Part shown: piece after piece, positions 1-64,000 of the stretch | How the letters are laid out: every line of letters begins with the position of its first letter | Numbering within the stretch: the first letter of the stretch is position 1 | Assembly: GCF_001190945.1 (NCBI RefSeq) | Contig: NZ_CP011112.1 | Location: forward strand, 4,836,001 to 4,900,000 | DNA from: Luteipulveratus mongoliensis | Lineage (GTDB): Bacteria; Actinomycetota; Actinomycetes; Actinomycetales; Dermatophilaceae | DNA length: 64,000 bases | Direction: 5' to 3' | The notes under the pieces: generated by a model | Database searches by the model: none | What the model saw: only the letters and a program-made list of their open reading frames with translations | Told to the model about the DNA's origin: nothing | Position numbers and translations under genes: made by a program

Positions 1-1166
1 TGACCCAGACGCCTCGTGAGCTCACCGTCGGCGTCGGCGCGGGCGGACTCGCGACGGCCGACATGGTGCTCAACATCGGGCCGCAGCATCCGGCGACCCA
101 CGGCGTACTCCGCCTGCGCATCACCCTCGACGGCGAACGCATCCTCAAGGCCGAGCCGATCATCGGCTACATGCACCGCGGTGCCGAGAAGCTCTTCGAG
201 GTCCGCGACTACCGCCAGATCCTGGTGCTGGCCAACCGGCACGACTGGCTGTCAGCGTTCAGCAACGAGATCGGGCTGGTGCTGACGGTCGAGCGAATGC
301 TCGGCATGGACGTACCGGAGCGGGCGACCTGGACGCGCACCCTCATGGCCGAGCTCAACCGGGTGCTCAATCACCTGATGTTCCTCGGGTCCTACCCGCT
401 GGAGCTCGGAGCGATCACGCCGATCTTCTACGCGTTCCGCGAGCGCGAGGAGCTGCAGGCCGTCATGGAGGAGATCTCCGGCGGCCGAATGCACTACATG
501 TTCAACAGAGTTGGCGGTCTGCGCGATGACCTGCCGTCCGGCTGGCTCGGCCGCGTCGAGACGACCATCGACGACGTCCGCAAGCGACTGCCCGATCTCG
601 AGAGCCTCATCGTCGGCAACGAGATCCTCCAGGCCCGCACCCGCGGAGTCGGCGTGCTCGACCAGGCGACCATCTCCTCGTACGGCGTCTCCGGGCCCAT
701 CGCGCGTGCCTCCGGTCTCGACATCGACCTGCGGCGCGACCAGCCCTACCTGGCGTACGCCGACCTGTTCGGTCCCGAGGGACCTGGCCGGGTCGTGACA
801 CGCACCGAGGGCGACTGTCAGGCGCGGCTGGAGGTGCTGCTGGAGCAGGTACACGTCAGCCTCGACATCGCCGAGCACTGCGTCGAGACGCTCCGTAGGC
901 TCCCGCAAGGTCCGGTCAACGTGAAGCTGCCCAAGGTGCTGAAGGTGCCGGAGGGCCAGGACTACGTCGCCACCGAGAACCCGCTGGGGCTCAACGGCTA
1001 CTACCTCGTGTCACGCGGCGAGAAGACGCCGTGGCGGCTCAAGCTGCGGTCGGCGTCGTTCAACAACGTGGCCGTGCTGGGCGAGATCCTCGAGGGCTGC
1101 CTGCTGGCTGACATGGTCGCGATCCTCGGATCGATGTTCTTCGTCGTCGGAGACATCGATAAGTAG
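1..1166 (+). CDS. nuoD: NADH-quinone oxidoreductase subunit D (NuoD), 5' end cut by window
   Basis: The 49-kDa subunit of respiratory complex I, part of the peripheral arm near the quinone site. The frame is open from base 3; the two bases before it (TG) suggest an ATG whose A is just outside the window, giving a protein of about 388 residues. The family signature [11 protein letters not shown] lies about 23 residues in, and the conserved [13 protein letters not shown] and [11 protein letters not shown] blocks and an acidic C-terminus ending GDIDK are present. It is shorter than the roughly 440-residue NuoD of a full 14-gene operon and resembles the short second NuoD found in some actinobacteria. 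No other nuo gene follows: the next gene is a secreted protein, so this is either the last gene of an operon to the left or a stand-alone copy. Family certain, role as paralogue inferred. Confidence 0.93.
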
Positions 1167-1237
1167 TCGTTCACCCGGGAACCGTTCACAGGCCCAAGTT
1201 CTGTGAACCGGCTGCGATCTAGGTCACACGATGCTTA

Positions 1238-1259
1238 CTTTGAGGTTACTTACTCAAAG
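1238..1259. promoter_or_regulatory. Inverted repeat upstream of the DUF6801 gene
   Basis: Perfect 7-bp arms CTTTGAG / CTCAAAG around an 8-base spacer, 43 bases before the next start codon. The position suits an operator or promoter-overlapping regulatory site. The regulator is unknown. Confidence 0.4.
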
Positions 1260-1302
1260 GTAGGTAGACGGGGGTCTGCCGCCTTCCTCAGCTAGGAGCA
1301 CC

Positions 1303-2166
1303 ATGACGCAGCAGTCTCGTCCTGCCCACCGCCGTCGATCGTTGACCAAGATCGGCGCTGCGACCGCCGTTGGTGGCGCTCTCGCGCTGAGTATGGCTAG
1401 TGGCCTCGCATCCCCAGCGGACGCCGCGACGACCAAGTCGCTCAACTACAAGTGCGGACTGCCGGACCTCGGCATCAATTTCACTGACCCGTGGAAGGTC
1501 GTTGTTGCGGCGGACCTGCCCACCCAGGTGGACCCGGGCGCCTCCCTCCCCGCGCCCAAGGTCGACGCGACCGTCACCACCGGCGCCGACGCCGCGGCAC
1601 AGCTGCGCGCTCTGAACGTCAAGACGATCAAGGGCACCAGCCCCGCTACGTACACCGTGAGCGGTGCGGTCGAGAACCCCGGCACGCGGACCGCGAACCT
1701 CACGATTCCGCTGACCAATGTCCCGGCCACGGGCAACATCGTGACCAAGCCGTCCGGTGTCGGTGCAGCCGAGAAGGCGGCTGCCACGGCCGGCACCGCG
1801 ACCGCGACTGTGGGCAACTTCAAGGCAGCCCTCACCACCGACTCCGGCTTCGTCGCCAACGTCGTGTGCACCCAGGTTGCCGGCCAGGACGCCACGCTCG
1901 CCAAGATCACCGTCGGTGACGCTCCGACGCAGTCGCCCACCTCCACGGCGACGCCCACGGAGTCGCCCACCTCGACGTCCTCCCCGACCGACACCGGCAC
2001 CGGGACGGCTGAGCCGACCGGCACTGGCACGGTCACCGGCCCACCGGTGCAGACCGACTTCGTCCAGGACGGCTCGGGCAACAGCACTGCGGCGATTGCC
2101 GGCCTGGTCACCCTCGGTGGCGTGGTCGGTGCGGGTGTCGTTGCCCGTCGCCGCATGAAGGGCTGA
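1303..2166 (+). CDS. Secreted DUF6801-like protein with C-terminal membrane anchor
   Basis: A 287-residue exported protein. Residues 1-41 form a signal peptide: basic N-region (HRRRS), hydrophobic core, and an A-x-A type cleavage near SPADA-ATT. The middle (about 45-205) is an all-beta-looking domain resembling DUF6801, common in actinobacterial surface proteins, with two cysteines (in YKCGL and VVCTQ) that could pair. Residues 207-250 are a Pro/Thr/Ser-rich wall-spanning linker. The C-terminus is one hydrophobic segment followed by RRRMKG, the layout of a cell-wall anchor, but there is no LPXTG motif, so membrane retention rather than sortase attachment is likely. It has its own promoter region and a strong terminator. 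Function unknown. Confidence 0.75.
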   Translation: MTQQSRPAHRRRSLTKIGAATAVGGALALSMASGLASPADAATTKSLNYKCGLPDLGINFTDPWKVVVAADLPTQVDPGASLPAPKVDATVTTGADAAAQLRALNVKTIKGTSPATYTVSGAVENPGTRTANLTIPLTNVPATGNIVTKPSGVGAAEKAAATAGTATATVGNFKAALTTDSGFVANVVCTQVAGQDATLAKITVGDAPTQSPTSTATPTESPTSTSSPTDTGTGTAEPTGTGTVTGPPVQTDFVQDGSGNSTAAIAGLVTLGGVVGAGVVARRRMKG

Positions 2167-2193
2167 CGCCTAGCTCAACGGGCACATGCACGA

Positions 2194-2226
2194 GGGCGGG
2201 ACCTGCTGGGGCGGCAGGTCCCGCCC
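2194..2226 (+). terminator. Strong hairpin after the DUF6801 gene
   Basis: A perfect 13-bp GC-rich stem (2194-2206 with 2214-2226, 7-base loop), 28 bases after the stop codon. There is no long T tract, as is usual in high-GC actinobacteria. Confidence 0.75.
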
Positions 2227-2245
2227 TTCGTCGTACAGCCGCACT

Positions 2246-2303
2246 CCGGCGAAAGTTGGCGAGCCGCACACGCATACCTGTGCACACCACCAACTTTTGC
2301 CGG
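2246..2303. repeat. Nested palindromic repeat, copy 1
   Basis: Outer arms CCGGCGAAAGTTGG and CCAACTTTTGCCGG (13 of 14 paired) enclose the 18-base core GCACACGCATACCTGTGC, itself an inverted repeat (GCACA/TGTGC). The same core and near-identical arms recur at 12586-12643. It lies between convergent genes. Confidence 0.7.
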
Positions 2304-2356
2304 CGAGGTGCGGACGACTGACGTCGGTTACCCGTCGCCCGTGGGCGGCTTCGTGG

Positions 2357-2845
2357 TCAGGCGGGCTCGGGCGGGCGGCGCTTGTCGTCGGGGTCGTCGT
2401 CCTCGGGCGGGTTCTTGCACCACGCCTGCGCGACCAGACCCGCTGCTGACAGACCGGCGCTCGCCAGCGTCAGCACCGCAGCGAGCGTCAGCGACGAACG
2501 TACCGAGTCGACGTCCGCGTTGGGGATGTGGACGAGCGCCTGCGCGAGGTACCAACCGGCCGCAGCTCCTCCGCCGATCACCGTCGCCTGCGCACCGACG
2601 ACCGTGCGGCGGGCACGCTGTGGGGTCGGTAGGACGGTCGACTTACCCTCGACGTAGCGGTGAATCTCCCCGGCTGCGACCAGGATTGCGACGGCCATCA
2701 GCACGATGATCGCGACCGCGAACCATGAGTTCTGCGGCATGGCGCGGCCGCCCTCGGACCACAGACGCAGCCCGGCGTACGACGGGATGAGTACGACGAC
2801 GCCGGTCGTGACCGCGTGCCTCCAGCTCAGACCCTCCTCGCTCAC
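2357..2845 (-). CDS. DUF3180-type four-helix membrane protein
   Basis: About 162 residues with four predicted membrane helices (roughly residues 8-27, 40-61, 83-107 and 121-143) and an acidic, Pro-rich cytoplasmic tail (PPEDDDPDDKRRPPEPA). DUF3180 proteins are characteristically encoded right after folK in actinobacteria, as here; their function is unknown. I chose the GTG at 2845 because it forms a GTGA overlap with the folBK stop and has GGGAGG about 5 bases upstream; another GTG lies 12 bases earlier. It is the last gene of the folate operon. Confidence 0.85.
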   Translation of the reverse strand: MSEEGLSWRHAVTTGVVVLIPSYAGLRLWSEGGRAMPQNSWFAVAIIVLMAVAILVAAGEIHRYVEGKSTVLPTPQRARRTVVGAQATVIGGGAAAGWYLAQALVHIPNADVDSVRSSLTLAAVLTLASAGLSAAGLVAQAWCKNPPEDDDPDDKRRPPEPA

Positions 2846-3735
2846 AGCACCTCCCACGCCGGGCCGGGTCGCAGACCGCTCTCGTCGGCCATTCCGGCGA
2901 GCTCAGTCACCGACTCCGCGTCGCGACCGACGCGCAGGGTCGCGGCCGGATCGACCTCCAGCCACGGCACCAGCACAAAGGCGCGCTCGCCCGCTCGGGG
3001 ATGCGGCAGCGTCAGCTCGTCGGTGTCCGACGTCAGATCGGTGCCCGCCCACGGGTCACCCACCTGGATCAGGTCAAGGTCCAAAGTCCTTGCACCCCAA
3101 CGGATTTCGCGGACTCGACCGTGCCATGACTCGATCTCGTGAAGTCGGGCGAGCAGAGTGTGCGGCGCCAGCCGTGAGCGCGCGAGGACGACCGCATTGA
3201 GGTAGTCCGGCTGCTCCGGCCCGCCGACCGGGTCGGTCTCGAAAAGCGGCGAGATGCGTACGACAGTGAGGCCGGCCGTCGCGTCCAGGGCACGCACCGC
3301 GGCACGCAGCGTGGCGCCACGGTCGCCCAGGTTGGCGCCGCAGGCGATGACGACCTGGCGGTCCTGCTCACGGCGTACGGTCACCGACGGGCCGCCGAGC
3401 TCGGCGTCGTGGAACGGCACACCGGCCGGCGCCTGCGGCTTGTGGATCGTCACCTCGACAGCCTCGATCGTCGGGCGAGTGAGCGCCGCGGCGGCGATGC
3501 GCTCAGCCAGCGTCTCGATCAGGTCGACGCTAGGACCGGACAGGATCTGCTCGGCCTCCTGCGCGATCTCGGCATAGCTCACGGTGTGGTTCAGGTCGTC
3601 ACTCGCACCTGCACGACGCAGGTCCGTCTCCAGCACGATGTCGGCGATGAACGGCTGCGGCTCGACCTTCTCGGAGTCGAGCACACCGTGACACGCCGTC
3701 ACCGTCAGGCCGGTGAGGGTGATGCGGTCGGTCAT
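2842..3735 (-). CDS. folBK: Bifunctional dihydroneopterin aldolase / HPPK (FolB-FolK fusion)
   Basis: 297 residues carrying two consecutive folate enzymes. Residues 1-118 are the FolB aldolase (start MTDRITLTGLTVTACHGVL; the glutamate-rich VSYAEIAQEAEQIL helix and VTIHKPQAP are family features), which converts dihydroneopterin to 6-hydroxymethyl-dihydropterin. Residues 126-290 are the FolK pyrophosphokinase, with the GANLGDR loop, SPLFETDPVGGPEQPDYLNAV substrate loop and the RWGARTLDLDLI metal-binding motif. The fusion is usual in Micrococcales. It overlaps folP by ATGA, so translation is probably coupled. Confidence 0.95.
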   Translation of the reverse strand: MTDRITLTGLTVTACHGVLDSEKVEPQPFIADIVLETDLRRAGASDDLNHTVSYAEIAQEAEQILSGPSVDLIETLAERIAAAALTRPTIEAVEVTIHKPQAPAGVPFHDAELGGPSVTVRREQDRQVVIACGANLGDRGATLRAAVRALDATAGLTVVRISPLFETDPVGGPEQPDYLNAVVLARSRLAPHTLLARLHEIESWHGRVREIRWGARTLDLDLIQVGDPWAGTDLTSDTDELTLPHPRAGERAFVLVPWLEVDPAATLRVGRDAESVTELAGMADESGLRPGPAWEVL

Positions 3736-4577
3736 GAGGTCCCCCGGGTCCGGGCCAGCACCTCGAACGCGACTGCCGTCGCACGGACCTCATGCACGCG
3801 CACACCCCAGACGCCCGCCTGCGCCAGCAGCACACTGGTCGCCGCGGTCGCCTCATCACGCTGGTCCGGTGGCAGCGGCTCGCCGTCGAGACTGCCCACC
3901 CGTGACAGGAACGACTTGCGTGAGGTGCCTGCCAGCAACGGCAGTCCGAGGCGCTCGAACTCGGTCAGCCGCGCGAGCATCTCCCAGTTCTGCTCGGTGG
4001 TCTTGGCGAAGCCGAAGCCCGGGTCGACGATCAGCGACTCACGTCGTACGCCCGCCTCGAGAAGAGCCTCGACGCGCTCCTCGAGCTCGCGGCGTACGTC
4101 CGCCACGACGTCGCCGTAGACCGCTCGGCTCTGCATGTCCTTGCTGTGCCCGCGCCAGTGCATGGCGACATAGGGCGCACGGGCGTCGGCGACCACACGC
4201 GCCATGTCGGGGTCAGCCAGACCGCCGCTGACGTCGTTGACCAGCGAGGCTCCCGCCTCCAGCGCGGCGGCTGCGACCCGCGAGCGCATGGTGTCGACGC
4301 TGACGCGCGCACCCGCGGAAGCCAGCTCGGTGACCACGGGCAGGATCCGGCGCAGCTCTTCGGTCTCGTCCGGACGCGCCGCACCGGGACGCGTCGACTC
4401 GCCGCCGACGTCGAGGATGTCGGCGCCCTCGGCAATCAGCTGGTGGCCGTGCGTCACGGCAGCGTCGGCGTCGAACCAGCGACCGCCGTCGGAGAAGGAG
4501 TCGGGCGTGACGTTGACGACCGCCATCAGCACCGGACGGTCCGCCGGGGGTTCGGGCAGGCTGAGCGCGTCAGGCAC
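3732..4577 (-). CDS. folP: Dihydropteroate synthase
   Basis: 281 residues, cytoplasmic TIM barrel joining 6-hydroxymethyl-dihydropterin diphosphate to p-aminobenzoate; the sulfonamide target. Diagnostic blocks are present: VNVTPDSFSDGG near residue 22, DVGGESTRPGA near 56, SLVNDVSGG and the C-terminal LPLLAGTSRKSF phosphate loop, then RVHEV. Length is normal. It sits between folE (15-base gap) and folBK (4-base overlap) in the ftsH-folE-folP-folBK operon. Confidence 0.96.
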   Translation of the reverse strand: MPDALSLPEPPADRPVLMAVVNVTPDSFSDGGRWFDADAAVTHGHQLIAEGADILDVGGESTRPGAARPDETEELRRILPVVTELASAGARVSVDTMRSRVAAAALEAGASLVNDVSGGLADPDMARVVADARAPYVAMHWRGHSKDMQSRAVYGDVVADVRRELEERVEALLEAGVRRESLIVDPGFGFAKTTEQNWEMLARLTEFERLGLPLLAGTSRKSFLSRVGSLDGEPLPPDQRDEATAATSVLLAQAGVWGVRVHEVRATAVAFEVLARTRGTS

Positions 4578-4592
4578 GTTGGCTCATGCCCA

Positions 4593-5171
4593 CTAGCGAC
4601 CCATGACGAGGCTCATGGCCTCGGCGCGGGTGGCCGGGTTGCGCAGCTGCCCGCGGACGGCCGACGTCACCGTGCGAGCACCCGGCTTGCGGACACCACG
4701 CATCGACATGCACAGGTGCTCGCACTCCAGCACCACGATCACGCCGCGCGCGTTGAGGTGCTCGGTCAGCGCGTCCGCGATCTGCGTCGTGAGTCGCTCC
4801 TGCACCTGAGGACGCTTGGCGAACACGTCGACCAGACGCGCCAGCTTGGACAAGCCGGTGATCCGGCCGTGCTCGTCAGGGATGTAGCCCACGTGAGCGA
4901 GCCCGTGGAAGGGCACCAGGTGGTGCTCGCAGGTCGAGTAGACCTCGATGTCCTTCACCAGGACGAGCTCATCGTGCGCGACATCGAAGGTGCGAGCCAG
5001 CACGTCGGCCGGCTCCTGCACCATGCCGGCGAACGCCTCGGCGTACGCCCGCGCGACGCGGTCCGGGGTGTCCTTCAGACCTTCGCGGTCGGGGTCCTCC
5101 CCGACCGCGATGAGCAGCTCACGGACGGCTGCCGCGGCCCGCTCGTGATCAATCGGTCGTGGGGTCGACAT
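4593..5171 (-). CDS. folE: GTP cyclohydrolase I (type IA)
   Basis: 192 residues; opens the GTP imidazole ring to make dihydroneopterin triphosphate, the first step of folate synthesis. The zinc ligands are visible as the Cys and His in [11 protein letters not shown] and the Cys in [12 protein letters not shown]; the [20 protein letters not shown] block is typical. The zinc cysteines make it type IA, not the zinc-independent type IB. Its start lies 23 bases inside the end of ftsH, a frequent actinobacterial overlap that implies co-transcription. Confidence 0.97.
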
Positions 5172-7176
5172 AGCCGCCCTCGGGGACCTCGATGACCGCC
5201 TCCGGCGGGTGCTCCTGCGGCTGCTGGAAGTCCTCGTGCGGCACCTCGCCGCGAGAGAGGGCCTCCTGCTCGGCCGGCGTCAGCACCGGGCCGCGGTCGC
5301 TCACCGTGCGCACGTCACTGGACAGCCAGACCGGACGGTCCGGGCGCTTGTGGACGTCCTTGAAGATCTCCGCGAGCGCGTCGTGGTTGAGCGTCTCCTT
5401 CTCGAGGAGCTCGAGCACGAGCTTGTCCAGCAGATCGCGGTTGTCGTTGAGCGCGTGCCACGCCTCGTCGTGTGCGGCATCGATGAGGCGGCGCACCTCT
5501 TCATCGACGACACCGGCCAGGTCCTCGGAGTAGTCGCGCTCGTGTCCCATGTCGCGACCCAGGAAGACCTCGGCGTTTGCGGTGCCGAGCTTGATCGCGC
5601 CGATCCGCTCGCTCATGCCGAACTGGGTGACCATCTTGCGGGCCAGGCCAGTGGCCTTCTCGATGTCGTTGGAGGCTCCGGTGCTCGGGTCGTGGAAGAC
5701 GATCTCCTCGGCGACCCGGCCACCGAGCGCGTAGGCGAGCTGGTCGAGCAGCTCGTTGCGCGTGGTGGAGTACTTGTCGTCGACCGGCAGCACCATCGTG
5801 TAACCGAGGGCGCGACCGCGCGGCAGGATCGTGATCTTGGAGACGGGGTCGGTGTAGTTCATCGCCGATGCGACCAGCGCGTGCCCACCCTCGTGGTACG
5901 CCGTGATCTTGCGCTCCTTGGCGCTCATCACGCGGGTGCGCTTCTGCGGGCCGGCCATCACGCGGTCGATGGCCTCATCGAGCGCGTAGTTGTCGATGAT
6001 CCGCTTGTTGGTGCGCGCGGTCAGCAGGGCGGCCTCGTTGAGCACGTTGGCCAGGTCCGCACCGGAGAAGCCCGGCGTACGACGCGCGACGGTGAGCAGG
6101 TCAACGTCGGGAGCCATCGGCTTGCCCTTGGAGTGCACCTGCAGGATGTGGTGGCGACCGACCATGTCCGGCGCCTCGACCGCGATCTGGCGGTCGAACC
6201 GGCCCGGACGCAGCAGCGCCGGGTCGAGGATGTCGGGACGGTTGGTCGCCGCGATCAGGATGACGTTGGTCTTGACGTCGAAGCCGTCCATCTCGACCAG
6301 TAGCTGGTTGAGGGTCTGCTCGCGCTCGTCGTGACCGCCACCCAGACCGGCGCCACGGTGGCGACCGACCGCGTCGATCTCGTCGACGAAGATGATGGCC
6401 GGCGCATTGGCCTTGGCCTGCTCGAACAGGTCGCGCACACGGGAGGCACCGACACCGACGAACATCTCGACGAAGTCCGAACCGGAGATCGTGTAGAACG
6501 GCACGCCGGCCTCGCCAGCAACAGCGCGGGCCAGCAGCGTCTTACCGGTGCCGGGCGGGCCGTACAGCAGGACGCCCTTGGGGATCTTGGCGCCCACGTC
6601 GAGGAACTTGCGCGGCTCGGCGAGGAACTCCTTGATCTCGTGGAGCTCCTCGACTGCCTCGTCCGCACCGGCCACGTCAGAGAAGGTGACCTTGGGCATG
6701 TCCTTGCTGGCCAGCTTGGCCTTGGACTTGCCGAACTGCATGACCCGGGAGCCACCGCCCTGCATCTGGCTCATGAAGAACCAGAACAGACCGAGGATCA
6801 GCAGCAGCGGCAGGATCGTCAGCAGCATGCTGACGAAGACGTTCTGCTTCTCGGGGTCGTCGGTGAAGCCCTTGGCCGGCGGGTGGGCGTTGAGCGCGTC
6901 GACGATGCTGTCGCCGCGAGCAGAGACGTAGTACGACTGGATCCGTTTGGTGTCCTTGGCGTCACCAACGTCCTGCTTCTGCTTGAGAGTCAGGTCGATG
7001 CGATCGGGCGTGACCTTGGCCGAGTCGACCTTGTCCTGCTGGATCAGGGACATGGCCTGAGAGGTGTCGACGCGCTGGTAGCCGCCGGTATTACCCAGCG
7101 TGAACCAGAGGAAGCCGATCGCCACGATAAGGACGATCCACAGGCCCGGTGTGCGGGCGAGACGCTTGACGTTCAT
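5149..7176 (-). CDS. ftsH: ATP-dependent zinc metalloprotease FtsH
   Basis: 675 residues, membrane-bound AAA+ protease. Two membrane helices (about 11-29 and 113-135) flank a small extracytoplasmic domain. The AAA module has Walker A GPPGTGKT at 206-213, Walker [12 protein letters not shown] at 261-271, the second region of homology (RPGRFDRQ) and the pore motif FVGVG. The protease has HEGGH at 428-432. The tail after about residue 610 is acidic and Pro-rich, as in mycobacterial FtsH. In relatives hpt lies immediately upstream; here two secreted-protein genes are interposed and ftsH has a 300-base upstream region, so it must have its own promoter. Confidence 0.98.
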
Positions 7177-7478
7177 GTACCTGCGGGGCGCATGCCCCGA
7201 TCCTCCTGCTCACTAGGCCACAACGGCCGTCGTACCCTCGCAGGGCAAGGCGGCCGTCGGCAACAGACTCGCACGACGTTACACGGCGCGACACACCCGC
7301 TTGGACGCGGGATGTTGCCGATCCTCGCTGGACAACGCCCCATGTCACGGATGCGTTCCGCCAGCGTACGGACCTCGCTCGTCTCCCTGCCCATGGCCAT
7401 CGGCAGGTGGCCCGGAACGCCACACGAGTGGCCCACCAGGCGGTGGGCCACTCGTGCTCGGCGGGGGCCGGTCTGGTG
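7177..7478. other. Non-coding gap upstream of ftsH
   Basis: About 300 bases between ftsH and the next minus-strand gene. The distal part holds the hairpin at 7423-7456; the remainder should hold the ftsH promoter, but I see no convincing -35/-10 pair and no open frame with a credible start. Confidence 0.4.
7423..7456 (-). terminator. Perfect hairpin after the secreted propeller-like gene
   Basis: Arms CACGAGTGGCCCACC and GGTGGGCCACTCGTG, 15 bp, 4-base loop, about 30 bases past the stop of the minus-strand gene. The central sequence is nearly the same as in the hairpin at 8773-8828. Confidence 0.75.
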
Positions 7479-7486
7479 CGGTCCCG

Positions 7487-8581
7487 TCAGTGGTGGCCGT
7501 CGATCGTCGTGGCGTACGAGATCACGCCGCCCGAAGGCGAACCGGAGCCGGCCACCCGCGTGATGGCGTTGGTGGCGAGGTCGTACTTCAGCAGCGACGC
7601 GGTCGGGTGGGGCTTGTTTTCGGCCCAGACGAACTCGTCCACGTACGCGGTCGAGCCATACGCACCGCTGACCTGGTAGTCCGAGTAGTACCCGTTCTTC
7701 AGGCCGGGCAGGTCATGGACGGTCGAGCCGACGAGGTAGCCGACGATGTTGCTTTCGCCGGGCTCGGAGACCAGACGCTTGGCAGTCGTGGGGTAGGCGA
7801 AGGCCGTGGACTGCGGCGTGATCGGCGTCGTCTTGCCGGTTGCCGTGTCGATCCGGAAGGACTGGTAGTCGCCGAGCTCCAGGCTGCAGTCGAGTGAGAC
7901 CGACGTCGCGTCCCACTGCTGGGCCACGTCGCACTGGCCCAGCTCGCCGGCGTACCTCGCGGGGATGGCCCAGGTGTGCAGCACGGCCCCCGTCTTGGCA
8001 TTGCGGGTCACGATCGTCTTGCCCTTGGTCTGATAGAAGACGCTGCCGCCCGGCGAAGCGGAGAACCGGGTGGACGGGGCGCTCAGGGTCCGGACGAGAG
8101 CGCCGGTCAGCGTGCGGGACTCGACCGGCCCGGTGCCGGCCTGGACGAGGATGCCGTCCCCACCGAACGCGAGGTACAAGCCGTTGATGCCATGGTCCGG
8201 CACGCGGAAGTAGGTCGGCTTCTTGGTCGCGGTGTCCCAGACCGTGATGCGGTACTGACCGTCCTGATGGCGCGAGGTCAGCACGTGGCGCATGTCCTGG
8301 GTCGTGTCCTGCAGGCCAGCGTCATCGGACACCGGCCCGATCGTGGTGAGGCTGCCCGTGGGAGACACGATCGCCAGGGCGCCCTTGTTGTCATCAGTGT
8401 CGGTGCTGTGTCGCACGACGGCCGACCAGCCATAGGCGTACGACCCGGCCGGCGGCAAGGCCGCGGTGCTCGCGCCCGACTGGCCCGTGGCGTACGACGG
8501 CTGTGCGGCCAGTGCGCCGCCAGCCAGTGTGGCCCCGGCCAGTGCAACAGCGGCCAGTCCGCGTGCAGAACGTGTCTTCAT
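7487..8581 (-). CDS. Secreted protein of unknown function, beta-propeller-like
   Basis: 364 residues from the ATG at 8581, which has AAGGGGAG at the right spacing; two in-frame ATGs slightly upstream lie before that site. N-terminal signal peptide (MKTRSARGL, then an Ala/Gly/Leu core and a cut near SYA-TG). The mature part shows repeated short units ending in patterns such as RITVWDTATKKP, FRIDTATGKT and LLKYDLATNA, typical of beta-propeller blades (WD40/YVTN-like), so an extracellular binding or scaffold role is possible. I see no catalytic motif. It shares its genomic slot and hairpin type with the next secreted gene. Confidence 0.7.
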   Translation of the reverse strand: MKTRSARGLAAVALAGATLAGGALAAQPSYATGQSGASTAALPPAGSYAYGWSAVVRHSTDTDDNKGALAIVSPTGSLTTIGPVSDDAGLQDTTQDMRHVLTSRHQDGQYRITVWDTATKKPTYFRVPDHGINGLYLAFGGDGILVQAGTGPVESRTLTGALVRTLSAPSTRFSASPGGSVFYQTKGKTIVTRNAKTGAVLHTWAIPARYAGELGQCDVAQQWDATSVSLDCSLELGDYQSFRIDTATGKTTPITPQSTAFAYPTTAKRLVSEPGESNIVGYLVGSTVHDLPGLKNGYYSDYQVSGAYGSTAYVDEFVWAENKPHPTASLLKYDLATNAITRVAGSGSPSGGVISYATTIDGHH

Positions 8582-8772
8582 GAGACTCCCCTTCATCATG
8601 GTCCGGCGCTCTCAAAGTCGCCGGTGAACCCCGTGTGTGGGCCTCCTGGCCCGCTATGACAAGCCTCTGAGAAAGGGGCGTCCCGATCTACGGGACTTGG
8701 GCCCAATGGTCCTAGGACCAAGATCAGACCAAGTCGGAGCCAACCTGCTCGTCGGTGACCGCATGAGACCGG

Positions 8773-8828
8773 CCCAGACACAGCACGAGTGGCCCACCAG
8801 GCAGTGGGCCACTCGTATCGTGTCTGGG
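8773..8828 (-). terminator. Long hairpin after the second secreted-protein gene
   Basis: Arms 8773-8797 and 8804-8828, 25 bp with three mismatches and a 6-base loop. The core GAGTGGCCCAC is shared with the hairpin at 7423-7456. It lies 72 bases past the minus-strand stop. The rest of the 8582-8900 gap should hold the promoter of the gene starting at 8581; I see nothing else in it. Confidence 0.7.
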
Positions 8829-8900
8829 CTGGTCTTGCGTCGTGACCTCAGACGTGACCGTCGACCGTCCGGGCCTGCGTGCCGCTGAGGTAGCCGACGA

Positions 8901-9518
8901 TCAGCCTGCGGCAGATGGGTAGTGCGAGGCAAGCTTGTCGGCGGCGCCCTGCGCCTGGGTCTGCGCGATCTGGCGTGCGCGCGCCGCCGTGCCGTTCGGC
9001 AGGCTGACCTCGGTTGCGACGAGCATGTTGCGCACCCGCACCACAGCCTCGTAGTCATGACCGTTCGTGAAGAGCTTGTGGTCGGCCTTGCCGGTGTTCA
9101 CCTCGCGCCAGTCGTCATTCAGCACGCAGTCCGTTCCGTTGTTGGACAGTGCCTTCAACGCGGCGCGACCGTCCTTCCAACCGGTGACGTGAACCTCGGC
9201 GGTGTTCTGGTCCAAGTCGTTCGAGCCGTCGTAGTAGTCCCACATGCGGCCGGCGACCGGCGACAGTCCGCCAGGGTTGCCCGGGTCGCAGGTCATCGCG
9301 GACATCGCGGGCATGAGGTCGTACTGACCGCTGTCCCACTGGATGGGCTGTCCGGCGATCTTCGTCGGTGCCACGTTCGGCACGTTGTACGCGGGCGTCG
9401 CAGCCTGGGCATGCGAGGTGTCGGCGTGCGAGGTCTGGGCTGCGGCCACGCCGCCGCCCAGCGCGGCGGTGCCGGCGAGTGCGAGTCCGATGAGTCGGTA
9501 CGAAGTGCGAGTCTTCAT
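8901..9518 (-). CDS. Secreted protein of unknown function
   Basis: 205 residues starting at the ATG at 9518, preceded by GAGGGG seven bases upstream. The signal peptide resembles that of the neighbouring secreted protein (MKTRTSYRLIGLALAG, cleavage near SHA-DT). The mature protein has two cysteines (MTCDPG and DCVLND) and segments such as AGRMWDYYDGSNDLDQN and GHDYEAVVRVRNMLVATEVSLP that suggest a compact extracellular domain. No known family recognised. It ends with an alpha-helical AQTQAQGAADKLASHY stretch. Together with 7487-8581 it separates hpt from ftsH. Confidence 0.65.
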   Translation of the reverse strand: MKTRTSYRLIGLALAGTAALGGGVAAAQTSHADTSHAQAATPAYNVPNVAPTKIAGQPIQWDSGQYDLMPAMSAMTCDPGNPGGLSPVAGRMWDYYDGSNDLDQNTAEVHVTGWKDGRAALKALSNNGTDCVLNDDWREVNTGKADHKLFTNGHDYEAVVRVRNMLVATEVSLPNGTAARARQIAQTQAQGAADKLASHYPSAAG

Positions 9519-9755
9519 GTCAATTCCCCTCTTGACTGTCAACGACACGTGGCCGCTGAGCTGGCGACCGCCCCCTGCGGTCGGCCTGACATGAAGAACT
9601 CTGTCGCGAGCGCTCCGCGCACGCCATCAGACTTCGACTGATCTGTGGTCGGCGCCAAAGATCAGACCATGACAGGCCCCCCGGTCGTGCAACCTCCGCG
9701 GCCGCCACGCGTCACACGCGCCCGCACGCGTCGTACGCGCCGACCCCTTGGGCGG

Positions 9756-10307
9756 TCAGCTGTAGACGTGCGGGGCGAGCGTGCCGACGTCGCGCAGGTT
9801 GCGGTACTTCTCGTCGAAGTCGAGGCCATAGCCCACGACGAACTCGTTGGGGATGTCGAATCCGACGTATTTGCAGTCGATCTCGACCTTCGCAGCGTCC
9901 GGCTTGCGTAGCAGCGTGCAGATCTCCAGCGACGCCGGGCCGCGGCTGAGGAGGTTGGAGCGGATCCAGTTGAGCGTCAGACCCGAGTCGATGATGTCCT
10001 CGACGATCAGCACGTGCTTGTTGGTGATGTCCTCACGGAGGTCCATCAGGATGCGGACGACGCCGGAGGACTTGGTGCCCGAGCCGTAAGACGAGATCGC
10101 CATCCAGTCCATCGGCACCGACCCGGGGAAGGTCCGCATGAGGTCGGCCATCACCAGGATCGCGCCCTTGAGCACGCCGACGAGGAGCAGGTCCTTGCCC
10201 TCGTAGTCCTTCCAGATCTGCTCGCCCAGCTCGGCCAGCCGGTCCTGGATCTGCTGCTCGGTGTAGAGCACCTTCTCCAGGTCCTGGCCCATATGGCTCG
10301 CGTCCAC
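9756..10307 (-). CDS. hpt: Hypoxanthine phosphoribosyltransferase
   Basis: 183 residues; salvages hypoxanthine and guanine to IMP and GMP using PRPP. Motifs: LLLVGVLKGAILVMADL (PPi loop), SSYGSGTKSSG (flexible loop), VLIVEDIIDSGLTL (PRPP-binding acidic loop) and the C-terminal VGYGLDFDEKYRNL purine clamp. The GTG at 10307 has AAGGGA six bases upstream; a GTG six bases earlier overlaps that site and is less likely. The usual neighbour tilS precedes it. Confidence 0.96.
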   Translation of the reverse strand: MDASHMGQDLEKVLYTEQQIQDRLAELGEQIWKDYEGKDLLLVGVLKGAILVMADLMRTFPGSVPMDWMAISSYGSGTKSSGVVRILMDLREDITNKHVLIVEDIIDSGLTLNWIRSNLLSRGPASLEICTLLRKPDAAKVEIDCKYVGFDIPNEFVVGYGLDFDEKYRNLRDVGTLAPHVYS

Positions 10308-10352
10308 GGTCACTCCCTTGTGCGGGTCGGTCGTGCGGGGGCTACGTCGGAC

Positions 10353-11510
10353 CTATTGAACCGGACCGGCCTGGCGCACGATGATGCGGCCGTCCTCGCG
10401 GACGGCCTGCAGCCCGCCCGGCACGTCGACCGGGCCCTGCCCTTTCCAGCGCATGACGAGGTCGTCGATCCATCCGATCTGCGCCGAGGACAGGGCCGCT
10501 GAGTCGGCGCCTGCGTCGAGCAGCAGCAACCGGATGACGCGGGTCCGTACGCCGGTGGGCAGCTTCGCGAGCGCCTCAGCCTCCAGGCCGGCCGCATCAT
10601 GCTCGTACGCCGCCGCGGCCAGCTCGTCGAGCACGTCACCGTCCGCACGGAGCAGGTCCGCCGACCGAGCCAGTCCGGCCCGTACACCTGGCCCGATGCG
10701 GGCCTCGACCTCATCGAGAACCCGGCGTACGCGTACGCGCAGGAAGCGTTCGTCGGCGTTGTGCGGGTCGTTCCACACCTGCAGGTCTTGGTCGCGGCAC
10801 GCCTGGTGCGTCTCGGCCGCGGTGACGTCGAGGAAGGGCCGCAGGACGGTCGGCGTACGCCGCGGCATCCCTGAGAGCGAGCGCGTGCCCGAGCCGCGCG
10901 CCAGGCCGAGGAGCACCTGTTCGGCCTGGTCGTCGCGGGTGTGGGCGAGGACGAGCGAGGTCGCACCGAGCCGCACCCGCGCGGCCTCGAGCGCTTCGTA
11001 GCGGGCCGCGCGGGCCTGCGCCTCCGGCCCCTCGCCGGTGCCCGTCGGGACGTCGACGCGCAGCACCTCCACCGGCCCGAGCCCGATGGATCGACACTGC
11101 TGGGCGGCGCGGTCGGCCACCTGTGCCGAGCCTTCCTGGAGGCCGTGGTCGACGACCAGCGCGCCGACGGCGAATCCGGCCCGCGGCCCCTCGAACGCGA
11201 GCGCTGCCGCGAGCGCAAGTGAGTCCGCTCCGCCACTGACCGCGGCCAGCAGCAGCGTGCCCTCCACCTCTGCGCCCTGGGTGATGTCCACGTCCGCCGG
11301 GCGGTCCAGCTGTCGCCGCCGGCCGCCCCAAGAAACTGCGTCTCTTGAATCTGTCGCACTCGTAACCGCGTCAGATTCAGGAGACGCAGTCTCTTGCGCG
11401 GGGGCAGCTGGGGCAGGGGCGGGGTGGGGCAAGCGGGGCGTACGACGTGAGCTGAGCGCACGGCGTACGGCCAGTCGGGTGACCGCGACGGCGGCAGGCG
11501 GGCCGGCCAT
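10353..11510 (-). CDS. tilS: tRNA(Ile)-lysidine synthase
   Basis: 385 residues; converts C34 of tRNA-Ile(CAU) to lysidine, an essential decoding step. The PP-loop SGGADS is near residue 95, later than usual because of a low-complexity N-terminal extension (about residues 1-80, rich in Ala/Pro/Ser). The VVDHGLQ and LAHTRDDQAEQVLLGLARGSG motifs follow; the C-terminal substrate-binding region is short, as in other actinobacteria. The extension is partly encoded by an inverted repeat (11330-11395), so the true start could be further in, though no ATG is closer. It begins 4 bases after the metalloprotease stop. Confidence 0.93.
   Translation of the reverse strand: MAGPPAAVAVTRLAVRRALSSRRTPRLPHPAPAPAAPAQETASPESDAVTSATDSRDAVSWGGRRRQLDRPADVDITQGAEVEGTLLLAAVSGGADSLALAAALAFEGPRAGFAVGALVVDHGLQEGSAQVADRAAQQCRSIGLGPVEVLRVDVPTGTGEGPEAQARAARYEALEAARVRLGATSLVLAHTRDDQAEQVLLGLARGSGTRSLSGMPRRTPTVLRPFLDVTAAETHQACRDQDLQVWNDPHNADERFLRVRVRRVLDEVEARIGPGVRAGLARSADLLRADGDVLDELAAAAYEHDAAGLEAEALAKLPTGVRTRVIRLLLLDAGADSAALSSAQIGWIDDLVMRWKGQGPVDVPGGLQAVREDGRIIVRQAGPVQ
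11330..11395. repeat. Inverted repeat inside the tilS coding region
   Basis: Arms 11330-11353 and 11372-11395 (24 bases, two mismatches) around an 18-base spacer. It encodes the variable N-terminal segment reading ETASPESDAVTSATDSRDAV, so a palindrome appears to have been accommodated in frame. Confidence 0.65.
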
Positions 11511-11513
11511 GGC

Positions 11514-12560
11514 TCAGCCGTGGACCCGGGCGACCCAGTCCGACGGCTTCTCGATCTCCGTCGGCAGCGGCAGCGTCTCGGGCGAGGTCCAGATGGCGTT
11601 GAAGCCGTCGACACCGACCTGATCGGTGACCGAGCGGACGAACACGGCGCCGTCGCGGTACTGGCGCATCTTGGCCTCCAGTCCGAGCAGCCGTCGCAGC
11701 AGCCGGTCGACACCGCCGGCACCCTTGCGGCGGTGGTTGAACCGCTCGCGGATCTGGTCGACGGACGGCACGATCTGCGGACCGACATCGTCCATCACGA
11801 CATCCGCATGGCCCTCGAGCAGCGACATGATGGCGGTGATCTTGGCCATCTCGGCGCGCTGCTCGGGCGTGGCCACGAGGTCAGCGATGCCCTGGCCGCC
11901 CTCGCGCAGCAGGTCGGGCAGCCGGCCTGCGACGTTCTGGATGCGCTGCTGCAGCTGCTCGGGGTCGGGCACGAGATCGACCATGAGGCCACGCGCCCGC
12001 TCGATCATGTGGTCGCGCAGCCACGGCACCGCGGTGAACTGCACGCGATGCGTCTCCTCGTGCAGGCACACCCAGAGCCGGAAGTCGCTCGGGTCGACGC
12101 TCAGCTCACGCTCGACGTGCACGATGTTGGGTGCGACGAGCAGGAGGCTCGGTGTGCCGCCGGGGGCGAGGTCGTACTGACCGAGGACGCGGCTGGCGAC
12201 GTAGCCCATGACGGCGCCCGTCTCGGCGCCGGTGATCTTGGCGCCGACCTTGCGGGCGGTGGGCCCGGACGGCTTCTTGGCCGCGAGCTGGTCGATGACC
12301 GGAGAGATGAGCGAGGCCATCGAGGCGACGTTGGTGTTGATCCAGCCCTTGCGGTCGACCACGTGCACCGGGCTGCCGTCGGCCACAGCGTGCAGGCGGG
12401 CGGTGTCGGCGACCGGTTGGTGCGCGCGCGCTGCGGCTCCGCGCAGGTCCTCGACGGCGGCGTGAGCCTCGCCCTCGGTGACCGACGGCCCGTCGCGTAC
12501 GACGCGGTGTCCGGTGCGGCGGGCCAGCTCCCAGTCGACGTAGTCCTCGGGCTGAGTCAT
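11514..12560 (-). CDS. Zinc-dependent metalloprotease of the zincin_2 / 'F420-associated' family
   Basis: 348 residues. The HEETH sequence (in WVCLHEETHRVQF) is an HExxH zincin motif, and GHADVVMDDVG further on probably gives the third ligand. This matches the conserved actinobacterial family often labelled 'coenzyme F420 biosynthesis-associated protein'; that label comes from phylogenetic co-occurrence, not from chemistry. No signal peptide, so cytoplasmic. Its place between dacB and tilS is conserved in many actinobacteria. Substrate unknown. Confidence 0.85.
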   Translation of the reverse strand: MTQPEDYVDWELARRTGHRVVRDGPSVTEGEAHAAVEDLRGAAARAHQPVADTARLHAVADGSPVHVVDRKGWINTNVASMASLISPVIDQLAAKKPSGPTARKVGAKITGAETGAVMGYVASRVLGQYDLAPGGTPSLLLVAPNIVHVERELSVDPSDFRLWVCLHEETHRVQFTAVPWLRDHMIERARGLMVDLVPDPEQLQQRIQNVAGRLPDLLREGGQGIADLVATPEQRAEMAKITAIMSLLEGHADVVMDDVGPQIVPSVDQIRERFNHRRKGAGGVDRLLRRLLGLEAKMRQYRDGAVFVRSVTDQVGVDGFNAIWTSPETLPLPTEIEKPSDWVARVHG

Positions 12561-12585
12561 GACCCCATCCTCACATCCGCCCCTC

Positions 12586-12643
12586 CCGGCAGAAGTTGGT
12601 CACCTGCACACGCATACCTGTGCCCGGCACCAACTTTCGCCGG
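12586..12643. repeat. Nested palindromic repeat, copy 2
   Basis: Outer arms of 15 bases (CCGGCAGAAGTTGGT with ACCAACTTTCGCCGG, two mismatches) around the same 18-base core as at 2266-2283 (here 12606-12623). It lies between dacB and the metalloprotease gene. Confidence 0.7.
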
Positions 12644-12666
12644 AGGGGGCCCCGACGGTGGACCGG

Positions 12667-14094
12667 TCAGCGGCAGCCGCAGGTGGCGAGGGCGGCCACG
12701 ATCCGGTCGAGTGACGCGCGTGTCTCCAGCGCACCGCCCGCCTGCTTGCCGTTGTTGATGACGGCGAAGGCCAGGAGCCGCCCGTCTGCGTCGACCACCG
12801 TGCCCGTCAGGCTGCTGACCGACGGCAGGCTGCCGGTCTTCGCGCGCACCACTCCGGCACCACTGGTCGCCCCATCGACGGTGAACCGGTCGTGCAGCGT
12901 GCCGTTCCAGGCCGCGACGGGCAGCCGGGTCAGCACCTCGTGGAACGGCTTGCTCCGACCCGTGGTCCCGTGCACGACGAGGTCGCCGAGCACGCGCGCG
13001 GGGATGGTGGTGCCGTCGGACAGACCGCAGGCGTCCGCGAGCTTGACCCCGCGGGTGTCGATGCCGTCCTTGCGGAGCGTGTCCAGCACCCAGCCGGTCA
13101 CGGAGGCCGTGTCACCGGGCTTCCCGGCCTTGGCCGCCGCCTGCCGCGCCAACGACTCGATCATCGCGTTGTCGCTGTCCTGCAGAGCCAGCCCGAGCAC
13201 GTCGGCGATCGGCGCGGAGTGCACGACGCCGAGCCGTGCAGCGCCGGTCGGCTTCGTCGTCTGTTTCCCCAGCGTGGCCGAGATGCCTTGTGCAGCAAGG
13301 GCTTTCGCGAAGGCGTCGGCTGCAGTCCGCGCAGGATCCTTCGGCGGCGCGTGACCTGGGTCGGACCGCTTCGTCGACAGCCCGAGCATCGCGATCCGCG
13401 TCGTGAAACCCATGTCGACGTTGCCCTGATCCCAGTGCGCCGCCTGCAGCGGACCGGGCGCGTAGGACAGGTCGTAGTCGACCGTCGTGGACGTCTGCCC
13501 CTTCGCCTTGAGCTGGGTCGCGACCTGCACGGCCAGGTCCTCGAGGCCGGCGTGCCCGTTGATCGCCGCCGGGTCACCCTTGCCGGGCGCCAGGACGGTG
13601 TCGCCGCCCGCCACCAGGACGACCGAGCTGCCAGCGCCACTCGTGACCGTGGTGTCGAGGGTCGCGCCCATGTCGAGGGTCGAGGAGATGGCGTACGCCG
13701 ACAGCATCTTGGTGATCGACGCCGGCGTGTGCGCCCCGTCGGCATCGACGTCGAGCAGATGCTGCCCGGTCTGCCCGTCACGCACCGTGACTGCGGTCGT
13801 CGGGCCGAGGTTCTTGCTCTTCAGTAGGGGCCGTACGACGTCGCCCACCTTGGCGGGCACGGGCACCGGCGCGTTGCTGCGCCCTGTGAGGAGGGCGGGC
13901 CGACCGGCCACAGGCGGGCGCGCGGACGCGACCGGTGGCGGAGTCGTACGACCAGCGACGGGGACCGGGGCACGCACGGCGTCCGCGCGGGTGAGCACGC
14001 CGGGGACCTTGTCGTAGACGTCGAGGGTGGCGTAGGCACCGAGTGCGATGAGCAGGGCTCCCGCTCCCGCCGCGACCTTGCCCGCAGTCCGCAT
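12667..14094 (-). CDS. dacB: D-alanyl-D-alanine carboxypeptidase/endopeptidase (PBP4, S13)
   Basis: 475 residues; trims or cleaves peptidoglycan cross-links outside the membrane. An N-terminal hydrophobic segment (about residues 8-27) acts as signal anchor, followed by a Pro/Val/Ala-rich linker. The active-site set is complete: SITK near residue 126 (nucleophile Ser and Lys), SDN in the [11 protein letters not shown] block, and KTG in [10 protein letters not shown]. Length fits class C low-molecular-mass PBPs. AAGGGGC before the ATG supports the start. Divergent from ppa. Confidence 0.93.
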
Positions 14095-14204
14095 GCCGCC
14101 CCTTTACACATTCTCGCCGTCGGTGGGAGACACTAACCCGCGGACCTGCGGGGCTTGCACCGTTCGGTCCATCACCGCAGACGACACGAGGGAATGGCCA
14201 GGTC

Positions 14205-14729
14205 ATGGAGTTCGACGTCACCATCGAGATCCCCCGGGGCAACCGGAACAAGTACGAGATCGACCACGAGACCGGCCGCATCCGGCTCGACCGTCGGCTC
14301 TTCACATCGATGGCCTACCCCGCCGACTACGGCTACATCGAGCACACGCTCGGCGAGGACGGCGACCCGCTGGACGCGATCCTGCTCATCGAGGAGTCGG
14401 TCTACCCCGGCGTCGTCGTCGAGGCACGCCCGGTCGCGGTCTTCAAGATGACCGACGAGGCTGGTGGCGACGACAAGGTGCTGTGCGTCGTGGCGGGCGA
14501 CCCGCGTACGGAGCGCACCAACGACCTCGAGGACGTCGAGCCGTTCCTGCTGAAGGAGATTCAGCACTTCTTCGAGACCTACAAGGCGCTTGAGCCGGGC
14601 AAGTCGGTCGAGGAGGGCTCGCACTGGGTCGGTCGCGACGAGGCCGAGAAGATCGTCGGCGAGGCCATCGAGCGCGCCAAGAGCAAGGGCCTCTCGACCG
14701 CCCGCTGGGCGATGCCCGAGGGCCACTGA
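14205..14729 (+). CDS. ppa: Inorganic pyrophosphatase (family I)
   Basis: 174 residues; hydrolyses pyrophosphate to drive biosynthesis. The signature EDGDPLDAI with the metal-binding aspartates, [12 protein letters not shown] at the N-terminus, [13 protein letters not shown] and the KKxE-like region near [17 protein letters not shown] are all present. Normal length. Divergent from dacB across about 110 bases. A half copy of the GGTCGAGTAG palindromic repeat begins 12 bases after its stop. Confidence 0.97.
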
Positions 14730-14740
14730 CCCACACCGCC

Positions 14741-14800
14741 GGTCGAGTAGCCGGAGCGCCAGCGGAGGCGTATCGAGACCCGGTGACCGCGTGCGCCTGG
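14741..14800. repeat. Palindromic repeat, left half, split by IS110
   Basis: Begins GGTCGAGTAGCCGGAGCGCC and runs to CCTGG at the IS border. Compared with the intact copy at 19545-19650, it is the left arm plus loop; the right arm lies on the other side of the insertion at 16121. Confidence 0.85.
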
Positions 14801-14816
14801 ACGCTCCTATGGGTCG

Positions 14817-15863
14817 TCAAGTGGTTGCGGGGTGTTGGAGAAGTCGGTAGATGTCTCGGGCGATGTAGCGCTTGAGGCAGCGGGTGATCTCGCGTCTGGT
14901 CTTGCCTTCGCTGGTGCGGCGGGCGACGTAGTCGCGGGTGTTCTGGTCGTAGCGGATCCGGGTGAGGGCGATGGTGTGCAAGGCCCGGTTGAGCTGGCGG
15001 TCGCCGTATCGGTTGAGTCGGTGCCGGGTGATCTGACCGCTGCTGGCGGGGATCGGCGCAGTGCCGGCGATCATCGCGAAGGCTGCCTCGGAGTGGATGC
15101 GTCCGTTGTGGGACCAGGCGCACAGGATGGTCGCGGCCACGATCGGTCCGATGCCGGACTGGGTCAGCAGGTCTGGTCGCCAGGAGGTGACGATCGCCAG
15201 GATTGCTTTTTGGTGCTGCTCGGCTTCAGCGGCCAGGGTGCGGGCGCGGCGTGCCAGGGCCCGTAGTGCGGTGATCGTGGTGGTGGTCTCGGTGTCCGCT
15301 GCGGTGCGCACGCGTAGGGCTGCCGCGGTGGCGATCATCGCGGGCAGCCGTTGCCCGCGGAACCGGGCTCGGATGGGTTCAGGGGCGGCGATGACCAGCG
15401 CGAACAGCTGACGTTGGGCGTCGGTGGAGGCGTTGACCGCGGAGCGTCGCGCGGCCAGCAGCACCGACAGTGCCTGCCGGTCGCCGCTGGCTCGTGGGGT
15501 GCCTAGCCGGGGTCGGGCCATCGCTTCTCGGGCCGCGCGGACCGCGTCCAGCGGGTCGGACTTGGCACCGCCTCGGCGCTGGGCGCGTTGAGGGCGGTCC
15601 AGCTCGACCACCATCTCCTGCCGGCCGCTCAGCAGCCGCGTCAGGCCGGCGCCATGGCTGCTGGTGCCCTCGATCGCCCAAGCCCGCAGCACTGCGTGCT
15701 CGTCGGCGAACGCCACCAGGCGGGCGTAACCGGCCGCGGTGGCCTCCACCGTGATCTCACCCCGCACACCACCGGTGCGAGCATCAACAGCAGCCGCGCT
15801 GTGGGTGGCCACGTGAGTATCGACGCCGATGACGACATCGACCACATCAGTCAGACTGGTCAT
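14817..15863 (-). CDS. IS110-family DEDD transposase
   Basis: 348 residues from the ATG at 15863, preceded by AAAGGAGAG. The N-terminal RuvC-like DEDD domain has D15 (GVDTH), E65 (AIEGTSSHG), D103 and D106 (KSDPLDAVRAAR). The C-terminal Transposase_20 domain carries the catalytic serine region at 273-276 (ASSGQ) followed by HRLNRYGDRQLNRAL. Full length without frameshift, so probably functional. These recombinases use a structured bridge RNA to choose donor and target. Confidence 0.93.
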   Translation of the reverse strand: MTSLTDVVDVVIGVDTHVATHSAAAVDARTGGVRGEITVEATAAGYARLVAFADEHAVLRAWAIEGTSSHGAGLTRLLSGRQEMVVELDRPQRAQRRGGAKSDPLDAVRAAREAMARPRLGTPRASGDRQALSVLLAARRSAVNASTDAQRQLFALVIAAPEPIRARFRGQRLPAMIATAAALRVRTAADTETTTTITALRALARRARTLAAEAEQHQKAILAIVTSWRPDLLTQSGIGPIVAATILCAWSHNGRIHSEAAFAMIAGTAPIPASSGQITRHRLNRYGDRQLNRALHTIALTRIRYDQNTRDYVARRTSEGKTRREITRCLKRYIARDIYRLLQHPATT

Positions 15864-15914
15864 GCGTTCTCTCCTTTGTCGGAACGGGACGTGCTCCGGT
15901 CCGGATCGGAGAGT

Positions 15915-16080
15915 CGGCAGGACTGTGATGGGACACATCGCGCGCCGCTAACGCTCGATGGTCAAGCTCCTGATCAGGCCAGCAACTCCGACCGGGCCGG
16001 GGTCGGCAACCACGAGCGGACAAGTCCAGGCAAAGGCACCAAGCCAGTCTCGATACGGGTCACACCCGCGGCCACCAACC
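15915..16080 (-). ncRNA. Candidate IS110 bridge RNA
   Basis: Read on the minus strand, this region contains in order: CCGTATCGAGAC (16058-16047), identical to the target flank next to the upstream end; GCCTGG (16031-16026), complementary to the other target flank; GAGCGT (15956-15951), identical to the element's downstream terminus; and TCACAG (15928-15923), complementary to its upstream terminus. This is the guide order known for IS621 (target loop then donor loop). The RNA ends are approximate and I did not fold it. Confidence 0.7.
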
Positions 16081-16120
16081 ACAGCCCAGCACCAACAAGG
16101 CCGCGACACGAGCCTCACAG

Positions 16121-16164
16121 TCTCGATACGGCTCGCCCTAGGGGGCTCGCCTACTCGACCAGCG
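16121..16164. repeat. Palindromic repeat, right half, split by IS110
   Basis: TCTCGATACGGCTCGCCC through CTACTCGACCAGCG; the partner of 14741-14800. It ends 10 bases before the stop of the MFS gene. Confidence 0.85.
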
Positions 16165-16173
16165 AGGGTTGGG

Positions 16174-17496
16174 TCAGGCGGCGATGCGGAGTTTTTCGGG
16201 GATCAGGTGGTCGTACGCACCCGTCTCGTCCGCATGAATGTGTCGGCGGGTGCGTCGCCTGTAGCGCACGATCATCGCGATGCCGGTGAACCAGACGAGG
16301 TACTGCACCGCCATGGCCCAGCGGAACGAGTCGACCGTGTAGGTCGACGGTCCGCCCGGCGAGACCCGGTCGAGCACCGCACCGATCAGCACCACGGTCC
16401 CGAGCGCGGCCACGAAGCCGCCCACGTTGACGATGCCGGTCGCGCTGCCGATCCGGGTCGGCGGGTTGAAGGTGCGGGCCAGGTCGAACCCGATCATCGA
16501 GCCGGGTCCGCCGACGGCGGTCACCATGACGAGCACGATCAGCAGCCAGATCGGCGCCCGCCCGGGCCACAGCAGCACCACGGTCCAGACCGTCATGATC
16601 GCCGCGACGACCCCCAGGATCAGGGTCGAGCGCGAGTAGGGGTAGCGCGTCACGAACACCCCGAAGAGCGGGCTGCTGATCACCGTCGTGACGACCATCA
16701 GCGCGAGCAGCTGGCTGGCCTGACCGGTGCTGAGGCCTTGCCCGGCGGTCAGGAACGGGAAACCCCACATGATCGCGAAGACGTTGGCGCTGAACTGGGC
16801 CGTGAAGTGGCACCACAGACCGAGGCGAGTGCCGGGCTCACGCCAGGCGTGACGTACGGCTCGGCCCACCGCTCGCATCTTGAGCTCGGTGCGCTCGCGG
16901 TCGGCGTACGGGCTGTCCCGGACGACGAAGAGCAGCACCACCCCGAGCACGACGCCCAGCCCTGACGCCATCAGGAAGGACGTGGTCCAGCCAAGTCCGT
17001 CGAGGCTGGCCGCGAGCGGTCCGGCTGCGGCGAGCGCGCCGAGCTGGCCGGCGAACCCGGTCACCTGGGTGACCATCGGCGTACGGGCTGACGGGAACCA
17101 CAGCGCGACGAGCCGCAGGACCGAGACGAAGACCATGGCGTCACCCATGCCGACGAACACCCTGGCGAGGATGCCCGCCGCGTAGGAGTCGACGAACGCG
17201 AAGGCCAGCTGCGCCAGCGACATCGTGGTGACCCCAGCGATCAGGAGCACGCGCGAGCCGTAGCGGTCGAGCAGCGCGCCGACCGGGATCTGCATTGCGG
17301 CGTAGACCGCGAGCTGGACCATCGCGAACGTCGCCAGCTGGGCGGAGCTGATGTGGAAGCGGTCGGCCGCGACCAGGCCTGCCACGCCGAGCGAGGTGCG
17401 GTGGAAGATCGCCAGGATGTAGACGAGGACGGCGCTGGTCCACACCATCCAGGCGCGCGAGCCCCCGAGGGGGAAACGCAGCGTACGGTCGCTCAT
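16174..17496 (-). CDS. MFS transporter
   Basis: 440 residues with about 12 hydrophobic helices and the MFS loop pattern GALLDRYGSRVLL between helices 2 and 3 (residues about 77-90). The region around GFAGQLGALAAAGPLAASLDGLGWTTSFL resembles the nitrate/nitrite porter and sugar-acid families, but the substrate cannot be named. The start overlaps the GntR stop by ATGA, so the two form an operon and the regulator likely responds to the transported ligand. Confidence 0.85.
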   Translation of the reverse strand: MSDRTLRFPLGGSRAWMVWTSAVLVYILAIFHRTSLGVAGLVAADRFHISSAQLATFAMVQLAVYAAMQIPVGALLDRYGSRVLLIAGVTTMSLAQLAFAFVDSYAAGILARVFVGMGDAMVFVSVLRLVALWFPSARTPMVTQVTGFAGQLGALAAAGPLAASLDGLGWTTSFLMASGLGVVLGVVLLFVVRDSPYADRERTELKMRAVGRAVRHAWREPGTRLGLWCHFTAQFSANVFAIMWGFPFLTAGQGLSTGQASQLLALMVVTTVISSPLFGVFVTRYPYSRSTLILGVVAAIMTVWTVVLLWPGRAPIWLLIVLVMVTAVGGPGSMIGFDLARTFNPPTRIGSATGIVNVGGFVAALGTVVLIGAVLDRVSPGGPSTYTVDSFRWAMAVQYLVWFTGIAMIVRYRRRTRRHIHADETGAYDHLIPEKLRIAA

Positions 17497-18146
17497 CGGG
17501 CGACTCCGAGCCGATCCATGGCGTCCTCGACATGCGCGCGCGACTCGCGGACGAACTCGGCCTTGGTGCCCTGCTCAAGGAGCCGAATCAGCTTGCGGTG
17601 CGCCGTAATTGCGTGGGCCATGCGGGACGCGCTCGCTCGGATGCCATCGGCGAGGATGCACATCTGGCGGTCGCGCAGCATGCCGTACTGACGAGCCATC
17701 ACCGTGTTGCCGGCGGCCTCGACGATGACCGCATGGAAGACCCGGTCGGCCTCGCTGAACGCGGCCACGTCGTCCGCAGCCTTCGCCTCCTGCATCGCCT
17801 CGAGCCGCTGCTTGAGGTCGCCGACCAGCTCCGCGCGCGCAGCCCACGCCCGACCTGCGGCCCACTCCTCGATGACGAGCCGGGCCTCCAGCACCTCGTG
17901 CGCCTCACGCGGTGTGACGGGTACGACGAGCGCGCCGCGTTTGGGGTAGAGCGCGACGAGTCCCTCGGCCTGGAGTCGCAGGAGCGCCTCCCGCACCGGC
18001 GTACGACTGATGCCGACCTGGGCGGCGATGTGACCCTCGGTGAAGAGCTCGCCCCCGGGGAGTTCGCCGACGAGGATGGCCCGCTTGACGTGGTCGTAGG
18101 CGCGGTCGGAAGCGGGCGACGGGCGGGTGGTGACTGCTGTACTCAT
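17493..18146 (-). CDS. GntR-family regulator, FadR/FCD subfamily
   Basis: 217 residues from the ATG at 18146. An N-terminal winged helix (about 12-75, with FTEGHIAAQVGISRTPVREALLRLQAEGLV) is followed by an all-helical FCD ligand domain (about 85-210) whose metal-binding residues may include D and H in EADRVFHAVIVEAAGN and H in TAHRKLIRLL. The in-frame upstream codons read through a Cys-rich stretch and the operator, so the shorter start is preferred. Probably autoregulated through 18146-18170 and controlling the downstream MFS gene. Confidence 0.88.
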   Translation of the reverse strand: MSTAVTTRPSPASDRAYDHVKRAILVGELPGGELFTEGHIAAQVGISRTPVREALLRLQAEGLVALYPKRGALVVPVTPREAHEVLEARLVIEEWAAGRAWAARAELVGDLKQRLEAMQEAKAADDVAAFSEADRVFHAVIVEAAGNTVMARQYGMLRDRQMCILADGIRASASRMAHAITAHRKLIRLLEQGTKAEFVRESRAHVEDAMDRLGVAR

Positions 18147-18170
18147 GTTGCATCCAACATAGATGCAACA
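18146..18170. promoter_or_regulatory. Operator of the FCD-type GntR regulator
   Basis: Perfect 8-bp arms TGTTGCAT / ATGCAACA with a 9-base spacer, touching the regulator's start codon. It lies between the divergent gntR and hydrolase genes. GntR sites are short palindromes of this kind; with no clear Shine-Dalgarno before the ATG, a leaderless transcript is possible. Confidence 0.6.
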
Positions 18171-18225
18171 GCATTGTGGGCGCTCCGCCGACCACATCGT
18201 GGAAGTCGCTGGTTACGGTGCCGTA

Positions 18226-19086
18226 ATGGACACCTTCACCCGCGACGGCCTGACCTTCGACGTCACCGACAGCGGCCCGACCGCCGGCGAGGTGGTGATC
18301 CTGCTCCACGGCTTCCCGCAGGACCGCACCTGCTGGGACCAGGTCGCACCGCTGCTGAATGAGGCGGGGCTGCGCACGCTCGCCCCTGACCAGCGGGGCT
18401 ACTCACCCGGGGCGCGGCCCAAGAGCCGATTCGCCTACACAATGCGCGAGGTCGCGGCTGATGCACTCGCGCTCGCGGATGCCGCCGGCGCCGAGCGGTT
18501 CCATGTCGTCGGTCACGACTGGGGTGGCGCCGCAGCCTGGTACCTCGCCCAGCACCACGCCGCCCGCGTCCGCACGGTCACCTCGCTCTCGACGCCGCAC
18601 CCGGACGCGCTGGCCTGGTCCTTCACGCACAGCTCACAGGGCCTCAAGAGCTGGTACATGCTCTTCTTCCAGCTGCCCTGGGTCCCCGAGCACCTCGCAC
18701 CGCGGACGCTGCGCAAGACGTTCGCCGACTCCGGCCTGCCACGCGCGGCCGCTGTCCGGTACGCCGACCGGTTCAGCACTCCGGAGAGTCTCACCGGACC
18801 GATGGGCTGGTACCGCTCGATGCTCGCCGACCCAGGGATGCGCCGAGCGGTGCTCCCCCGCGGGACAGTCGCGTGGCCGAAGGGCGGCTCGCCGCACCAT
18901 CGCGTGCAGGTGCCGGCGACGTACGTCTGGGGTCGCGAGGACTTCGCCCTCGGCCGAGCAGCCGCGGACAAGACTGCCGAATTCGTCTCTGCTGACTACG
19001 AGTTCGTCGAGCTGGATGCTGGCCACTGGTTGCCGGACACCCACGCCCCCGAGGTCACCGAAGCCATCCTCGCCCGCATCCGATGA
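18226..19086 (+). CDS. Alpha/beta hydrolase, epoxide-hydrolase-like
   Basis: 286 residues from the ATG at 18226. The oxyanion HGFPQD motif (about residues 26-31), DQRGYS, and the nucleophile elbow GHDWGG (Asp nucleophile) fit the epoxide hydrolase / haloalkane dehalogenase branch; WGREDFAL supplies the acid and GHWLPD the catalytic histidine. Substrate unknown. Its stop overlaps the GNAT start by 4 bases. Divergent from gntR, so it may share the operator. Confidence 0.85.
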   Translation: MDTFTRDGLTFDVTDSGPTAGEVVILLHGFPQDRTCWDQVAPLLNEAGLRTLAPDQRGYSPGARPKSRFAYTMREVAADALALADAAGAERFHVVGHDWGGAAAWYLAQHHAARVRTVTSLSTPHPDALAWSFTHSSQGLKSWYMLFFQLPWVPEHLAPRTLRKTFADSGLPRAAAVRYADRFSTPESLTGPMGWYRSMLADPGMRRAVLPRGTVAWPKGGSPHHRVQVPATYVWGREDFALGRAAADKTAEFVSADYEFVELDAGHWLPDTHAPEVTEAILARIR

Positions 19087-19556
19087 GTGCCGCCCTGACT
19101 GACCGGGGCGGCCGACGCGTCACGTTGCGCGCCGTCGATGATGACAACTGGCGCGCCATCGCTGACATCGCGCCGCGCGACGACCAGCGCGACTTCGTGG
19201 CCGCACTCGCTGCCCGCTACCTCCTGCTGTCGATGCGTGGCGGGGTGTGGACCTCGCTCGGCGTCCTCGCGGACGAGACCGTGGTCGGTCACGTCATGTG
19301 GGCGTACGACGAAGATGACGAGGCCTACTGGATCGGTGGCGTGGTCATCGACGCGTCCGAGCAGGGCAAGGGCGTCGGTCGGCAGGCCATGCTCGCGTTG
19401 ATCCAGCTGTTGTCGGAGCGTCCGAACTGCCGCGAGATCCGGCTGTCCTACTCGCCCCGCAACACGGGCGCGGCCAAGCTCTACGAAGCGCTCGGGTTCG
19501 CGCCGACCGGCGAGGTCGAGGACGACGAGATCGTCGTCCGCCTGCTGGTCGAGTAG
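19083..19556 (+). CDS. GNAT-family N-acetyltransferase
   Basis: 157 residues. The GNAT fold is recognisable by the acetyl-CoA loop EQGKGVGRQAML (about residues 91-102) and the C-terminal NTGAAKLYEALGF. Substrate unknown. The start overlaps the upstream hydrolase stop (ATGA). The last codons CTG GTC GAG TAG are the beginning of the palindromic repeat at 19545, so the repeat has provided the protein's LVE end and its stop codon. Confidence 0.85.
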   Translation: MSAALTDRGGRRVTLRAVDDDNWRAIADIAPRDDQRDFVAALAARYLLLSMRGGVWTSLGVLADETVVGHVMWAYDEDDEAYWIGGVVIDASEQGKGVGRQAMLALIQLLSERPNCREIRLSYSPRNTGAAKLYEALGFAPTGEVEDDEIVVRLLVE

Positions 19557-19650
19557 CCGGAGCGCTAGCGGAGGCGTATCGAGACCCCGGTGACCGCGTG
19601 CGGCTGGTCTCGATACGGCTCGCCCTTGGGGGCTCGCCTACTCAACCGGC
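19545..19650. repeat. GGTCGAGTAG palindromic repeat, intact copy
   Basis: Two long imperfect arms: CTGGTCGAGTAGCCGGAG... to ...GGCGTATCGAGACC, loop CCGGTGACCGCGTGCGGCT, then GGTCTCGATACGGCTCGCC... to CTACTCAACCGGCG. It overlaps the 3' end of the GNAT gene. It holds the 12 bases GTCTCGATACGG (19607-19618) that match the IS110 guide. Confidence 0.9.
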
Positions 19651-19779
19651 GGGTCTGGGTCGCCAAATCGACCAGCGAGACAGCGCTGTCGCGGCGAAAT
19701 GTCGGCTCGAAGTCACCTCTTGGTCACTCGACCAATGCATGCTGGGCGTGACCCGCTCGTGCCACTGCAGAGGATTGCC

Positions 19780-21504
19780 ATGCCGCCGATCAGTCGCCGC
19801 TCGTTCCTGCTCGCCGGGGCCGGTGCCCTGGGCGCCGCCGCCCTCAGCTGCGGACGGGGTTCGTCGGCGTACGCCCTCGACCGCGCCCTGACCCTCGGCG
19901 CGGGCCGCGCGGTCAGCAGTGCCGGCACGACGCTCGAGCAGGCCGCCTCCCCTGCCGGCGCGTCCGGCTACCGCCGCCTCACAGCGGGTCCGGGCTACCC
20001 GCTCACGGTGCGCGAGGACCTGGCGACGGGCAAGACGGGCCGCGACGACCGGCGTACGGCAAAGGCCTCGATCGTGCAGTTCACCGACCTGCACGTGGTC
20101 GATGCCCAGTCGCCGATGCGCTTCGAGTACCTCCACCAGGTCGCCGGCTCGGCGTTCCGGCCCCATGAGGCGCTGGGCACGCAGGGCGCGGCGCAGCTGG
20201 TGAAGCGCGTGAACGACATCAAGAAGGGGCCGTTCAGCGGACGGCCCTTCGACTGCGTGGTGTCCACCGGCGATAACACGGACAACCACGAGGACGTCGA
20301 GCTCGAGTGGTTCCTGTCGGTGATGAGCGGCGGCAAGATCGTCCCCAACACCGGCGACCTGACTCGCTGGGAGGGTGCACAGACGACCGGTGACACGCTC
20401 TACTACAACCCCGAGCACTCGGTGCAGGACATGTACAAGAAGGTCGGATTCCCTTCACTGCCAGGCTATTTCAAGCGCGCGACAGCCGCGCACACGAGCG
20501 TTGGGCTCGCCACCCCGTGGTATTCCGTGTTCGGAAACCACGACGACTCGATCCAGGGCACGCTGCCACCGAACTTCCTCGGCATGGACGCGATCTACAC
20601 CGGCGACTGCAAGTTCACCGGGTTCACCAACGATGCCGCCAACAAGGCGCTCGTCGACGGCCTGCGCAAGGGCGGCCTGCAGACCGCTGACGGCGGCGCC
20701 AGCGCGTCACCGTGGAAGGTGACCCCCGACGTACGCCGTCGCCCGTTCTCCCCGAAGGAGTACATCGAGCGGCACCGGCGTGAGGCGTACACCGGTCCTG
20801 GGCCGTTCGGGCACGGCTTCGACGCGGAGGCTGCTGCGACCGGGCGTGGCTACTACTCCTTCCGGATTGCGCCGGGTGTGACTGGTATTGCTATGGATTC
20901 GACCAACCGGGCCGGATTCACGGACGGGTCGATCGGCGACGAGCAGTGGCACTGGCTGAAGTCCACGCTGCGCGCAGGATCGAGCACCTACTGGGACTGG
21001 GGCTTCAAGCACACGCACGCCGTGACGGACGAGTACTTCGTGCTGTTCAGCCACCACACGTCCGACTCGATGGGCAACCTGCTGCTCGACCCGGGCAAGC
21101 TCGAGCTGCGGCACGCGGGCTTCGAGCTGTTGCGCATGCTGCACGACTTCCCCAACGTGCTGGCCTGGGTCAACGGGCACACGCACGTCAACGCGATCAC
21201 GCCGCAAGGGCACGATGATCCCCGCCGGGCCTTCTGGGAGATCAACACCGCTTCGCACACCGACTTCCCACAGCACGCGCGCATCATCGACGTCTGCGAC
21301 AACGTGGACGGCACCGTGTCAATGTTCACGACGCTGATCGAGTCCGCGGCGCCGTACGAGGCGTCCTACACCTCCGGCACGCAGGCGTCCCTGGCCTCGC
21401 TCTACCGCGAGCTGTCCTTCAACGACATCCACTACGACGCCGCCCGCGAGGGCCACGCGGTCGACCACAACACCGAGCTGCTGCTGGTCAACCCCCACGC
21501 CTGA
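19780..21504 (+). CDS. Tat-exported metallophosphoesterase (TIGR03767-like)
   Basis: 574 residues from the ATG at 19780, chosen because it places a twin-arginine signal (SRRSFLLAGAGALG) directly at the N-terminus with GAGGA upstream. Calcineurin-like metal motifs follow in order: FTDLHVVD, STGDNTDN, FGNHDDS, and NGHTHVNA late in the protein. The family is secreted and actinobacterial; substrates are unknown (phosphomonoesters or diesters are likely). Folding before export fits a metal enzyme. A single-gene unit between two palindromic repeats. Confidence 0.88.
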   Translation: MPPISRRSFLLAGAGALGAAALSCGRGSSAYALDRALTLGAGRAVSSAGTTLEQAASPAGASGYRRLTAGPGYPLTVREDLATGKTGRDDRRTAKASIVQFTDLHVVDAQSPMRFEYLHQVAGSAFRPHEALGTQGAAQLVKRVNDIKKGPFSGRPFDCVVSTGDNTDNHEDVELEWFLSVMSGGKIVPNTGDLTRWEGAQTTGDTLYYNPEHSVQDMYKKVGFPSLPGYFKRATAAHTSVGLATPWYSVFGNHDDSIQGTLPPNFLGMDAIYTGDCKFTGFTNDAANKALVDGLRKGGLQTADGGASASPWKVTPDVRRRPFSPKEYIERHRREAYTGPGPFGHGFDAEAAATGRGYYSFRIAPGVTGIAMDSTNRAGFTDGSIGDEQWHWLKSTLRAGSSTYWDWGFKHTHAVTDEYFVLFSHHTSDSMGNLLLDPGKLELRHAGFELLRMLHDFPNVLAWVNGHTHVNAITPQGHDDPRRAFWEINTASHTDFPQHARIIDVCDNVDGTVSMFTTLIESAAPYEASYTSGTQASLASLYRELSFNDIHYDAAREGHAVDHNTELLLVNPHA

Positions 21505-21590
21505 TCTGGGCCGACAGTCCCCCGGGTGAGCGAGGCGGACCGTTCGCTCAGGGGAGGCTGGGCCGTACGCCGCTCGCGCACGGTCGTCGT

Positions 21591-22586
21591 ATGACCACCT
21601 TTGCCGCCCGAGACATAGCGCCCACCTGGCCGCCGGTCAGCCCGGCGCGTCGTCGCCTCTGCGTGGCGACGATCCTCGCCTGCCTCCCGTACGTCTGCCT
21701 CAAGACCGCGTGGATCCTCGGCTGGCAGGTCGGCGCGACCACCGACGACTTCTCCGAGACGACACGGGTGGCGAACCTCGTCACCGGGACGATGGATCTG
21801 TGCGGAATTGCGTTGGCAGTGTTGCTGATTCACCCGCTCGGCCGACGCATTCCGGCGTTCGTCGTCGGAGGACCGCTGTGGATCGCCAGCGGTCTCCTTG
21901 CACCGCTGGCGATCGGCATCACGCTCGGAACCGCGACCCAGGTCCTCACCGGCGGAGGCAGCCCCGTCTCCGGCGACGAGGCGCTGTCGGGCTGGGTTTT
22001 CTTGGCCGTGTACGGCGGGTTCACCGCGCAAGCCGTCCTGCTGCTCAGCGGCTTCGCGCTCTACGCACGGGACCGGTGGCCGGTGGCGCTGGGTGGCGGC
22101 CGCGAGCACGACGGCGCCGGCGCCACTCGCAGCCTGCAGAACCTGCTCGGATGGGTCTTCCTGCCGTCCGCGATCGGGCACGCCGCGCTCGCCCTCCGCT
22201 GGTCCGTCACCGGCGGCGGCGACTTCGACGACCCGTCGACAGCGCAGCGCGTCTTCCTGATCGTCGGCGCGGCGCTGGCCCTGGGCGGAGCTGCGGCGTA
22301 CGCCGTCCTGCTCCGGGGCGGGCGGCTGCGGCAACGGTGGTTGACGCTCGGATTTGTCGGAACCGCAGTCGTTTTCACGGGCACGCTGACCGGACTGATC
22401 ACGCTCGTGTCCGTCGAACGCACCGACTGGGGCGGCTCCGGTCTCACGCACGGCGAAGGTCTGGCCTACCTGTTCATCGCCCTCGGTGCCCTGGGCGGCG
22501 CGATCGGCGGCACCCTTCGCCTCGTCGAGGAGCAGCGCACCACCCCGCTGGTCGAGGAGCAGCGCACCACCCCGCTGGTCGAGTAG
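21591..22586 (+). CDS. Multi-pass membrane protein of unknown function
   Basis: 331 residues with about eight hydrophobic helices and charged loops; no catalytic motif recognised. The N-terminal half contains a periplasmic or cytoplasmic loop with TQVLTGGGSPVSGDEALSG. The C-terminus is LVEEQRTTPLVEEQRTTPLVE, encoded by a 27-base direct duplication that runs into the palindromic repeat, whose TAG is the stop. The tail is therefore probably acquired and not part of the ancestral protein. A weak inverted repeat at about 21518-21571 precedes the gene. Confidence 0.65.
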   Translation: MTTFAARDIAPTWPPVSPARRRLCVATILACLPYVCLKTAWILGWQVGATTDDFSETTRVANLVTGTMDLCGIALAVLLIHPLGRRIPAFVVGGPLWIASGLLAPLAIGITLGTATQVLTGGGSPVSGDEALSGWVFLAVYGGFTAQAVLLLSGFALYARDRWPVALGGGREHDGAGATRSLQNLLGWVFLPSAIGHAALALRWSVTGGGDFDDPSTAQRVFLIVGAALALGGAAAYAVLLRGGRLRQRWLTLGFVGTAVVFTGTLTGLITLVSVERTDWGGSGLTHGEGLAYLFIALGALGGAIGGTLRLVEEQRTTPLVEEQRTTPLVE

Positions 22587-22733
22587 CCGGAGCGCCAGCG
22601 GAGGCGTATCGAGACCAGGTGCACGCGATCACCTGGTCTCGATACGGCTCGCCCTTGGGGGCTCGCCTACTCGACCAGCGGTACGGGCTCGCCTACTCGA
22701 CCAGCGGTACGGGCTCGCCTACTCGACCGGCCG
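22575..22733. repeat. GGTCGAGTAG palindromic repeat with tandem right arm
   Basis: A complete palindrome (CTGGTCGAGTAG ... CTACTCGACCAGC) followed by further copies of GGTACGGGCTCGCCTACTCG (period 26 bases). It overlaps the 3' ends of both convergent genes and contains GTCTCGATACGG at 22636-22647. Confidence 0.9.
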
Positions 22734-23894
22734 GAGAGAGCCGGCGACGGCGGTGGCCCAGGCGGCGCGCAGGGGGTGGATCGAGCCGAGGTCGCGCCTC
22801 GGGTGGACCCGATTGGTCAGCAGGATCGCAGCCGCCCGCCGGTCGAGGTCGACCACGAGTGACGTGCCCGTGAAGCCCGTGTGGCCCAGCGTGCGCGGCC
22901 CACTGAGCCCGCCCATCCACGCCGGCCGGTCGATCTCGAGCACGAGGCTGTGACCCTCCCCCTCGACACCCCGCAGGTCATCGGTCACGAGCGCGAAGCC
23001 GCGTTCGCTGAGAAGCCGGCCCCCGTCGTACGACCCGCCGTTGATGAGGCACCGCGCCAGCAGCGCGAGGTCGTCCGCCGTCGAGAACAGCCCGGCGTGC
23101 CCGCTGACTCCACCGAGCGACCAGGCGTTCTCGTCATGCACCTCACCCCGGACGATGCCGCGACCCGCGTCGACCTCGTCCTCCGTGGCTGCGCAGCGCG
23201 ACGGGGCGAGTGGTCCAAACCCCGTGCTCGACATGCCGAGCGGCAACGTAATCCGTTGCTGCACAAGCTCTTTCAATCCCAAAGCACTCACCCGCTCAAG
23301 CAGCAGCTGCAGGGTGATGAGATTGAGATCGCTGTACGTGTAGCGCGCGCCTGCGGCCGCCTCGAGCGGACACGTCAGCACCGCGTCGAGCCGCGCGCCC
23401 CGATCCGGCCAGTCGCTCCACAACGGCAACCACCACGGCAGACCGCTGGTGTGCAGGGCGAGCTGCCCGACAGTCACGTCAGGCTTGTCCACGAACGACG
23501 GGAGGTACGCCGTCGCCGACCGGCCGAGGTCGATCTCACCCTCGTCGACCAGCTGGGCGAGCACCAGCGTGGTGAACACCTTCGTGATCGAGGCGACGTC
23601 GAAGACCGTGTCGACGGTCATCGGCACGCGATCGGCCGCGGGGAGAGCGACGTCCCGGGAGGCGTACGCGACGGCGTACCCGGATGCCTCCCGAGCGACC
23701 ACCTCACCGTCATGGATCGCAAGAGCGACCGCACCGGGCAGCAACGGCCGACCCTCGGGCCCGGGCTCGGACTGCGCCCGGCGGATCGCGTGCAGGCCGT
23801 CCTGCAGAGCGAGCCGGTCAGACCGGCGGGAGGTCGGCAAGATCGCCCCGCCGCCACGCCTCGACGCTCGCGTCAAGACCCAGCGCGTGAACAC
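22719..23894 (-). CDS. Serine hydrolase, beta-lactamase/transpeptidase-like (class C fold)
   Basis: Up to 391 residues. Active-site motifs: SITK (in FDVASITKVFTTL), the YSD element (ARYTYSDLNL) and the HTG box (LGHTGFTGTS). Such proteins include esterases and amide hydrolases; the substrate is open. The start is uncertain: the domain proper begins near codon 23810, but no ATG is close; I used the GTG at 23894, which lies inside the upstream YrhB gene. A coupled start nearer 23818 on an unusual codon is an alternative. The stop codon and final PVE come from the repeat at 22575-22733. Confidence 0.75.
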   Translation of the reverse strand: MFTRWVLTRASRRGGGAILPTSRRSDRLALQDGLHAIRRAQSEPGPEGRPLLPGAVALAIHDGEVVAREASGYAVAYASRDVALPAADRVPMTVDTVFDVASITKVFTTLVLAQLVDEGEIDLGRSATAYLPSFVDKPDVTVGQLALHTSGLPWWLPLWSDWPDRGARLDAVLTCPLEAAAGARYTYSDLNLITLQLLLERVSALGLKELVQQRITLPLGMSSTGFGPLAPSRCAATEDEVDAGRGIVRGEVHDENAWSLGGVSGHAGLFSTADDLALLARCLINGGSYDGGRLLSERGFALVTDDLRGVEGEGHSLVLEIDRPAWMGGLSGPRTLGHTGFTGTSLVVDLDRRAAAILLTNRVHPRRDLGSIHPLRAAWATAVAGSLRPVE

Positions 23895-24126
23895 CCATGC
23901 CGACGCGACCCGACTGGCGATCGACGAGGTAGACGCCCCGGTCGGGCGGCGTCCGGCGGTGCGGGCCGGGCACGCGAACGCCTTCCCAGGACACGATCCA
24001 GCCCCAGTCGCGTTGCTCGACGCCACTGATGATGAGCGTCTCTCCCTCGCGTGGCGGGCTCGAGTCCAGACGCTCACGAATCAGCTCGACAGCTGTGGCC
24101 TCATCCAGTTCCCAGGACATCGCCAT
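23818..24126 (-). CDS. YrhB-domain (Imm35-like) small protein
   Basis: 102 residues. The pattern IISGVEQRDWGWIVSWEG ... GVYLVDRQSGRV matches the YrhB / immunity-protein-35 fold, found both as immunity proteins of polymorphic toxins and as heat-shock-linked small chaperones. No toxin gene lies next to it; its downstream partner is the serine hydrolase, with which it overlaps or is tightly coupled. Role inferred only from family. Confidence 0.7.
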   Translation of the reverse strand: MAMSWELDEATAVELIRERLDSSPPREGETLIISGVEQRDWGWIVSWEGVRVPGPHRRTPPDRGVYLVDRQSGRVGMGVHALGLDASVEAWRRGDLADLPPV

Positions 24127-24150
24127 CCACTGTAGAAGACTGAGCGCCGC

Positions 24151-25224
24151 TCAGGCGGTGTGCTCGTACGCGGGATATGTCAGGTAGCCGACTTCGCCGC
24201 CCTGGTACCAGGTCGCCTCGTCGTCGGGGGCGAGCGGCAGCCGCAGCCGCAGGCGCTCGACCAGGTCGGGGTTGGAGATGTACGCCCGGCCGAAGCTCAC
24301 GACGTCCGCACCGAGGTCGAGCCAGCGCTCCGCGTCCGTGAGGTCCACGCGCTTCGGTCCCATCGGCACCGACGGATTGGCCATGAACACGCCGGACCAG
24401 GCACGGCGGAGACCGAGCAGCACCTCGTCGTCCGCGGTGCCCTCGACGTGGAGGTACGCCAGGCCGAGCCGGTCCAGCGAACCCAGCAGCTCGGCGTACA
24501 GCTCAGGCACGTCCTCGTCCTGCACACCCCAGATCTGCGCGCCCGGCGACAGGCGGATGCCGACCCGTGCGGCACCGATGGCGTCGACACTCGCCTCGAC
24601 CGCCTCCACCGCGAAACGGACGCGGTTCGGGATCGAGCCGCCGTAGCGGTCGGTGCGCAGGTTGGCGTTCGAGGAGAGGAACTGCGAGATCAAGTAGCCG
24701 TTGGCACCGTGCAGCTCGATGCCGTCGAAACCGCCGGCGACCGCCTGAGTGGCGGCATCGGCGTACGACCTCGCCTGCTCCGGGACCTCGTCGGTCTCCA
24801 GGGCGCGCGGGACCGGTGCAAACTGCGGCCCGCTCGGGGTGAACACCTTGCCGCGCGCGGCGACCGCCGACGGCCCGACCGGCTGCAGGCCCGTGGTGTC
24901 CGGGTGGCTGACTCGGCCGCCGTGCATGATCTGGGCGAAGATGCGACCGCCATTGGCGTGCACCGCGTGCGTCACCGGGCGCCACGAGGCGACCTGCTCG
25001 TCGGTGTGCAGGCCGGGCGTGCCGGGGTTGGACTGGCCGAGCAGGCTGGGCTGGACGCCCTCGCTGATCAGCAGACCGGCGCTCGCCCGCTGCGCGTAGT
25101 AGGTCGCCATCGCGGACGTCGCCAGGCCGCCGGCCGCTGCACGGACACGGGTCATCGGCGCCATCGCGATGCGGTTCGGCAGCTGCAGGTCGCCGAGGGT
25201 CAGGGAGTCGAACAGCGTGGTCAT
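24151..25224 (-). CDS. Old Yellow Enzyme-type alkene reductase (FMN)
   Basis: 357 residues, TIM-barrel flavoprotein reducing activated C=C bonds with NAD(P)H. Key features: MAPMTRVRA near the N-terminus (FMN phosphate region), the HGANGYLISQFLS motif (active-site His and Asn plus Tyr), TDRYGGSIPNRVRF and the C-terminal VSFGRAYISNPDLVERL. It resembles the NemA/xenobiotic reductase group. GAAGGA lies before the ATG. Divergent from a MerR gene, with the MerR-type operator placed in its promoter spacer, so it is likely inducible by electrophiles. Confidence 0.93.
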   Translation of the reverse strand: MTTLFDSLTLGDLQLPNRIAMAPMTRVRAAAGGLATSAMATYYAQRASAGLLISEGVQPSLLGQSNPGTPGLHTDEQVASWRPVTHAVHANGGRIFAQIMHGGRVSHPDTTGLQPVGPSAVAARGKVFTPSGPQFAPVPRALETDEVPEQARSYADAATQAVAGGFDGIELHGANGYLISQFLSSNANLRTDRYGGSIPNRVRFAVEAVEASVDAIGAARVGIRLSPGAQIWGVQDEDVPELYAELLGSLDRLGLAYLHVEGTADDEVLLGLRRAWSGVFMANPSVPMGPKRVDLTDAERWLDLGADVVSFGRAYISNPDLVERLRLRLPLAPDDEATWYQGGEVGYLTYPAYEHTA

Positions 25225-25271
25225 GTCAGTCCTTCGTCGTCAGCAGGTGTGGACACGACGTACGCTAAAAC

Positions 25272-25287
25272 CTGACGTTGACGTCAG
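25272..25287. promoter_or_regulatory. MerR-type operator between ene-reductase and merR
   Basis: Perfect arms CTGACGT / ACGTCAG with a 2-base spacer. On the minus strand it is bracketed by TTGCCT and a TTTAGC-like -10 about 18 bases apart, the long-spacer promoter form that MerR proteins activate. Confidence 0.65.
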
Positions 25288-25315
25288 AGGCAAGTCCTGA
25301 CCCGAAGGAGACCGG

Positions 25316-25696
25316 ATGCGGATCGGCGAGCTGGCATCGCGCGCGGGCACCAGTGTCCGCTCGTTGCGCTACTACGAGGAGCAGGGACTGCTCGCGAGCG
25401 AGCGCAGCACGAGTGGCCAACGTCACTACGACGAGCACGAGGTCGAGCGAGTCACCTTCATCAAGAAGCTGTACGCCGCCGGCCTCACCAGCCGCACGAT
25501 CGCCGAGCTGCTGCCCTGCGTCGACACCCCCAGCCTGGAGAACTCCGATGTCGCCCTCGACCGGATGACGCAGGAGCGGGACCGGATGACCGAGCACATC
25601 GCCGACCTGGTCCGTACCCGCGACGACCTTGACGCCCTGATCGCGAGGGCGCGTGCCCACCGCGCGAAGTTCGAGCCGAGGGCCGACGCCGGCTGA
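25316..25696 (+). CDS. MerR-family transcriptional regulator
   Basis: 126 residues. N-terminal winged helix: MRIGELASRAGTSVRSLRYYEEQGLL, then a second helix with VERVTFIKKLYAAGLTSRTIAELL and a dimerisation coiled coil (ERDRMTEHIADLVRTRDDLDALI). No cysteine set for metals or [2Fe-2S]: the single Cys in LLPCVD may be a redox or alkylation sensor, which would fit control of the ene-reductase. Good Shine-Dalgarno (AAGGAGACC). Confidence 0.9.
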   Translation: MRIGELASRAGTSVRSLRYYEEQGLLASERSTSGQRHYDEHEVERVTFIKKLYAAGLTSRTIAELLPCVDTPSLENSDVALDRMTQERDRMTEHIADLVRTRDDLDALIARARAHRAKFEPRADAG

Positions 25697-25710
25697 GCGA
25701 TGACCGCGGG

Positions 25711-26559
25711 TCAGCCCTGTTCGAACACCGGGTCGAGCACAGCAGCGACCTTGGCCAACTGGGCGTCAAGGTCTGGTTCGCTGATGTCCTCGACGCGTTC
25801 CTTGCGTCTCCACGCTGCCCACTTGACCTGGCCGATCGCGCCGTACCCGACAACGACTGGCGTGATGGGGCGGAGTGCGACCTTGCGGTAGCGGGCGACG
25901 GCGGTCGCTGATTCGAGGAGAAGGTTCTCGTCAACACCGTGTTTCTCGGCGAGCTGCACGATATCGACGTAGTCACGCCACCTAGTGCTGGCGACCCCTC
26001 GCTCCAGGATGGTCACACCCTTCTCAGCGACACTGGTCTCGGGCGCGTACCCCAGCATCTCGATGTCGTCACCGAGGACGCGGGGAACCCTCACTCGTCG
26101 CGGCAGCGGGACAATAGGGTCTCCCGCCGAGACGTCCCAAGCCACGACGACCTTCTGGGGCCCGATGTAGCAGCTGATCCGCATCCGCATCCCGGCATAC
26201 TCGGCGTCGTCGCGAATCTCGTGGACGCTGATCGTGTTCACGTCGAATCGGACGCCATCTCCCAAGTCGAGGGCCGCAATGTCCCGGACGACCTCGACGA
26301 TGTGGCCCGAGGTCACGGGCCTGCCGATCGCTTCGGCGTCCACGTCCTTGGTCGGACGCCGAACCCCGTAGACAGCGAGAAGGATTCCGCCCTTCAACAC
26401 GAAGTCGTCCTTGTACTCGGTCCGGCTCAGCCGGTCGAGGAACGACTCGAGGGCATGACGGGTGAGGTACTCGGCGGTTGGCGTGGGCGTACCGGTCCTG
26501 GCTCCGTCCGACCGCGCCTTGTTCTGGATCTGCCGAAAGATCGCGCCGCCTTCGATCAT
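25711..26559 (-). CDS. abiEii: AbiEii-type nucleotidyltransferase toxin
   Basis: 282 residues from the ATG at 26559 that overlaps the abiEi stop (ATGA). The nucleotidyltransferase signature is VLKGGILLAVYGVRRPTKDVD (GG plus the TxDxD metal motif), with a following RFDVNTISVHEI and a C-terminal helical domain including STRWRDYVDIVQL, the family's conserved lysine/aspartate block. In the type IV systems studied, AbiEii transfers nucleotides to tRNA acceptor ends and causes abortive infection. Encoded right beside the AICE attachment site but outside it. Confidence 0.88.
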   Translation of the reverse strand: MIEGGAIFRQIQNKARSDGARTGTPTPTAEYLTRHALESFLDRLSRTEYKDDFVLKGGILLAVYGVRRPTKDVDAEAIGRPVTSGHIVEVVRDIAALDLGDGVRFDVNTISVHEIRDDAEYAGMRMRISCYIGPQKVVVAWDVSAGDPIVPLPRRVRVPRVLGDDIEMLGYAPETSVAEKGVTILERGVASTRWRDYVDIVQLAEKHGVDENLLLESATAVARYRKVALRPITPVVVGYGAIGQVKWAAWRRKERVEDISEPDLDAQLAKVAAVLDPVFEQG

Positions 26560-27119
26560 GTGAGTACCTCCAGCGCCTGGAGAAGTGGGCCCCTGGCTCT
26601 CGGGAGCCGGGTGGCGATGGCCATGAGTGCGGCTGGCTTGCCACCGCGTCGCAGCCATTCACGCAGAGCATCCCTACCGAGCTCGTACCCGAGGTCGCCG
26701 CGGAGTCGGAACGCGTCAGCGATGCACCGTTCGGGCGAGTAGATGCCGATATCGAGCTCCGAGCCGGGAATCGAGATGGCGGAGCGACCGAGGCCGAACG
26801 TCTCCTTGGCGAACAGGTGCCAGCTGATTGCGGTCTCTGTGGCGGGAATGCGGGACCCGCGCGGGATGGCGATATCGAGGGCGTTCGGGATCGCGTCGGT
26901 GAGATCGTGGTGGGCCAGCGCCGACGCCAGGCAGATGGTCGCATCGGGACGGCGCGTCGCCGCCTCGATCCAGTCCCAGTCTGCGGCCGACGCATCGGCG
27001 GGTCGGTAGATGCCGCGTGCGATCCGCTCGTACTTCCCGGACTGAGCCGCGCGGTAGAGGCCGCTCCGCGACATGCCCAGGTCCCGCGCCTGCCTCGGGC
27101 GCAGCGTCCCCATCTTCAT
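26556..27119 (-). CDS. abiEi: AbiEi-type antitoxin and repressor
   Basis: 187 residues. An N-terminal winged helix (RPRQARDLGMSRSGLYRAAQSGKYERIARGIYRP, about 7-42) and the domain with ATICLASALAHHDLTDAIPNALDIAIPRG match AbiEi_4, which neutralises AbiEii without stable contact and represses its own promoter. AGGAGG lies 10 bases before the ATG. The inverted repeat at 27136-27181 is the expected operator. Confidence 0.87.
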   Translation of the reverse strand: MKMGTLRPRQARDLGMSRSGLYRAAQSGKYERIARGIYRPADASAADWDWIEAATRRPDATICLASALAHHDLTDAIPNALDIAIPRGSRIPATETAISWHLFAKETFGLGRSAISIPGSELDIGIYSPERCIADAFRLRGDLGYELGRDALREWLRRGGKPAALMAIATRLPRARGPLLQALEVLT

Positions 27120-27135
27120 AGGCTCAGCTCCTCCT

Positions 27136-27181
27136 GACTCAAATCGTATGCAGATAACTATACCTGTATACGTTTTGACTC
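27136..27181 (-). promoter_or_regulatory. AbiE operator/promoter
   Basis: 18-base arms (27136-27153 and 27164-27181) with three mismatches and a 10-base spacer containing TATAGT on the minus strand, a good -10. AbiEi proteins bind paired inverted repeats at this position. Confidence 0.7.
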
Positions 27182-27228
27182 AGCCGGACCCGGACACTCC
27201 GCTGGGCGTCCCGCGCTCTGACACACAG

Positions 27229-27306
27229 AAACGCCCCCGACCGGAGTCGGGGGCGTCTTGGTGGAGCCGCCTATCGGAATCGAACCGATGACCTATTCAT
27301 TACGAG
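27229..27306. repeat. attL of the AICE (tRNA-Thr 3' half plus terminator)
   Basis: A 48-base exact copy (27259-27306) of the tRNA-Thr 3' half, from the encoded CCA to the anticodon loop (TTACGAG on this strand). The match continues leftward through a terminator hairpin with one substitution and a small indel, for about 77 bases in all. Partner at 35969-36045. Confidence 0.93.
27231..27256 (-). terminator. Original tRNA-Thr terminator
   Basis: Perfect 11-bp stem (ACGCCCCCGAC / GTCGGGGGCGT) with a 4-base loop, downstream of the tRNA in the uninterrupted chromosome. The element carries its own near-identical version at 35971-35996. Confidence 0.75.
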
Positions 27307-27761
27307 GGCTCACCTGGTGACGAAAGTGACTGTGCTGCAAGGTGATTCGTGGTGATCTCGTTGCACGGAATGATCGGCCATGACCATCCGGGGGGCGCGG
27401 GGGGTGCGCGCTTTGGCAGCGTGGGCAGAGAGAGCCACCGAACCGATAGCGGAGCATAAGAGCATGACGGATGCCCGGGTCAAGGGTGGCGTAGCCATCG
27501 CGTAGCGACACTGCCCTTGATGCGGGTTGGAGTCGTGCGGATGATCCGGCGTCGGGTCGGCGGCTCGGATGGGTGAGGACGTCTCGGTCAGGTGACCGGG
27601 GCGTTTTTGCTTCGAGCGCAGCGAGTTCGGAACACGAGCGCAGCGAGTCCTCTAATGGCGGAGCCCCGGCTTGTTGACCGTGAGCGCAGCGAGCCCCCTG
27701 GCTTTTGGCGGCGAAGCCGCGCGGCGCCGCAGGCGCCGCCTTGAGTCAGTAGAGAAACTCC
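27307..27761. other. Non-coding left end of the AICE
   Basis: About 455 bases without a credible gene. It holds three copies of GAGCGCAGCGAG (27614, 27636, 27682) and two adjacent hairpins, 27708-27720 (GCGGC/GCCGC) and 27721-27739 (GCGGCGCC/GGCGCCGC), the latter just past the glycosyltransferase stop and probably its terminator. The repeats could be a binding site for the initiator or translocase. Confidence 0.5.
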
Positions 27762-28535
27762 TCACGAGACCTCGGCAGCGGTCGGCACTGTTGCGGGCGT
27801 CCAGCGCCATCCGAGCGCTCTCAGAGTGTCGGCCTGGGCGAGCATCACGTCGCGGGCTGGTCCACCGTCTGACGCGGCGTTCACGTCCTTGTCGGCGGTC
27901 GTCTGCTTGGGCCACTTGCGGTAGAGGATCGATGCCTCGGGCTGCATCCATCCGGGCGCTACGGCTTCAAGCGCGATGAGTAGGGCGACGTCCTCGGATA
28001 TCGGCATGGCAGGCCACCCGCCGACTGCTCGAACGAGGGCAGTGTGAGCCGTGACCGTTGTGCCGATGACGGGCACGAGACCGGCCTTCTCGCCGTCGTA
28101 CATGACCCGATCGGGAAGTCGTCCCGTGTTGGGGTCGCGCGGTCCCGCGACAACGCTGCCGTCAGGGAAGAGGTCGAGCGCTGGCGAGACAACCCAACCG
28201 ACAGGCTCGGTCTCCAAGACGCTGATGTCCCGTGCGAGGGCACCGGGCGTCAGCATGTCGTCTGCGTCAAGGGCACGGGTGTACTTCCCGGTGACTCGGC
28301 TCATGGCAAGGGTCCGGGCTGCTGCGGCTCGTGCGTGAGGTCCGGTGCCGAACGTGACTCGTGGGTCATCGGTCGGTAGGTGTCGGGCCGGTCGGCCAGT
28401 CTCGCCATCCTCCTGGACGATCCACTCCCAGGACCAACCGTCCGGCATCTCCTGGGCCGCGATGCTGTCGTAGAGGTCGGCCAGGTAGTCGTCGATGTCC
28501 GCGAGGACGGCGGTCACGAGTGAGATGCGAGGCAT
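27762..28535 (-). CDS. Family-2 glycosyltransferase-like protein (AICE cargo)
   Basis: 257 residues. The GT-A start (MPRISLVTAVLADIDDYLADLYDSI), the metal-binding DADD (TRALDADDMLTPGAL, about residues 93-96) and a later SEDVALLIAL acidic block fit a GT2 enzyme using a nucleotide sugar. No membrane segment, so cytosolic. It starts 2 bases after the GntR stop and is co-transcribed with it, so it should be expressed under the element's repressor. Acceptor unknown; surface modification of the host is one idea. Confidence 0.72.
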   Translation of the reverse strand: MPRISLVTAVLADIDDYLADLYDSIAAQEMPDGWSWEWIVQEDGETGRPARHLPTDDPRVTFGTGPHARAAAARTLAMSRVTGKYTRALDADDMLTPGALARDISVLETEPVGWVVSPALDLFPDGSVVAGPRDPNTGRLPDRVMYDGEKAGLVPVIGTTVTAHTALVRAVGGWPAMPISEDVALLIALEAVAPGWMQPEASILYRKWPKQTTADKDVNAASDGGPARDVMLAQADTLRALGWRWTPATVPTAAEVS

Positions 28536-28537
28536 GG

Positions 28538-29350
28538 TCAGTGCTCCCAGGGTGTGAGGTCGGTGACGTATTCGAGTCGTGATCTGTCGGCGGGGTAGTT
28601 GACCTGACCGCTGAGCACGGTTCGTCCTTCGGTGTCGATCATCTGCCCGTCTACAACCAGCATCGGCTCACTTGGTGCCATGCCCCACGCGCTGAGTTCG
28701 ACTGTGGTTGCAGCTCTTGCGGTGATGGTGGCTACCGAGCGCGCTATCTCGATGCCAACCGTGCTCAGTTGGTGCTGGGTGCCACCTGGCCACGGCTCGG
28801 TGCTCTGGTCGAGCAAGTCGGGATTGCTCTCAATGAGATCGACAGGGATCGATGAGACCGACCAGGCGAGTAGTCGCCCGTCGCTGTGACGTCGGGTCTC
28901 GTACTCGCGGCGGAGTAGTTCGGTGCCTTCCGTAAAGGGCTCGTCCGGTCCGGCCTGTGTGCGGGTGTAGGCGGCTGAGAAATCGGTGTCCTTGTCGCGG
29001 ATGCTCACGCCGGTCGTGGCTTCGAGCGCTCCACGTGCACGCCGGGTCCGCTCCGGCGCACGCACGAGGGCCTTCTCCTCGTCAAGCGTCACGTTTGAGT
29101 AGGTGATCGGTGTTGGCCGCTCCCGGACGGTTGGCCGTGCCCCGTTGCGCGTGGTGATGAGGGCCTGTGCGGTCAGCAGCCTGATCGCATCTCGGGCTGA
29201 CGACTGCGACACGCCGTACTGCTCGCAGAGTTCGGCCAGAGAGGGCAGTACGTCACCCGGCCGTAGTTCATGCCGCTCGATCTGCATGCGGAGATCGTCG
29301 GCGATCGCGAGGTACCGGGGCCCGCTGACGGGCGTGCGCTGAGGGCTCAT
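28538..29350 (-). CDS. GntR-family repressor of the AICE (KorSA-like, UTRA domain)
   Basis: 270 residues from the ATG at 29350. The winged helix is at about residues 10-75 (LAIADDLRMQIERHELRPGD, SQSSARDAIRLLTAQALI) and a C-terminal UTRA-type ligand domain follows (from about 110). KorSA of pSAM2, a GntR protein, silences pra and thereby replication and transfer; the divergent position to the pra-like gene and the operator array between them support the same job here. Confidence 0.82.
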   Translation of the reverse strand: MSPQRTPVSGPRYLAIADDLRMQIERHELRPGDVLPSLAELCEQYGVSQSSARDAIRLLTAQALITTRNGARPTVRERPTPITYSNVTLDEEKALVRAPERTRRARGALEATTGVSIRDKDTDFSAAYTRTQAGPDEPFTEGTELLRREYETRRHSDGRLLAWSVSSIPVDLIESNPDLLDQSTEPWPGGTQHQLSTVGIEIARSVATITARAATTVELSAWGMAPSEPMLVVDGQMIDTEGRTVLSGQVNYPADRSRLEYVTDLTPWEH

Positions 29351-29365
29351 GCAGAAAACCTTATG

Positions 29366-29442
29366 ACCTTGTGGACAAGGGGTCCATGACGCTGTAACGT
29401 GCGAGACGCAACCTTGTACACAAGGTCGCAAGGTCACAAGGT
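29366..29442. promoter_or_regulatory. Operator array between gntR and pra
   Basis: Two palindromes CCTTGT-NN-ACAAGG (29366-29379 and 29411-29424, 45 bases apart) and three CAAGGTC half-sites with an exact 8-base period (29420, 29428, 29436). They cover both divergent promoter regions. Confidence 0.7.
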
Positions 29443-29474
29443 CTGTGGCCGCAACCAAACCCAGGAGACAAGTC

Positions 29475-29936
29475 ATGGCTATTCAGCGTCGTATCTCGGT
29501 TCAGCACTCGGACGTCTTCCCGATGGATGCCGTCCTCAAGCCGTCGAAGGATGGGGTCGTCACGCCGGTGATCGACTTCAACGCGGAGAAGCGTGCGGAT
29601 GGCTCTCGTGCGCAGCAGGTGGACAAGGAGACGGGTCTGCTGGTGTGGCAGGTCACGGTGATCGACCTGGACGTTGAGGCGGGCAAGAAGGACACCGCTC
29701 TCACGGTCAAGTTCCTCGCCCCTCAGCAGCCGATCCCGCCGTCGAACAAGTCCGGGCTGCCTTGGATTCCAGTGGAGTTCGTCGGTCTGAGCGCGCTGCC
29801 GTACGTGGATGACAACGGCAGTCGTCCGCGTATCGCGTGGTCGTACCGCGCAGAGGGCATGGTCGAGCCGGGTGCGGCTGCTGGTGGTCGTGGCTCGGCT
29901 GCGAGCAAGGCGGCTGACAACAAGGACGCGGCCTGA
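29475..29936 (+). CDS. pra: Pra-like replication/excision activator
   Basis: 153 residues from the ATG at 29475 (AGGAGA upstream). The blocks SVQHSDVFPMDAVLKPSKDG..VVTPVIDF, RAQQVDKETGLLVWQVTVIDLD and IPWxPVEF-like (GLPWIPVEFVGLSALPYVDD) match the actinobacterial family annotated as plasmid replication, integration and excision activator, known from pSAM2. Pra switches on repSA, xis and int. The C-terminal 25 residues are low-complexity Ala/Gly. Overlaps the translocase gene by TGATG. Confidence 0.78.
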   Translation: MAIQRRISVQHSDVFPMDAVLKPSKDGVVTPVIDFNAEKRADGSRAQQVDKETGLLVWQVTVIDLDVEAGKKDTALTVKFLAPQQPIPPSNKSGLPWIPVEFVGLSALPYVDDNGSRPRIAWSYRAEGMVEPGAAAGGRGSAASKAADNKDAA

Positions 29937-31456
29937 TGTTCGGCATCGACATGGAGACTCCGCCTCCCTGGCGGGCGATGCTGCTGGTCGCAGCGGTCAT
30001 CGTGGTCGGGTTCCTCGCGTACTGGGTTGCCATCTCGGTGGCCCGGTACGTGCAGGCTCCGTCCCAGGTGCGTCGCGCCAAGCGCGTGGCTCTCGTGGCT
30101 CGTGCCCGTTGGCACGCGGTCGCACAGAACACGAATCTGGCGCTGGTGGACCAGTCCCGGCGCGGTAAGACCGACATCCACGGCAAGCCGATCAAGCCGC
30201 GTGTCCGGGTGCCTCGTGCACGGTTCTACGCCACGGACTACGGGCTGCTGGTGGTCGCTCGCACGATGCCGAAGGTCGGCCTTGCGGAGTATGAGAAGGC
30301 TGCCCCGTGGCTGGCTGATGCCTGGCGCTGCCGCACCGTGGAGGTCACTCAGGACAACCCGAAGTCTGTCGAGCTGCGCGGGTTGATGGGTGAGCCGTTG
30401 TCGGTGTCCCGCCCGGCGACGTTCGATCTCGGCTCGGACTGGTCGCTGCCGCTGGGCCGTAACCCGTGGGGTCAAGACCGGTACATCGCGCTCAAGAACC
30501 TGTCAGGCATCAAGGTCGCTGGGCTGCCCGGCTACGGCAAGTCGATGCTGATGCTCGACTGGTACGCCACGCTGGCGACCTCGCCTGCGGTGCAGTTCGC
30601 GGTGTTCGATGGCAAGACCGCTGACGCCCGCTACGGCGATTGGGGACAGGTCGCTGACCGCGCGATGTTCGTGGTCGGTGATGACCCCGTGGAGGCCAAC
30701 CGTCGTCTGCGGGACCTGGTCCGGCTGATCAAGACTCGCCCGGCCGCGTTGATGGCTGAGCGCGAGACACACCGGTTCTGGACGGCTGGTCCCACGGTGG
30801 CCAACCCGTTGGTGCTGGTGCTGATGGATGAGTGCCACAACTACATCGACTCATCTGGCCTGCGTGGTGAAGAGAAGGCGCTGATCGACTCAAACCAGCG
30901 GTTGATGCGCACGGTCGCCAAGGAGGGTCGCGCGCTCGGTGTCATCCCGGTTGCTGGCACGCAGAAGCAGACAGCGGACGCGATCCCGACTGCTGTGCGC
31001 GACAACCTCGAAGTGGGGGTGTGCTTCGCGGTCGCCACGCTCGAGGGAGCCTCGGCTGCTCTCGGCTCGCACATCCGTGAGGACGAGGCCAACCACCCAA
31101 CCCGGTTGCGCGACAAGGAGAAGCACGTCGGCACGTGCGTCGTGACCGGTGTGCCCGGCGTGCTCGGCTTCGACCGGGTGCGCGTTGACCACGTGGACGA
31201 GCAGGCCCTCATCGCGGCCATCGCGGCCACGGTCGGGCTCCGCCGCGACGTCATCCCGTCAGACGTCCAGGACACGCCCGTCCAGGACGTCCAGGACGCT
31301 CCTGCGGCGCCTGAGACCGTGCAGGACGCTCCGGTGGTCTCGGTGGCTGCTCGGGTCAGTCAGGCCCGCCAGGAGCCGACAGAGGCCGATCTGTCGAAGA
31401 TGACCGCTGCTCAGGCTGCGGCGTTCATCCGTGAGCAACAGGAGCGTGCGGCATGA
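29936..31456 (+). CDS. FtsK/SpoIIIE-type conjugal DNA translocase (TraSA-like)
   Basis: 506 residues. One membrane helix (about 14-36), then the motor domain with Walker A AGLPGYGKS (196-203 region) and Walker B LVLVLMDE (to residue 299), and a later GTQKQTADAIPTAVRDNL sensor-like block. These hexameric pumps move double-stranded DNA between mycelial or cell compartments in AICEs, without a relaxase. The tail after about 440 is repetitive (VQDVQDAP) and may bind DNA or partners. Confidence 0.9.
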   Translation: MFGIDMETPPPWRAMLLVAAVIVVGFLAYWVAISVARYVQAPSQVRRAKRVALVARARWHAVAQNTNLALVDQSRRGKTDIHGKPIKPRVRVPRARFYATDYGLLVVARTMPKVGLAEYEKAAPWLADAWRCRTVEVTQDNPKSVELRGLMGEPLSVSRPATFDLGSDWSLPLGRNPWGQDRYIALKNLSGIKVAGLPGYGKSMLMLDWYATLATSPAVQFAVFDGKTADARYGDWGQVADRAMFVVGDDPVEANRRLRDLVRLIKTRPAALMAERETHRFWTAGPTVANPLVLVLMDECHNYIDSSGLRGEEKALIDSNQRLMRTVAKEGRALGVIPVAGTQKQTADAIPTAVRDNLEVGVCFAVATLEGASAALGSHIREDEANHPTRLRDKEKHVGTCVVTGVPGVLGFDRVRVDHVDEQALIAAIAATVGLRRDVIPSDVQDTPVQDVQDAPAAPETVQDAPVVSVAARVSQARQEPTEADLSKMTAAQAAAFIREQQERAA

Positions 31457-31953
31457 CCACGTTCCAGGAGTTGGCGAACTGGTCGCCGGCCGACGTGATG
31501 GCCCTCGGTGTTGACGGTGCGACGGTCGCAGCGAATGAGGAACGGCACCGGCGTGCCCTGGCGATCCTGGCCGAGTACGACCCGGACCCGGAGGACTTCG
31601 ACGTCAACCCGCTACTGGCGTTGCTGATCAGCCACCGTGGCGACCTTCGAGCTGCGGCGGATGACCCCGCCCTGATCGAGCACCTGCGTTCCTACATCGG
31701 CGTTGACCCGCTGCTGGTCCAGGTGTGGCAGGACCTCGAACGCATCGCCGTCGACTCCCAGGCTCGCCCGGTGTGCGGCGGTCTGGGGGACCTGATCACC
31801 GCTGAGGTCAACGCGGTGCGTGCTCGGGCTGGGCTGTCGCTGCTGACGTCCCGGCAGGTGGCTGCCCGTCGGCTGCGAGACGTGATCCGCGAGGTCACCG
31901 CTGCGCTGGACGTCGACCGGGGCCGCTCTGACGACTCGATGGGACAGGGGTGA
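31453..31953 (+). CDS. AICE protein of unknown function
   Basis: 166 residues, soluble, acidic N-terminal half (YDPDPEDFDVNPLLALLISHRGDL), no recognised motif. The C-terminal half (SLLTSRQVAARRLRDVIREVTAAL) is basic and helical and could contact DNA or a partner. It overlaps traSA by ATGA and lies 6 bases before the WhiB-like gene, so it is part of the transfer operon. Confidence 0.6.
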   Translation: MTTFQELANWSPADVMALGVDGATVAANEERHRRALAILAEYDPDPEDFDVNPLLALLISHRGDLRAAADDPALIEHLRSYIGVDPLLVQVWQDLERIAVDSQARPVCGGLGDLITAEVNAVRARAGLSLLTSRQVAARRLRDVIREVTAALDVDRGRSDDSMGQG

Positions 31954-31959
31954 GCGGCC

Positions 31960-32784
31960 ATGACTGCACACGGCATCGGTTCCGGTGGCCTCGATGATCT
32001 GGACGACCTCTCAGCGCACTGGTTGGGCCTTCCCAATGCTGACCAGGACCGGCAGGCAGGTCAGTCGGTCGAACGGGTTGCGGCTGCTGCGACGCAGGAG
32101 CAAGCAGACGCCCTAAACAACCCTCCTTCGTCTCAGATCAAGACCCAAGCCTTCACCGACTCCCCGGCTCCCGCGACTGAGCAGGATCGGGCACGGGCTA
32201 CCTGGGCTGCTCGGGTCGCAGCATCACGTGAGCAACAGCGGTCCAAGGTCGACGGGCAGACCATCGCCACGACACGACCTGGCTCGATCGCTGCGGCCTG
32301 GCGTGCCCGTGCCGACAGTCCACCCGCACCGGCTGGCCAACGCTGGATGGACGGCGCTGCCTGCACGACGCGCCCGGACCTGCCCTGGACCGACGACGCT
32401 GCCGACGTCTCGCCCTGGGACGCGCTGTCCATCCGAGAGACCTGCGCGACGTGTCCGGTCCGCCTGGCCTGCGCTGCTCACGCGTACGCCCGTGGTGTGA
32501 CTGGTGGTTGGTGGGCTGGTGCCGATCGCGACCCTGACGCCGCCTCGGTGCCAGAGCCGACCTGGGACCCGCCACGTAAGGACGCACCCGCTGGTGTCGA
32601 ACAGGGCTGTCTGCCGCTCGACCTCACCAGACGCCAGAGCAAATCAGTCAAACCCGGCCGCAAGCGTGGACCACGGACCAAAGCCGCGGCGTCCACTTCG
32701 GCGGCAGGACAAGACGCCCGGCCCGTCGAGCCTGAACGCCAGTTTGCTGTTCTCCCAACGACATTCGGAGGTGACGCGGCATGA
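31960..32784 (+). CDS. Large WhiB-like protein with extensions
   Basis: 274 residues. The Wbl core lies in the middle: C135, C162, C165 and C171 (C..CxxCxxxxxC) for a [4Fe-4S] cluster, with GVTGGWWAG in place of the usual GVWGG turn. Unusually, a 125-residue Ala/Gln-rich N-terminal part and a basic C-terminal tail with KPGRKRGPRTK flank it. Wbl proteins act with sigma factor or bind DNA; on this element it may tune transfer genes. Start overlaps nothing upstream; stop overlaps the next wbl gene by ATGA. Confidence 0.75.
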   Translation: MTAHGIGSGGLDDLDDLSAHWLGLPNADQDRQAGQSVERVAAAATQEQADALNNPPSSQIKTQAFTDSPAPATEQDRARATWAARVAASREQQRSKVDGQTIATTRPGSIAAAWRARADSPPAPAGQRWMDGAACTTRPDLPWTDDAADVSPWDALSIRETCATCPVRLACAAHAYARGVTGGWWAGADRDPDAASVPEPTWDPPRKDAPAGVEQGCLPLDLTRRQSKSVKPGRKRGPRTKAAASTSAAGQDARPVEPERQFAVLPTTFGGDAA

Positions 32785-33080
32785 CCACCGACGAGACGAT
32801 CGCGGACTTCCCCGAACTGCCGCAGATCGTGGCCGACAACGCCTCGTGCAAGACCCGCGACCCTGACCTGTGGTTCCCGGTGCGCCGTGTGCGCCGTGAG
32901 TTGGTGGTCCAGTACGCCGCGACGATCTGCGCTGGCTGCCCTGTGCTGGATGAGTGCCGCGAGTGGGCCATCAACGCACCGGACCAGTACGGCATCTGGG
33001 GTGGGCTGGACAGGATCGAGCTGCGCCGCCGCCGCGCTGCTCGTGCTGGCGGTGCTGGCATCGAAGACGTGGCGTCCTGA
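32781..33080 (+). CDS. WhiB-family regulator
   Basis: 99 residues, canonical Wbl: C23, C50, C53, C59, then GIWGG at 71-75 and a basic ELRRRRAAR tail for DNA binding. Iron-sulfur cluster proteins of this family act through the primary sigma factor. It is translationally coupled to the larger WhiB-like gene and lies 3 bases before repSA. Two adjacent Wbl genes may form a pair with different partners. Confidence 0.9.
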   Translation: MTTDETIADFPELPQIVADNASCKTRDPDLWFPVRRVRRELVVQYAATICAGCPVLDECREWAINAPDQYGIWGGLDRIELRRRRAARAGGAGIEDVAS

Positions 33081-33083
33081 GCG

Positions 33084-34598
33084 ATGAGCACGTTCCACGG
33101 TCACGGCGAGGATGCCCCGCTGCACGTCCCCGGCCTGGACTCCCCACAGGTCCAGGCTGGGCTCGCTTCGCGGCTCGCTGACGGCTCGTTCGCCGCGTTC
33201 GAGCAGACCGCCGCGTCCGTGGGCTACTGCTCCAACCCGATCCGGCTCGTGGGCTCCTCGACCACGGTGGACACCAAGACCGGTGAGGTCGTCGGCTCGT
33301 TCAGCAGTGAGGATGCCCCACTCGGTGCGCTCTACCGGCGTTGCGGCAACCGCCGTGACCACGTGTGCCCCTCGTGCTCACGGCTGTACGCCCGCGACAC
33401 CTTCGAACTGATCCGCGCTGGCGTCCAAGGCGGCAAACAGGTCCCCACCGATGTTGCTGACAACCCGTTGGTGTTCCTGACGCTCACGGCCCCGTCGTTC
33501 GGGCACGTGCACGGCGCGCGCGTCCACGGCGGACCGTGCCGTCCTCGTCGTCGTGATGACCGCACCCGCTGCGTCCACGGCCGCCCGATGTGGTGCCACG
33601 CCCGCCACGAGACCACCGATGACGAGGTCGGTGCTCCGCTGTGCTCGGAGTGCTACCGATACGACGCCCACGTGATCTGGCAGTGGTGGTCACCCGAACT
33701 GTGGCGACGCCTGACCATCGAGGTCCGGCGCGCACTGGCGTCCCGGCTCGGTGTCGCTGAGTCCCGCCTGGCCGACGTCGCCTCGGTGCAGTACGCCAAG
33801 GTGGCTGAGTATCAGGCACGCGGTGTCATCCACTTCCACGCGCTGATCCGCCTCGATGGCCCCGCCTCGGCTGGTGTCGGCTCACCCGCACCCGCGAGCC
33901 TGGACGGCAACGACCTCGCGCAGCTGCTGCGTGACGCGGTCGCACGAGTGGCGTACACCGCTCCCGCCGCACGGAACAACGACGACACGACGTATCGGCT
34001 CACGTTCGGTCGTCAGGTCGACGCGCGCACCGTCCGCGCTGGGTCCCGCACGGATGCACCCGATGGTCCGCTCACGCCCGGCCAGGTCGCGGGCTACCTG
34101 GCGAAGTACGCCACCAAAGACGCCACCGCTGCCGCTGGCACCGACCGTCGCAGCACGCCGCACCTGCGCCGGATCAAGGACGTCTGCCGGGACCTGCACG
34201 CACACGCCCGCGACCGCGAAACGTACTGTCGCGCAACGAATCCCGACCACGTCGACCCCTACCGTCTGCTCGGCAAGTGGGCTCACGCGCTCGGCTTCCG
34301 TGGGCACTTCTCGACCAAGTCACGCCGCTACTCGATCACCCTCGGTGCTCTGCGTCGTGCTCGCGTCCGCTGGCAGGCCATCGCGGCTGAGTCCCGCCGT
34401 ACCGGCGACCCGATCGACACCGCAGACCTTGAGGCCCGCCTGCTCGCCGCTGACGACGAAGAGACCACCCTCGTGGTCGGTGAGTGGGCCTACGCCGGAA
34501 CCGGCTGGGAAACACCCGGTGATGCCGCCCTCGCGAACGCTGCCGCTGCTCGTGCACGCGAGTACGACCAGTGGAAGGCAGACCACAAGTCCGCATGA
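33084..34598 (+). CDS. repSA: RepSA-type rolling-circle replication initiator
   Basis: 504 residues. A CxxC-rich zinc region (CGNRRDHVCPSCSRLYARDTF, about 87-105; further Cys/His at 152-190), the HUH motif HFH at 250-252 (GVIHFHALIRLDG) and the putative nicking tyrosines in GYLAKYATKD (Y338, Y342) identify a pSAM2-like Rep. It nicks the double-strand origin of the excised circle; that origin is often inside or near the gene in this family. The C-terminal part contains a tryptophan-rich helical tail. Confidence 0.88.
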   Translation: MSTFHGHGEDAPLHVPGLDSPQVQAGLASRLADGSFAAFEQTAASVGYCSNPIRLVGSSTTVDTKTGEVVGSFSSEDAPLGALYRRCGNRRDHVCPSCSRLYARDTFELIRAGVQGGKQVPTDVADNPLVFLTLTAPSFGHVHGARVHGGPCRPRRRDDRTRCVHGRPMWCHARHETTDDEVGAPLCSECYRYDAHVIWQWWSPELWRRLTIEVRRALASRLGVAESRLADVASVQYAKVAEYQARGVIHFHALIRLDGPASAGVGSPAPASLDGNDLAQLLRDAVARVAYTAPAARNNDDTTYRLTFGRQVDARTVRAGSRTDAPDGPLTPGQVAGYLAKYATKDATAAAGTDRRSTPHLRRIKDVCRDLHAHARDRETYCRATNPDHVDPYRLLGKWAHALGFRGHFSTKSRRYSITLGALRRARVRWQAIAAESRRTGDPIDTADLEARLLAADDEETTLVVGEWAYAGTGWETPGDAALANAAAARAREYDQWKADHKSA

Positions 34599-34626
34599 AA
34601 CCGACTGAGAGACAAGGGGATTGGCG

Positions 34627-34827
34627 ATGAGTAACGAATCGAACGTGGCAGGCTTCCCGCGTCTGCTGACGACAGAACAGGTCGCACAGGCGTTGCAGGT
34701 CTCGCCCTCGACGCTGTGCCGTTGGCGGCAGTCTGGGCGCGGACCTCGGGCGACGTGGCTGACTCCGAGTTGCCCGCGATACCGCCAGGACGACGTAGAC
34801 GCCTGGTTGATGGCGGCTGCGGCATGA
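34627..34827 (+). CDS. xis: Excisionase (Xis), HTH_17 type
   Basis: 66 residues. One winged-helix/MerR-like DNA-binding domain (LLTTEQVAQALQVSPSTLCRWRQSGRGP ... YRQDDVDAWL). AGGGG lies before the ATG. It bends DNA at the att ends so that Int works in the excision direction. Its stop overlaps the integrase ATG (ATGA), as in other AICEs. Confidence 0.9.
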   Translation: MSNESNVAGFPRLLTTEQVAQALQVSPSTLCRWRQSGRGPRATWLTPSCPRYRQDDVDAWLMAAAA

Positions 34828-35915
34828 GCGTGCGTAAGACACCGAGTGGTCGGTGGCGTGGGGTCGTGAAGATCGGGCGCGTCAATGTGGCCAGCAAGAC
34901 GTTCGACACACAGCGCGAGGCCGTGTCCTGGGTCAACCGGGAGCGTGCTGCCATTGCCGGTGGCGTGGACCCTCGGGCCGGTAAAGCCACCGTTCGCTCG
35001 CTCCTGCCGCAGTGGTTCGAGGTGCGGGCGCTATCGGTGGCCGATACGACGTACAAGACGGATCAGAGGCTGCTGAAGGCCCTGCCGACGTGGCTGGCTG
35101 CTCGGGCCGTGAACTCGGTCACCGATCGGGAGGTGCAACGGGCGTTGGTCGCCTACACCAAGGCTGGGCGTGCGCAGTCCTCGGTCACGCGGTATCGGGC
35201 GGCGCTGTCGTCGTTCTTCGCGTGGTGCGTTCGAGAGCGTCTGATCGCAACGAATCCGGTTGCTGCTACACGGGTGCCAAGGCAGTCGGCTCCCCGCGTC
35301 GCGATGCGTCCGTTCGCTGAGTCGGAACTGGAGGCTGTCGCAGCGTCTATCGAGAAGCGCGACGAGAGGCTTGCTCGGATCGTGCTGGTGGCAGGTTGGA
35401 CCGGTCTGCGGTGGTCTGAGCTGCGGGCGATCCGGGTTCGCGCATTCGTCCAGGTGCCGTTACCGCTGCTGCTGGTCGACCGGGCTCACCCTGAGGGTGT
35501 GGACGTCAAGACCACCAAGTCGGGCCGGGTACGCCGTGTGCCGATCGCGGATCGGGTGCTGCCGCTCGTGAAGGAGTTCGCCAAGGGCAAGGAGGGTGAT
35601 GACCTGCTGTTCACGACCTCGCGTGGCCACCAGTTGCACGTCACGCCGTTCAAGCGTTCGACCGACTGGAAGAACACCGGCTTGGGGCACCGGGTGTACG
35701 ACCTGCGGCACACGGCGGCGTGCCTGTGGCTGGCTCGTGGCGTTGATCCGGCGACCGTCCAGGCGTGGATGGGGCACTCTTCGATCGCGGTCACGAACCT
35801 CTACATCCAGCACCTGGGCTCGTCTGCCGATCGGGCTGCACTGGACCTTCTGAACGGGCCGGGGGGCGCGGGGGGTGCGCGCAAGGGCGCACAGGATGAG
35901 GAGATGGGGTCATGA
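34824..35915 (+). CDS. int: Tyrosine-recombinase integrase of the AICE
   Basis: 363 residues from the ATG at 34824, preferred over an upstream in-frame ATG because it overlaps the xis stop. N-terminal AP2-like arm-binding domain (1-60), SAM-like core-binding domain (about 62-150), catalytic domain with R196 (TGLRWSE), K in KTTKSGR, R295 (YDLRHTAA; the first position of HxxR is Tyr), H318 (WMGHSS) and nucleophile Y327. Its 3' end is 50 bases from attR, the usual place. Confidence 0.95.
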   Translation: MSVRKTPSGRWRGVVKIGRVNVASKTFDTQREAVSWVNRERAAIAGGVDPRAGKATVRSLLPQWFEVRALSVADTTYKTDQRLLKALPTWLAARAVNSVTDREVQRALVAYTKAGRAQSSVTRYRAALSSFFAWCVRERLIATNPVAATRVPRQSAPRVAMRPFAESELEAVAASIEKRDERLARIVLVAGWTGLRWSELRAIRVRAFVQVPLPLLLVDRAHPEGVDVKTTKSGRVRRVPIADRVLPLVKEFAKGKEGDDLLFTTSRGHQLHVTPFKRSTDWKNTGLGHRVYDLRHTAACLWLARGVDPATVQAWMGHSSIAVTNLYIQHLGSSADRAALDLLNGPGGAGGARKGAQDEEMGS

Positions 35916-35968
35916 CCGGCGGTGTTCTGAGCGCAGCGTGGATGTGGTCACACGCTTCTGACCAGCAC

Positions 35969-36045
35969 AAACGCCCCCGACCGGAGTCGAGGGCGTGTGG
36001 TGGAGCCGCCTATCGGAATCGAACCGATGACCTATTCATTACGAG
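35969..36045. repeat. attR of the AICE
   Basis: The same block as 27229-27306: exact 48 bases at 35998-36045 preceded by the element's copy of the terminator (35971-35996, one mismatch in the stem). Because the element supplies the tRNA 3' half, CCA and terminator, the tRNA gene stays functional. Confidence 0.93.
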
Positions 36046-36077
36046 TGAATCGCTCTGGCCGACTGAGCTAAGGCGGC
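36001..36077 (-). tRNA. tRNA-Thr (anticodon CGU)
   Basis: Minus-strand cloverleaf with a 7-bp acceptor stem (GCCGCCT / AGGCGGC), anticodon stem ATTCA/TGAAT with loop CTCGTAA (CGT, reads ACG), T-arm ATCGG-TTCGATT-CCGAT, discriminator T and encoded CCA (36003-36001). The 5' half is chromosomal, the 3' half comes from the AICE. Confidence 0.96.
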
Positions 36078-36157
36078 ACGCGTCCGCAGGATCCCCGCGA
36101 ACGCGGCACGAGTATACGCACGGCCGCGGGTCACCCCGAAATCGGTCCGAGGTCGCC

Positions 36158-36370
36158 TCGCTGGTCGAGTAGGCGAGCCCCAGGGCGAGCCGTATCGAGA
36201 CCCCGTGCCCGCGGTCGCCGGGTCTCGATACGGCTCCGCTGGCGCTCCGCCTACTCGACCAGCGTGGGCGGCTGGCGCTCCGCCTACTCGACCAGCGTGG
36301 GCGGGCAGGCGCTCCGCCTACTCGACCAGCGTGGGCGGGCAGGCGCTCCGCCTACTCGACCAGCGGTGGG
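36158..36370. repeat. GGTCGAGTAG palindromic repeat with four tandem right-arm units
   Basis: A full palindrome (36159-36264) followed by repeats of GGCGCTCCGCCTACTCGACC at 36241, 36274, 36308 and 36342 (period 33-34 bases, spacer GTGGGCGGGCA-like). It fills most of the 36078-36371 gap between tRNA-Thr and the hydrolase gene. Confidence 0.9.
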
Positions 36371-36371
36371 G

Positions 36372-37946
36372 TCAGCACTTGAGGGACTTGCCGGGGTCCT
36401 TGCCGTCCAGGAGGTAGGCGTCGACGGCGTTGTCCACGCAGGAGTTGGAGCGGCGGTACGCCGTGTGGCCGTCACCGTCGTAGGAGATCAGCCGGCCGTT
36501 CTGCAGCATCGCGGCCAGCCGCTGGGACCACTCGTACGGCGTGGCCGGATCGCGCGTCGTGCCGATCACCAGGATCGGGCCAGAGCCGGCCGCAGTGATC
36601 TTCTTGGGGGCGCCCGTCGCCTTCACGGGCCAGGTGCCGCAGATCGCCGTCCCCCAGGCCAGCATCGGTCCCCAGGTCGGCGCGGTCTTGGAGAAGTCCG
36701 CCTGATCCTTCTCGTAGCTCGCAGGGTCCGAATTTCCTTGGCGGTCAAGGCAGTTCACCGCATTGATGACCTGCATGATGTTGCCGGAGTACGAACCACC
36801 GGAGCCGCGCTCGGCGTAGCTGTTGGCGAGCTTCATCAACCCGTTGCCGTCGCCACCGAACGCGCTCTTGAACGCCTGCGTCAGCGTGCCCCAGCTGCCC
36901 TGGTCGTACATCGCGGCGGCGATACCCATCGACGCCCAGCCCTCGGTGAGCTGCTTGACCTGCTCGTCGTCGGTGACCGGGATCGGCTTGGCATCGACCT
37001 GCTTGAGGAAGTCGCGGATCTTCTGCTCACCAGCCTGCTGGGTCGACCCGAGCGGGCACCCACCGCCGGCGACGCAGTCCTTCACGTAGGACTTGGTCGC
37101 GCGCTCGAAACCCTCTGCCTGACCCTTGTTCATCTCGGTGTTGGTCAGGTCGGGCGACACCACACCATCGAGCACGAATTTGCCCACGCGAGAAGGGAAC
37201 TGGTCGGCGTACGTCGAACCGAGGAACGTGCCGTACGACTTGCCCAGGTAGTCGAGCTTGGGCTCACCGAGCGCCGCCCGGAGCACGTCCATGTCCTTGA
37301 CGGCGTCCGACGTCGACACGTGCGACAGCAGCGGGCCGGCCTTGGTCTTGCAGGCATCGCCGAAGCCCTTCGTGCTCTTCATGAACGACCCCTCCTCGGC
37401 CTTGTCGTCCGGTGAGGGGTCCGAGCCGAGGAAGGTGTCGAGCTGCTTGTCGTCGAGGCAGGTGATCGGCGCGGACCGCTGGACACCGCGCGGATCGAAG
37501 CCGACGACGTCGTACGACTTGTGCACCTTGGAGCTGACCACGAAGTCGGCAGCCGCCGCGTAGTCGACGCCGGACCCGCCCGGGCCACCAGGGTTGACGA
37601 CGAGCGAACCCTTCTTGTCACCGGTCGCCGCGGACTTCAGGACCGCGACCTCGATCGAGCCGCCGGCCGGCTTGGTGTAGTCGATCGGGACCTTGAGACC
37701 GGCGCACTTGTTGTCGCCCTCGCAGTCCTGCCAGTTCAGCTTTTGGTTGTAGAACTGCGCCAGCGCCGGGCTCGGAGGGGTGTTGGGCGCCGCGGACGGC
37801 CCACCCGTGGCACCGGCGGAGCTGCTCGAGGGCGCACCCTTGACCTCGGCGTCGCCGGTGCAGCCGGCCAGCACCGTGGCCAGGCCGATCATGCCGATGG
37901 CGGCCACGCGGCCGTACGAGGCCGTGCGGGTCGTCGTCGATGTCAC
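36372..37946 (-). CDS. Secreted lipoprotein alpha/beta hydrolase (TAP-like)
   Basis: About 524 residues from the GTG at 37946. A signal peptide with lipobox (LATVLAGC, Cys near residue 29) and a Ser/Ala/Pro linker precede an alpha/beta-hydrolase of the SlpD/E tripeptidyl-aminopeptidase type: nucleophile GKSYGT, VNPGGPGGSG oxyanion loop, the C-terminal TAP domain with TTRDPATPYEW (Asp) and GDGHTAY (His), and paired cysteines at the end (SCVDN ... KSLKC). Likely releases peptides outside the cell. The start could also be upstream; Shine-Dalgarno is weak. Confidence 0.85.
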   Translation of the reverse strand: MTSTTTRTASYGRVAAIGMIGLATVLAGCTGDAEVKGAPSSSSAGATGGPSAAPNTPPSPALAQFYNQKLNWQDCEGDNKCAGLKVPIDYTKPAGGSIEVAVLKSAATGDKKGSLVVNPGGPGGSGVDYAAAADFVVSSKVHKSYDVVGFDPRGVQRSAPITCLDDKQLDTFLGSDPSPDDKAEEGSFMKSTKGFGDACKTKAGPLLSHVSTSDAVKDMDVLRAALGEPKLDYLGKSYGTFLGSTYADQFPSRVGKFVLDGVVSPDLTNTEMNKGQAEGFERATKSYVKDCVAGGGCPLGSTQQAGEQKIRDFLKQVDAKPIPVTDDEQVKQLTEGWASMGIAAAMYDQGSWGTLTQAFKSAFGGDGNGLMKLANSYAERGSGGSYSGNIMQVINAVNCLDRQGNSDPASYEKDQADFSKTAPTWGPMLAWGTAICGTWPVKATGAPKKITAAGSGPILVIGTTRDPATPYEWSQRLAAMLQNGRLISYDGDGHTAYRRSNSCVDNAVDAYLLDGKDPGKSLKC

Positions 37947-38014
37947 CTGTCGTCTCGCTTCCGTGGGGTGCAGGTCCGCGGTAGACGCTAACCGACCCAC
38001 CTGGACGAATGAGG

Positions 38015-39169
38015 TCAGCGAGGGAGGCGCAGCGAGATCGCCATCGCTTCGAGCGCCAGCAGCGGCGGCACGTTGGCCTCGATCCGCTCGCGGGCGGTGC
38101 CGATCGCGTCCATCGCGCCCAGCAGCTGCTCGGCACTGAGCATCTGAGCCAGCGAGCCGACCTGCTCAGCCAGGTCAGCATTGACCAGCTCGACGTCAGA
38201 GCCCGACCGGGTGATCAGCGCATCGCGGTAGATCGACAGCAGATCAATCAGCGACCGGTCGATGACATCGCGTCCGAAGCGGGTGGCGCGCGTCTTCTGC
38301 TCCTTCTCGAGAGCAGCGACCTGCGACCGGATGTGCGGTGGCTGCGTGCGTGCCTCGGGGTCGGCGCCGAGCTGCTCGAGCAGCCGCGCCTTCTCCGCCC
38401 CATCGCGCTCCGCCGAGCTGGACGACTGCTCCTGGGTGGCGATCGAGGCGAGGTCGGCGGCCGCCTCCATGGCGTCGCCCAGCGACCGGATCCGGCCGGC
38501 GAGGAGCACCGTGTCGCGGCGCCGGGTGCGCGCTCCTTCGTCACGGGCCAGCCGGCGCGCCAGACCGACGTGGGACTGAGCCGCGCGGGCGGCGTACGAC
38601 GCCATGGCCGGCTCGATCCCGTCTCGCCGGGTCAGCAGGTCGGCCACCGCTGCCACGGGAGGAGTGCGGAGCCGGACGTGACGCGACCGGCTGCGGATCG
38701 TGATGATGACGTCCTCGACGGACGGTGCGCACAGCAGCCAGACCGTACGCGCAACGGGCTCCTCAAGGGCCTTCAGCAAGGCATCGGCGGCCCGCTCGGT
38801 CAGCCGGTCGGCGTCCTCGACGAGGATGACCCGCCAGGCGCCGACGGACGGACGGTGCTGCGCGAGCTGGGCGAGCTCACGCGCGTCCTTGACCTGGATG
38901 GACAGCCCTTGGGTGGCCAGGACGGTGACGTCCGCGTGGGTGCCGTCCAGCGCGGTGCGGCACTCGTGGCACGTCCCGCAACCGCCATCGGGGCACAGCA
39001 GAGCAGCAGCGAAAGCCCTTGCCGCAGTAGATCGTCCGGACCCAGGCGGTCCCGTGAGCAGCCATGCGTGGGTCATCTGCGCTGGATCGGTCACAGCGCC
39101 CTGCAGCATCTCGACCGCGTGCTCCTGGCCGATGACGTCGTCCCAGACACCTGGGCGGACCGTGATCAC
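38015..39169 (-). CDS. holB: DNA polymerase III subunit delta' (HolB)
   Basis: 384 residues; clamp-loader subunit with AAA+ fold. The P-loop reads GPPGSGRST, with Arg46 in place of the Walker lysine, as expected of a delta' that does not hydrolyse ATP. A four-cysteine zinc module follows (CPDGGCGTCHEC), then VEDADRLTERAADALLKALEEP. Starts 4 bases inside the tmk stop; the tmk-holB pair is conserved in actinobacteria. Confidence 0.94.
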   Translation of the reverse strand: MITVRPGVWDDVIGQEHAVEMLQGAVTDPAQMTHAWLLTGPPGSGRSTAARAFAAALLCPDGGCGTCHECRTALDGTHADVTVLATQGLSIQVKDARELAQLAQHRPSVGAWRVILVEDADRLTERAADALLKALEEPVARTVWLLCAPSVEDVIITIRSRSRHVRLRTPPVAAVADLLTRRDGIEPAMASYAARAAQSHVGLARRLARDEGARTRRRDTVLLAGRIRSLGDAMEAAADLASIATQEQSSSSAERDGAEKARLLEQLGADPEARTQPPHIRSQVAALEKEQKTRATRFGRDVIDRSLIDLLSIYRDALITRSGSDVELVNADLAEQVGSLAQMLSAEQLLGAMDAIGTARERIEANVPPLLALEAMAISLRLPR

Positions 39170-39816
39170 TGACGACCTCTTCCCAGCGCCTCGTCGACGC
39201 GATCCCGGACGATCTCGGCGATCTCGGACAAGGGCAGTGCGGCATCGACCACGAGATAGCGATGCGCCTCGGCCGCTGCCAGAGCGAGGAAGTGCTGGCG
39301 GACCCGCTCGTGGAAGTCGTCGGTCTCGCGCTCAAGGCGGTCGTGCACCTCACCGCGACGCTCCCGCCCGGTCTCCGGCGTCACGTCGAGCATCACCGTC
39401 AGGTGAGGGCGCAGCTCCTCGGTGCCCCACAGCGAAAGACGTTGCACCTCTTGAGGATCCAGGTCGCGGCCCGCACCCTGATAAGCGATCGAGGAGTCCA
39501 TGTAGCGGTCCTGCAGGACGACCGCGCCACGCTGGAGCGCGGGCCGCACGAGCGTCGCCACGTGGTGTGCACGGTCGGCCGCGAACAGCAGCGCCTCCGC
39601 TCGCGGCGCCACATGGTCGCCGTGCAGCACCAGTGCGCGGATCTGCTGCCCGAGCGGAGTGCCCCCTGGCTCACGGGTCACGACGACCTCGCGGTCCTGG
39701 GTGAGCACCCACTCGCGCAGCTGCTCGATCTGAGTCGTCTTGCCCGCGCCGTCACCACCCTCGAACGCGATGAAGACACCGAGCTCGTCCGAGCCGGGGA
39801 TGGGAGAGGCGGGCAT
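39166..39816 (-). CDS. tmk: Thymidylate kinase
   Basis: 216 residues; phosphorylates dTMP to dTDP. P-loop EGGDGAGKT at 19-27, TREPGGTPLGQQIR (DR-E-type substrate loop), DRYMDSSIAYQG and the lid region ERRGEVHDRLERE. Normal length for a single-domain Tmk. The start is confirmed by the family's N-terminal spacing. Overlaps holB by ATGA. Confidence 0.96.
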   Translation of the reverse strand: MPASPIPGSDELGVFIAFEGGDGAGKTTQIEQLREWVLTQDREVVVTREPGGTPLGQQIRALVLHGDHVAPRAEALLFAADRAHHVATLVRPALQRGAVVLQDRYMDSSIAYQGAGRDLDPQEVQRLSLWGTEELRPHLTVMLDVTPETGRERRGEVHDRLERETDDFHERVRQHFLALAAAEAHRYLVVDAALPLSEIAEIVRDRVDEALGRGRQ

Positions 39817-39851
39817 GCCGCCGAGCCTAGGGCAGTCGTACGACGTCGGTT

Positions 39852-40613
39852 CTACAACTCCTGCCGCTCAGAGTTGGCGTAGATCGCGTCGCGCACCCAC
39901 AGCGCGAATCCGGGGGCGTCGAACGAGCCGTCGTACGCCTCCGTATAGCGCGGGTCGGCGATGTACATGTCGCCGAGGTTGCGGTGGAACTGCGGTGACA
40001 CGTCGTAGAACCAGCGGGTGATGTGCAGCCGATGCGCCTCGACTCCGTCCATCGCCTCCGCGCTGTCCGCAATGACGCCGTCCTTGAACAACTGGGCCAG
40101 CTGTCCCTGGATCTGGTCCGCCTCGGCCTTGATGGTGAGCCAGTCGGCCTTGGTGTAACTCTTGGTTCGGCGCTTGGACTCCTTGAACGCGTCGCTCTCA
40201 CCCCAGCGCTCCCGCGCCTCCTCCTGGTAGTCCTCGTAGCTGTCGCCGAACAGCTGCTTCATGTCATCGGTCGTCATCGGTTGATCTGCCATGGTCTTCT
40301 CCAGTGCGTTGTCGATGGCTGCGACGAGACCTTCCATCTCGTCGAGCCTGGCCATGACCGCTTCACGCTGACGACGCAGATGCGTTGCCACGTCACCGGA
40401 TTCGAGCAACGTCGCGATCTCGTCCAGAGGCATCTCGAGCCTTCGGTAGACCACGATGTGCTGCAGCCGGGTCAGGTCCTCCTCGGTATAGAGGCGGTAT
40501 CCGGCCGACGACCGCTCGCTCGGCACGAGCAGTCCGATCTGGTCGTAGTGGTGCAGCGTGCGGACCGTGACGCCGAAGGTCTCGGCCACCTGTCCCACTG
40601 TGAGCATCTGCAT
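39852..40613 (-). CDS. MerR regulator with TipAS antibiotic-recognition domain
   Basis: 253 residues if the ATG at 40613 is used (GAGGGAA 8 bases upstream; an ATG at 40634 is possible). MerR winged helix (MLTVGQVAETFGVTVRTLHHYDQIGLL), coiled coil, then a C-terminal TipAS domain (about 120-250, with MTTDDMKQLFGDSYEDYQEEARERWG and HRLHITRWFYDVSPQFHRNLGDMYIAD). TipA proteins bind thiopeptide antibiotics and activate their own promoter; autoregulation fits the operator upstream. Confidence 0.9.
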   Translation of the reverse strand: MQMLTVGQVAETFGVTVRTLHHYDQIGLLVPSERSSAGYRLYTEEDLTRLQHIVVYRRLEMPLDEIATLLESGDVATHLRRQREAVMARLDEMEGLVAAIDNALEKTMADQPMTTDDMKQLFGDSYEDYQEEARERWGESDAFKESKRRTKSYTKADWLTIKAEADQIQGQLAQLFKDGVIADSAEAMDGVEAHRLHITRWFYDVSPQFHRNLGDMYIADPRYTEAYDGSFDAPGFALWVRDAIYANSERQEL

Positions 40614-40651
40614 CAGCTGCGTTCCCTCGGTCATGTGATCAACCGTCCAGG

Positions 40652-40666
40652 CTGACGTCACGTCAG
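40652..40666 (-). promoter_or_regulatory. MerR/TipA-type operator
   Basis: Palindrome CTGACG-TCA-CGTCAG just upstream of the tipA-like gene, next to TTGACC on the minus strand. It shares the CTGACGT/ACGTCAG core with the operator at 25272-25287. Confidence 0.55.
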
Positions 40667-40753
40667 GGTCAAGCCCGTTACACGACGGTTCTACGCACTT
40701 TCCTTCGAGGCCAGGCTAGGTGAGCGGGCTCCGGGGCAATAGCATCCGGGTTC

Positions 40754-40957
40754 ATGGCGATGAACGTACGGCTGACCTCCGAGGCGGACACGGTGCTGTC
40801 GGCCATGGCCGAGCAGCAAGGCATCAGCAAGAACGAAGCAATCAATCGAGCGATCCTCGAACAAGGCAGCCGATCCGCCCACCGCGAGGACGTACGTCGC
40901 CTCGCACGGCAGACCGCCGAGGACTACGGCCGCCTCCTCAGCCGCCTCGCACGGTGA
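40754..40957 (+). CDS. Ribbon-helix-helix antitoxin of a Doc-type pair
   Basis: 67 residues: a CopG/Arc-like beta-strand (MNVRLTSEADTVLSAMAEQQ) and helix pair (GISKNEAINRAILEQG), then a basic tail that would wrap the toxin. Such proteins repress their operon. Its stop overlaps the GTG start of the doc-like gene (GTGA). Confidence 0.82.
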   Translation: MAMNVRLTSEADTVLSAMAEQQGISKNEAINRAILEQGSRSAHREDVRRLARQTAEDYGRLLSRLAR

Positions 40958-41319
40958 CCCGCTACCTGACGACCGAGGACCTCTTCGACATCGCTGTCGA
41001 GCTCGGCAGCGACGTCGAGGTCCGTGACCTCGGCTTGCTCGACGGCGCTGCACATCGGCCTGCCGCAACGGTTTTCGGCGACGACACTTATCCCGATATC
41101 CATCTCAAGGCGGCCGTGCTGCTCGAGTCGATCGTGCGCGGGCAGCCGCTCACTGACGGCAACGAGCGCCTCAGCTGGGCCAGCACCGTGGTCTTCCTCG
41201 CCCTCAACGGGATCGTCGTGACCGCCCCGCACGACGACGCCTACGACTTGGTCATCGCCGTCGCCCAGGGCCTGCGCAGCCCGGAGGACGTCGCCGCCTT
41301 ACTCCGCGACTGGTGCTGA
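40954..41319 (+). CDS. Doc/Fic-type toxin with altered active site
   Basis: 121 residues from the GTG at 40954. The sequence is Doc-like (VRGQPLTDGNERLSWASTVVFLALNG) but the invariant histidine of the Fic motif is Gln64, and the usual Lys after DGN is Glu71. Doc toxins phosphorylate EF-Tu and need that histidine, so this copy may be inactive, or the pair may be keeping an immunity or regulatory function. Its last 21 bases overlap the converging permease gene. Confidence 0.75.
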   Translation: MTRYLTTEDLFDIAVELGSDVEVRDLGLLDGAAHRPAATVFGDDTYPDIHLKAAVLLESIVRGQPLTDGNERLSWASTVVFLALNGIVVTAPHDDAYDLVIAVAQGLRSPEDVAALLRDWC

Positions 41320-42543
41320 TCGCCTGAGCACCCGGTAGCCGACGCCGACTGCCAGCACCAACAGCCCCACCACGACGGAGCGCCACGGCAGCGTGGCGAC
41401 GAGGCTGACGCAGCCCACCAGCCCCATGAGCTGGAGCGCCCTGGGCCACCGACGGTGCGCGCCGTCCTGGCTGTACGCCGCAGCGTTGGCGACGGCGTAG
41501 TAGAGCAGCACGCCGAACGACGAAAACCCAATAGCACCGCGGAGATCCGCGACCAGCACGAGCACGCAGACGACCGCGCCCACCGCGATCTCGGCGTGAT
41601 GAGGGATCCGGTACGTCGGATGCACGGCAGCCATCCACCTCGGCAGATCTCCCTCCCGAGCCATCGCAAGCGTCGTACGACCGATGCCGGCGACGAGGGC
41701 GAGCAACGCACCGATCGCGGCCAAGGTGCCGGCGACGCGAACCACCGGCTCAGCCCATGGCCAGCCAGCTCCAGCAGCCTCCGCCAGTGGTGCCGCTGTG
41801 TGAGCCAGCCGATCCGGGCCAAGGACCGACAGGACGCTCACCGCGACCACGGCATAGAGCACCACAGCGACACTCAGGGCGGTGACGATCGCGCGCGGGA
41901 TCGTACGCGTCGGATCGCGCACCTCCTCACCCATCGTGGCGATCCGGGCATAGCCCGCGAACGCGAAGAACAGCAGGCCACCTGACTGCCAGATCCCATA
42001 GATACCAACGCCATCCGTCGACCAGGCTCGATCAACGTCAGCCTGGCCACCGGCCACACAAGCGACCACGAGGACGACCAGCAGGATGAGCACGACGGCC
42101 ACGATCGCGCGCGTCGCCAAGGCAGTCCGCGTGACACCGCGCAGATTCACCGCGGTGATGACCAGGACCACGCAGGCCGCCACCGGGCGTTGCCAGCCGG
42201 ACGGGACGGCGTACGCCGCAGCGGTCATCGCCATCGCAGCACAGCTGGCCGTCTTGCCGATCACGAAGCACCAGCCCGCGAGATAGCCCCACCAGTCGCC
42301 GAGTCGTTGACGCCCGTAGACGTAGGTGCCACCGGACGAGGGGTACTGCGCCGCGAGCTGGCCCGAGGACGTCGCGTTGCAGAACGCCACGAAGGCGGCG
42401 AGCGTGAGGCCGAGGAGCAGCCCGGAGCCGGCCGCCTCGGCCGCTGGTGTGAATGCGGCGAAGAGCCCCGCGCCGATCATCGAGCCGAGTCCGATGACCA
42501 CGGCGTCGGAGAGTCCGAGCCGACGCGCGAGGGTCGTGCTCAT
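41299..42543 (-). CDS. APC-superfamily amino-acid permease
   Basis: 414 residues from the ATG at 42543 that overlaps the HIT-like stop. About 12 hydrophobic helices; the first broken helix GLGSMIGAGLFAAF is the APC substrate-binding motif, and helix 6 region (SGGLLFFAFAGYARIATMGEEVRDP) is also typical. Close to the YjeH/basic amino-acid group; substrate not assigned. Converges on doc with an overlap of 21 bases. Confidence 0.88.
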   Translation of the reverse strand: MSTTLARRLGLSDAVVIGLGSMIGAGLFAAFTPAAEAAGSGLLLGLTLAAFVAFCNATSSGQLAAQYPSSGGTYVYGRQRLGDWWGYLAGWCFVIGKTASCAAMAMTAAAYAVPSGWQRPVAACVVLVITAVNLRGVTRTALATRAIVAVVLILLVVLVVACVAGGQADVDRAWSTDGVGIYGIWQSGGLLFFAFAGYARIATMGEEVRDPTRTIPRAIVTALSVAVVLYAVVAVSVLSVLGPDRLAHTAAPLAEAAGAGWPWAEPVVRVAGTLAAIGALLALVAGIGRTTLAMAREGDLPRWMAAVHPTYRIPHHAEIAVGAVVCVLVLVADLRGAIGFSSFGVLLYYAVANAAAYSQDGAHRRWPRALQLMGLVGCVSLVATLPWRSVVVGLLVLAVGVGYRVLRRSAPVAE

Positions 42544-43043
42544 CAGATGGCCATGGTCGAGCTGATCTCGGCTCCGACAGCGTCGATCTCGGCACGCGAC
42601 AGGGGCGGCATCGTGTCCTCCCAGACCGGCAGCATGTGGCCCATCATGTCGAGCCGGCCGATCGGTCGCGGCATGAACCACACGTGGAAGTGGGCGCCGC
42701 CGTCGCCCCATCGGTAGAGGTACACGCGGGCTACGCCGTCGAGGCTCATCAGCGCTCGATCGACGCGGGCGCAGACGGGACCAAAGCTCGCCTGATGCTC
42801 AGGCGGTAGGTCCGCGAACGAGTCGACGTGCACCGTGCTGGCGAGCCAGACCGCGCCCCGCAGGCTGGTCTGCCCAGGACTGTGCAGGCGCCACTGCTCG
42901 TCCGACCAGAGGGTCTGGGCTCGGTCCGACCACTCGCACGCGCCGCAGACGTCGCCGCCCGGCTCACCTCGCCGCGGCGGCTCGGGGACGACGAGCTCGC
43001 ACGGCTCGCGCACGGTCAGGGGTTCGGCGTACGGCAGTGACAT
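42543..43043 (-). CDS. HIT-like protein with degenerate histidine triad
   Basis: 166 residues. A CxxC pair (VCGACEWS, about residues 33-36) and the sequence GGAHFHVWFMPRP near 115 resemble the HIT fold; the triad reads H-F-H-V-W, with the third His replaced by Trp, so nucleotide hydrolysis may be altered. It shares an operon with the permease. Substrate unknown. Confidence 0.6.
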   Translation of the reverse strand: MSLPYAEPLTVREPCELVVPEPPRRGEPGGDVCGACEWSDRAQTLWSDEQWRLHSPGQTSLRGAVWLASTVHVDSFADLPPEHQASFGPVCARVDRALMSLDGVARVYLYRWGDGGAHFHVWFMPRPIGRLDMMGHMLPVWEDTMPPLSRAEIDAVGAEISSTMAI

Positions 43044-43117
43044 GACTGGACCTCCAGTGAAGGAATGTTGGGTTCAGCGTCGTCCGTACGCCGGTGGCGC
43101 CACTTGATCGATCTTGC

Positions 43118-43915
43118 TCAGCAGCGACGAGGGTCGGCTTCCGTCGAGGCCCGTCGTGCGACGGCGAGGAACCGCCCCGACTGATCGTCGAACGAGCGCG
43201 CCATGGTGGTGATGTCCTCTCGCAGGCGCTGTGCGTCGCGGCGTCCCTCTAGCGCGAGGTCGTCCACTCGTTCGAGGAGGAGGCGCGCCGTCGTCTCCTG
43301 CCGCGCACGCCAGTCAGGCGTCTCGTCGTACCGCTCGACCGTCAGCCCGGCACTCTCGAGGACGGGACGATGGTCCTCGACCTGCGGCGGTCGACCCGCC
43401 GGTTGGCGGGCGTAGTCCCACGACGTGAGGACGAGACAACCACCCGGCCTCAGGACCCGCGCGATCTCGGCAGCCGCGAGCGCCTTGTCCTGAGCAAAGA
43501 GCAGCGCATCGATGCTGACGACCGCGTCGACCGAGTTGCTCTGCAGGGGAATCGCCTCGAACGAACCAGCCAGGCAAGCCGTACGACGATGTGCGGTCTC
43601 CGCACGACCCTTCGCGAGGTGCAGTGCCGTCGTGTCGGCGTCGACCGCGACGAGGTCGGCGCCCACAGACGCGCTGAGCCACAGGCCGGGACCGCCTGAC
43701 CCGCAACCGAGGTCAGCGACTCGGCCAACACCTTCATGCAGCAGCACGCCTCGTATCTGCTCCAGCTCGGTGCGACTGGTCCAGCTGTAGACGTCGAGAC
43801 CATCGGGATACTCCGGCCCCATGGCTTCGCGCCAGACCTGCTCCGTGACCGCCGAGCGCGGCGACCACACGGCTCCACCGACGGGCGCCAGCCACGCAGC
43901 GTCCGTCATGCTCAT
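43118..43915 (-). CDS. SAM-dependent methyltransferase, class I
   Basis: 265 residues from the ATG at 43915 overlapping the GNAT stop (ATGA). Motif I VADLGCGSGGPGLWL, acidic end of strand 2 AVDADT, and motif for UbiE-type enzymes (SFEAIPLQSNSVDAVVSIDALLF, RVLRPGGCLVLTSWD). Probably acts on a small molecule; not assignable. Confidence 0.85.
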   Translation of the reverse strand: MSMTDAAWLAPVGGAVWSPRSAVTEQVWREAMGPEYPDGLDVYSWTSRTELEQIRGVLLHEGVGRVADLGCGSGGPGLWLSASVGADLVAVDADTTALHLAKGRAETAHRRTACLAGSFEAIPLQSNSVDAVVSIDALLFAQDKALAAAEIARVLRPGGCLVLTSWDYARQPAGRPPQVEDHRPVLESAGLTVERYDETPDWRARQETTARLLLERVDDLALEGRRDAQRLREDITTMARSFDDQSGRFLAVARRASTEADPRRC

Positions 43916-44532
43916 CCGTTCGGCTGCCACTCGTCGCGCAGGATCGCCAGGTGGAGGTCGTCCCACCAACGCCCGTCCTTGCCGAGCACGGCCTGCACCG
44001 ACCGCCCCTCCACGCGCATCCCCAGTCGCTCGAGCAGACGGCGTGAGGGCTCGTTGTCGGCGAACACGTCGGCCGTCACCCGCCGTAGGTCGAGGGTCCC
44101 AAAGGCTATGTCCAGCAACGCTTTTCCGACCTCGCCGCCCCAACCTCGGCCGTGAAAGTCCTGGTGCAGGCTGTAGCCGACCACACCCTCCCACTCGGCG
44201 GTCTCGGCCCCGACGGTCCGGGCCGGCCGGAACCCGATCATCGCGTCACCGCGGACGGCTCCGTCGCTCCGATCCACGACTGCCAGTGCGACCATCGGGT
44301 GATCGGCGTCCGGCTGCATCCGGCTCAGACTGCTGGCGATCCGCTCCTGGACATCGTCACGACTCATCGCGCCACGACCCGTGTAGTGCTGCACGCTCGG
44401 ATCTGAGCGATAGGTCAGTAGTGCATCGACGTCATCGGCGGCAATCGGCCTGAGGAGCAGCCGTGGAGTGCGAATCGGCCACTCGACCGACCGTACGCTC
44501 GGAGACGCCTGACCGAGGACCATGCGGCTCAT
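43912..44532 (-). CDS. GNAT acetyltransferase, RimJ/RimL-like
   Basis: 206 residues. Starts with the subfamily pattern RTPRLLLRPIAADDVDALL; acetyl-CoA loop QDFHGRGWGGEVGKALL; then RVTADVFADNEPSRRLLERLGM. Many members modify amino-terminal Ala or antibiotics. Shares an operon with the methyltransferase. An ATG 9 bases further in is an alternative start. Confidence 0.85.
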   Translation of the reverse strand: MSRMVLGQASPSVRSVEWPIRTPRLLLRPIAADDVDALLTYRSDPSVQHYTGRGAMSRDDVQERIASSLSRMQPDADHPMVALAVVDRSDGAVRGDAMIGFRPARTVGAETAEWEGVVGYSLHQDFHGRGWGGEVGKALLDIAFGTLDLRRVTADVFADNEPSRRLLERLGMRVEGRSVQAVLGKDGRWWDDLHLAILRDEWQPNG

Positions 44533-44559
44533 GCTGCCACGCGGGTGAGGACCACTCCG

Positions 44560-45444
44560 TCAGAATGCGGGCGCGGTCCGCGCGAAGATGCCGAGGGCGT
44601 CGTACGCGATCCACGAACCCTGGTCCTTCACGATCTCGAGGATGTTTTCGCCAGCCACGAAAAGGCCTCTGCGCAAAGAACGTTCGATGTACGCCGGTCC
44701 CGCACCGTGGCCAGGCACGTCCCCACCCGCCGGGGTCTCCGGTGGCTCGACCTCGTCGGCGAAGATGAGCGGGTCCAGACGCCTGCCGTTGACCAGCAGA
44801 CCGGCCGCGCCCGCGCGAACCGGGTGGCGATCGGTGAGCCAGAGGGCGAGGTCGAGGTCGTCTTCGGGCTGCTCGTCCAGCCAGAACCGCAGGCGGAAGC
44901 GGTGACCGCGCCGGCCGGCCCAGGCGTCGTCAGGTCCGGGCTGCAGATAGCTCCAGGACGTGTCAGCACGATCGCGGCCGTGGGTGAAGTCGACATCGGC
45001 GGGGAACACCGACTGATAGCGCACGAATCCCGACGGGGACAGCGCGAGCTCAAGGCCCTGCCCGTTGAACGAGCCAACGGTGGCGACGGGATGTCCCGTG
45101 ACGGTGACCGACGTCCTCGAGGTGGCCTCGACGGCATCGCTCGCGGCCTGAACGGCGCCGGCCCGGTCCAGCGCCTGCACGAGGTACTCCCAGCGCTCAC
45201 CTTGAGGCGCAAGCCCGTGGTGCAGGAACAGTGGCTCGCGCACGGTGGCGAGCAGATGGTCCTCGGACGGCCGAAGCCTGGGCGCCGGTGACTTGTGGAC
45301 CCGCTGCCCGTGCACAGTGAAGGAGGCAGCATCGAAGCTGCCGGGCTGCTGCCAGGTGAGGCTGATCCGGCGTACGTCCCCCGACGCACGGGCGGGCAGC
45401 AGAGCAGATGCCCGCGGGGCACGATGGGGCGGCGCGAGAGCCAT
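44560..45444 (-). CDS. Unknown protein with FN3-like and PL4-type C-terminal domains
   Basis: 294 residues from the ATG at 45444 (GGAGGGG upstream). The first 110 residues contain VRRISLTWQQPGSFDAASFTV, a fibronectin-III-like strand pattern. The C-terminal half (RFRLRFWLDEQPEDDLDLALWLTD ... LFVAGENILEIVKDQGSWIAYDALGIF) resembles the last carbohydrate-binding beta-sandwich of polysaccharide lyase family 4, but the catalytic part is absent and there is no signal peptide. Function unknown; a remnant of a larger lyase is possible. Confidence 0.55.
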   Translation of the reverse strand: MALAPPHRAPRASALLPARASGDVRRISLTWQQPGSFDAASFTVHGQRVHKSPAPRLRPSEDHLLATVREPLFLHHGLAPQGERWEYLVQALDRAGAVQAASDAVEATSRTSVTVTGHPVATVGSFNGQGLELALSPSGFVRYQSVFPADVDFTHGRDRADTSWSYLQPGPDDAWAGRRGHRFRLRFWLDEQPEDDLDLALWLTDRHPVRAGAAGLLVNGRRLDPLIFADEVEPPETPAGGDVPGHGAGPAYIERSLRRGLFVAGENILEIVKDQGSWIAYDALGIFARTAPAF

Positions 45445-45580
45445 CGCCGATTCCCCTCCTGTGCCGATACCTGTACGTGTGGTTGTTCGTACTCTCGCTG
45501 TCCAATGTGGCCGTGATGCGACCTCTCGGTGTCTTGAGAGTGACCTTTGCCACGGATCGAGACCACGTAAGTTCGGTGTC

Positions 45581-46945
45581 ATGAGCCAGGACAACCCCGC
45601 CATCAGCCCCGAAATCGACCGCGAGCTCACGCGACTCGCGACGAAGCGCCAGGTCGAGGGCCGTGTGCCCGGCCTCCTGTCAGCAGTCGCGAGGGACGGA
45701 AAACTGTTGTGGTCAAAGGGAATTGGCGCAGCAGAACTCAGTCAGCCGGATGTTGCTCCCGGTGTGGACACGCACTTCCAGGTCGCGTCCAACACCAAGA
45801 CCTTCACCGCCGTGATGGTCATGCAGCTGCGCGACGAGGGACGCCTGACGCTGGACGACACGGTCGACCAGCACATCTCCGAGACCACTCATCCGCAGGT
45901 CACCATCCGCCAGCTGCTGGCGCACACGACAGGCATGCAGCGAGAGCCCGTGGGGGACGTTTGGGACACTCTGGACTTCCCGGACCGCGAGGGCCTGGTG
46001 GACGGCTGGAACCAGGCCGAGCGCATCATGCGCCCCCACACCCACTGGCACTACAGCAATCTCGGCTACTCCATCCTCGGCGAGATCATCGCGCGGCTCG
46101 ACGGCCGGGAGTGGGGCGACAGCCTGCAGGCCCGGCTCCTCGACCCTCTCGGCCTCGCACGCACCGGGCTCAAGCCGACCGGCCAGGTGTCCGGCACGTA
46201 CTTCGTGCCGCCGTTCACCGACGTACCGGTCGAGGAGCCGCGCCTCGGCAAGGGCGCGACGGCGCCCGCCGGCGGCATCTGGAGCACCGCCTCGGACATG
46301 GCGGCCTGGCACGGCTTCCTCGCCGCACCGGATTCGCAGGTGCTCAGCCCTGACACCATCGAGGAGATGTGCCAGCCGCAGATCGTCGCTGACACGACCG
46401 GCTGGACGCTGGGCTGGGGTCTTGGCCTGGAGATCGCCCGGGTCAACGGTCGTACGTGGGTGGGCCACACCGGCGGCCTGCCCGGCGCGATCACCGGCAT
46501 GTTCACCGAGCGCGCGTCGGCCACGACCGGTCTGTCCTTCATGAACGCCACCAACGCCCCCGATCCGCGCGCTGTCGCGGTCGACGCCGCCGACTACGTC
46601 CGGGAGCACGCGCCCGCTCCCCTGACGACCTGGAGCCCCGGCACGTCGCAGCCCGCCGAGCTCGTGCCGCTGATCGGCCGGTGGTACTCCGAGGGCACGG
46701 GATTCACGTTCGTCATCAAGGAGGGTCACCTCGAGGCACGCATCGACGGCCTGCCCGCCGTCCGTCCGTCGTCGGTGTTCGAACGCGTCGCGGATGACGT
46801 CTACCGCACGGTCGCCGGCCGGGAGAAGGGTGAGCTCCTGCAGGTACGCCGTCACTCCGATGGCTCCGTACGCCAGCTGAACTGGGCGACGTACCGCTTC
46901 ACCCGTGAGCCGCTCACGTTCGGCGACACCGTCCCCCAGCACTGA
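45581..46945 (+). CDS. Serine hydrolase, beta-lactamase class C-like
   Basis: 454 residues. SNTK nucleophile motif (FQVASNTKTFTAVMV, about residue 70), YSN (HWHYSNLGY) and HTGG (WVGHTGG), followed by a C-terminal lipocalin-like extension. Similar to EstB/6-aminohexanoate dimer hydrolase or D-aminopeptidase groups; substrate unassigned. No signal peptide. Ends in a bidirectional terminator. Confidence 0.9.
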   Translation: MSQDNPAISPEIDRELTRLATKRQVEGRVPGLLSAVARDGKLLWSKGIGAAELSQPDVAPGVDTHFQVASNTKTFTAVMVMQLRDEGRLTLDDTVDQHISETTHPQVTIRQLLAHTTGMQREPVGDVWDTLDFPDREGLVDGWNQAERIMRPHTHWHYSNLGYSILGEIIARLDGREWGDSLQARLLDPLGLARTGLKPTGQVSGTYFVPPFTDVPVEEPRLGKGATAPAGGIWSTASDMAAWHGFLAAPDSQVLSPDTIEEMCQPQIVADTTGWTLGWGLGLEIARVNGRTWVGHTGGLPGAITGMFTERASATTGLSFMNATNAPDPRAVAVDAADYVREHAPAPLTTWSPGTSQPAELVPLIGRWYSEGTGFTFVIKEGHLEARIDGLPAVRPSSVFERVADDVYRTVAGREKGELLQVRRHSDGSVRQLNWATYRFTREPLTFGDTVPQH

Positions 46946-46957
46946 TCGGGACAGCGA

Positions 46958-46990
46958 AAAGGCCCGGATCCCAACGGGATCCGGGCCTTT
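46958..46990. terminator. Bidirectional terminator
   Basis: Perfect 15-bp stem (AAAGGCCCGGATCCC / GGGATCCGGGCCTTT) with a 3-base loop and A/T tails on both sides, between convergent genes. Confidence 0.92.
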
Positions 46991-47003
46991 GCGTTGGTCT
47001 GGA

Positions 47004-47687
47004 CTACTTGCTCCAGGTCACGTCGATCGTGCCGCCGGGAGCGAAGACCACGTCGGTGATGGTGTCGCCGGTGATCTGGTAGGGCTCGCAGCCCTGGCCG
47101 GTCTGGCCGACCGCGAGGGCCTTGTCCTCGTTTTCACACGCCTTGTCCGCGTCACCGGAGAGGATGAGCTTCTTGCCCTCCTGGCCGGGCGCGAGCTTCG
47201 GGGTGAACATGAAGCTGTTGACGTCGCTGGCGTCGAAGCTGCTGCCCGACGCCTTGCCGATGTTGGTGACCTCGTAGCGCAGGTAGTAAACCTTGCCGTT
47301 GGCCTTGTTGAGGTTGGCCGCGGCGTAGACCGAGTCGGGTGCGATCTCGAGCGACTTGGCGGTCAGCTTGTAGGAGTCGTCGGAGGACTCGTCGCCCTCA
47401 CGGACCACGGCGGGCTGGCCGAACTTCAGCTTGGTGCCCTTAGTGGCGACCTGACCGTCGCCGGAGCCGGCAGAGCCGCCGTCCGTGGCGGTCGAGTCGG
47501 AGCCCGTGGACTCATCGGTGGGTGCAGCGGTCTCGGAGCCAGCGGGGGCTCCGGTGCTGGAAGCGGTGGATCCGCCGTTGGTCGTGCCGGCGGCGGGCGC
47601 CTCGTCCTGGCAGGCGCTCAGACCGAAGGCTCCGGCGAGCGCGAGGGCGACGACAGCCGCGCGAGCGGCGCGGGTGGGGTGGGACAT
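47004..47687 (-). CDS. Lipoprotein with DUF4352-like domain
   Basis: 227 residues. Lipobox LSAC (Cys near residue 26), then a 55-residue Ser/Thr/Gly-rich linker, then an immunoglobulin-like domain (about 85-227) with VYYLRYEVTNIGKASG and two Cys (KACENED, QGCEPY). DUF4352/telokin-like folds are typical of exported proteins of unknown function. Probable cell-envelope protein. Confidence 0.75.
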   Translation of the reverse strand: MSHPTRAARAAVVALALAGAFGLSACQDEAPAAGTTNGGSTASSTGAPAGSETAAPTDESTGSDSTATDGGSAGSGDGQVATKGTKLKFGQPAVVREGDESSDDSYKLTAKSLEIAPDSVYAAANLNKANGKVYYLRYEVTNIGKASGSSFDASDVNSFMFTPKLAPGQEGKKLILSGDADKACENEDKALAVGQTGQGCEPYQITGDTITDVVFAPGGTIDVTWSK

Positions 47688-47813
47688 GAGTTGGTGCTCC
47701 TAATGCGGTGAGCCGTTGCTGGGTCGGGTGTGCGACGGCGTACGCCATCGCGGGGTTCCATGTGTCCGCAGGGCTCAGGGAGCCACCGGCGAGCGGGGAA
47801 CCGCAGTTCGGAG

Positions 47814-48380
47814 TTATACGACGGCCGAACCGCCTTCCGGATCGTAGCCGCCCGAGCATGGCGCACCGCGCTCCGGCGTCTGCGGACCTTGCAGGAAGTC
47901 TTTGACGAACGCCGCGACATGGGGGTCGCGCACGTCCTGCACCTCGAGCTGCTTGCCCCACGCGGTGAGTACGACGGGGGTCTCCTGGTCGGCGTACGGC
48001 GACATGAGCATGTAGGGCTGACGAGCCAGCGTGCGAAGCACACCGAGGTCGGCTTGGCTCAGGACATTGGGTTTGTAGGTGATCCAGACGACGCCGTGCT
48101 CCAAGGAGTGCACGGCGTTCTCGTTGGGGATCGGTTTGTCGTAGATCCCGCAGTTGATCCAGAGCGGGTTGTGGTTGCCGCCGACCGGCGGACTCTGCGG
48201 ATAGTGCACCGTGCCGCTCGTGTGATTGCGGCTGGGCACGGGATAGGTCTTGACGACGCTCGCTGCGCGAGGCGGAAGCGTCGCCGAGGGAGCCTCCTGC
48301 TGGCAGGCGCTCAGCGCGAGAACGCCTGCTACAGCAGCAGATACGGCCGTTGCACGACGTGCGCGAACGACGTACATCAT
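47814..48380 (-). CDS. DUF3105 lipoprotein
   Basis: 188 residues. Signal peptide with lipobox LSAC (Cys26), then the DUF3105 pattern: PPVGGNHNPLWINCGIYDKPIPNENAVHSLEHGVVWITYKP, where the His/Cys cluster suggests metal binding. Family is common in actinobacteria and of unknown function. GGGGGGAG before tandem ATGs. Confidence 0.85.
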   Translation of the reverse strand: MMYVVRARRATAVSAAVAGVLALSACQQEAPSATLPPRAASVVKTYPVPSRNHTSGTVHYPQSPPVGGNHNPLWINCGIYDKPIPNENAVHSLEHGVVWITYKPNVLSQADLGVLRTLARQPYMLMSPYADQETPVVLTAWGKQLEVQDVRDPHVAAFVKDFLQGPQTPERGAPCSGGYDPEGGSAVV

Positions 48381-48404
48381 CTGGCTCCCCCCGGAGTTCG
48401 GTCC

Positions 48405-51212
48405 TCAGGCCTTCTTGGCCGGCGTCTTCTTGGCGGTCTTCTTCGCAGTCTTCTTGGCGGTTTTCTTCGCGGCCTTCTTGACCGGACGCTTGCGCGTGGT
48501 CGGACCCTTGGCCCGCTTCTCAGCGAGCAGCTCGAAGCCGCGCTCGGGCGTGATCGACTCGGGGTCGTCGTCCTTGCGCAGCGTGGCGTTGGACTCACCG
48601 TCGGTGACGTAGGGGCCGAAGCGCCCGTCCTTGACCACGACCGGCTTGCCGGACACCGGGTCGTTGCCCAGCTCCTTCAGCGGCGGCGTGGCCGCACGGC
48701 CACGCTGCTTGGGCTGGGAGTAGATCTGCAGTGCCTCTTCGAGGGTGATGTCGAACAGCTGCTGCTCGGTCTGCAGCGATCGGGAGTCGGTGCCCTTCTT
48801 GAGGTAGGGACCGTAGCGGCCGTTCTGCGCCGTGATCTCGATCGGCTTCTCGACCTCGTTGCCCTCGTCGTCCTTGACGATCTCGGTGCTCATGCCGACG
48901 ACGCGCGGCAGGCTCAGCAGCTTGAGCGCGGTGTCGAGGTCGATCGAGGCCAGGTCCATGTCCTTGAACAGGCTGGCGGTCCGGGGCTTGGCCTTGACGA
49001 CCTTCTTGGCGCGCTTGGGCTTCTCGCCCTCGACCGGGGCCGGTGGTGGCGGGTCCTCCGGCAGCACCTCGGTCACGTAAGGGCCGTAGCGGCCGGCCTT
49101 GGCGACGATGTCGCGGCCCGTCGCGGGCTCCTGGCCGAGCACGCGACCGTCGTCGTCGGCGGCCTCGAGCAGCTCACGAGCCATGGCCGGCGTCATCTCG
49201 TCGGGCGCGATGTCGTCGTTGATGGTCGCGCGACGCGGTGTCGTCTTGGCGGCCGCGACCTCGTCGGTGACCTCACCAGTGGCCGGGTCCACGCCCTGCG
49301 GCACGGTGTCCTCGACGTACGGACCGTAACGACCCACGCGTACGACGATGCCGTCGCCGATCTCGATCGTGGAGATCCCGCGGGCATCGATGTCGCCCAG
49401 GTGGTCGACCAGGTGACGCAGACCCTCGGCCGTCGTCGCCTCGTTGCCGAAGTAGAAGCGGCTCAGCCAGGCCACGCGGTCGTCGCTGCCGGCCGCGATG
49501 TCGTCGAGGCCCTCCTCCATCGATGCGGTGAACTCGTAGTCGACCAGCGTCGGGAAGTGCTCCTCGAGCAGGCGAGTGACGGCGAAGGCCAGCCAGGTCG
49601 GGACGAGAGCGTTGCCTCGGGTGCCGACGTAGCCGCGGTCCTGGATCGTGCCGACCGTGGCGGCGTAGGTCGACGGTCGGCCAATCCCCTTCTCCTCCAT
49701 GGCTTTCACGAGGGTCGCCTCGGTGTAGCGCGGGGGCGGGCTGGTCGTGTGGCCGTCGGCTTCGGCGCGCAGCACCTCGAGGCCCAGGCCCTCGGCCATC
49801 TTGGGCAGGCGACGCTCCTGGTCGGCGTCATCGCTGTTGCGGGTGGCGTCGCGGCCCTCTTCGTAGGCGGCCAGGAATCCGCGGAAGGTGATGACCGTGC
49901 CGCTCGCGGAGAACTCGGCCGTCTTGGCAAAACCGCTCGACTCGACCGGGACGCTCAGCTTGACCGTCGCCGTCGACCCGCGGGCGTCGGCCATCTGGGA
50001 GGCGACGGTGCGCTTCCAGATCAGCTCGTAGAGCGCGAACTCGTCACCGCGCAGCTCACCGGCGACCTGGGCGGGCGTACGGAAACGGTCGCCGGACGGG
50101 CGTACCGCCTCGTGCGCCTCCTGAGCGTTCTTGGACTTCTTCTCGTAGCGGCGCGGGCTGTCCGGGACGTACTCGGCGCCGTAGAGATCCCGCGCCTGCT
50201 GGCGGGCTGCGGTGAGAGCCGACTCCGACAGCGTCGTGGAGTCGGTACGCATGTAGGTGATGTAGCCGTTCTCGTAGAGCCGCTGAGCCACGCGCATGGC
50301 GTTCTTGGAGGACAGACGCAGCTTGCGGCTGGCCTCCTGCTGCAGCGTCGACGTCGTGAACGGTGCGGACGGCCTACGGGTGTAAGGCTTTTCCTGGACC
50401 GAAGAGACCGTGGCGCGCGACTGCGCGACCGACTCGGCGAGCGTGGTGGCTCGCGACTGGTCCAGGTGGACGAGCTCGGCGCTCTTGAGCTGACCGCGGT
50501 CGTCGAAGTCGCGACCGATCGCGACGCGCTTGCCATCGACGCCGGAAAGCCTTGCGGCGAAAGCCTGTCCGGCCGACTCGGGACGGAACTCACCCTCGAC
50601 GTCCCAGTAGGAGGCCGCGACGAACGCCATGCGCTCACGCTCGCGCTCGACCACCATGCGGGTGGCCACGGACTGCACACGACCGGCCGACAGGCGAGGG
50701 CGGATCTTGCGCCACAGGACCGGGCTGATCTCGTAGCCGTAGAGGCGATCGAGGATGCGGCGGGTCTCCTGGGCATTGACGAGACGGTCGTCCAGGTCGC
50801 GAGTGCTGTTGGCAGCGCGCTGAATTGCTTCCTTGGTGATCTCGTGGAACACCATGCGCTTGACCGGGACCTTGGGCTTGAGAACCTCGAGCAGGTGCCA
50901 CGCGATGGCCTCGCCCTCGCGGTCCTCATCCGTTGCGAGGTAGAGCTCGTCGGAGTCCTTGAGGAGGCGCTTGAGCTCCGAGACCTTCTTCTTCTTGTCG
51001 GCGTCCACGACGTAGTAGGCGTCAAAGCCGTTGTCGACGTCGACCGCGAACTTGCCGTAGGGACCCTTCTTCATGTCCGCGGGCATCTCGGACGGGGTCG
51101 GGAGGTCTCGGATGTGGCCGACGCTGGCATCCACGACGTAGTCGGAGCCGAGGTACTCGCCGATCTTCTTGGCCTTGGCCGGAGACTCGACGATGACAAG
51201 TTTGCGAGGCAC
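48405..51212 (-). CDS. topA: DNA topoisomerase I (type IA)
   Basis: 935 residues; relaxes negative supercoils. Toprim start (MPRKLVIVESPAKAKKI, catalytic Glu9), DEDREGEAIAWHL acidic triad, and the nucleophile region NGYITYMRTDSTTLS (Tyr). The C-terminal part carries repeats of the GRYGPYV type (four or more topoisomerase C-terminal repeats) and ends in a Lys/Ala tail (KKAAKKTAKKT), as in other actinobacterial TopA, which binds DNA. No zinc fingers. Confidence 0.97.
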   Translation of the reverse strand: MPRKLVIVESPAKAKKIGEYLGSDYVVDASVGHIRDLPTPSEMPADMKKGPYGKFAVDVDNGFDAYYVVDADKKKKVSELKRLLKDSDELYLATDEDREGEAIAWHLLEVLKPKVPVKRMVFHEITKEAIQRAANSTRDLDDRLVNAQETRRILDRLYGYEISPVLWRKIRPRLSAGRVQSVATRMVVERERERMAFVAASYWDVEGEFRPESAGQAFAARLSGVDGKRVAIGRDFDDRGQLKSAELVHLDQSRATTLAESVAQSRATVSSVQEKPYTRRPSAPFTTSTLQQEASRKLRLSSKNAMRVAQRLYENGYITYMRTDSTTLSESALTAARQQARDLYGAEYVPDSPRRYEKKSKNAQEAHEAVRPSGDRFRTPAQVAGELRGDEFALYELIWKRTVASQMADARGSTATVKLSVPVESSGFAKTAEFSASGTVITFRGFLAAYEEGRDATRNSDDADQERRLPKMAEGLGLEVLRAEADGHTTSPPPRYTEATLVKAMEEKGIGRPSTYAATVGTIQDRGYVGTRGNALVPTWLAFAVTRLLEEHFPTLVDYEFTASMEEGLDDIAAGSDDRVAWLSRFYFGNEATTAEGLRHLVDHLGDIDARGISTIEIGDGIVVRVGRYGPYVEDTVPQGVDPATGEVTDEVAAAKTTPRRATINDDIAPDEMTPAMARELLEAADDDGRVLGQEPATGRDIVAKAGRYGPYVTEVLPEDPPPPAPVEGEKPKRAKKVVKAKPRTASLFKDMDLASIDLDTALKLLSLPRVVGMSTEIVKDDEGNEVEKPIEITAQNGRYGPYLKKGTDSRSLQTEQQLFDITLEEALQIYSQPKQRGRAATPPLKELGNDPVSGKPVVVKDGRFGPYVTDGESNATLRKDDDPESITPERGFELLAEKRAKGPTTRKRPVKKAAKKTAKKTAKKTAKKTPAKKA

Positions 51213-51371
51213 GAATGATGCTCCTGTTCTGGTCTGGCACGTGCAGCGGATTCGTCGCTGCTCCGACGTGAGACCGCTAAGACCATAAGGCCTGGCTGAG
51301 CCGTTCCCATGCCGAGGCTCGCTAGTTGACGTCTAGTTGAACGTTAAATCGTGCGGGTTTAGGCTCGGTTC
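51213..51371. promoter_or_regulatory. Divergent promoter region topA / dioxygenase
   Basis: 159 bases. CTAGTTGACGTCTAGTTGAACG contains the 9-base direct repeat CTAGTTGA(C/A)G at 51322 and 51331 region, close to the dioxygenase start; no definite promoter assignment. Confidence 0.3.
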
Positions 51372-52148
51372 ATGAGCGATCGCCTGCCCGTCGTCTACCT
51401 CAGCCATGGCGCGCCGCCCCTTGCGGACGACGAGCGCTGGACGGGCGAGCTCGCCCAGTGGGGGCAGGATCTGCCTCGGCCGAAGCGCGTCCTGATCGTG
51501 TCTGCGCACTGGGAGGCCGCTCCGGTCACGCTCTCCTCGACCACGGGCGCTCCCCTGCTCTATGACTTCTGGGGCTTCCCGCAGCACTACTACGAGGTGA
51601 CGTACGACGCGCCCACGGCGGGCGACCTCGCGGACGAGGTCGCGGGACTGGTCCGGCAGCCCGGCGTACCCGTCGAGCGCGATGAGACGCGCGGACTGGA
51701 CCACGGGGCGTACGTCCCGCTCAAGGAGATGTACCCGGACGCCGACATCCCGGTGCTCCAGATGTCCATGCCGACGCTCGACCCGCAGGAGCTCTTCGCG
51801 CTCGGCCAGCGGCTGGCTCCCCTGCGCGACGACGGCACCCTGATCGTCGGGTCCGGCTTCACGACGCACAACCTGCGCTGGTTCAACCCGGGCGCGCCGG
51901 CAGACGCGGCGCCGCCGACGCCGTCCTCGGAGTTCGACGCCTGGGCGGCTGAGTCGATGGCCTCGGGTGACGTGGATGGACTGATGGACTTCCTGCACCG
52001 GGCGCCGGCGGCACACGAGGCGCACCCGCGGACCGAGCACTGGGCGCCGCTCTACGTCGCCCTCGGAGCGGCCGGCGGCGCTGCCTCGACGAGCGTGATC
52101 GACGGGTTCTGGTACGGCCTGTCCAAGCGCTCCTGGCAGCTCGCCTGA
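51372..52148 (+). CDS. DODA-type extradiol dioxygenase (YgiD-like)
   Basis: 258 residues. LigB-fold: zinc/iron ligands probably His in LSHGAPPL (residue 12), SAHWEA (about 44), and HPRTEHWAPL (about 225); LDHGAYVPLKEMYP is the conserved active-site His block. The E. coli homologue acts on 4,5-DOPA; the natural role in bacteria is unclear. Clean ATG start. Confidence 0.9.
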   Translation: MSDRLPVVYLSHGAPPLADDERWTGELAQWGQDLPRPKRVLIVSAHWEAAPVTLSSTTGAPLLYDFWGFPQHYYEVTYDAPTAGDLADEVAGLVRQPGVPVERDETRGLDHGAYVPLKEMYPDADIPVLQMSMPTLDPQELFALGQRLAPLRDDGTLIVGSGFTTHNLRWFNPGAPADAAPPTPSSEFDAWAAESMASGDVDGLMDFLHRAPAAHEAHPRTEHWAPLYVALGAAGGAASTSVIDGFWYGLSKRSWQLA

Positions 52149-52165
52149 CGCTCACACGCCCTCGC

Positions 52166-52236
52166 CGAGAGGCAAACCGATCGCTTCAGAGGCAAACCCC
52201 TGAGGTACGCCTCTCGAGCGTTTGGTTTGCCTCTCG
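52166..52236. repeat. Inverted/direct repeats of GAGAGGCAAACC before the MazG-like gene
   Basis: Perfect 13-bp arms CGAGAGGCAAACC (52166-52178) and GGTTTGCCTCTCG (52224-52236), with an additional AGAGGCAAACCC between them (52188-52199). Located 37 bases before the GTG start of the next gene. Confidence 0.65.
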
Positions 52237-52272
52237 CCGGGCGTTGTCGGACTGTCGTGGCACGGTGCCGAC

Positions 52273-52617
52273 GTGGATATCCGTGAGCTGACCGCGCAGG
52301 TCGAGCAGATCTCGCAGACGTACGCCTCTCGTTTCGACATCACGCGGGACGACAACTGGCAGATCCTCAAGCTGCACGAGGAGGTCGGCGAGCTCACTCA
52401 GGCGCATCTGATGCGTCAGGGTCAGGCGCGGCAGAAAGGGCTCACGCCGGAGGCGATCGACGCGGCGTTCCGCGAGGAGGTCGCAGACGTGCTGAGCCAG
52501 GTGCTGCTGCTGGCCCACCATCACCGCATCGACGTCGAGCAGGCCATCGCCGACAAGTGGCTGATCTGGAAGGACGTCTCACCCCGCCCGGAGGATGTCC
52601 TCCCTCACGAGGCGTAG
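52273..52617 (+). CDS. MazG-like nucleotide pyrophosphohydrolase
   Basis: 114 residues from a GTG at 52273. The metal-binding ExxE..ExxD pattern is LHEEVGELTQ and REEVADVLSQVLLLA, the mark of the all-alpha NTP pyrophosphatase superfamily; proteins of this kind clear aberrant dNTPs or (p)ppGpp. No clear Shine-Dalgarno, so the start is tentative. Confidence 0.8.
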   Translation: MDIRELTAQVEQISQTYASRFDITRDDNWQILKLHEEVGELTQAHLMRQGQARQKGLTPEAIDAAFREEVADVLSQVLLLAHHHRIDVEQAIADKWLIWKDVSPRPEDVLPHEA

Positions 52618-52661
52618 TCGCGCGCTCACTGACTCGGTAACTCGGGGCTGCCTTCGGCGCG

Positions 52662-53084
52662 TCAGCCACTCATGCCGCTGAACGGGTTCAAGACCTGCGC
52701 GCCCGTGTGTTCCATGTCGGCCGCGTTCCTCGTGACCAGCGTGAGCCCACTCACCACGGCCGTCGCCGCAATGAGTCCGTCCGCGACCGGGATGGTCTGC
52801 ACGGCATTCATCCGTCTGCCCCACTCGTCAGCGATTTCCGCCGAGATCGGGATCGCCCTGTCGGCATACTCGGTTCGAAGGACCCTGAACCAGCGCTCCA
52901 GCCGGGCAGCCTGCACGACGTCCCTGCGGCGCAGACGCTCGATCCCATCGCGGATCTCGCCGAGCGAGATCACACTGATCCACATCTCTTCTGAGGCGAT
53001 GTCGCCGAACCACTGCACGACGCCGACATCCGGGTAGCGGCGCCTTAACTCCGACAAGACATTCGTGTCGAGGAGGAAGGTCAC
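52662..53084 (-). CDS. vapC: PIN-domain toxin (VapC)
   Basis: 140 residues. PIN acidic residues: Asp6 in FLLDTNVLSE, Glu in SLGEIRDG, Asp in PVADGLIAATA (about 99) and the following Asn/Asp in TRNAADME. Ribonuclease cutting tRNA or rRNA loops. Translationally coupled (4-base overlap) with the antitoxin. Confidence 0.9.
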   Translation of the reverse strand: MTFLLDTNVLSELRRRYPDVGVVQWFGDIASEEMWISVISLGEIRDGIERLRRRDVVQAARLERWFRVLRTEYADRAIPISAEIADEWGRRMNAVQTIPVADGLIAATAVVSGLTLVTRNAADMEHTGAQVLNPFSGMSG

Positions 53085-53329
53085 CCCAGATCAACCTCGC
53101 GCGGCAGCGATCGCGACCGCTCGATCACTAGATCGTCATCATCGAGCAACGGCTCCGCGCGCAGAAACTCCGCGAAGGTCAGCGCTCCGCGCTGCAGCCG
53201 CCGGTACTCCTCGATGTCGAGGACGACGGCTACGTCCTGGCCGTGCTTGGTCACGACCTGCGGCGCATCGTGCGCAGCGCGCAGCACTTCGCTGAACCGC
53301 TGCTTCGCTTCTTGGACTTGCCAGCTCAT
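53081..53329 (-). CDS. Phd/YefM-type antitoxin
   Basis: 82 residues from the ATG at 53329 (GAGGTG upstream). Phd fold MSWQVQEAKQRFSEVLRAAHDAPQVVTKHGQDVAVVLDIEEY, then a C-terminal helix and an acidic segment (EPLLDDDDLVIERSRS) expected to insert into the PIN active site. With vapC this forms a type II toxin-antitoxin pair. Confidence 0.88.
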   Translation of the reverse strand: MSWQVQEAKQRFSEVLRAAHDAPQVVTKHGQDVAVVLDIEEYRRLQRGALTFAEFLRAEPLLDDDDLVIERSRSLPREVDLG

Positions 53330-53390
53330 GTCGATCACCTCGCGGTCCAGTCTGACGACTTCTGTCCAGTCTGTCTAGATTTCTGGAGGC

Positions 53391-53518
53391 GGTCTCGATA
53401 CGCCTCCGCTAGCGCTCCGGCTACTCGACCAGCCGGTTGGGAAGGTCCGGCTACTCGACCAGCCGGTTGGGAAGGTCCGGCTCCTCGACCAGCGGTGGTC
53501 CGCTACTCGACCGGCGGG
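53391..53518. repeat. GGTCGAGTAG palindromic repeat, tandem copy
   Basis: One arm GGTCTCGATACGCCTCCGCT then three CGACCAGC units, two with GGTTGGGAAGGTCCGGCT, ending CTACTCGACCGGCGG. It overlaps the last codons of the minus-strand methyltransferase, whose stop TAG it supplies. Confidence 0.88.
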
Positions 53519-55011
53519 GCGACCAGCAGGCCGTCGGCGATCAGGTCGCGGATCTGCGGAAGTGCTTGCGTACGAACGGCTTCCGGGCTTGCATCGACCA
53601 GTGAGGCGATCGCATCCAACGCCTGACCTGCCGTGAGTGAGCCATCGCAGACCGAGAGGTACGCCGACAGCACGGTGTCCGCACGGAACGCCCGCCCCAG
53701 CCCGCCACCCTGGCGCACCACGATCACGGTCGGGTCGTCCGCACCGGGCGCACCGTGCCGCTCCTCGGTCACGTCGGCCGCACACTGCCACGCGGTCGCG
53801 AGCACACCAGCGTCGCCGTGCTCGGCCAGCCACGCGCGAGCGGCCAGACCGGCCGCGACCGATGGACCCATGGGCGCCGCCACCGATCCGGTCGACTCGA
53901 CGAGATTCCGCCAGGGCTCGCGAGCCCCGACCGGGCGCTGGAGCGTGATGACACCGAAGCCGATCTCACCGACACCGCGACGGTCGAAGTCGGCCAGCCA
54001 GCCGGCGTACATCTCCTCGAATCCTTCAGTGCCCGAACGGTGTCCGCCGTCTCCGGCCCACAGCTCGGCGTACTCAGCGGGGTCCTGCACATCGCGCTGA
54101 ATCACCCACGCGTCGAGGCCGGTGCCGTCCAACCAACCGTCGACGACATCCCGCCAGGCGCCACCGACCGGGACCTCCCAGTTGCCGAGCAGCTGCGCGA
54201 TCCCACCGGGAGCCAGGTGGGATCCGACCTGCCGGATGAGGTCCTCGACGACGGCATGCCCGACCTGGCCGCCGTCGCGGTACTCGTAGGTCGGCATCGT
54301 CTCGGTTCGAGGTGTGATGACGAACGGCGGATTACTCACCACGAGATCGAAGGTCTCGCCCGCGACCGGCTCGAGCATGTTGCCGGCCCGGATGTCCCAG
54401 TCCAGTCCGTTGAGCGCCGCGTTGAAGCGGGTGATCGCCAAGGCTCGCTCCGACACGTCGGTCGCGACCACGGTCGACGCGTGCTGAGAGAGGTGCAGCG
54501 ACTGCACCCCGCAACCGGCGCCGAGATCGAGCGCCCGGCCCACGGGCGCGCGTACGGTCCAGGAGGCCAAAGTCGTTGAGGCGCCACCGATTCCGAGCAC
54601 GTGATCGATCGAGAGGGGTTGTCCGGTCATGGACTCGGTGAGGTCGGACAGCACCCACCACTCGCGCTCGTCGTCGCCGTAGGGCCGCAGATCGAACAGC
54701 GTCCGAACCTGTCCGCGCTCGACCGCTACCAGCCCGGCGCGTACGAGCCGGTCGACGTCCCAACCCGCGAGCACAGGATCGAGCGCCTCGGCGGGCACGG
54801 AACGACCGAGGGCGAAGAGGCGCACGAGTACGCCAACCGGTGCGGTCGTCGTACGGGTCACCAGGTCTGCGGGCACCACCTGCTCGCGGTGCAGTGCACG
54901 GCTGGCGCGCTCACCGAGACAGTCGCGGATGCCGTCCAGCGTGAAGCCGGCGTCCCGGAGGGCGTCGCGCAGCGAGATGAGCTCCGCGCCCGCCCGCGGG
55001 ACACCGGCCAT
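53503..55011 (-). CDS. Large N5-glutamine/N6-adenine-type methyltransferase with DUF7059 N-terminus
   Basis: 502 residues. N-terminal helical domain (1-135), then class I methyltransferase: LDLGAGCGVQSLHLS (motif I, about 165-178), VSNPPFVITPR (NPPF substrate motif, about 240), DGGQVGHAVVEDLI. The C-terminal 150 residues are a separate domain. Paralogue of HemK/PrmC or tRNA MTases found near topA in many actinobacteria; target unknown. The protein ends PVE from the overlapping repeat. Confidence 0.88.
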   Translation of the reverse strand: MAGVPRAGAELISLRDALRDAGFTLDGIRDCLGERASRALHREQVVPADLVTRTTTAPVGVLVRLFALGRSVPAEALDPVLAGWDVDRLVRAGLVAVERGQVRTLFDLRPYGDDEREWWVLSDLTESMTGQPLSIDHVLGIGGASTTLASWTVRAPVGRALDLGAGCGVQSLHLSQHASTVVATDVSERALAITRFNAALNGLDWDIRAGNMLEPVAGETFDLVVSNPPFVITPRTETMPTYEYRDGGQVGHAVVEDLIRQVGSHLAPGGIAQLLGNWEVPVGGAWRDVVDGWLDGTGLDAWVIQRDVQDPAEYAELWAGDGGHRSGTEGFEEMYAGWLADFDRRGVGEIGFGVITLQRPVGAREPWRNLVESTGSVAAPMGPSVAAGLAARAWLAEHGDAGVLATAWQCAADVTEERHGAPGADDPTVIVVRQGGGLGRAFRADTVLSAYLSVCDGSLTAGQALDAIASLVDASPEAVRTQALPQIRDLIADGLLVAPPVE

Positions 55012-55018
55012 CAATCAC

Positions 55019-55723
55019 TCAGCTCATCAGGTTGCCGAGGAGGCCACCCTGCTGCTGCTGACCACCCTGAGCGGGGGTCCACTCGCTGGGCTGCACGACG
55101 ACGAAGCCCGGGCCGTGGAAGGCGTACTGGAAAGCCTCACCCGAGCCACCGCGCAGCATCGACTTCATGTTCATGCTGTTGACGACCTGCGGCACCAGGT
55201 TGGCCGACCAGGCGACCGCAGCCTGCACGTCGACGTAGGTCGGCTGCTGCGAGCAGTCGAGCACGACGGGCTGGCCGACCGCGTGCAGCGCGACCGTGCC
55301 CTGTCCGTTGAGCACCATGTTGAACAGACCGCCCGACATCATGCCGGCGCCCTGGACCCGCTTGATGTCCCAGTCGATGGCGGAGTCGAAGGCCAGCAGG
55401 TTGCGGCCGTTGACCGAGATGCCGTCGCCGGTGAGGTCGACCAGGAACACGAAGCCGGCCTCCGAGGCGAAGAACACCTCGCCCTGCCCCGTGACCCGCA
55501 TCAGAGGCACGTCCTCGCTGGTCACGACCTTCTTGAGGAGCTTGCCGACCGAGCCGGCGCCCTCGTGGTTGAACGTGACCTGGCCCTGGAAGGCGACCAT
55601 CGCGCCCTTCACGGACAGCACGTCCGGGCCGAGGGAGACCCGCAGCATCTGTGGGTTCTGAAGTCCGAACCGGTTCTGGCTCTGGACCTCGAGGTTCTGC
55701 TGATCGAAAAGACTGCTCTGCAT
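55019..55723 (-). CDS. AIM24 family protein
   Basis: 234 residues, beta-rich AIM24/TerD-unrelated domain (SLGPDVLSVKGAMVAFQGQVTFNHEGAGSVG, KVVTSEDVPLMRVTGQGEVFFA, VDWDIKRVQGAGMMSGG). Homologues are widespread and of unknown function. The C-terminus is Gln/Gly-rich. Eight bases separate it from the methyltransferase. Confidence 0.88.
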   Translation of the reverse strand: MQSSLFDQQNLEVQSQNRFGLQNPQMLRVSLGPDVLSVKGAMVAFQGQVTFNHEGAGSVGKLLKKVVTSEDVPLMRVTGQGEVFFASEAGFVFLVDLTGDGISVNGRNLLAFDSAIDWDIKRVQGAGMMSGGLFNMVLNGQGTVALHAVGQPVVLDCSQQPTYVDVQAAVAWSANLVPQVVNSMNMKSMLRGGSGEAFQYAFHGPGFVVVQPSEWTPAQGGQQQQGGLLGNLMS

Positions 55724-55776
55724 GTTCGCCCCTTGTGTTGTCGTACGACGCCCCAGGCCAACGCTTGTGCGTCGGG

Positions 55777-56127
55777 TCAGCGTTCCCCGGCCATGTCGGC
55801 CAGGCCTTCTTCGACGGTGGGATAGATCCGGAACACCTTGTCCAGGCCGGTGATCTCGAAGTTGCGCAGCACGCGTTCGCTGCTGATGACCAGGCGCATC
55901 TCGCCGTCCTGGACCCGAACGGTCTTCAGCCGCCCGACCAGGACGCCGAGTCCCGTCGAGTCCAGGAACGGGACGTCCGTGAGGTCGGCCAGCAGCTTGG
56001 TCTTACCTGATGCGATGACGTGGGACAGCTCGTCCCGCAACGTCGGAGCGCTGAACACATCGACCTCACCGGCGAGACGTACGACGGTCACGTCGCCCTC
56101 GGCTCGAGTGGTCACGGTCAGGTCCAC
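55777..56127 (-). CDS. STAS-domain anti-sigma-factor antagonist
   Basis: 116 residues from the GTG at 56127 (GGAG 8 bases upstream). SpoIIAA/RsbV-like: VRLAGEVDVFSAPTLRDEL and the phosphorylatable Ser in VPFLDSTGLGVLVG (about residue 56). It would release a sigma factor when dephosphorylated. No kinase or sigma gene adjoins it. Confidence 0.92.
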   Translation of the reverse strand: MDLTVTTRAEGDVTVVRLAGEVDVFSAPTLRDELSHVIASGKTKLLADLTDVPFLDSTGLGVLVGRLKTVRVQDGEMRLVISSERVLRNFEITGLDKVFRIYPTVEEGLADMAGER

Positions 56128-56203
56128 GATGCAGCTCCTTCGTCTTGGGTGATCCTGAACACTAACGACCCCGGCCAGGTCAAGCACATAGCGTGTCCTG
56201 TCG

Positions 56204-58543
56204 ATGGATACCGGACGCCCAGATCAGCGCGCCGAGGGCTTCGACCCGGCGCAGGCGCTCGGACGTCTCGTCGAGGGTGTCGGCACCGGCGAGCTGCTGC
56301 ACGTCCAGGACCTGCCCGAGCGCCTGGAGCAGACCGCGGCGTGGCCGGAATGGGTCAATCCGCAGGTCGCGGCGGCCGTGCGCGGCACCGGCATCGACCG
56401 TCTCTGGACCCATCAGTACGACGCCGCTGAGCTCGCGCACGACCGTCACCACGTGGTCGTCTCGACCGGCACGGCGTCCGGCAAGAGCCTCGCCTACCTG
56501 CTGCCGATGCTGTCCGCGGTGGCCGACGGCACGTCCGCGGCTTCGGGTCGCGGGGCGACGGCGCTCTACCTCGCGCCGACCAAAGCCCTGGCCGGTGACC
56601 AGCTGGCCCGGATCGAGTCCTTCGCGGTGCCGGGAGTCCGGGCGGCGACGTACGACGGCGACACCCCTCCCGACGAGCGCCGCTGGATCCGCGAGCACGC
56701 GCAGATCGTGCTGAGCAATCCTGACCTGCTGCACCACACGCTGCTGCCGAACCACGAGCGGTGGGCGCCATTCCTGCGGTCGCTGCAGTACGTCGTGGTC
56801 GATGAGTGCCACACCTATCGCGGCGTCTTCGGGGCACACCTGGCGTCGGTTCTGCGGCGGCTGCGACGGGTGGCGGCGCGCTACAAGTCCGACCCGACGT
56901 TCGTGCTCGCGTCTGCGACGGTGGCCGACCCGGCAGGGCACGCGTCCACGTTGGTGGGCGAGCCCGTACGCCCGGTGTCGGTCGACGGATCTCCGCGCGC
57001 TGCAATGACTTTCGCTCTCTGGCAGCCTGGCCCTCCCCCTGGCGGCCCGCCCGATGGGGCTCGTCGGAGCGCGGTGGCCGAGTCGGCGGATCTGCTCACC
57101 TCATTGGTCGGGTCGGGCGTGCAGACGCTGGCCTTCGCGCGGTCCCGAGTGGGCGTCGAGGTTGTCGCCGAGATGGCGCGTGACCGACTCGCGTCGTCGT
57201 CTCCCGGGCTGGAGACCACCGTGGCGGCGTATCGCGGTGGTTACCTGCCTGAGGAGCGCCGCGACCTCGAACGATCGTTGCGCGACGGGACGCTGCGCGG
57301 GCTCGCGGCGACCAACGCGCTCGAGCTCGGCATCGACGTGAGCGGGCTGGACGCCGTGGTGCTGGCCGGCTGGCCGGGCACCGTCGGGTCCCTGTGGCAG
57401 CAGGCCGGTCGGGCTGGTCGCAGCGGTCAGCGGTCGCTCGTGCTGTTCGTCGCGGCCGACGACCCGCTCGACACCTATCTCATCCATCACCCGGAGATGC
57501 TGCTCGGACGGCCGGTCGAGGCCTCGGTGGTCGATGCCGAGAACCCCTACGTCCTCGCGCCGCACCTGGCCGCGGCGGCGGCCGAACTGCCGCTGACCCC
57601 GGCCGACGAGGTCTACTTCGGGCCGACGATGCGGCCGCTGATCGACACGCTGGTCGAGCGCGGGGTGCTGCGCCGGCGACCGCGCGGGTGGTTCTGGGCG
57701 CGTGACGACCGGCCCGGCGATCATCTCTCGTTGCGTGGGACAGGCGAGCCCGTCGTACGGATCGTCGAGAACCGCACCGGCCGCGTCCTCGGAACGGTCG
57801 ACGCGGAACGTTCGCACCGCGCCGTCCACACCGGCGCGGTCTATGTGCACCAGGGGCAGACGTACGTCGTGTCCGACCTCGACCTGTCCGACGGCAGCGC
57901 GCACGTCACCGCCGGCGACCCGGGCTGGTCGACGATGGCGCGCTCGGTGAGCGCGTTCGACATCGTGGCGAGCGAGCGGCGTACGACATGGGGTCCGGTC
58001 TCCCTGCACTTCGGCACCCTGGACGTACGCACGCAGGTCACCTCGTTCCTGCGGCGGCTGCCCTCGGGTGACGTCATCGGCGAGCACCCGCTCGACCTGC
58101 CCGAACAGCGGCTGAGGACTCGCGGCGTGTGGTGGACGGTCAACCCTGATGCCCTCGAATCTGTTGTTACAGAAGAGGATTGGCCCGGAGCGCTGCACGC
58201 GGCCGAGCACGCCTCGATCGGAATGCTGCCGCTGGTCGCCCAGTCGGATCGGTGGGACATCGGCGGCGTCTCGACTGCTCTGCATCCGGACACGGAGCTG
58301 CCGACGGTGGTGGTCTACGACGGCTATCCGGGAGGGGCCGGGTTCGCCGAGCGGGGCTACGAGCAGGCGGCGACGTGGCTGGGTGCGACGCGTGACGCCA
58401 TCGCCGAGTGCCGGTGCGTGTCAGGTTGCCCGTCGTGCGTGCAGTCGCCCAAGTGCGGCAATGGCAACAATCCGTTGAGCAAGGCCGGTGCGGTGGCGGT
58501 GCTCGACCTCGTCCTACGCCATGCGAGCGACCCGGGAGGCTAG
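56204..58543 (+). CDS. DEAD/DEAH-box helicase with DUF1998 (MrfA/YprA-like)
   Basis: 779 residues. Walker A STGTASGKS (about 87-95), DECH box (VVDECHTY), motif VI QQAGRAGRSGQ, and a C-terminal DUF1998 domain with a zinc/iron cluster signature CRCVSGCPSCVQSPKCG. MrfA-type proteins are DNA repair helicases for crosslinks; the same gene stands near topA in mycobacteria. Start at the ATG at 56204. Confidence 0.94.
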   Translation: MDTGRPDQRAEGFDPAQALGRLVEGVGTGELLHVQDLPERLEQTAAWPEWVNPQVAAAVRGTGIDRLWTHQYDAAELAHDRHHVVVSTGTASGKSLAYLLPMLSAVADGTSAASGRGATALYLAPTKALAGDQLARIESFAVPGVRAATYDGDTPPDERRWIREHAQIVLSNPDLLHHTLLPNHERWAPFLRSLQYVVVDECHTYRGVFGAHLASVLRRLRRVAARYKSDPTFVLASATVADPAGHASTLVGEPVRPVSVDGSPRAAMTFALWQPGPPPGGPPDGARRSAVAESADLLTSLVGSGVQTLAFARSRVGVEVVAEMARDRLASSSPGLETTVAAYRGGYLPEERRDLERSLRDGTLRGLAATNALELGIDVSGLDAVVLAGWPGTVGSLWQQAGRAGRSGQRSLVLFVAADDPLDTYLIHHPEMLLGRPVEASVVDAENPYVLAPHLAAAAAELPLTPADEVYFGPTMRPLIDTLVERGVLRRRPRGWFWARDDRPGDHLSLRGTGEPVVRIVENRTGRVLGTVDAERSHRAVHTGAVYVHQGQTYVVSDLDLSDGSAHVTAGDPGWSTMARSVSAFDIVASERRTTWGPVSLHFGTLDVRTQVTSFLRRLPSGDVIGEHPLDLPEQRLRTRGVWWTVNPDALESVVTEEDWPGALHAAEHASIGMLPLVAQSDRWDIGGVSTALHPDTELPTVVVYDGYPGGAGFAERGYEQAATWLGATRDAIAECRCVSGCPSCVQSPKCGNGNNPLSKAGAVAVLDLVLRHASDPGG

Positions 58544-58598
58544 GGTCCGGACAAAAGGACGTCCACCGCGGCCTCTGCGCCGCGCGAAGGAGCTCGTC

Positions 58599-59045
58599 GT
58601 GATTGCCGTTGCCCTTGTCCTGCTCATCATCGTCGCCCTGATCGTGCTGTGGCTGCTGCTCGCATCAGGCGACTCCGCCGATGTCGATCTCTCGTCCGCC
58701 GGGCTCGACGTCCATGTCAGCCCGCTCGTCGTGTTCCTGCTCGGTGCGGTCTCGATGGCCTTGCTGCTGCTGTCGATCCGGTTCTTCTACTGGGGGTCCA
58801 AGCGCAGTGCTCGCCGTCGCCACGAGCGCAAGGACCTGGAGAAGCAGGCTCGCGAAGCCAGCAAGCAGCGCGACGCCGCCCTCGCTGAGCGGGAGCGGGA
58901 GCACGCGCGACTGGCCGACCTGAAGGGTGAAGCGGAGGGGCCAGATGGTGAGGACCGCCCGCTCGAGGTGGATGGCCGCGTGCGGGACGGCGAAGGGCGA
59001 GCTGTTGACGGGCGCCCCGCGGAGGGGCGCCCTCGGGACGAGTAG
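58599..59045 (+). CDS. Two-helix membrane protein with coiled coil, LapA-like layout
   Basis: 148 residues from the GTG at 58599 (GAAGGAG upstream). Two membrane helices (about 1-23 and 43-65), an extracytoplasmic loop of about 20 residues, then a charged coiled coil (RRHERKDLEKQAREASKQRDAALAER) and a hydrophilic tail. The layout is that of LapA-domain proteins. Function unknown. Separated by 55 bases from the helicase. Confidence 0.6.
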   Translation: MIAVALVLLIIVALIVLWLLLASGDSADVDLSSAGLDVHVSPLVVFLLGAVSMALLLLSIRFFYWGSKRSARRRHERKDLEKQAREASKQRDAALAEREREHARLADLKGEAEGPDGEDRPLEVDGRVRDGEGRAVDGRPAEGRPRDE

Positions 59046-59052
59046 TCCCCCT

Positions 59053-59112
59053 TCCAACACAGATTGACTGCGGTAGCACGCATGCGTGCTACCGCAGTCA
59101 ATCTGTGTTGGA
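59053..59112. terminator. Perfect 60-bp palindrome between convergent genes
   Basis: 30 + 30 bases with no mismatch and no spacer; arms start TCCAACACAGATTGACTGCG and the centre is GCACGCATGCGTGC. It probably forms the bidirectional terminator, but its perfection exceeds what that needs. Confidence 0.8.
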
Positions 59113-59118
59113 GGCGGC

Positions 59119-60258
59119 TCAGCCGATCAGCTCCAGCACGTGGCCTTCGTGGACCGCACGGTAGACCTCGTCGCGGATCTCGTTGGCCGCGTCATCCGTC
59201 AGCGTCCTGTCCAGCGGCCGAAGCGTGAGGCGTACCAACGCATTCACCTGACCCGGCTCGATCTGCAGACGCCGGCGCGCGTGGTGCGGCAGGTCGTCGT
59301 ACGTCGCCGTGGACAGCAGCTGCACTGACTCCAGCCACGACGCGCGCGGCCCTAGTGCGGTACGCACTCGATCGCCGAGCGTCTCTTCGTCGGTCTCCCA
59401 GCCGACCACCAGGGAGAGGTCGCGGCGGATGGGCGGCTGCATCGAGACCGGCCGCCACGGCTCGAGGCCGAGCATCTGGTCAGCGATGCGCTGATCGGTC
59501 GCGCGTAGCAACCTGATGTCGGGAATTCCCTTGCGCAGCATGAGTGCTCGCTCGAGTCCCATGCCTAGCGCGAGACCCGACCATCGCGCTGAGTCCAGTC
59601 CGGAGCGTTCGAGAAGGGCGGGGTCGATCAGCCCGCACTCAGCGAGCTCGAGCCACTCGCCTCCGTGTCGTACGTCGACCTGGCGCCCGTTGCGGGTGTA
59701 CGGATGAGGGGATGGAACGGTCCGCCACCGGGCGCCGGGCAGCACACTCTCCACGAGCGTCTCGACCATGACCATCAGGTCCGTATCGGTCTGCGCCGGA
59801 CCGTCGGTCACCCGCCAGAGGTCGACCTGATGTGGCGCGCCGACGTGCGTACGGTCGATCGCGTCGCGGCGGTAGACCAGGCCGGGGAGGGCGTACAGCC
59901 GGTCGTGATGGTCGCAATTTCGTTGTGCCGCAATACTTTTCAGCAGATCAGGGACGGCTGCCGAGGTGTGGCTGCGTAGCATCACGGTCGGGCTGACGTA
60001 GCGCGAGTAGCGCGCATCGCGAGTGACGGCGGTGCGGTCGAAACCGAGGCGGTCGTAGTTGTCCTGCACGCTGACGAGCGGGCTGACTCGGACGATCCGG
60101 GAGTCGATGCGCCAGCCCTCAGCGAGTGCGGTGACTGCGCTGTTGAGGAGCTGCTCCATCGCATGCGGCGGCTCGTCCTCGGTACGACTCGCGGGGTCCG
60201 TCAGATCGCGGAGGGCGAGGGCGTCGTACAGCTGCTCAGGGGAGAGATAAGTGGTCAT
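59119..60258 (-). CDS. Monomeric PheRS-like class II synthetase paralogue
   Basis: 379 residues. It joins a class II catalytic core (SRYVSPTVMLRSHTSAAVPDLL motif 2-like; LALGMGLERALMLRKGIPDIRLL motif 3, WSGL) with a C-terminal FDX-ACB anticodon-binding domain (QPPIRRDLSLVVGWETDEETL), the composition of mitochondrial PheRS. It lacks the PheT editing domains. Since every bacterium has pheS/pheT, this is an accessory paralogue, perhaps modifying another substrate or making a resistant or trans-editing form. A small leader ORF and hairpin precede it. Confidence 0.8.
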   Translation of the reverse strand: MTTYLSPEQLYDALALRDLTDPASRTEDEPPHAMEQLLNSAVTALAEGWRIDSRIVRVSPLVSVQDNYDRLGFDRTAVTRDARYSRYVSPTVMLRSHTSAAVPDLLKSIAAQRNCDHHDRLYALPGLVYRRDAIDRTHVGAPHQVDLWRVTDGPAQTDTDLMVMVETLVESVLPGARWRTVPSPHPYTRNGRQVDVRHGGEWLELAECGLIDPALLERSGLDSARWSGLALGMGLERALMLRKGIPDIRLLRATDQRIADQMLGLEPWRPVSMQPPIRRDLSLVVGWETDEETLGDRVRTALGPRASWLESVQLLSTATYDDLPHHARRRLQIEPGQVNALVRLTLRPLDRTLTDDAANEIRDEVYRAVHEGHVLELIG

Positions 60259-60269
60259 GTCACGTCCTT

Positions 60270-60309
60270 CGGTTCGTACGGATGGGGAGGGTCTCCCCCG
60301 GCCGAACCG
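60270..60309 (-). promoter_or_regulatory. Structured leader before the PheRS-like gene
   Basis: Stem CGGTTCG (60270-60276) / CGAACCG (60303-60309) enclosing a second stem GGGGAG / CTCCCC (60284-60289 and 60293-60298). It lies 12 bases before the start codon and 9 bases after a short ORF, an attenuator-like arrangement. Confidence 0.5.
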
Positions 60310-60317
60310 ACGCGGGA

Positions 60318-60386
60318 CTAGGCGCTTGCGAGCGTGCCCACGCGGCCGATGTGCGGCCGGGGGCGGATAAATCGCTGCATGCGCAT
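60318..60386 (-). CDS. Putative leader peptide, 22 residues
   Basis: ATG to TAG: a short basic peptide beginning MRMQRFIRPRP and ending GTLASA, directly upstream of the hairpin and the PheRS-like gene. A weak GAAG precedes it. It contains one Phe codon only, so classical Phe attenuation is not obvious. Confidence 0.35.
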   Translation of the reverse strand: MRMQRFIRPRPHIGRVGTLASA

Positions 60387-60522
60387 GGCTTCACGATACG
60401 CCCGCGGACGCGTGGCCTGCAGCCGACTTTTCCCTGCCAGCCGGAACCCGGCGGCGTACCGGACCGTTGTCGTACGCAGGTGCTCCGATGCCGTCGGAGC
60501 CTTCGCACGACGGGACGGACTC

Positions 60523-60873
60523 ATGAGGTTCCGCGGCAGGTTCAACGACCGGTTCGGGATTCGCAAGCATCGAGGTCGCTCGGTGACGCGGCTCGACCGC
60601 GAGGCCACCGACGCTGATATCGAGGCTCTGATCGAGTTCGCCCGAACCAGACGCGGTGTTGAGTTCTTTGTCGAGCCCGAGACCTACGCGACAGGCAGTT
60701 CGGCCGTCGCGGTGGCCCATGACGGCGAGTGGAGACGCCGTCGGGTGGGTACGCCTGCGGTCATCGCGAAGGTCGCTCGGGATCTCCGCCTTCCGATCTA
60801 CGACGCTCAGATCGTCGGTTACCCCGCCCGGATGCGCGCCTGGAACGAGCGGCACCGCGAGCGCGACGCCTGA
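60523..60873 (+). CDS. Conserved actinobacterial protein of unknown function
   Basis: 116 residues from the ATG at 60523. The pattern ARTRRGVEFFVEPETYATGSSAVAVAHDGEWRRRRVGTPA ... LPIYDAQIVGYPARM is conserved across actinobacteria and often labelled 'oxidoreductase' without evidence. Convergent with the M20 peptidase. Confidence 0.75.
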   Translation: MRFRGRFNDRFGIRKHRGRSVTRLDREATDADIEALIEFARTRRGVEFFVEPETYATGSSAVAVAHDGEWRRRRVGTPAVIAKVARDLRLPIYDAQIVGYPARMRAWNERHRERDA

Positions 60874-60884
60874 CAGCGGCCGGG

Positions 60885-62225
60885 CTAGGGACGCTCGGCG
60901 ATCAGATGACGGTAGAACGCCACCCCGCGGCCGAGGGCATCGAGCGAGATGTACTCATCGACACCGTGGATGCTGTCGCGCTGCTCCCGTGTCATCGCGA
61001 ACGGGCTGAAGCGGTAGACGTGATCGCTGATGGCATGAAAATGGCGGGCATCCGAGGCCTGCATCATCACGTAGGGCGCCGTGACCGCGTCCGGATAGGT
61101 CACCGCGACGGCGGACCGGATCGCGTCGAACTGCTCACCGTCACTTGGTGACACCGATGTCGGGTTGCTGCCGGACACCACGCGCAGCTCGATGGTGCGG
61201 TCCTTGATCACGTCACCGAGGCGCGCGACGACACTCTCGACGGTCTCTCCGAGCTGGATGCGGATGTTGGCGTGCGCGGTTGCCCGGGCGGCGATGACGT
61301 TGGCGGCCGGGCTGCCCTCGAGCCGGGTGATGGCAACGGTCGTGCGGACGACGGCCGCGGTCTCGGGCCCCATCCGCGCGAACGCCTGCGCGAGCGCCGG
61401 GCGCAAGGACCCGGCGCGGGACAGCACCGCTCGCAGCGGACCCCTCACGTGCTCGCCGAGTGTCTCGACCATGGCGAGAGCGGGGTCGGTCAGGGTGACC
61501 GGGAACGGGTGCTGGTCGAGGCGGCCGATCGCTCGCGCAAGCCGCGCTACAGCGCCGCCCTGTCTCGGCATCGCGGCATGCCCACCCTGGTCAGCGGTGG
61601 TGATCTCCAGATCGAGCAGACCCTTCTCCGCAACACCGACCAGTGCGGCCGGCCGGCGCAGCCCAGGGAAGACGCCTTCGACGACCGCACCACCCTCGTC
61701 GATGACGAGCCATGGCGTCACCCCTCGGCTGCGCAGCTCGTCGACCGCCTCCACCGCGGCCGTACCAGCCACCTCCTCATCGCACCCGAAGGACAGGTAG
61801 ACATCCTGCTCTGGCGAATAGCCTTCTGCCAGAAGGGTTTCGACCGCCTCACAGATCACGACGAGCGAGCCCTTGTCGTCCAACGTCCCGCGACCATGCA
61901 CGTCCGTGGCAGAGACGCGCCCCGAGAACGGGTCCTCGCTCCAGTCCGACTCGACCACAGGGACGACATCCCAGTGAGCCATCAGTACGAGGGGCTTCTC
62001 CGCGCTGTCGCCAGCCCAATGGAACAGCAGTCCACCAGGGCCGACCGTGGTGCGATCGAGGTGCTCATGGAGCAGTGGGTAGGACGCCTCGAAGGTCTTG
62101 ACGAACCGAGCGAAGGCGACATCATCCTGATGCCCGGGGTCGGGATGGGAGACGGTCGGGATGCGTACGAGGGCACTCAGATGCTCAGCCGCGCGCTGCT
62201 GGAACTGCGTCCCGATGTCGGTCAC
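60885..62225 (-). CDS. M20-family metallopeptidase (PM20D1/CPS1-like)
   Basis: 446 residues. Metal motifs: MAHWDVVPV (HxD), GRGTLDDKG (Asp), DEEVAG (catalytic Glu pair), and a late RHFHAISDHVYRFSPF with the metal His. Length and C-terminus (ISDHVYRFSPFAMTREQRDSIHG) match the carboxypeptidase S group, which cleaves N-acyl amino acids or dipeptides. No signal peptide. Confidence 0.92.
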   Translation of the reverse strand: MTDIGTQFQQRAAEHLSALVRIPTVSHPDPGHQDDVAFARFVKTFEASYPLLHEHLDRTTVGPGGLLFHWAGDSAEKPLVLMAHWDVVPVVESDWSEDPFSGRVSATDVHGRGTLDDKGSLVVICEAVETLLAEGYSPEQDVYLSFGCDEEVAGTAAVEAVDELRSRGVTPWLVIDEGGAVVEGVFPGLRRPAALVGVAEKGLLDLEITTADQGGHAAMPRQGGAVARLARAIGRLDQHPFPVTLTDPALAMVETLGEHVRGPLRAVLSRAGSLRPALAQAFARMGPETAAVVRTTVAITRLEGSPAANVIAARATAHANIRIQLGETVESVVARLGDVIKDRTIELRVVSGSNPTSVSPSDGEQFDAIRSAVAVTYPDAVTAPYVMMQASDARHFHAISDHVYRFSPFAMTREQRDSIHGVDEYISLDALGRGVAFYRHLIAERP

Positions 62226-62232
62226 CGAGCCA

Positions 62233-62619
62233 TTATCGGGGCATCACCTCCCCCAGACCGGCGCGACTTCGAACCCGGGCCAGACCGAGCCCAGGTGTTG
62301 AGACGGGCACCCCGACGGTCACGACGACATCTTCGGCACCGGTCGCACAGCTCAGCAAGGACGCTCCGTTCGCCTGAGCGAGGCTGCCTGCAGCCGCGCA
62401 CGGATCGGAGTCAGGGCGCGGGTTGAGCACCCGATCCGCAGCGGCGAGCGCGGCAAGGTCGGCGGCCGTACGCGCTCGCATGCTTGCGTGCACGACGCTC
62501 ACCAGCACCATGGCGCCGGCCATCAAGATGAGGGTCACGCCCGCGATGCCGACCATGAGCAGGGAGCCCGAGCCCCTGTCCGTTCGACGGCACGCTGGGC
62601 TCGGGCGGCACAGGGTCAT
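62233..62619 (-). CDS. Rv3654c-type TadE-like protein
   Basis: 128 residues from the ATG at 62619 (overlap with tadE). One N-terminal helix (SLLMVGIAGVTLILMAGAMVLV), then the pseudopilin-like AADLAALAAADRVL block with two Cys further on. The family follows TadE in actinobacterial pilus loci. In mycobacteria the related protein is secreted and modulates host apoptosis. Confidence 0.85.
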   Translation of the reverse strand: MTLCRPSPACRRTDRGSGSLLMVGIAGVTLILMAGAMVLVSVVHASMRARTAADLAALAAADRVLNPRPDSDPCAAAGSLAQANGASLLSCATGAEDVVVTVGVPVSTPGLGLARVRSRAGLGEVMPR

Positions 62620-63011
62620 GGCGCGCCCTCCTCGGCAGCCAGCTCCCGCTCGGCCTGGGCCGTGGCGGACAGCTGCCGGTCGCCTGCCAGCCAGCCCAGC
62701 GGACCCGGCACCGGACTGGTCACCGAGACCCGTACCCAGGTGTCGCCGGCCACTCCGACCCGAGCTCCGGCGGGCGCATTGCGCATCCCCGCCTCCTGGA
62801 CCGCTCCGGCGGAGTCGCCCCGTGCCGCCGAGCGCGCGGCCAGCCGAGCCGCATCCGCACATCGGACCTGGTCGATCCCGATGACCACTGCATTGAGTGC
62901 CACCGCGAGTACGAACACGACCGCGGGCACGGCAGCTGCGAGCTCGGCGGACACCATGCCGGTGTCGCGTCGCCTGACCGACCCTCGTCGAGCTCGCAGC
63001 TGCCCGGCCAT
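62616..63011 (-). CDS. TadE-family pilus-assembly protein
   Basis: 131 residues. Short basic N-terminus, TadE pattern RRRDTGMVSAELAAAVPAVVFVLAVALNAV, then RCADAARLAARSAARGD. Processed pseudopilin-like subunit of the Tad (tight adherence) machine. Both borders overlap neighbours by 4 or 1 base. Confidence 0.9.
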   Translation of the reverse strand: MAGQLRARRGSVRRRDTGMVSAELAAAVPAVVFVLAVALNAVVIGIDQVRCADAARLAARSAARGDSAGAVQEAGMRNAPAGARVGVAGDTWVRVSVTSPVPGPLGWLAGDRQLSATAQAERELAAEEGAP

Positions 63012-63229
63012 CAGGACACCGTGCTCAGCGCCGACTGGATGATGCTGGTCAACGCCGCCTTGACCGTTCCTGACTTGATCACGGCGATCAGCAAGGCCGC
63101 GAAGGCCACTGCTGCGAGCGTGCCGACGGCGTACTCGGCGGTCGTCATCCCGGCGTCTCGCCCCTGTGCGACAGCGAGTCGCCAGCGCACAGCGAGTCGG
63201 CGACTCACCTTGAGGGTCTTGGTGTTCAT
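63011..63229 (-). CDS. DUF4244 Flp-like pilin
   Basis: 72 residues from the ATG at 63229 (AGGAGG). A basic leader, then the GMTTAEYAVGTLAAVAFAALLIAVI pilin helix with Glu five residues after the Gly cleavage site: the Flp processing site recognised by a TadV-type peptidase. Probably the major subunit. Confidence 0.92.
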   Translation of the reverse strand: MNTKTLKVSRRLAVRWRLAVAQGRDAGMTTAEYAVGTLAAVAFAALLIAVIKSGTVKAALTSIIQSALSTVS

Positions 63230-63326
63230 GTTGTCCTCCTGTGTCGACCGCGACGGCTTGTCCGAAGGCGGTGTCTTGCCGGCAGGGTGTGGTGCCGGTG
63301 CCGTCCAACGCGGACGGCGTCTGTCA

Positions 63327-63346
63327 CCGCAGGCGTGGGCCTGCGG
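63327..63346 (-). terminator. Hairpin between tadC and the pilin gene
   Basis: Perfect 8-bp stem CCGCAGGC / GCCTGCGG with a 4-base loop in the 129-base gap. It may separate transcription of the pilin from the upstream genes. Confidence 0.5.
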
Positions 63347-63358
63347 CACGTGTGGGTC

Positions 63359-63937
63359 TCACGGCACGCCGGCCATGAGGTCGGCTGCGAGCGCGGCGAC
63401 CACGGGCACCACGGTCAGCAGCCCGAACGCGGGCAGGAAGCACAGCCCCAGCGGGATCACGATGCGCACCGACAGCCGCGCAGCCGACTCCTCCAGCCGC
63501 CGACGCTCGCTGTCACGGACGTCGTACGCCGCCTGCTTGAGCAGCTGCGCGGGCGGCACTCCGGCGATGCTCGCCAGGGACATTGCCTGCGCGGCCGGCT
63601 GCCAGATGGTCGGCAGCCCCTGCCACGCCGCTGTCGGGTCGACGCCCCACCGGAGTGCCGCGCCGACATGACGCAGATGACTCGTGACCATCGGCCCGGA
63701 CCGGTCGGCGACCGCGTCCACCGCGGTCATCACCGGCGCGCCGCTGCTGAGGGCGAGCGCGAGCAGATCCATGGACTCGGCGACGGCGAGCGGTCCTTCG
63801 CCTGATGACTGGGCGGAGCTGGACGGCGAGGCTGCGGACACGACCGCCGAGGTCGCCGGCGCGAGGGTGAGGACACCTCGGCGCGGCCAGGCGCACCACG
63901 CGGCCAGGACCAGAGCGCCGATCAGCAGGCTGCTCAT
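63359..63937 (-). CDS. TadC-like type II secretion F domain protein
   Basis: 192 residues: an N-terminal membrane helix, a helical T2SSF domain (VAESMDLLALALSSGAPVMTAVDAV, RWGVDPTAAWQGL) and two C-terminal helices (IPLGLCFLPAFGLLTVVPVVAAL). Platform protein of the Tad pilus. The ATG overlaps the upstream stop by 4 bases. Confidence 0.88.
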   Translation of the reverse strand: MSSLLIGALVLAAWCAWPRRGVLTLAPATSAVVSAASPSSSAQSSGEGPLAVAESMDLLALALSSGAPVMTAVDAVADRSGPMVTSHLRHVGAALRWGVDPTAAWQGLPTIWQPAAQAMSLASIAGVPPAQLLKQAAYDVRDSERRRLEESAARLSVRIVIPLGLCFLPAFGLLTVVPVVAALAADLMAGVP

Positions 63938-64000
63938 GCGATGCTCCGCTCCGCCGTCGCGCGGCGGACCATCCGGGCGACCATGGCGCGACCGAGGAGG
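63934..64000 (-). CDS. C-terminal end of the upstream tad gene (TadB position), cut by window
   Basis: The last 21 codons before a TGA that overlaps tadC, ending RRATAERSIA. By position this is TadB; the fragment is too short to prove it. Confidence 0.5.
   Translation of the reverse strand, partial: LLGRAMVARMVRRATAERSIA

What the first reader, a model, noticed from the sequence alone, without database searches (positions are those of the whole stretch)
15915..16080. Bridge-RNA guides of an IS110 element readable from sequence
The non-coding end of the IS contains, on the transposase strand and in order: a 12-base segment identical to one target flank (16058-16047), a 6-base segment complementary to the other flank (16031-16026), a 6-base segment identical to one element end (15956-15951) and a 6-base segment complementary to the other end (15928-15923). 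This is the LTG-RTG-LDG-RDG order of the IS621 bridge RNA. The target is a chromosomal repeat present in several copies, so the guide shows how this element is aimed at a genomic repeat family.
Basis: partly seen in the sequence, partly recalled or inferred. Interest (0 to 1): 0.85.

Follow-up and report, generated by a model that had tools for sequence, protein, structure and literature searches.

The report
IS110 jumping gene aimed at repeats
This is a small bacterial jumping gene of a known family that carries an RNA address label, and the label matches a palindromic repeat scattered through its host genome, so the element lands in repeats between genes.

Summary
This is a 1,320-bp IS110-group insertion sequence (16120 to 14800, minus strand) whose 5' non-coding end encodes a two-loop bridge RNA. 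Over 26 distinct guides, the 9-nt left target guide matches its own flank at 138 of 156 variable positions, against 59 +/- 6.9 in permutations (0 of 20,000). The right guide covaries too, and the target stem shows compensatory changes. Both genomic copies sit at the guide-matched point of the repeat (left unit shortened at copy 2); 89 further sites fit exactly. A relative with another guide has both its copies in a different palindromic repeat. Of 7 elements tested, 3 clearly target an abundant host repeat, 1 weakly, 3 not. REP-targeting IS110 elements are known, so this is a new member of a known kind.

The parts
14800..16120 (-). IS110-group insertion sequence, core C (16120) to core C (14800), 1,320 bp from one core base to the other
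   Evidence: Boundaries from two genomic copies and from joined flanks that line up with uninterrupted repeats
14817..15863 (-). transposase (DEDD + Transposase_20; NCBIfam IS110 family RNA-guided transposase), 348 aa, ATG behind AAAGGAG
   Evidence: profile of 17 sequences (window + 16 relatives) matches IS621 8wt6, E 2.3e-10. A longer reading from an ATG at 15938 exists
15864..16119 (-). left end (LE), 256 bp, non-coding, holds the bridge RNA
   Evidence: Aligned in 33 sequences
14801..14816 (-). right end (RE), 16 bp after the stop codon, terminus AGGAGCGT; a TTGAC overlaps the stop codon
16047..16055 (-). left target guide, 9 nt TATCGAGAC (last base = core C, at 16047)
   Evidence: Covariation with left flank, sharp stop after position -8
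16026..16031 (-). right target guide GCCTGG (last base, 16026, pairs with core C), followed by proposed handshake bases AC at 16025-16024
   Evidence: Covariation with right flank; handshake reading inferred
15963..15971 (-). left donor guide AGGAGCTTG (matches RE AGGAGCGTC at the first six bases and one later base)
   Evidence: AGGAGC in 33 of 33; five distant relatives have ATAGGAGC here, and RE ATAGGAGC in the four whose RE was found
15923..15928 (-). right donor guide TCACAG (complement of LE CTGTGA), followed by proposed handshake bases TC at 15922-15921
   Evidence: 33 of 33; TCACTG together with LE CAGTGA in five distant relatives
16003..16078 (-). target-binding loop: outer stem 16078-16059/16021-16003, hairpin 16045-16043/16037-16035
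   Evidence: 9 of 19 stem pairs have compensatory changes
   Evidence: Consensus prediction on A1; 2 of 11 hairpin pairs have compensatory changes, outer stems almost invariant
16121..16163 (-). left half of the target repeat (inverted unit ending CCGTATCGAGA before the core C)
14741..14799 (-). right half of the target repeat, starting CAGGCGCACGCGGTCACC and continuing into the opposite unit

Best explanation
An IS110-group insertion sequence encodes a bridge RNA in its left end. The target loop (LTG 9 nt, RTG about 5 nt plus core) pairs with the two strands of a host palindromic repeat; the donor loop (LDG AGGAGC, RDG TCACAG) pairs with the joined ends of the excised circle. The DEDD/serine recombinase then exchanges strands next to a single shared C, placing the element between the two inverted units of the repeat. 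SHOWN by sequence: guide/flank covariation, consensus two-loop fold, boundaries, insertion at the guide-matched point of the repeat, many empty matching sites. INFERRED from IS621: RNA expression, protein binding, circle intermediate, strand exchange, handshake pairing, and use of the -35/-10-like pair formed when right end joins left end.
For: 26 distinct guides: 138 of 156 variable positions match own flank, permutation mean 59, sd 6.9, 0 of 20,000. Guide edge at 9 nt, shifted registers lose the match. RTG 108 of 186, permutation mean 65.8, sd 6.0, 0 of 20,000. Fold: 11 of 50 pairs with compensatory changes, shuffles 3.9 +/- 1.3, 0 of 500; slid structures 2-5. Both genomic copies at the guide-matched repeat; joined flanks line up with uninterrupted repeats. 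89 exact 13-nt sites in the genome, 0 for the reversed control. IS621 homology, IS110 RNA-guided transposase model. A relative in genome G114 has another guide and both its copies lie in the loop of another palindromic repeat.
Against: No RNA or protein data. Donor guides are invariant within the close clade, so they rest on identity and on one coordinated base change in distant relatives. L051 matches 5 of 9 and L048 7 of 9. RTG y3-y5 are weakly supported. Rows were found with sequence anchors that include guide positions -2 to 0 and the bases next to RTG, so conservation there is not evidence; the permutation leaves -2 to 0 out. The counted fold was derived from the same alignment, and single-sequence folds of the window disagree on the donor part. 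At copy 2 the left repeat unit is shortened. The window's -10-like box (GAGGCT) has 2 of 6 consensus bases, and no shuffle control was run for the promoter.
Confidence: 0.94

Rival explanations
1. The LE contains the repeat-like words because the element picked up a piece of a neighbouring repeat, or by chance; the RNA does not guide anything.
For: The repeat is so common in this genome (185 sites) that a stray copy in the IS is conceivable.
Against: In relatives with different flanks the same LE position carries that element's own flank, bounded at 9 nt.
Confidence: 0.03
2. The transposase itself, not an RNA, recognises the repeat or its hairpin shape, as suggested for the REP-specific IS3-family elements IS1397 and ISKpn1 (PMC1525189, passages).
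For: Target sites of the window element and of L111 are centres of palindromes.
Against: Relatives with 69-79% identical transposases sit at other sites that follow their guides.
Confidence: 0.03
3. The guides are real but this element is now inactive: two copies left over, perhaps one duplicated by recombination between repeats.
For: Only two copies found, against 89 empty exact sites; none in the two other genomes of the genus searched.
Against: The two copies are nearly identical (99% over the wider match, 100% rounded), with reading frame and RNA parts intact and different sequence around them.
Confidence: 0.15

Closest known systems
IS621 and its bridge RNA (PMC11208160, PMC11208158)
   Same: IS110 group, RNA in the left end, order LTG-RTG-LDG-RDG, 9-nt LTG, top/bottom strand scheme, insertion into REP repeats, promoter-like pair across the joined ends, homologous recombinase C-terminal part.
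   Different: IS621 has a CT core dinucleotide in target and donor; here only one base (C) is shared, the base before it being A in the target (G in two elements) and T in the donor. No Rfam family matched above chance level.
ISEc21 and the IS110/IS1111 seekRNAs (PMC11187229)
   Same: RNA from the upstream non-coding region of an IS110-type element, bottom-strand match before top-strand match; natural reprogramming between relatives is described there (for IS1111 members).
   Different: Other hosts and targets; their short seekRNA form was not looked for here.
ISPpu9, ISPpu10, ISPa11, ISRm19 in REP repeats (PMC1525189)
   Same: IS110-family elements inserted specifically in the host's REP repeats.
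   Different: Pseudomonas and Sinorhizobium REPs, and a 2006 study before guides were known. Here different guides of one clade match different hosts' repeats.

Membership tests
IS110 family, IS110 group | DEDD (RuvC-like) domain plus Transposase_20 domain with serine | tested here: met
   Pfam PF01548 and PF02371, NCBIfam NF033542 above cut-off, profile aligned with IS621 including an SG motif; naming that serine S241 follows PMC11208158
IS110 family, IS110 group | long non-coding left end, short right end | tested here: met
   LE 256 bp, RE 16 bp
IS110 bridge RNA | two internal loops in the order target, donor | tested here: met
   Consensus fold with compensatory changes, 9 of 11 in the target stem; the donor part is less certain
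IS110 bridge RNA | target guides covary with insertion-site flanks on opposite strands | tested here: met
IS110 bridge RNA | donor guides match the element's ends | tested here: met
   AGGAGC and TCACAG in 33 of 33; one coordinated change in five distant relatives
IS621-like CT core | same core dinucleotide in target and donor | tested here: not met
   Only one base C is shared; base -1 is A or G in targets, T in donors
IS110 bridge RNA | RNA is expressed and bound by the recombinase | not testable with these tools
   Needs RNA sequencing and pull-down

The most novel reading that the evidence does not exclude
One actinobacterial IS110 clade repeatedly rewrites its 9-nt guide to follow whatever palindromic repeat is abundant in each new host, while using a one-base core whose mismatched neighbour (target A, donor T) is paired only after strand exchange, so that the handshake bases drive the reaction forward.
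Probability: 0.35. Interest if true: 0.6.

Novelty: new member of a known kind. Interest (0 to 1): 0.45.

Why it matters
It gives a natural set in which guides and targets can be read from sequence alone, shows RNA-guided insertion into dispersed palindromic repeats in actinobacteria, and offers natural examples of retargeting (26 distinct guides) and of a one-base core that could be compared with IS621 when designing recombination tools.

Tried and rejected
Rfam search of 14600-16300 gave one chance-level microRNA match (E 2.6, below its gathering score), so no curated family names this RNA. A single-sequence PDB search found nothing; the profile did. A 9-base pattern, GTCGAGACC, was too short to be informative and was replaced by 10-base patterns. 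Host-repeat tracking is not general: of seven elements tested, own-genome counts were clearly enriched for three (window 315, L049 195, L111 12), weakly for L034 (14, against 1-6 elsewhere), and not for L042 (9), L043 (27) or L026 (3). The L111 pattern was 12 bases long and holds two flank bases beyond the guide, unlike the 10-base patterns. Handshake agreement has exceptions: L036 (RDG side), L038 (donor side), L050 and L063 (target G). In L067 and L078 the donor-guide place reads AGAAGC; their right ends were not found, so this could not be checked. RNAalifold also paired bases of LDG with RDG; these pairs hardly vary, and I left them out of the counted structure, with the weak closing pairs at columns 36-44.

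Rows left out. One search found elements by sequence anchors; loci without them were not parsed. L109 (same as L001), a false anchor in L039, L028 (N at the junction), L029 and L046 (flank too short). Alignment A1 (33 rows): duplicates (listed), L052 (no target loop), truncated loci, and distant relatives L059, L063, L064, L067-L069, L078. One search collapsed 48 rows, which include places fetched twice from two collections, to 26 distinct guides.

Full report
What is there. On the minus strand a 348-aa transposase (15863-14817) carries the two IS110-family domains and passes NCBI's model 'IS110 family RNA-guided transposase' (149.7 bits, cut-off 140). A profile of 17 sequences (the window and 16 relatives) matches IS621 (8wt6) with E 2.3e-10 and ISCro4 (9t56) with E 3.9e-10. 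The genome holds one further, almost identical copy; two other genomes of the genus have none, and 32 of 186 family genomes, this one included, have some match at E 1e-20 or better. Joining the flanks of either copy after removing the element and one C gives a sequence that lines up without a gap, around the junction, with uninterrupted repeats, e.g. CGTATCGAGAC|CAGGTGCACGCGGTCACCGGGTCTCGATACG; 28 such empty sites were printed. At copy 2 the left unit is shortened: only about its last 20 bases are repeat. The element therefore runs from core C 16120 to core C 14800, 1,320 bp, with a 256-bp left end and a 16-bp right end. It lies between an inorganic pyrophosphatase gene and an MFS transporter gene, whose 3' ends face each other.

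The target. The repeat is a pair of inverted units of about 40 bp separated by a linker of about 20 bp, like the BIMEs of enterobacteria. CGTATCGAGACCNGG occurs 185 times in this genome, TATCGAGACCAGG 89 times; the reversed control patterns occur 0 times. LTG plus the first right-hand base, TATCGAGACC, occurs 315 times here (reversed control 3) and 0 to 14 times in seven other genomes.

The guides. I parsed 35 distinct copies of the element from this genome, genome contigs and family genomes. For 32 with a left flank, identity between guide and own flank, going upstream from the core C, is 1.0, 1.0.97.84.97.81.88.97.84, then .09.28.53; for other elements' flanks the first nine are 1.0.93.97.42.28.26.46.63.42 and the next three .13.28.49. 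So the guide is nine bases and ends sharply; the three most conserved positions are in part imposed by the search anchors. After adding distant relatives, collapsing 48 rows to 26 distinct guides and using only the six variable positions, 138 of 156 match, against 59 +/- 6.9 in permutations, 0 of 20,000; the own flank is best or tied best for 24 of 26. For the right guide (31 copies) 108 of 186 positions match, against 65.8 +/- 6.0, 0 of 20,000, with y1 .97 and y2 .94 carrying most of it.

The fold. In 33 left ends the consensus structure has a long target-loop stem, a small hairpin between LTG and RTG, and a donor module. Counting 50 pairs of it: 97.5% of cells paired, 11 pairs with changes on both sides (shuffles 3.9 +/- 1.3, 0 of 500), covariation score .163 (shuffles .125); slid structures give 2-5 such pairs. 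The structure came from this same alignment, which favours it over the slid versions. Nine of the eleven are in the target stem, two in the donor hairpin; the donor outer stems are almost invariant and say little. The window left end alone folds better than 200 of 200 shuffles (z -2.36), but its donor part folds differently when a few more bases are given. Five distant relatives (L059, L063, L069: 46, 48, 39% identical; L064 and L068: 46 and 51% in best segments) have different stem sequences and also fold into a long target stem in minimum-energy predictions; they carry guide/flank matches of 7-9 of 9.

Correction of the donor guide. That hexamer lies in the donor hairpin and is GAGCGT in 1 of 33. 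AGGAGC at 15971-15966 is invariant in 33 of 33 and equals part of the right end. LTG end to RTG end is 21 bases here and 22 in IS621; LTG end to LDG start 76 and 65; LDG start to RDG end 48 and 42 (IS621 numbers from passages of PMC11208158).

Core and handshake. Target and donor share only one C. The base before it is A in the targets read, except G in L050 and L063, and T in the donors read. The bases after RTG specify the donor's GT, those after RDG the target's GA; the search anchors fix part of this. In the two distant relatives whose target has AA before the C (L059, L068) the RDG side changes too, and donors with AT go with an RTG side specifying AT; the donor change is one difference between two clades. 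This fits the handshake guides described for IS621 (PMC11208158, passages). There are four exceptions, listed under Tried and rejected. The mechanism is inferred.

Promoter-like pair. In 32 of 32 joined ends the right end has TTGAC; in 27 of them (26 GAGGAT, 1 GAGAAT) a -10-like box with an upstream TG starts 18 bases on. The window itself has the weaker GAGGCT. The TTGAC overlaps the stop codon in the window and no shuffle control was run, so this is suggestive only.

Retargeting. L111 in genome G114 has another guide, TCGGGTGAC. TATCGGGTGACC occurs 12 times there and 0 or 1 time in five other genomes; all 12 lie in the loop of a dispersed palindrome GCAGGATTATCGG-GTGAC-CCGATAATCCTGC or a variant of it, and both copies of that element sit in that loop. 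L049's guide target occurs 195 times in its own genome and at most 15 times in seven others. L034's is weakly enriched (14 against 1-6). L042, L043 and L026 are not enriched. In Raineyella (L047, L048) and in genome G036 (L120, L154), copies with the same guide lie at different sites that share mainly guide-matched bases.

Known work. IS110-family insertion into REP repeats, IS621 included, was described by 2006 (PMC1525189, passages). Bridge RNAs and seekRNAs were described in 2024, with natural reprogramming (PMC11208160, passages, outline and section 12; PMC11208158, passages; PMC11187229, passages). Three searches of the held library (4 of 4, 14 of 14 and 20 of 24 papers listed) showed, by title and start of abstract, no paper on this actinobacterial clade; apart from the four named, those papers were not opened.

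Verdict. A well-supported new member of the IS110 bridge-RNA kind. The unusual points are the one-base core and the aiming at different host-specific palindromes, the latter clear in three of seven tested elements and weak in a fourth.

Noticed in passing
L052:1329-1500: A relative in Nostocoides whose left end lacks the target-binding loop but keeps the donor loop, beside a reading 58% identical to the transposase in its best segment; perhaps a dead element.
   Followed up: no
L111 and L153 (genome G114); L139, L142-L152: A dispersed imperfect palindrome (AAGGTTCTGCTACGAAG...CAGGATTATCGG-GTGAC-CCGATAATCCTG) is the target of a reprogrammed relative; both IS copies sit in its loop.
   Followed up: partly
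L034 genome (G190), e.g. C3:124653-124848: Target word CGGTATGACG of the L034 element occurs in small tandem arrays with a period of about 62 bases.
   Followed up: no
L043:1229-1489: The hairpin between LTG and RTG is enlarged by about 13 bases compared with the other rows of alignment A1.
   Followed up: no
genome G187 (host of L049): TCTCGAGACC occurs 195 times; many of the listed places are closely spaced inverted pairs, a repeat family like that of the window genome but with another word.
   Followed up: no
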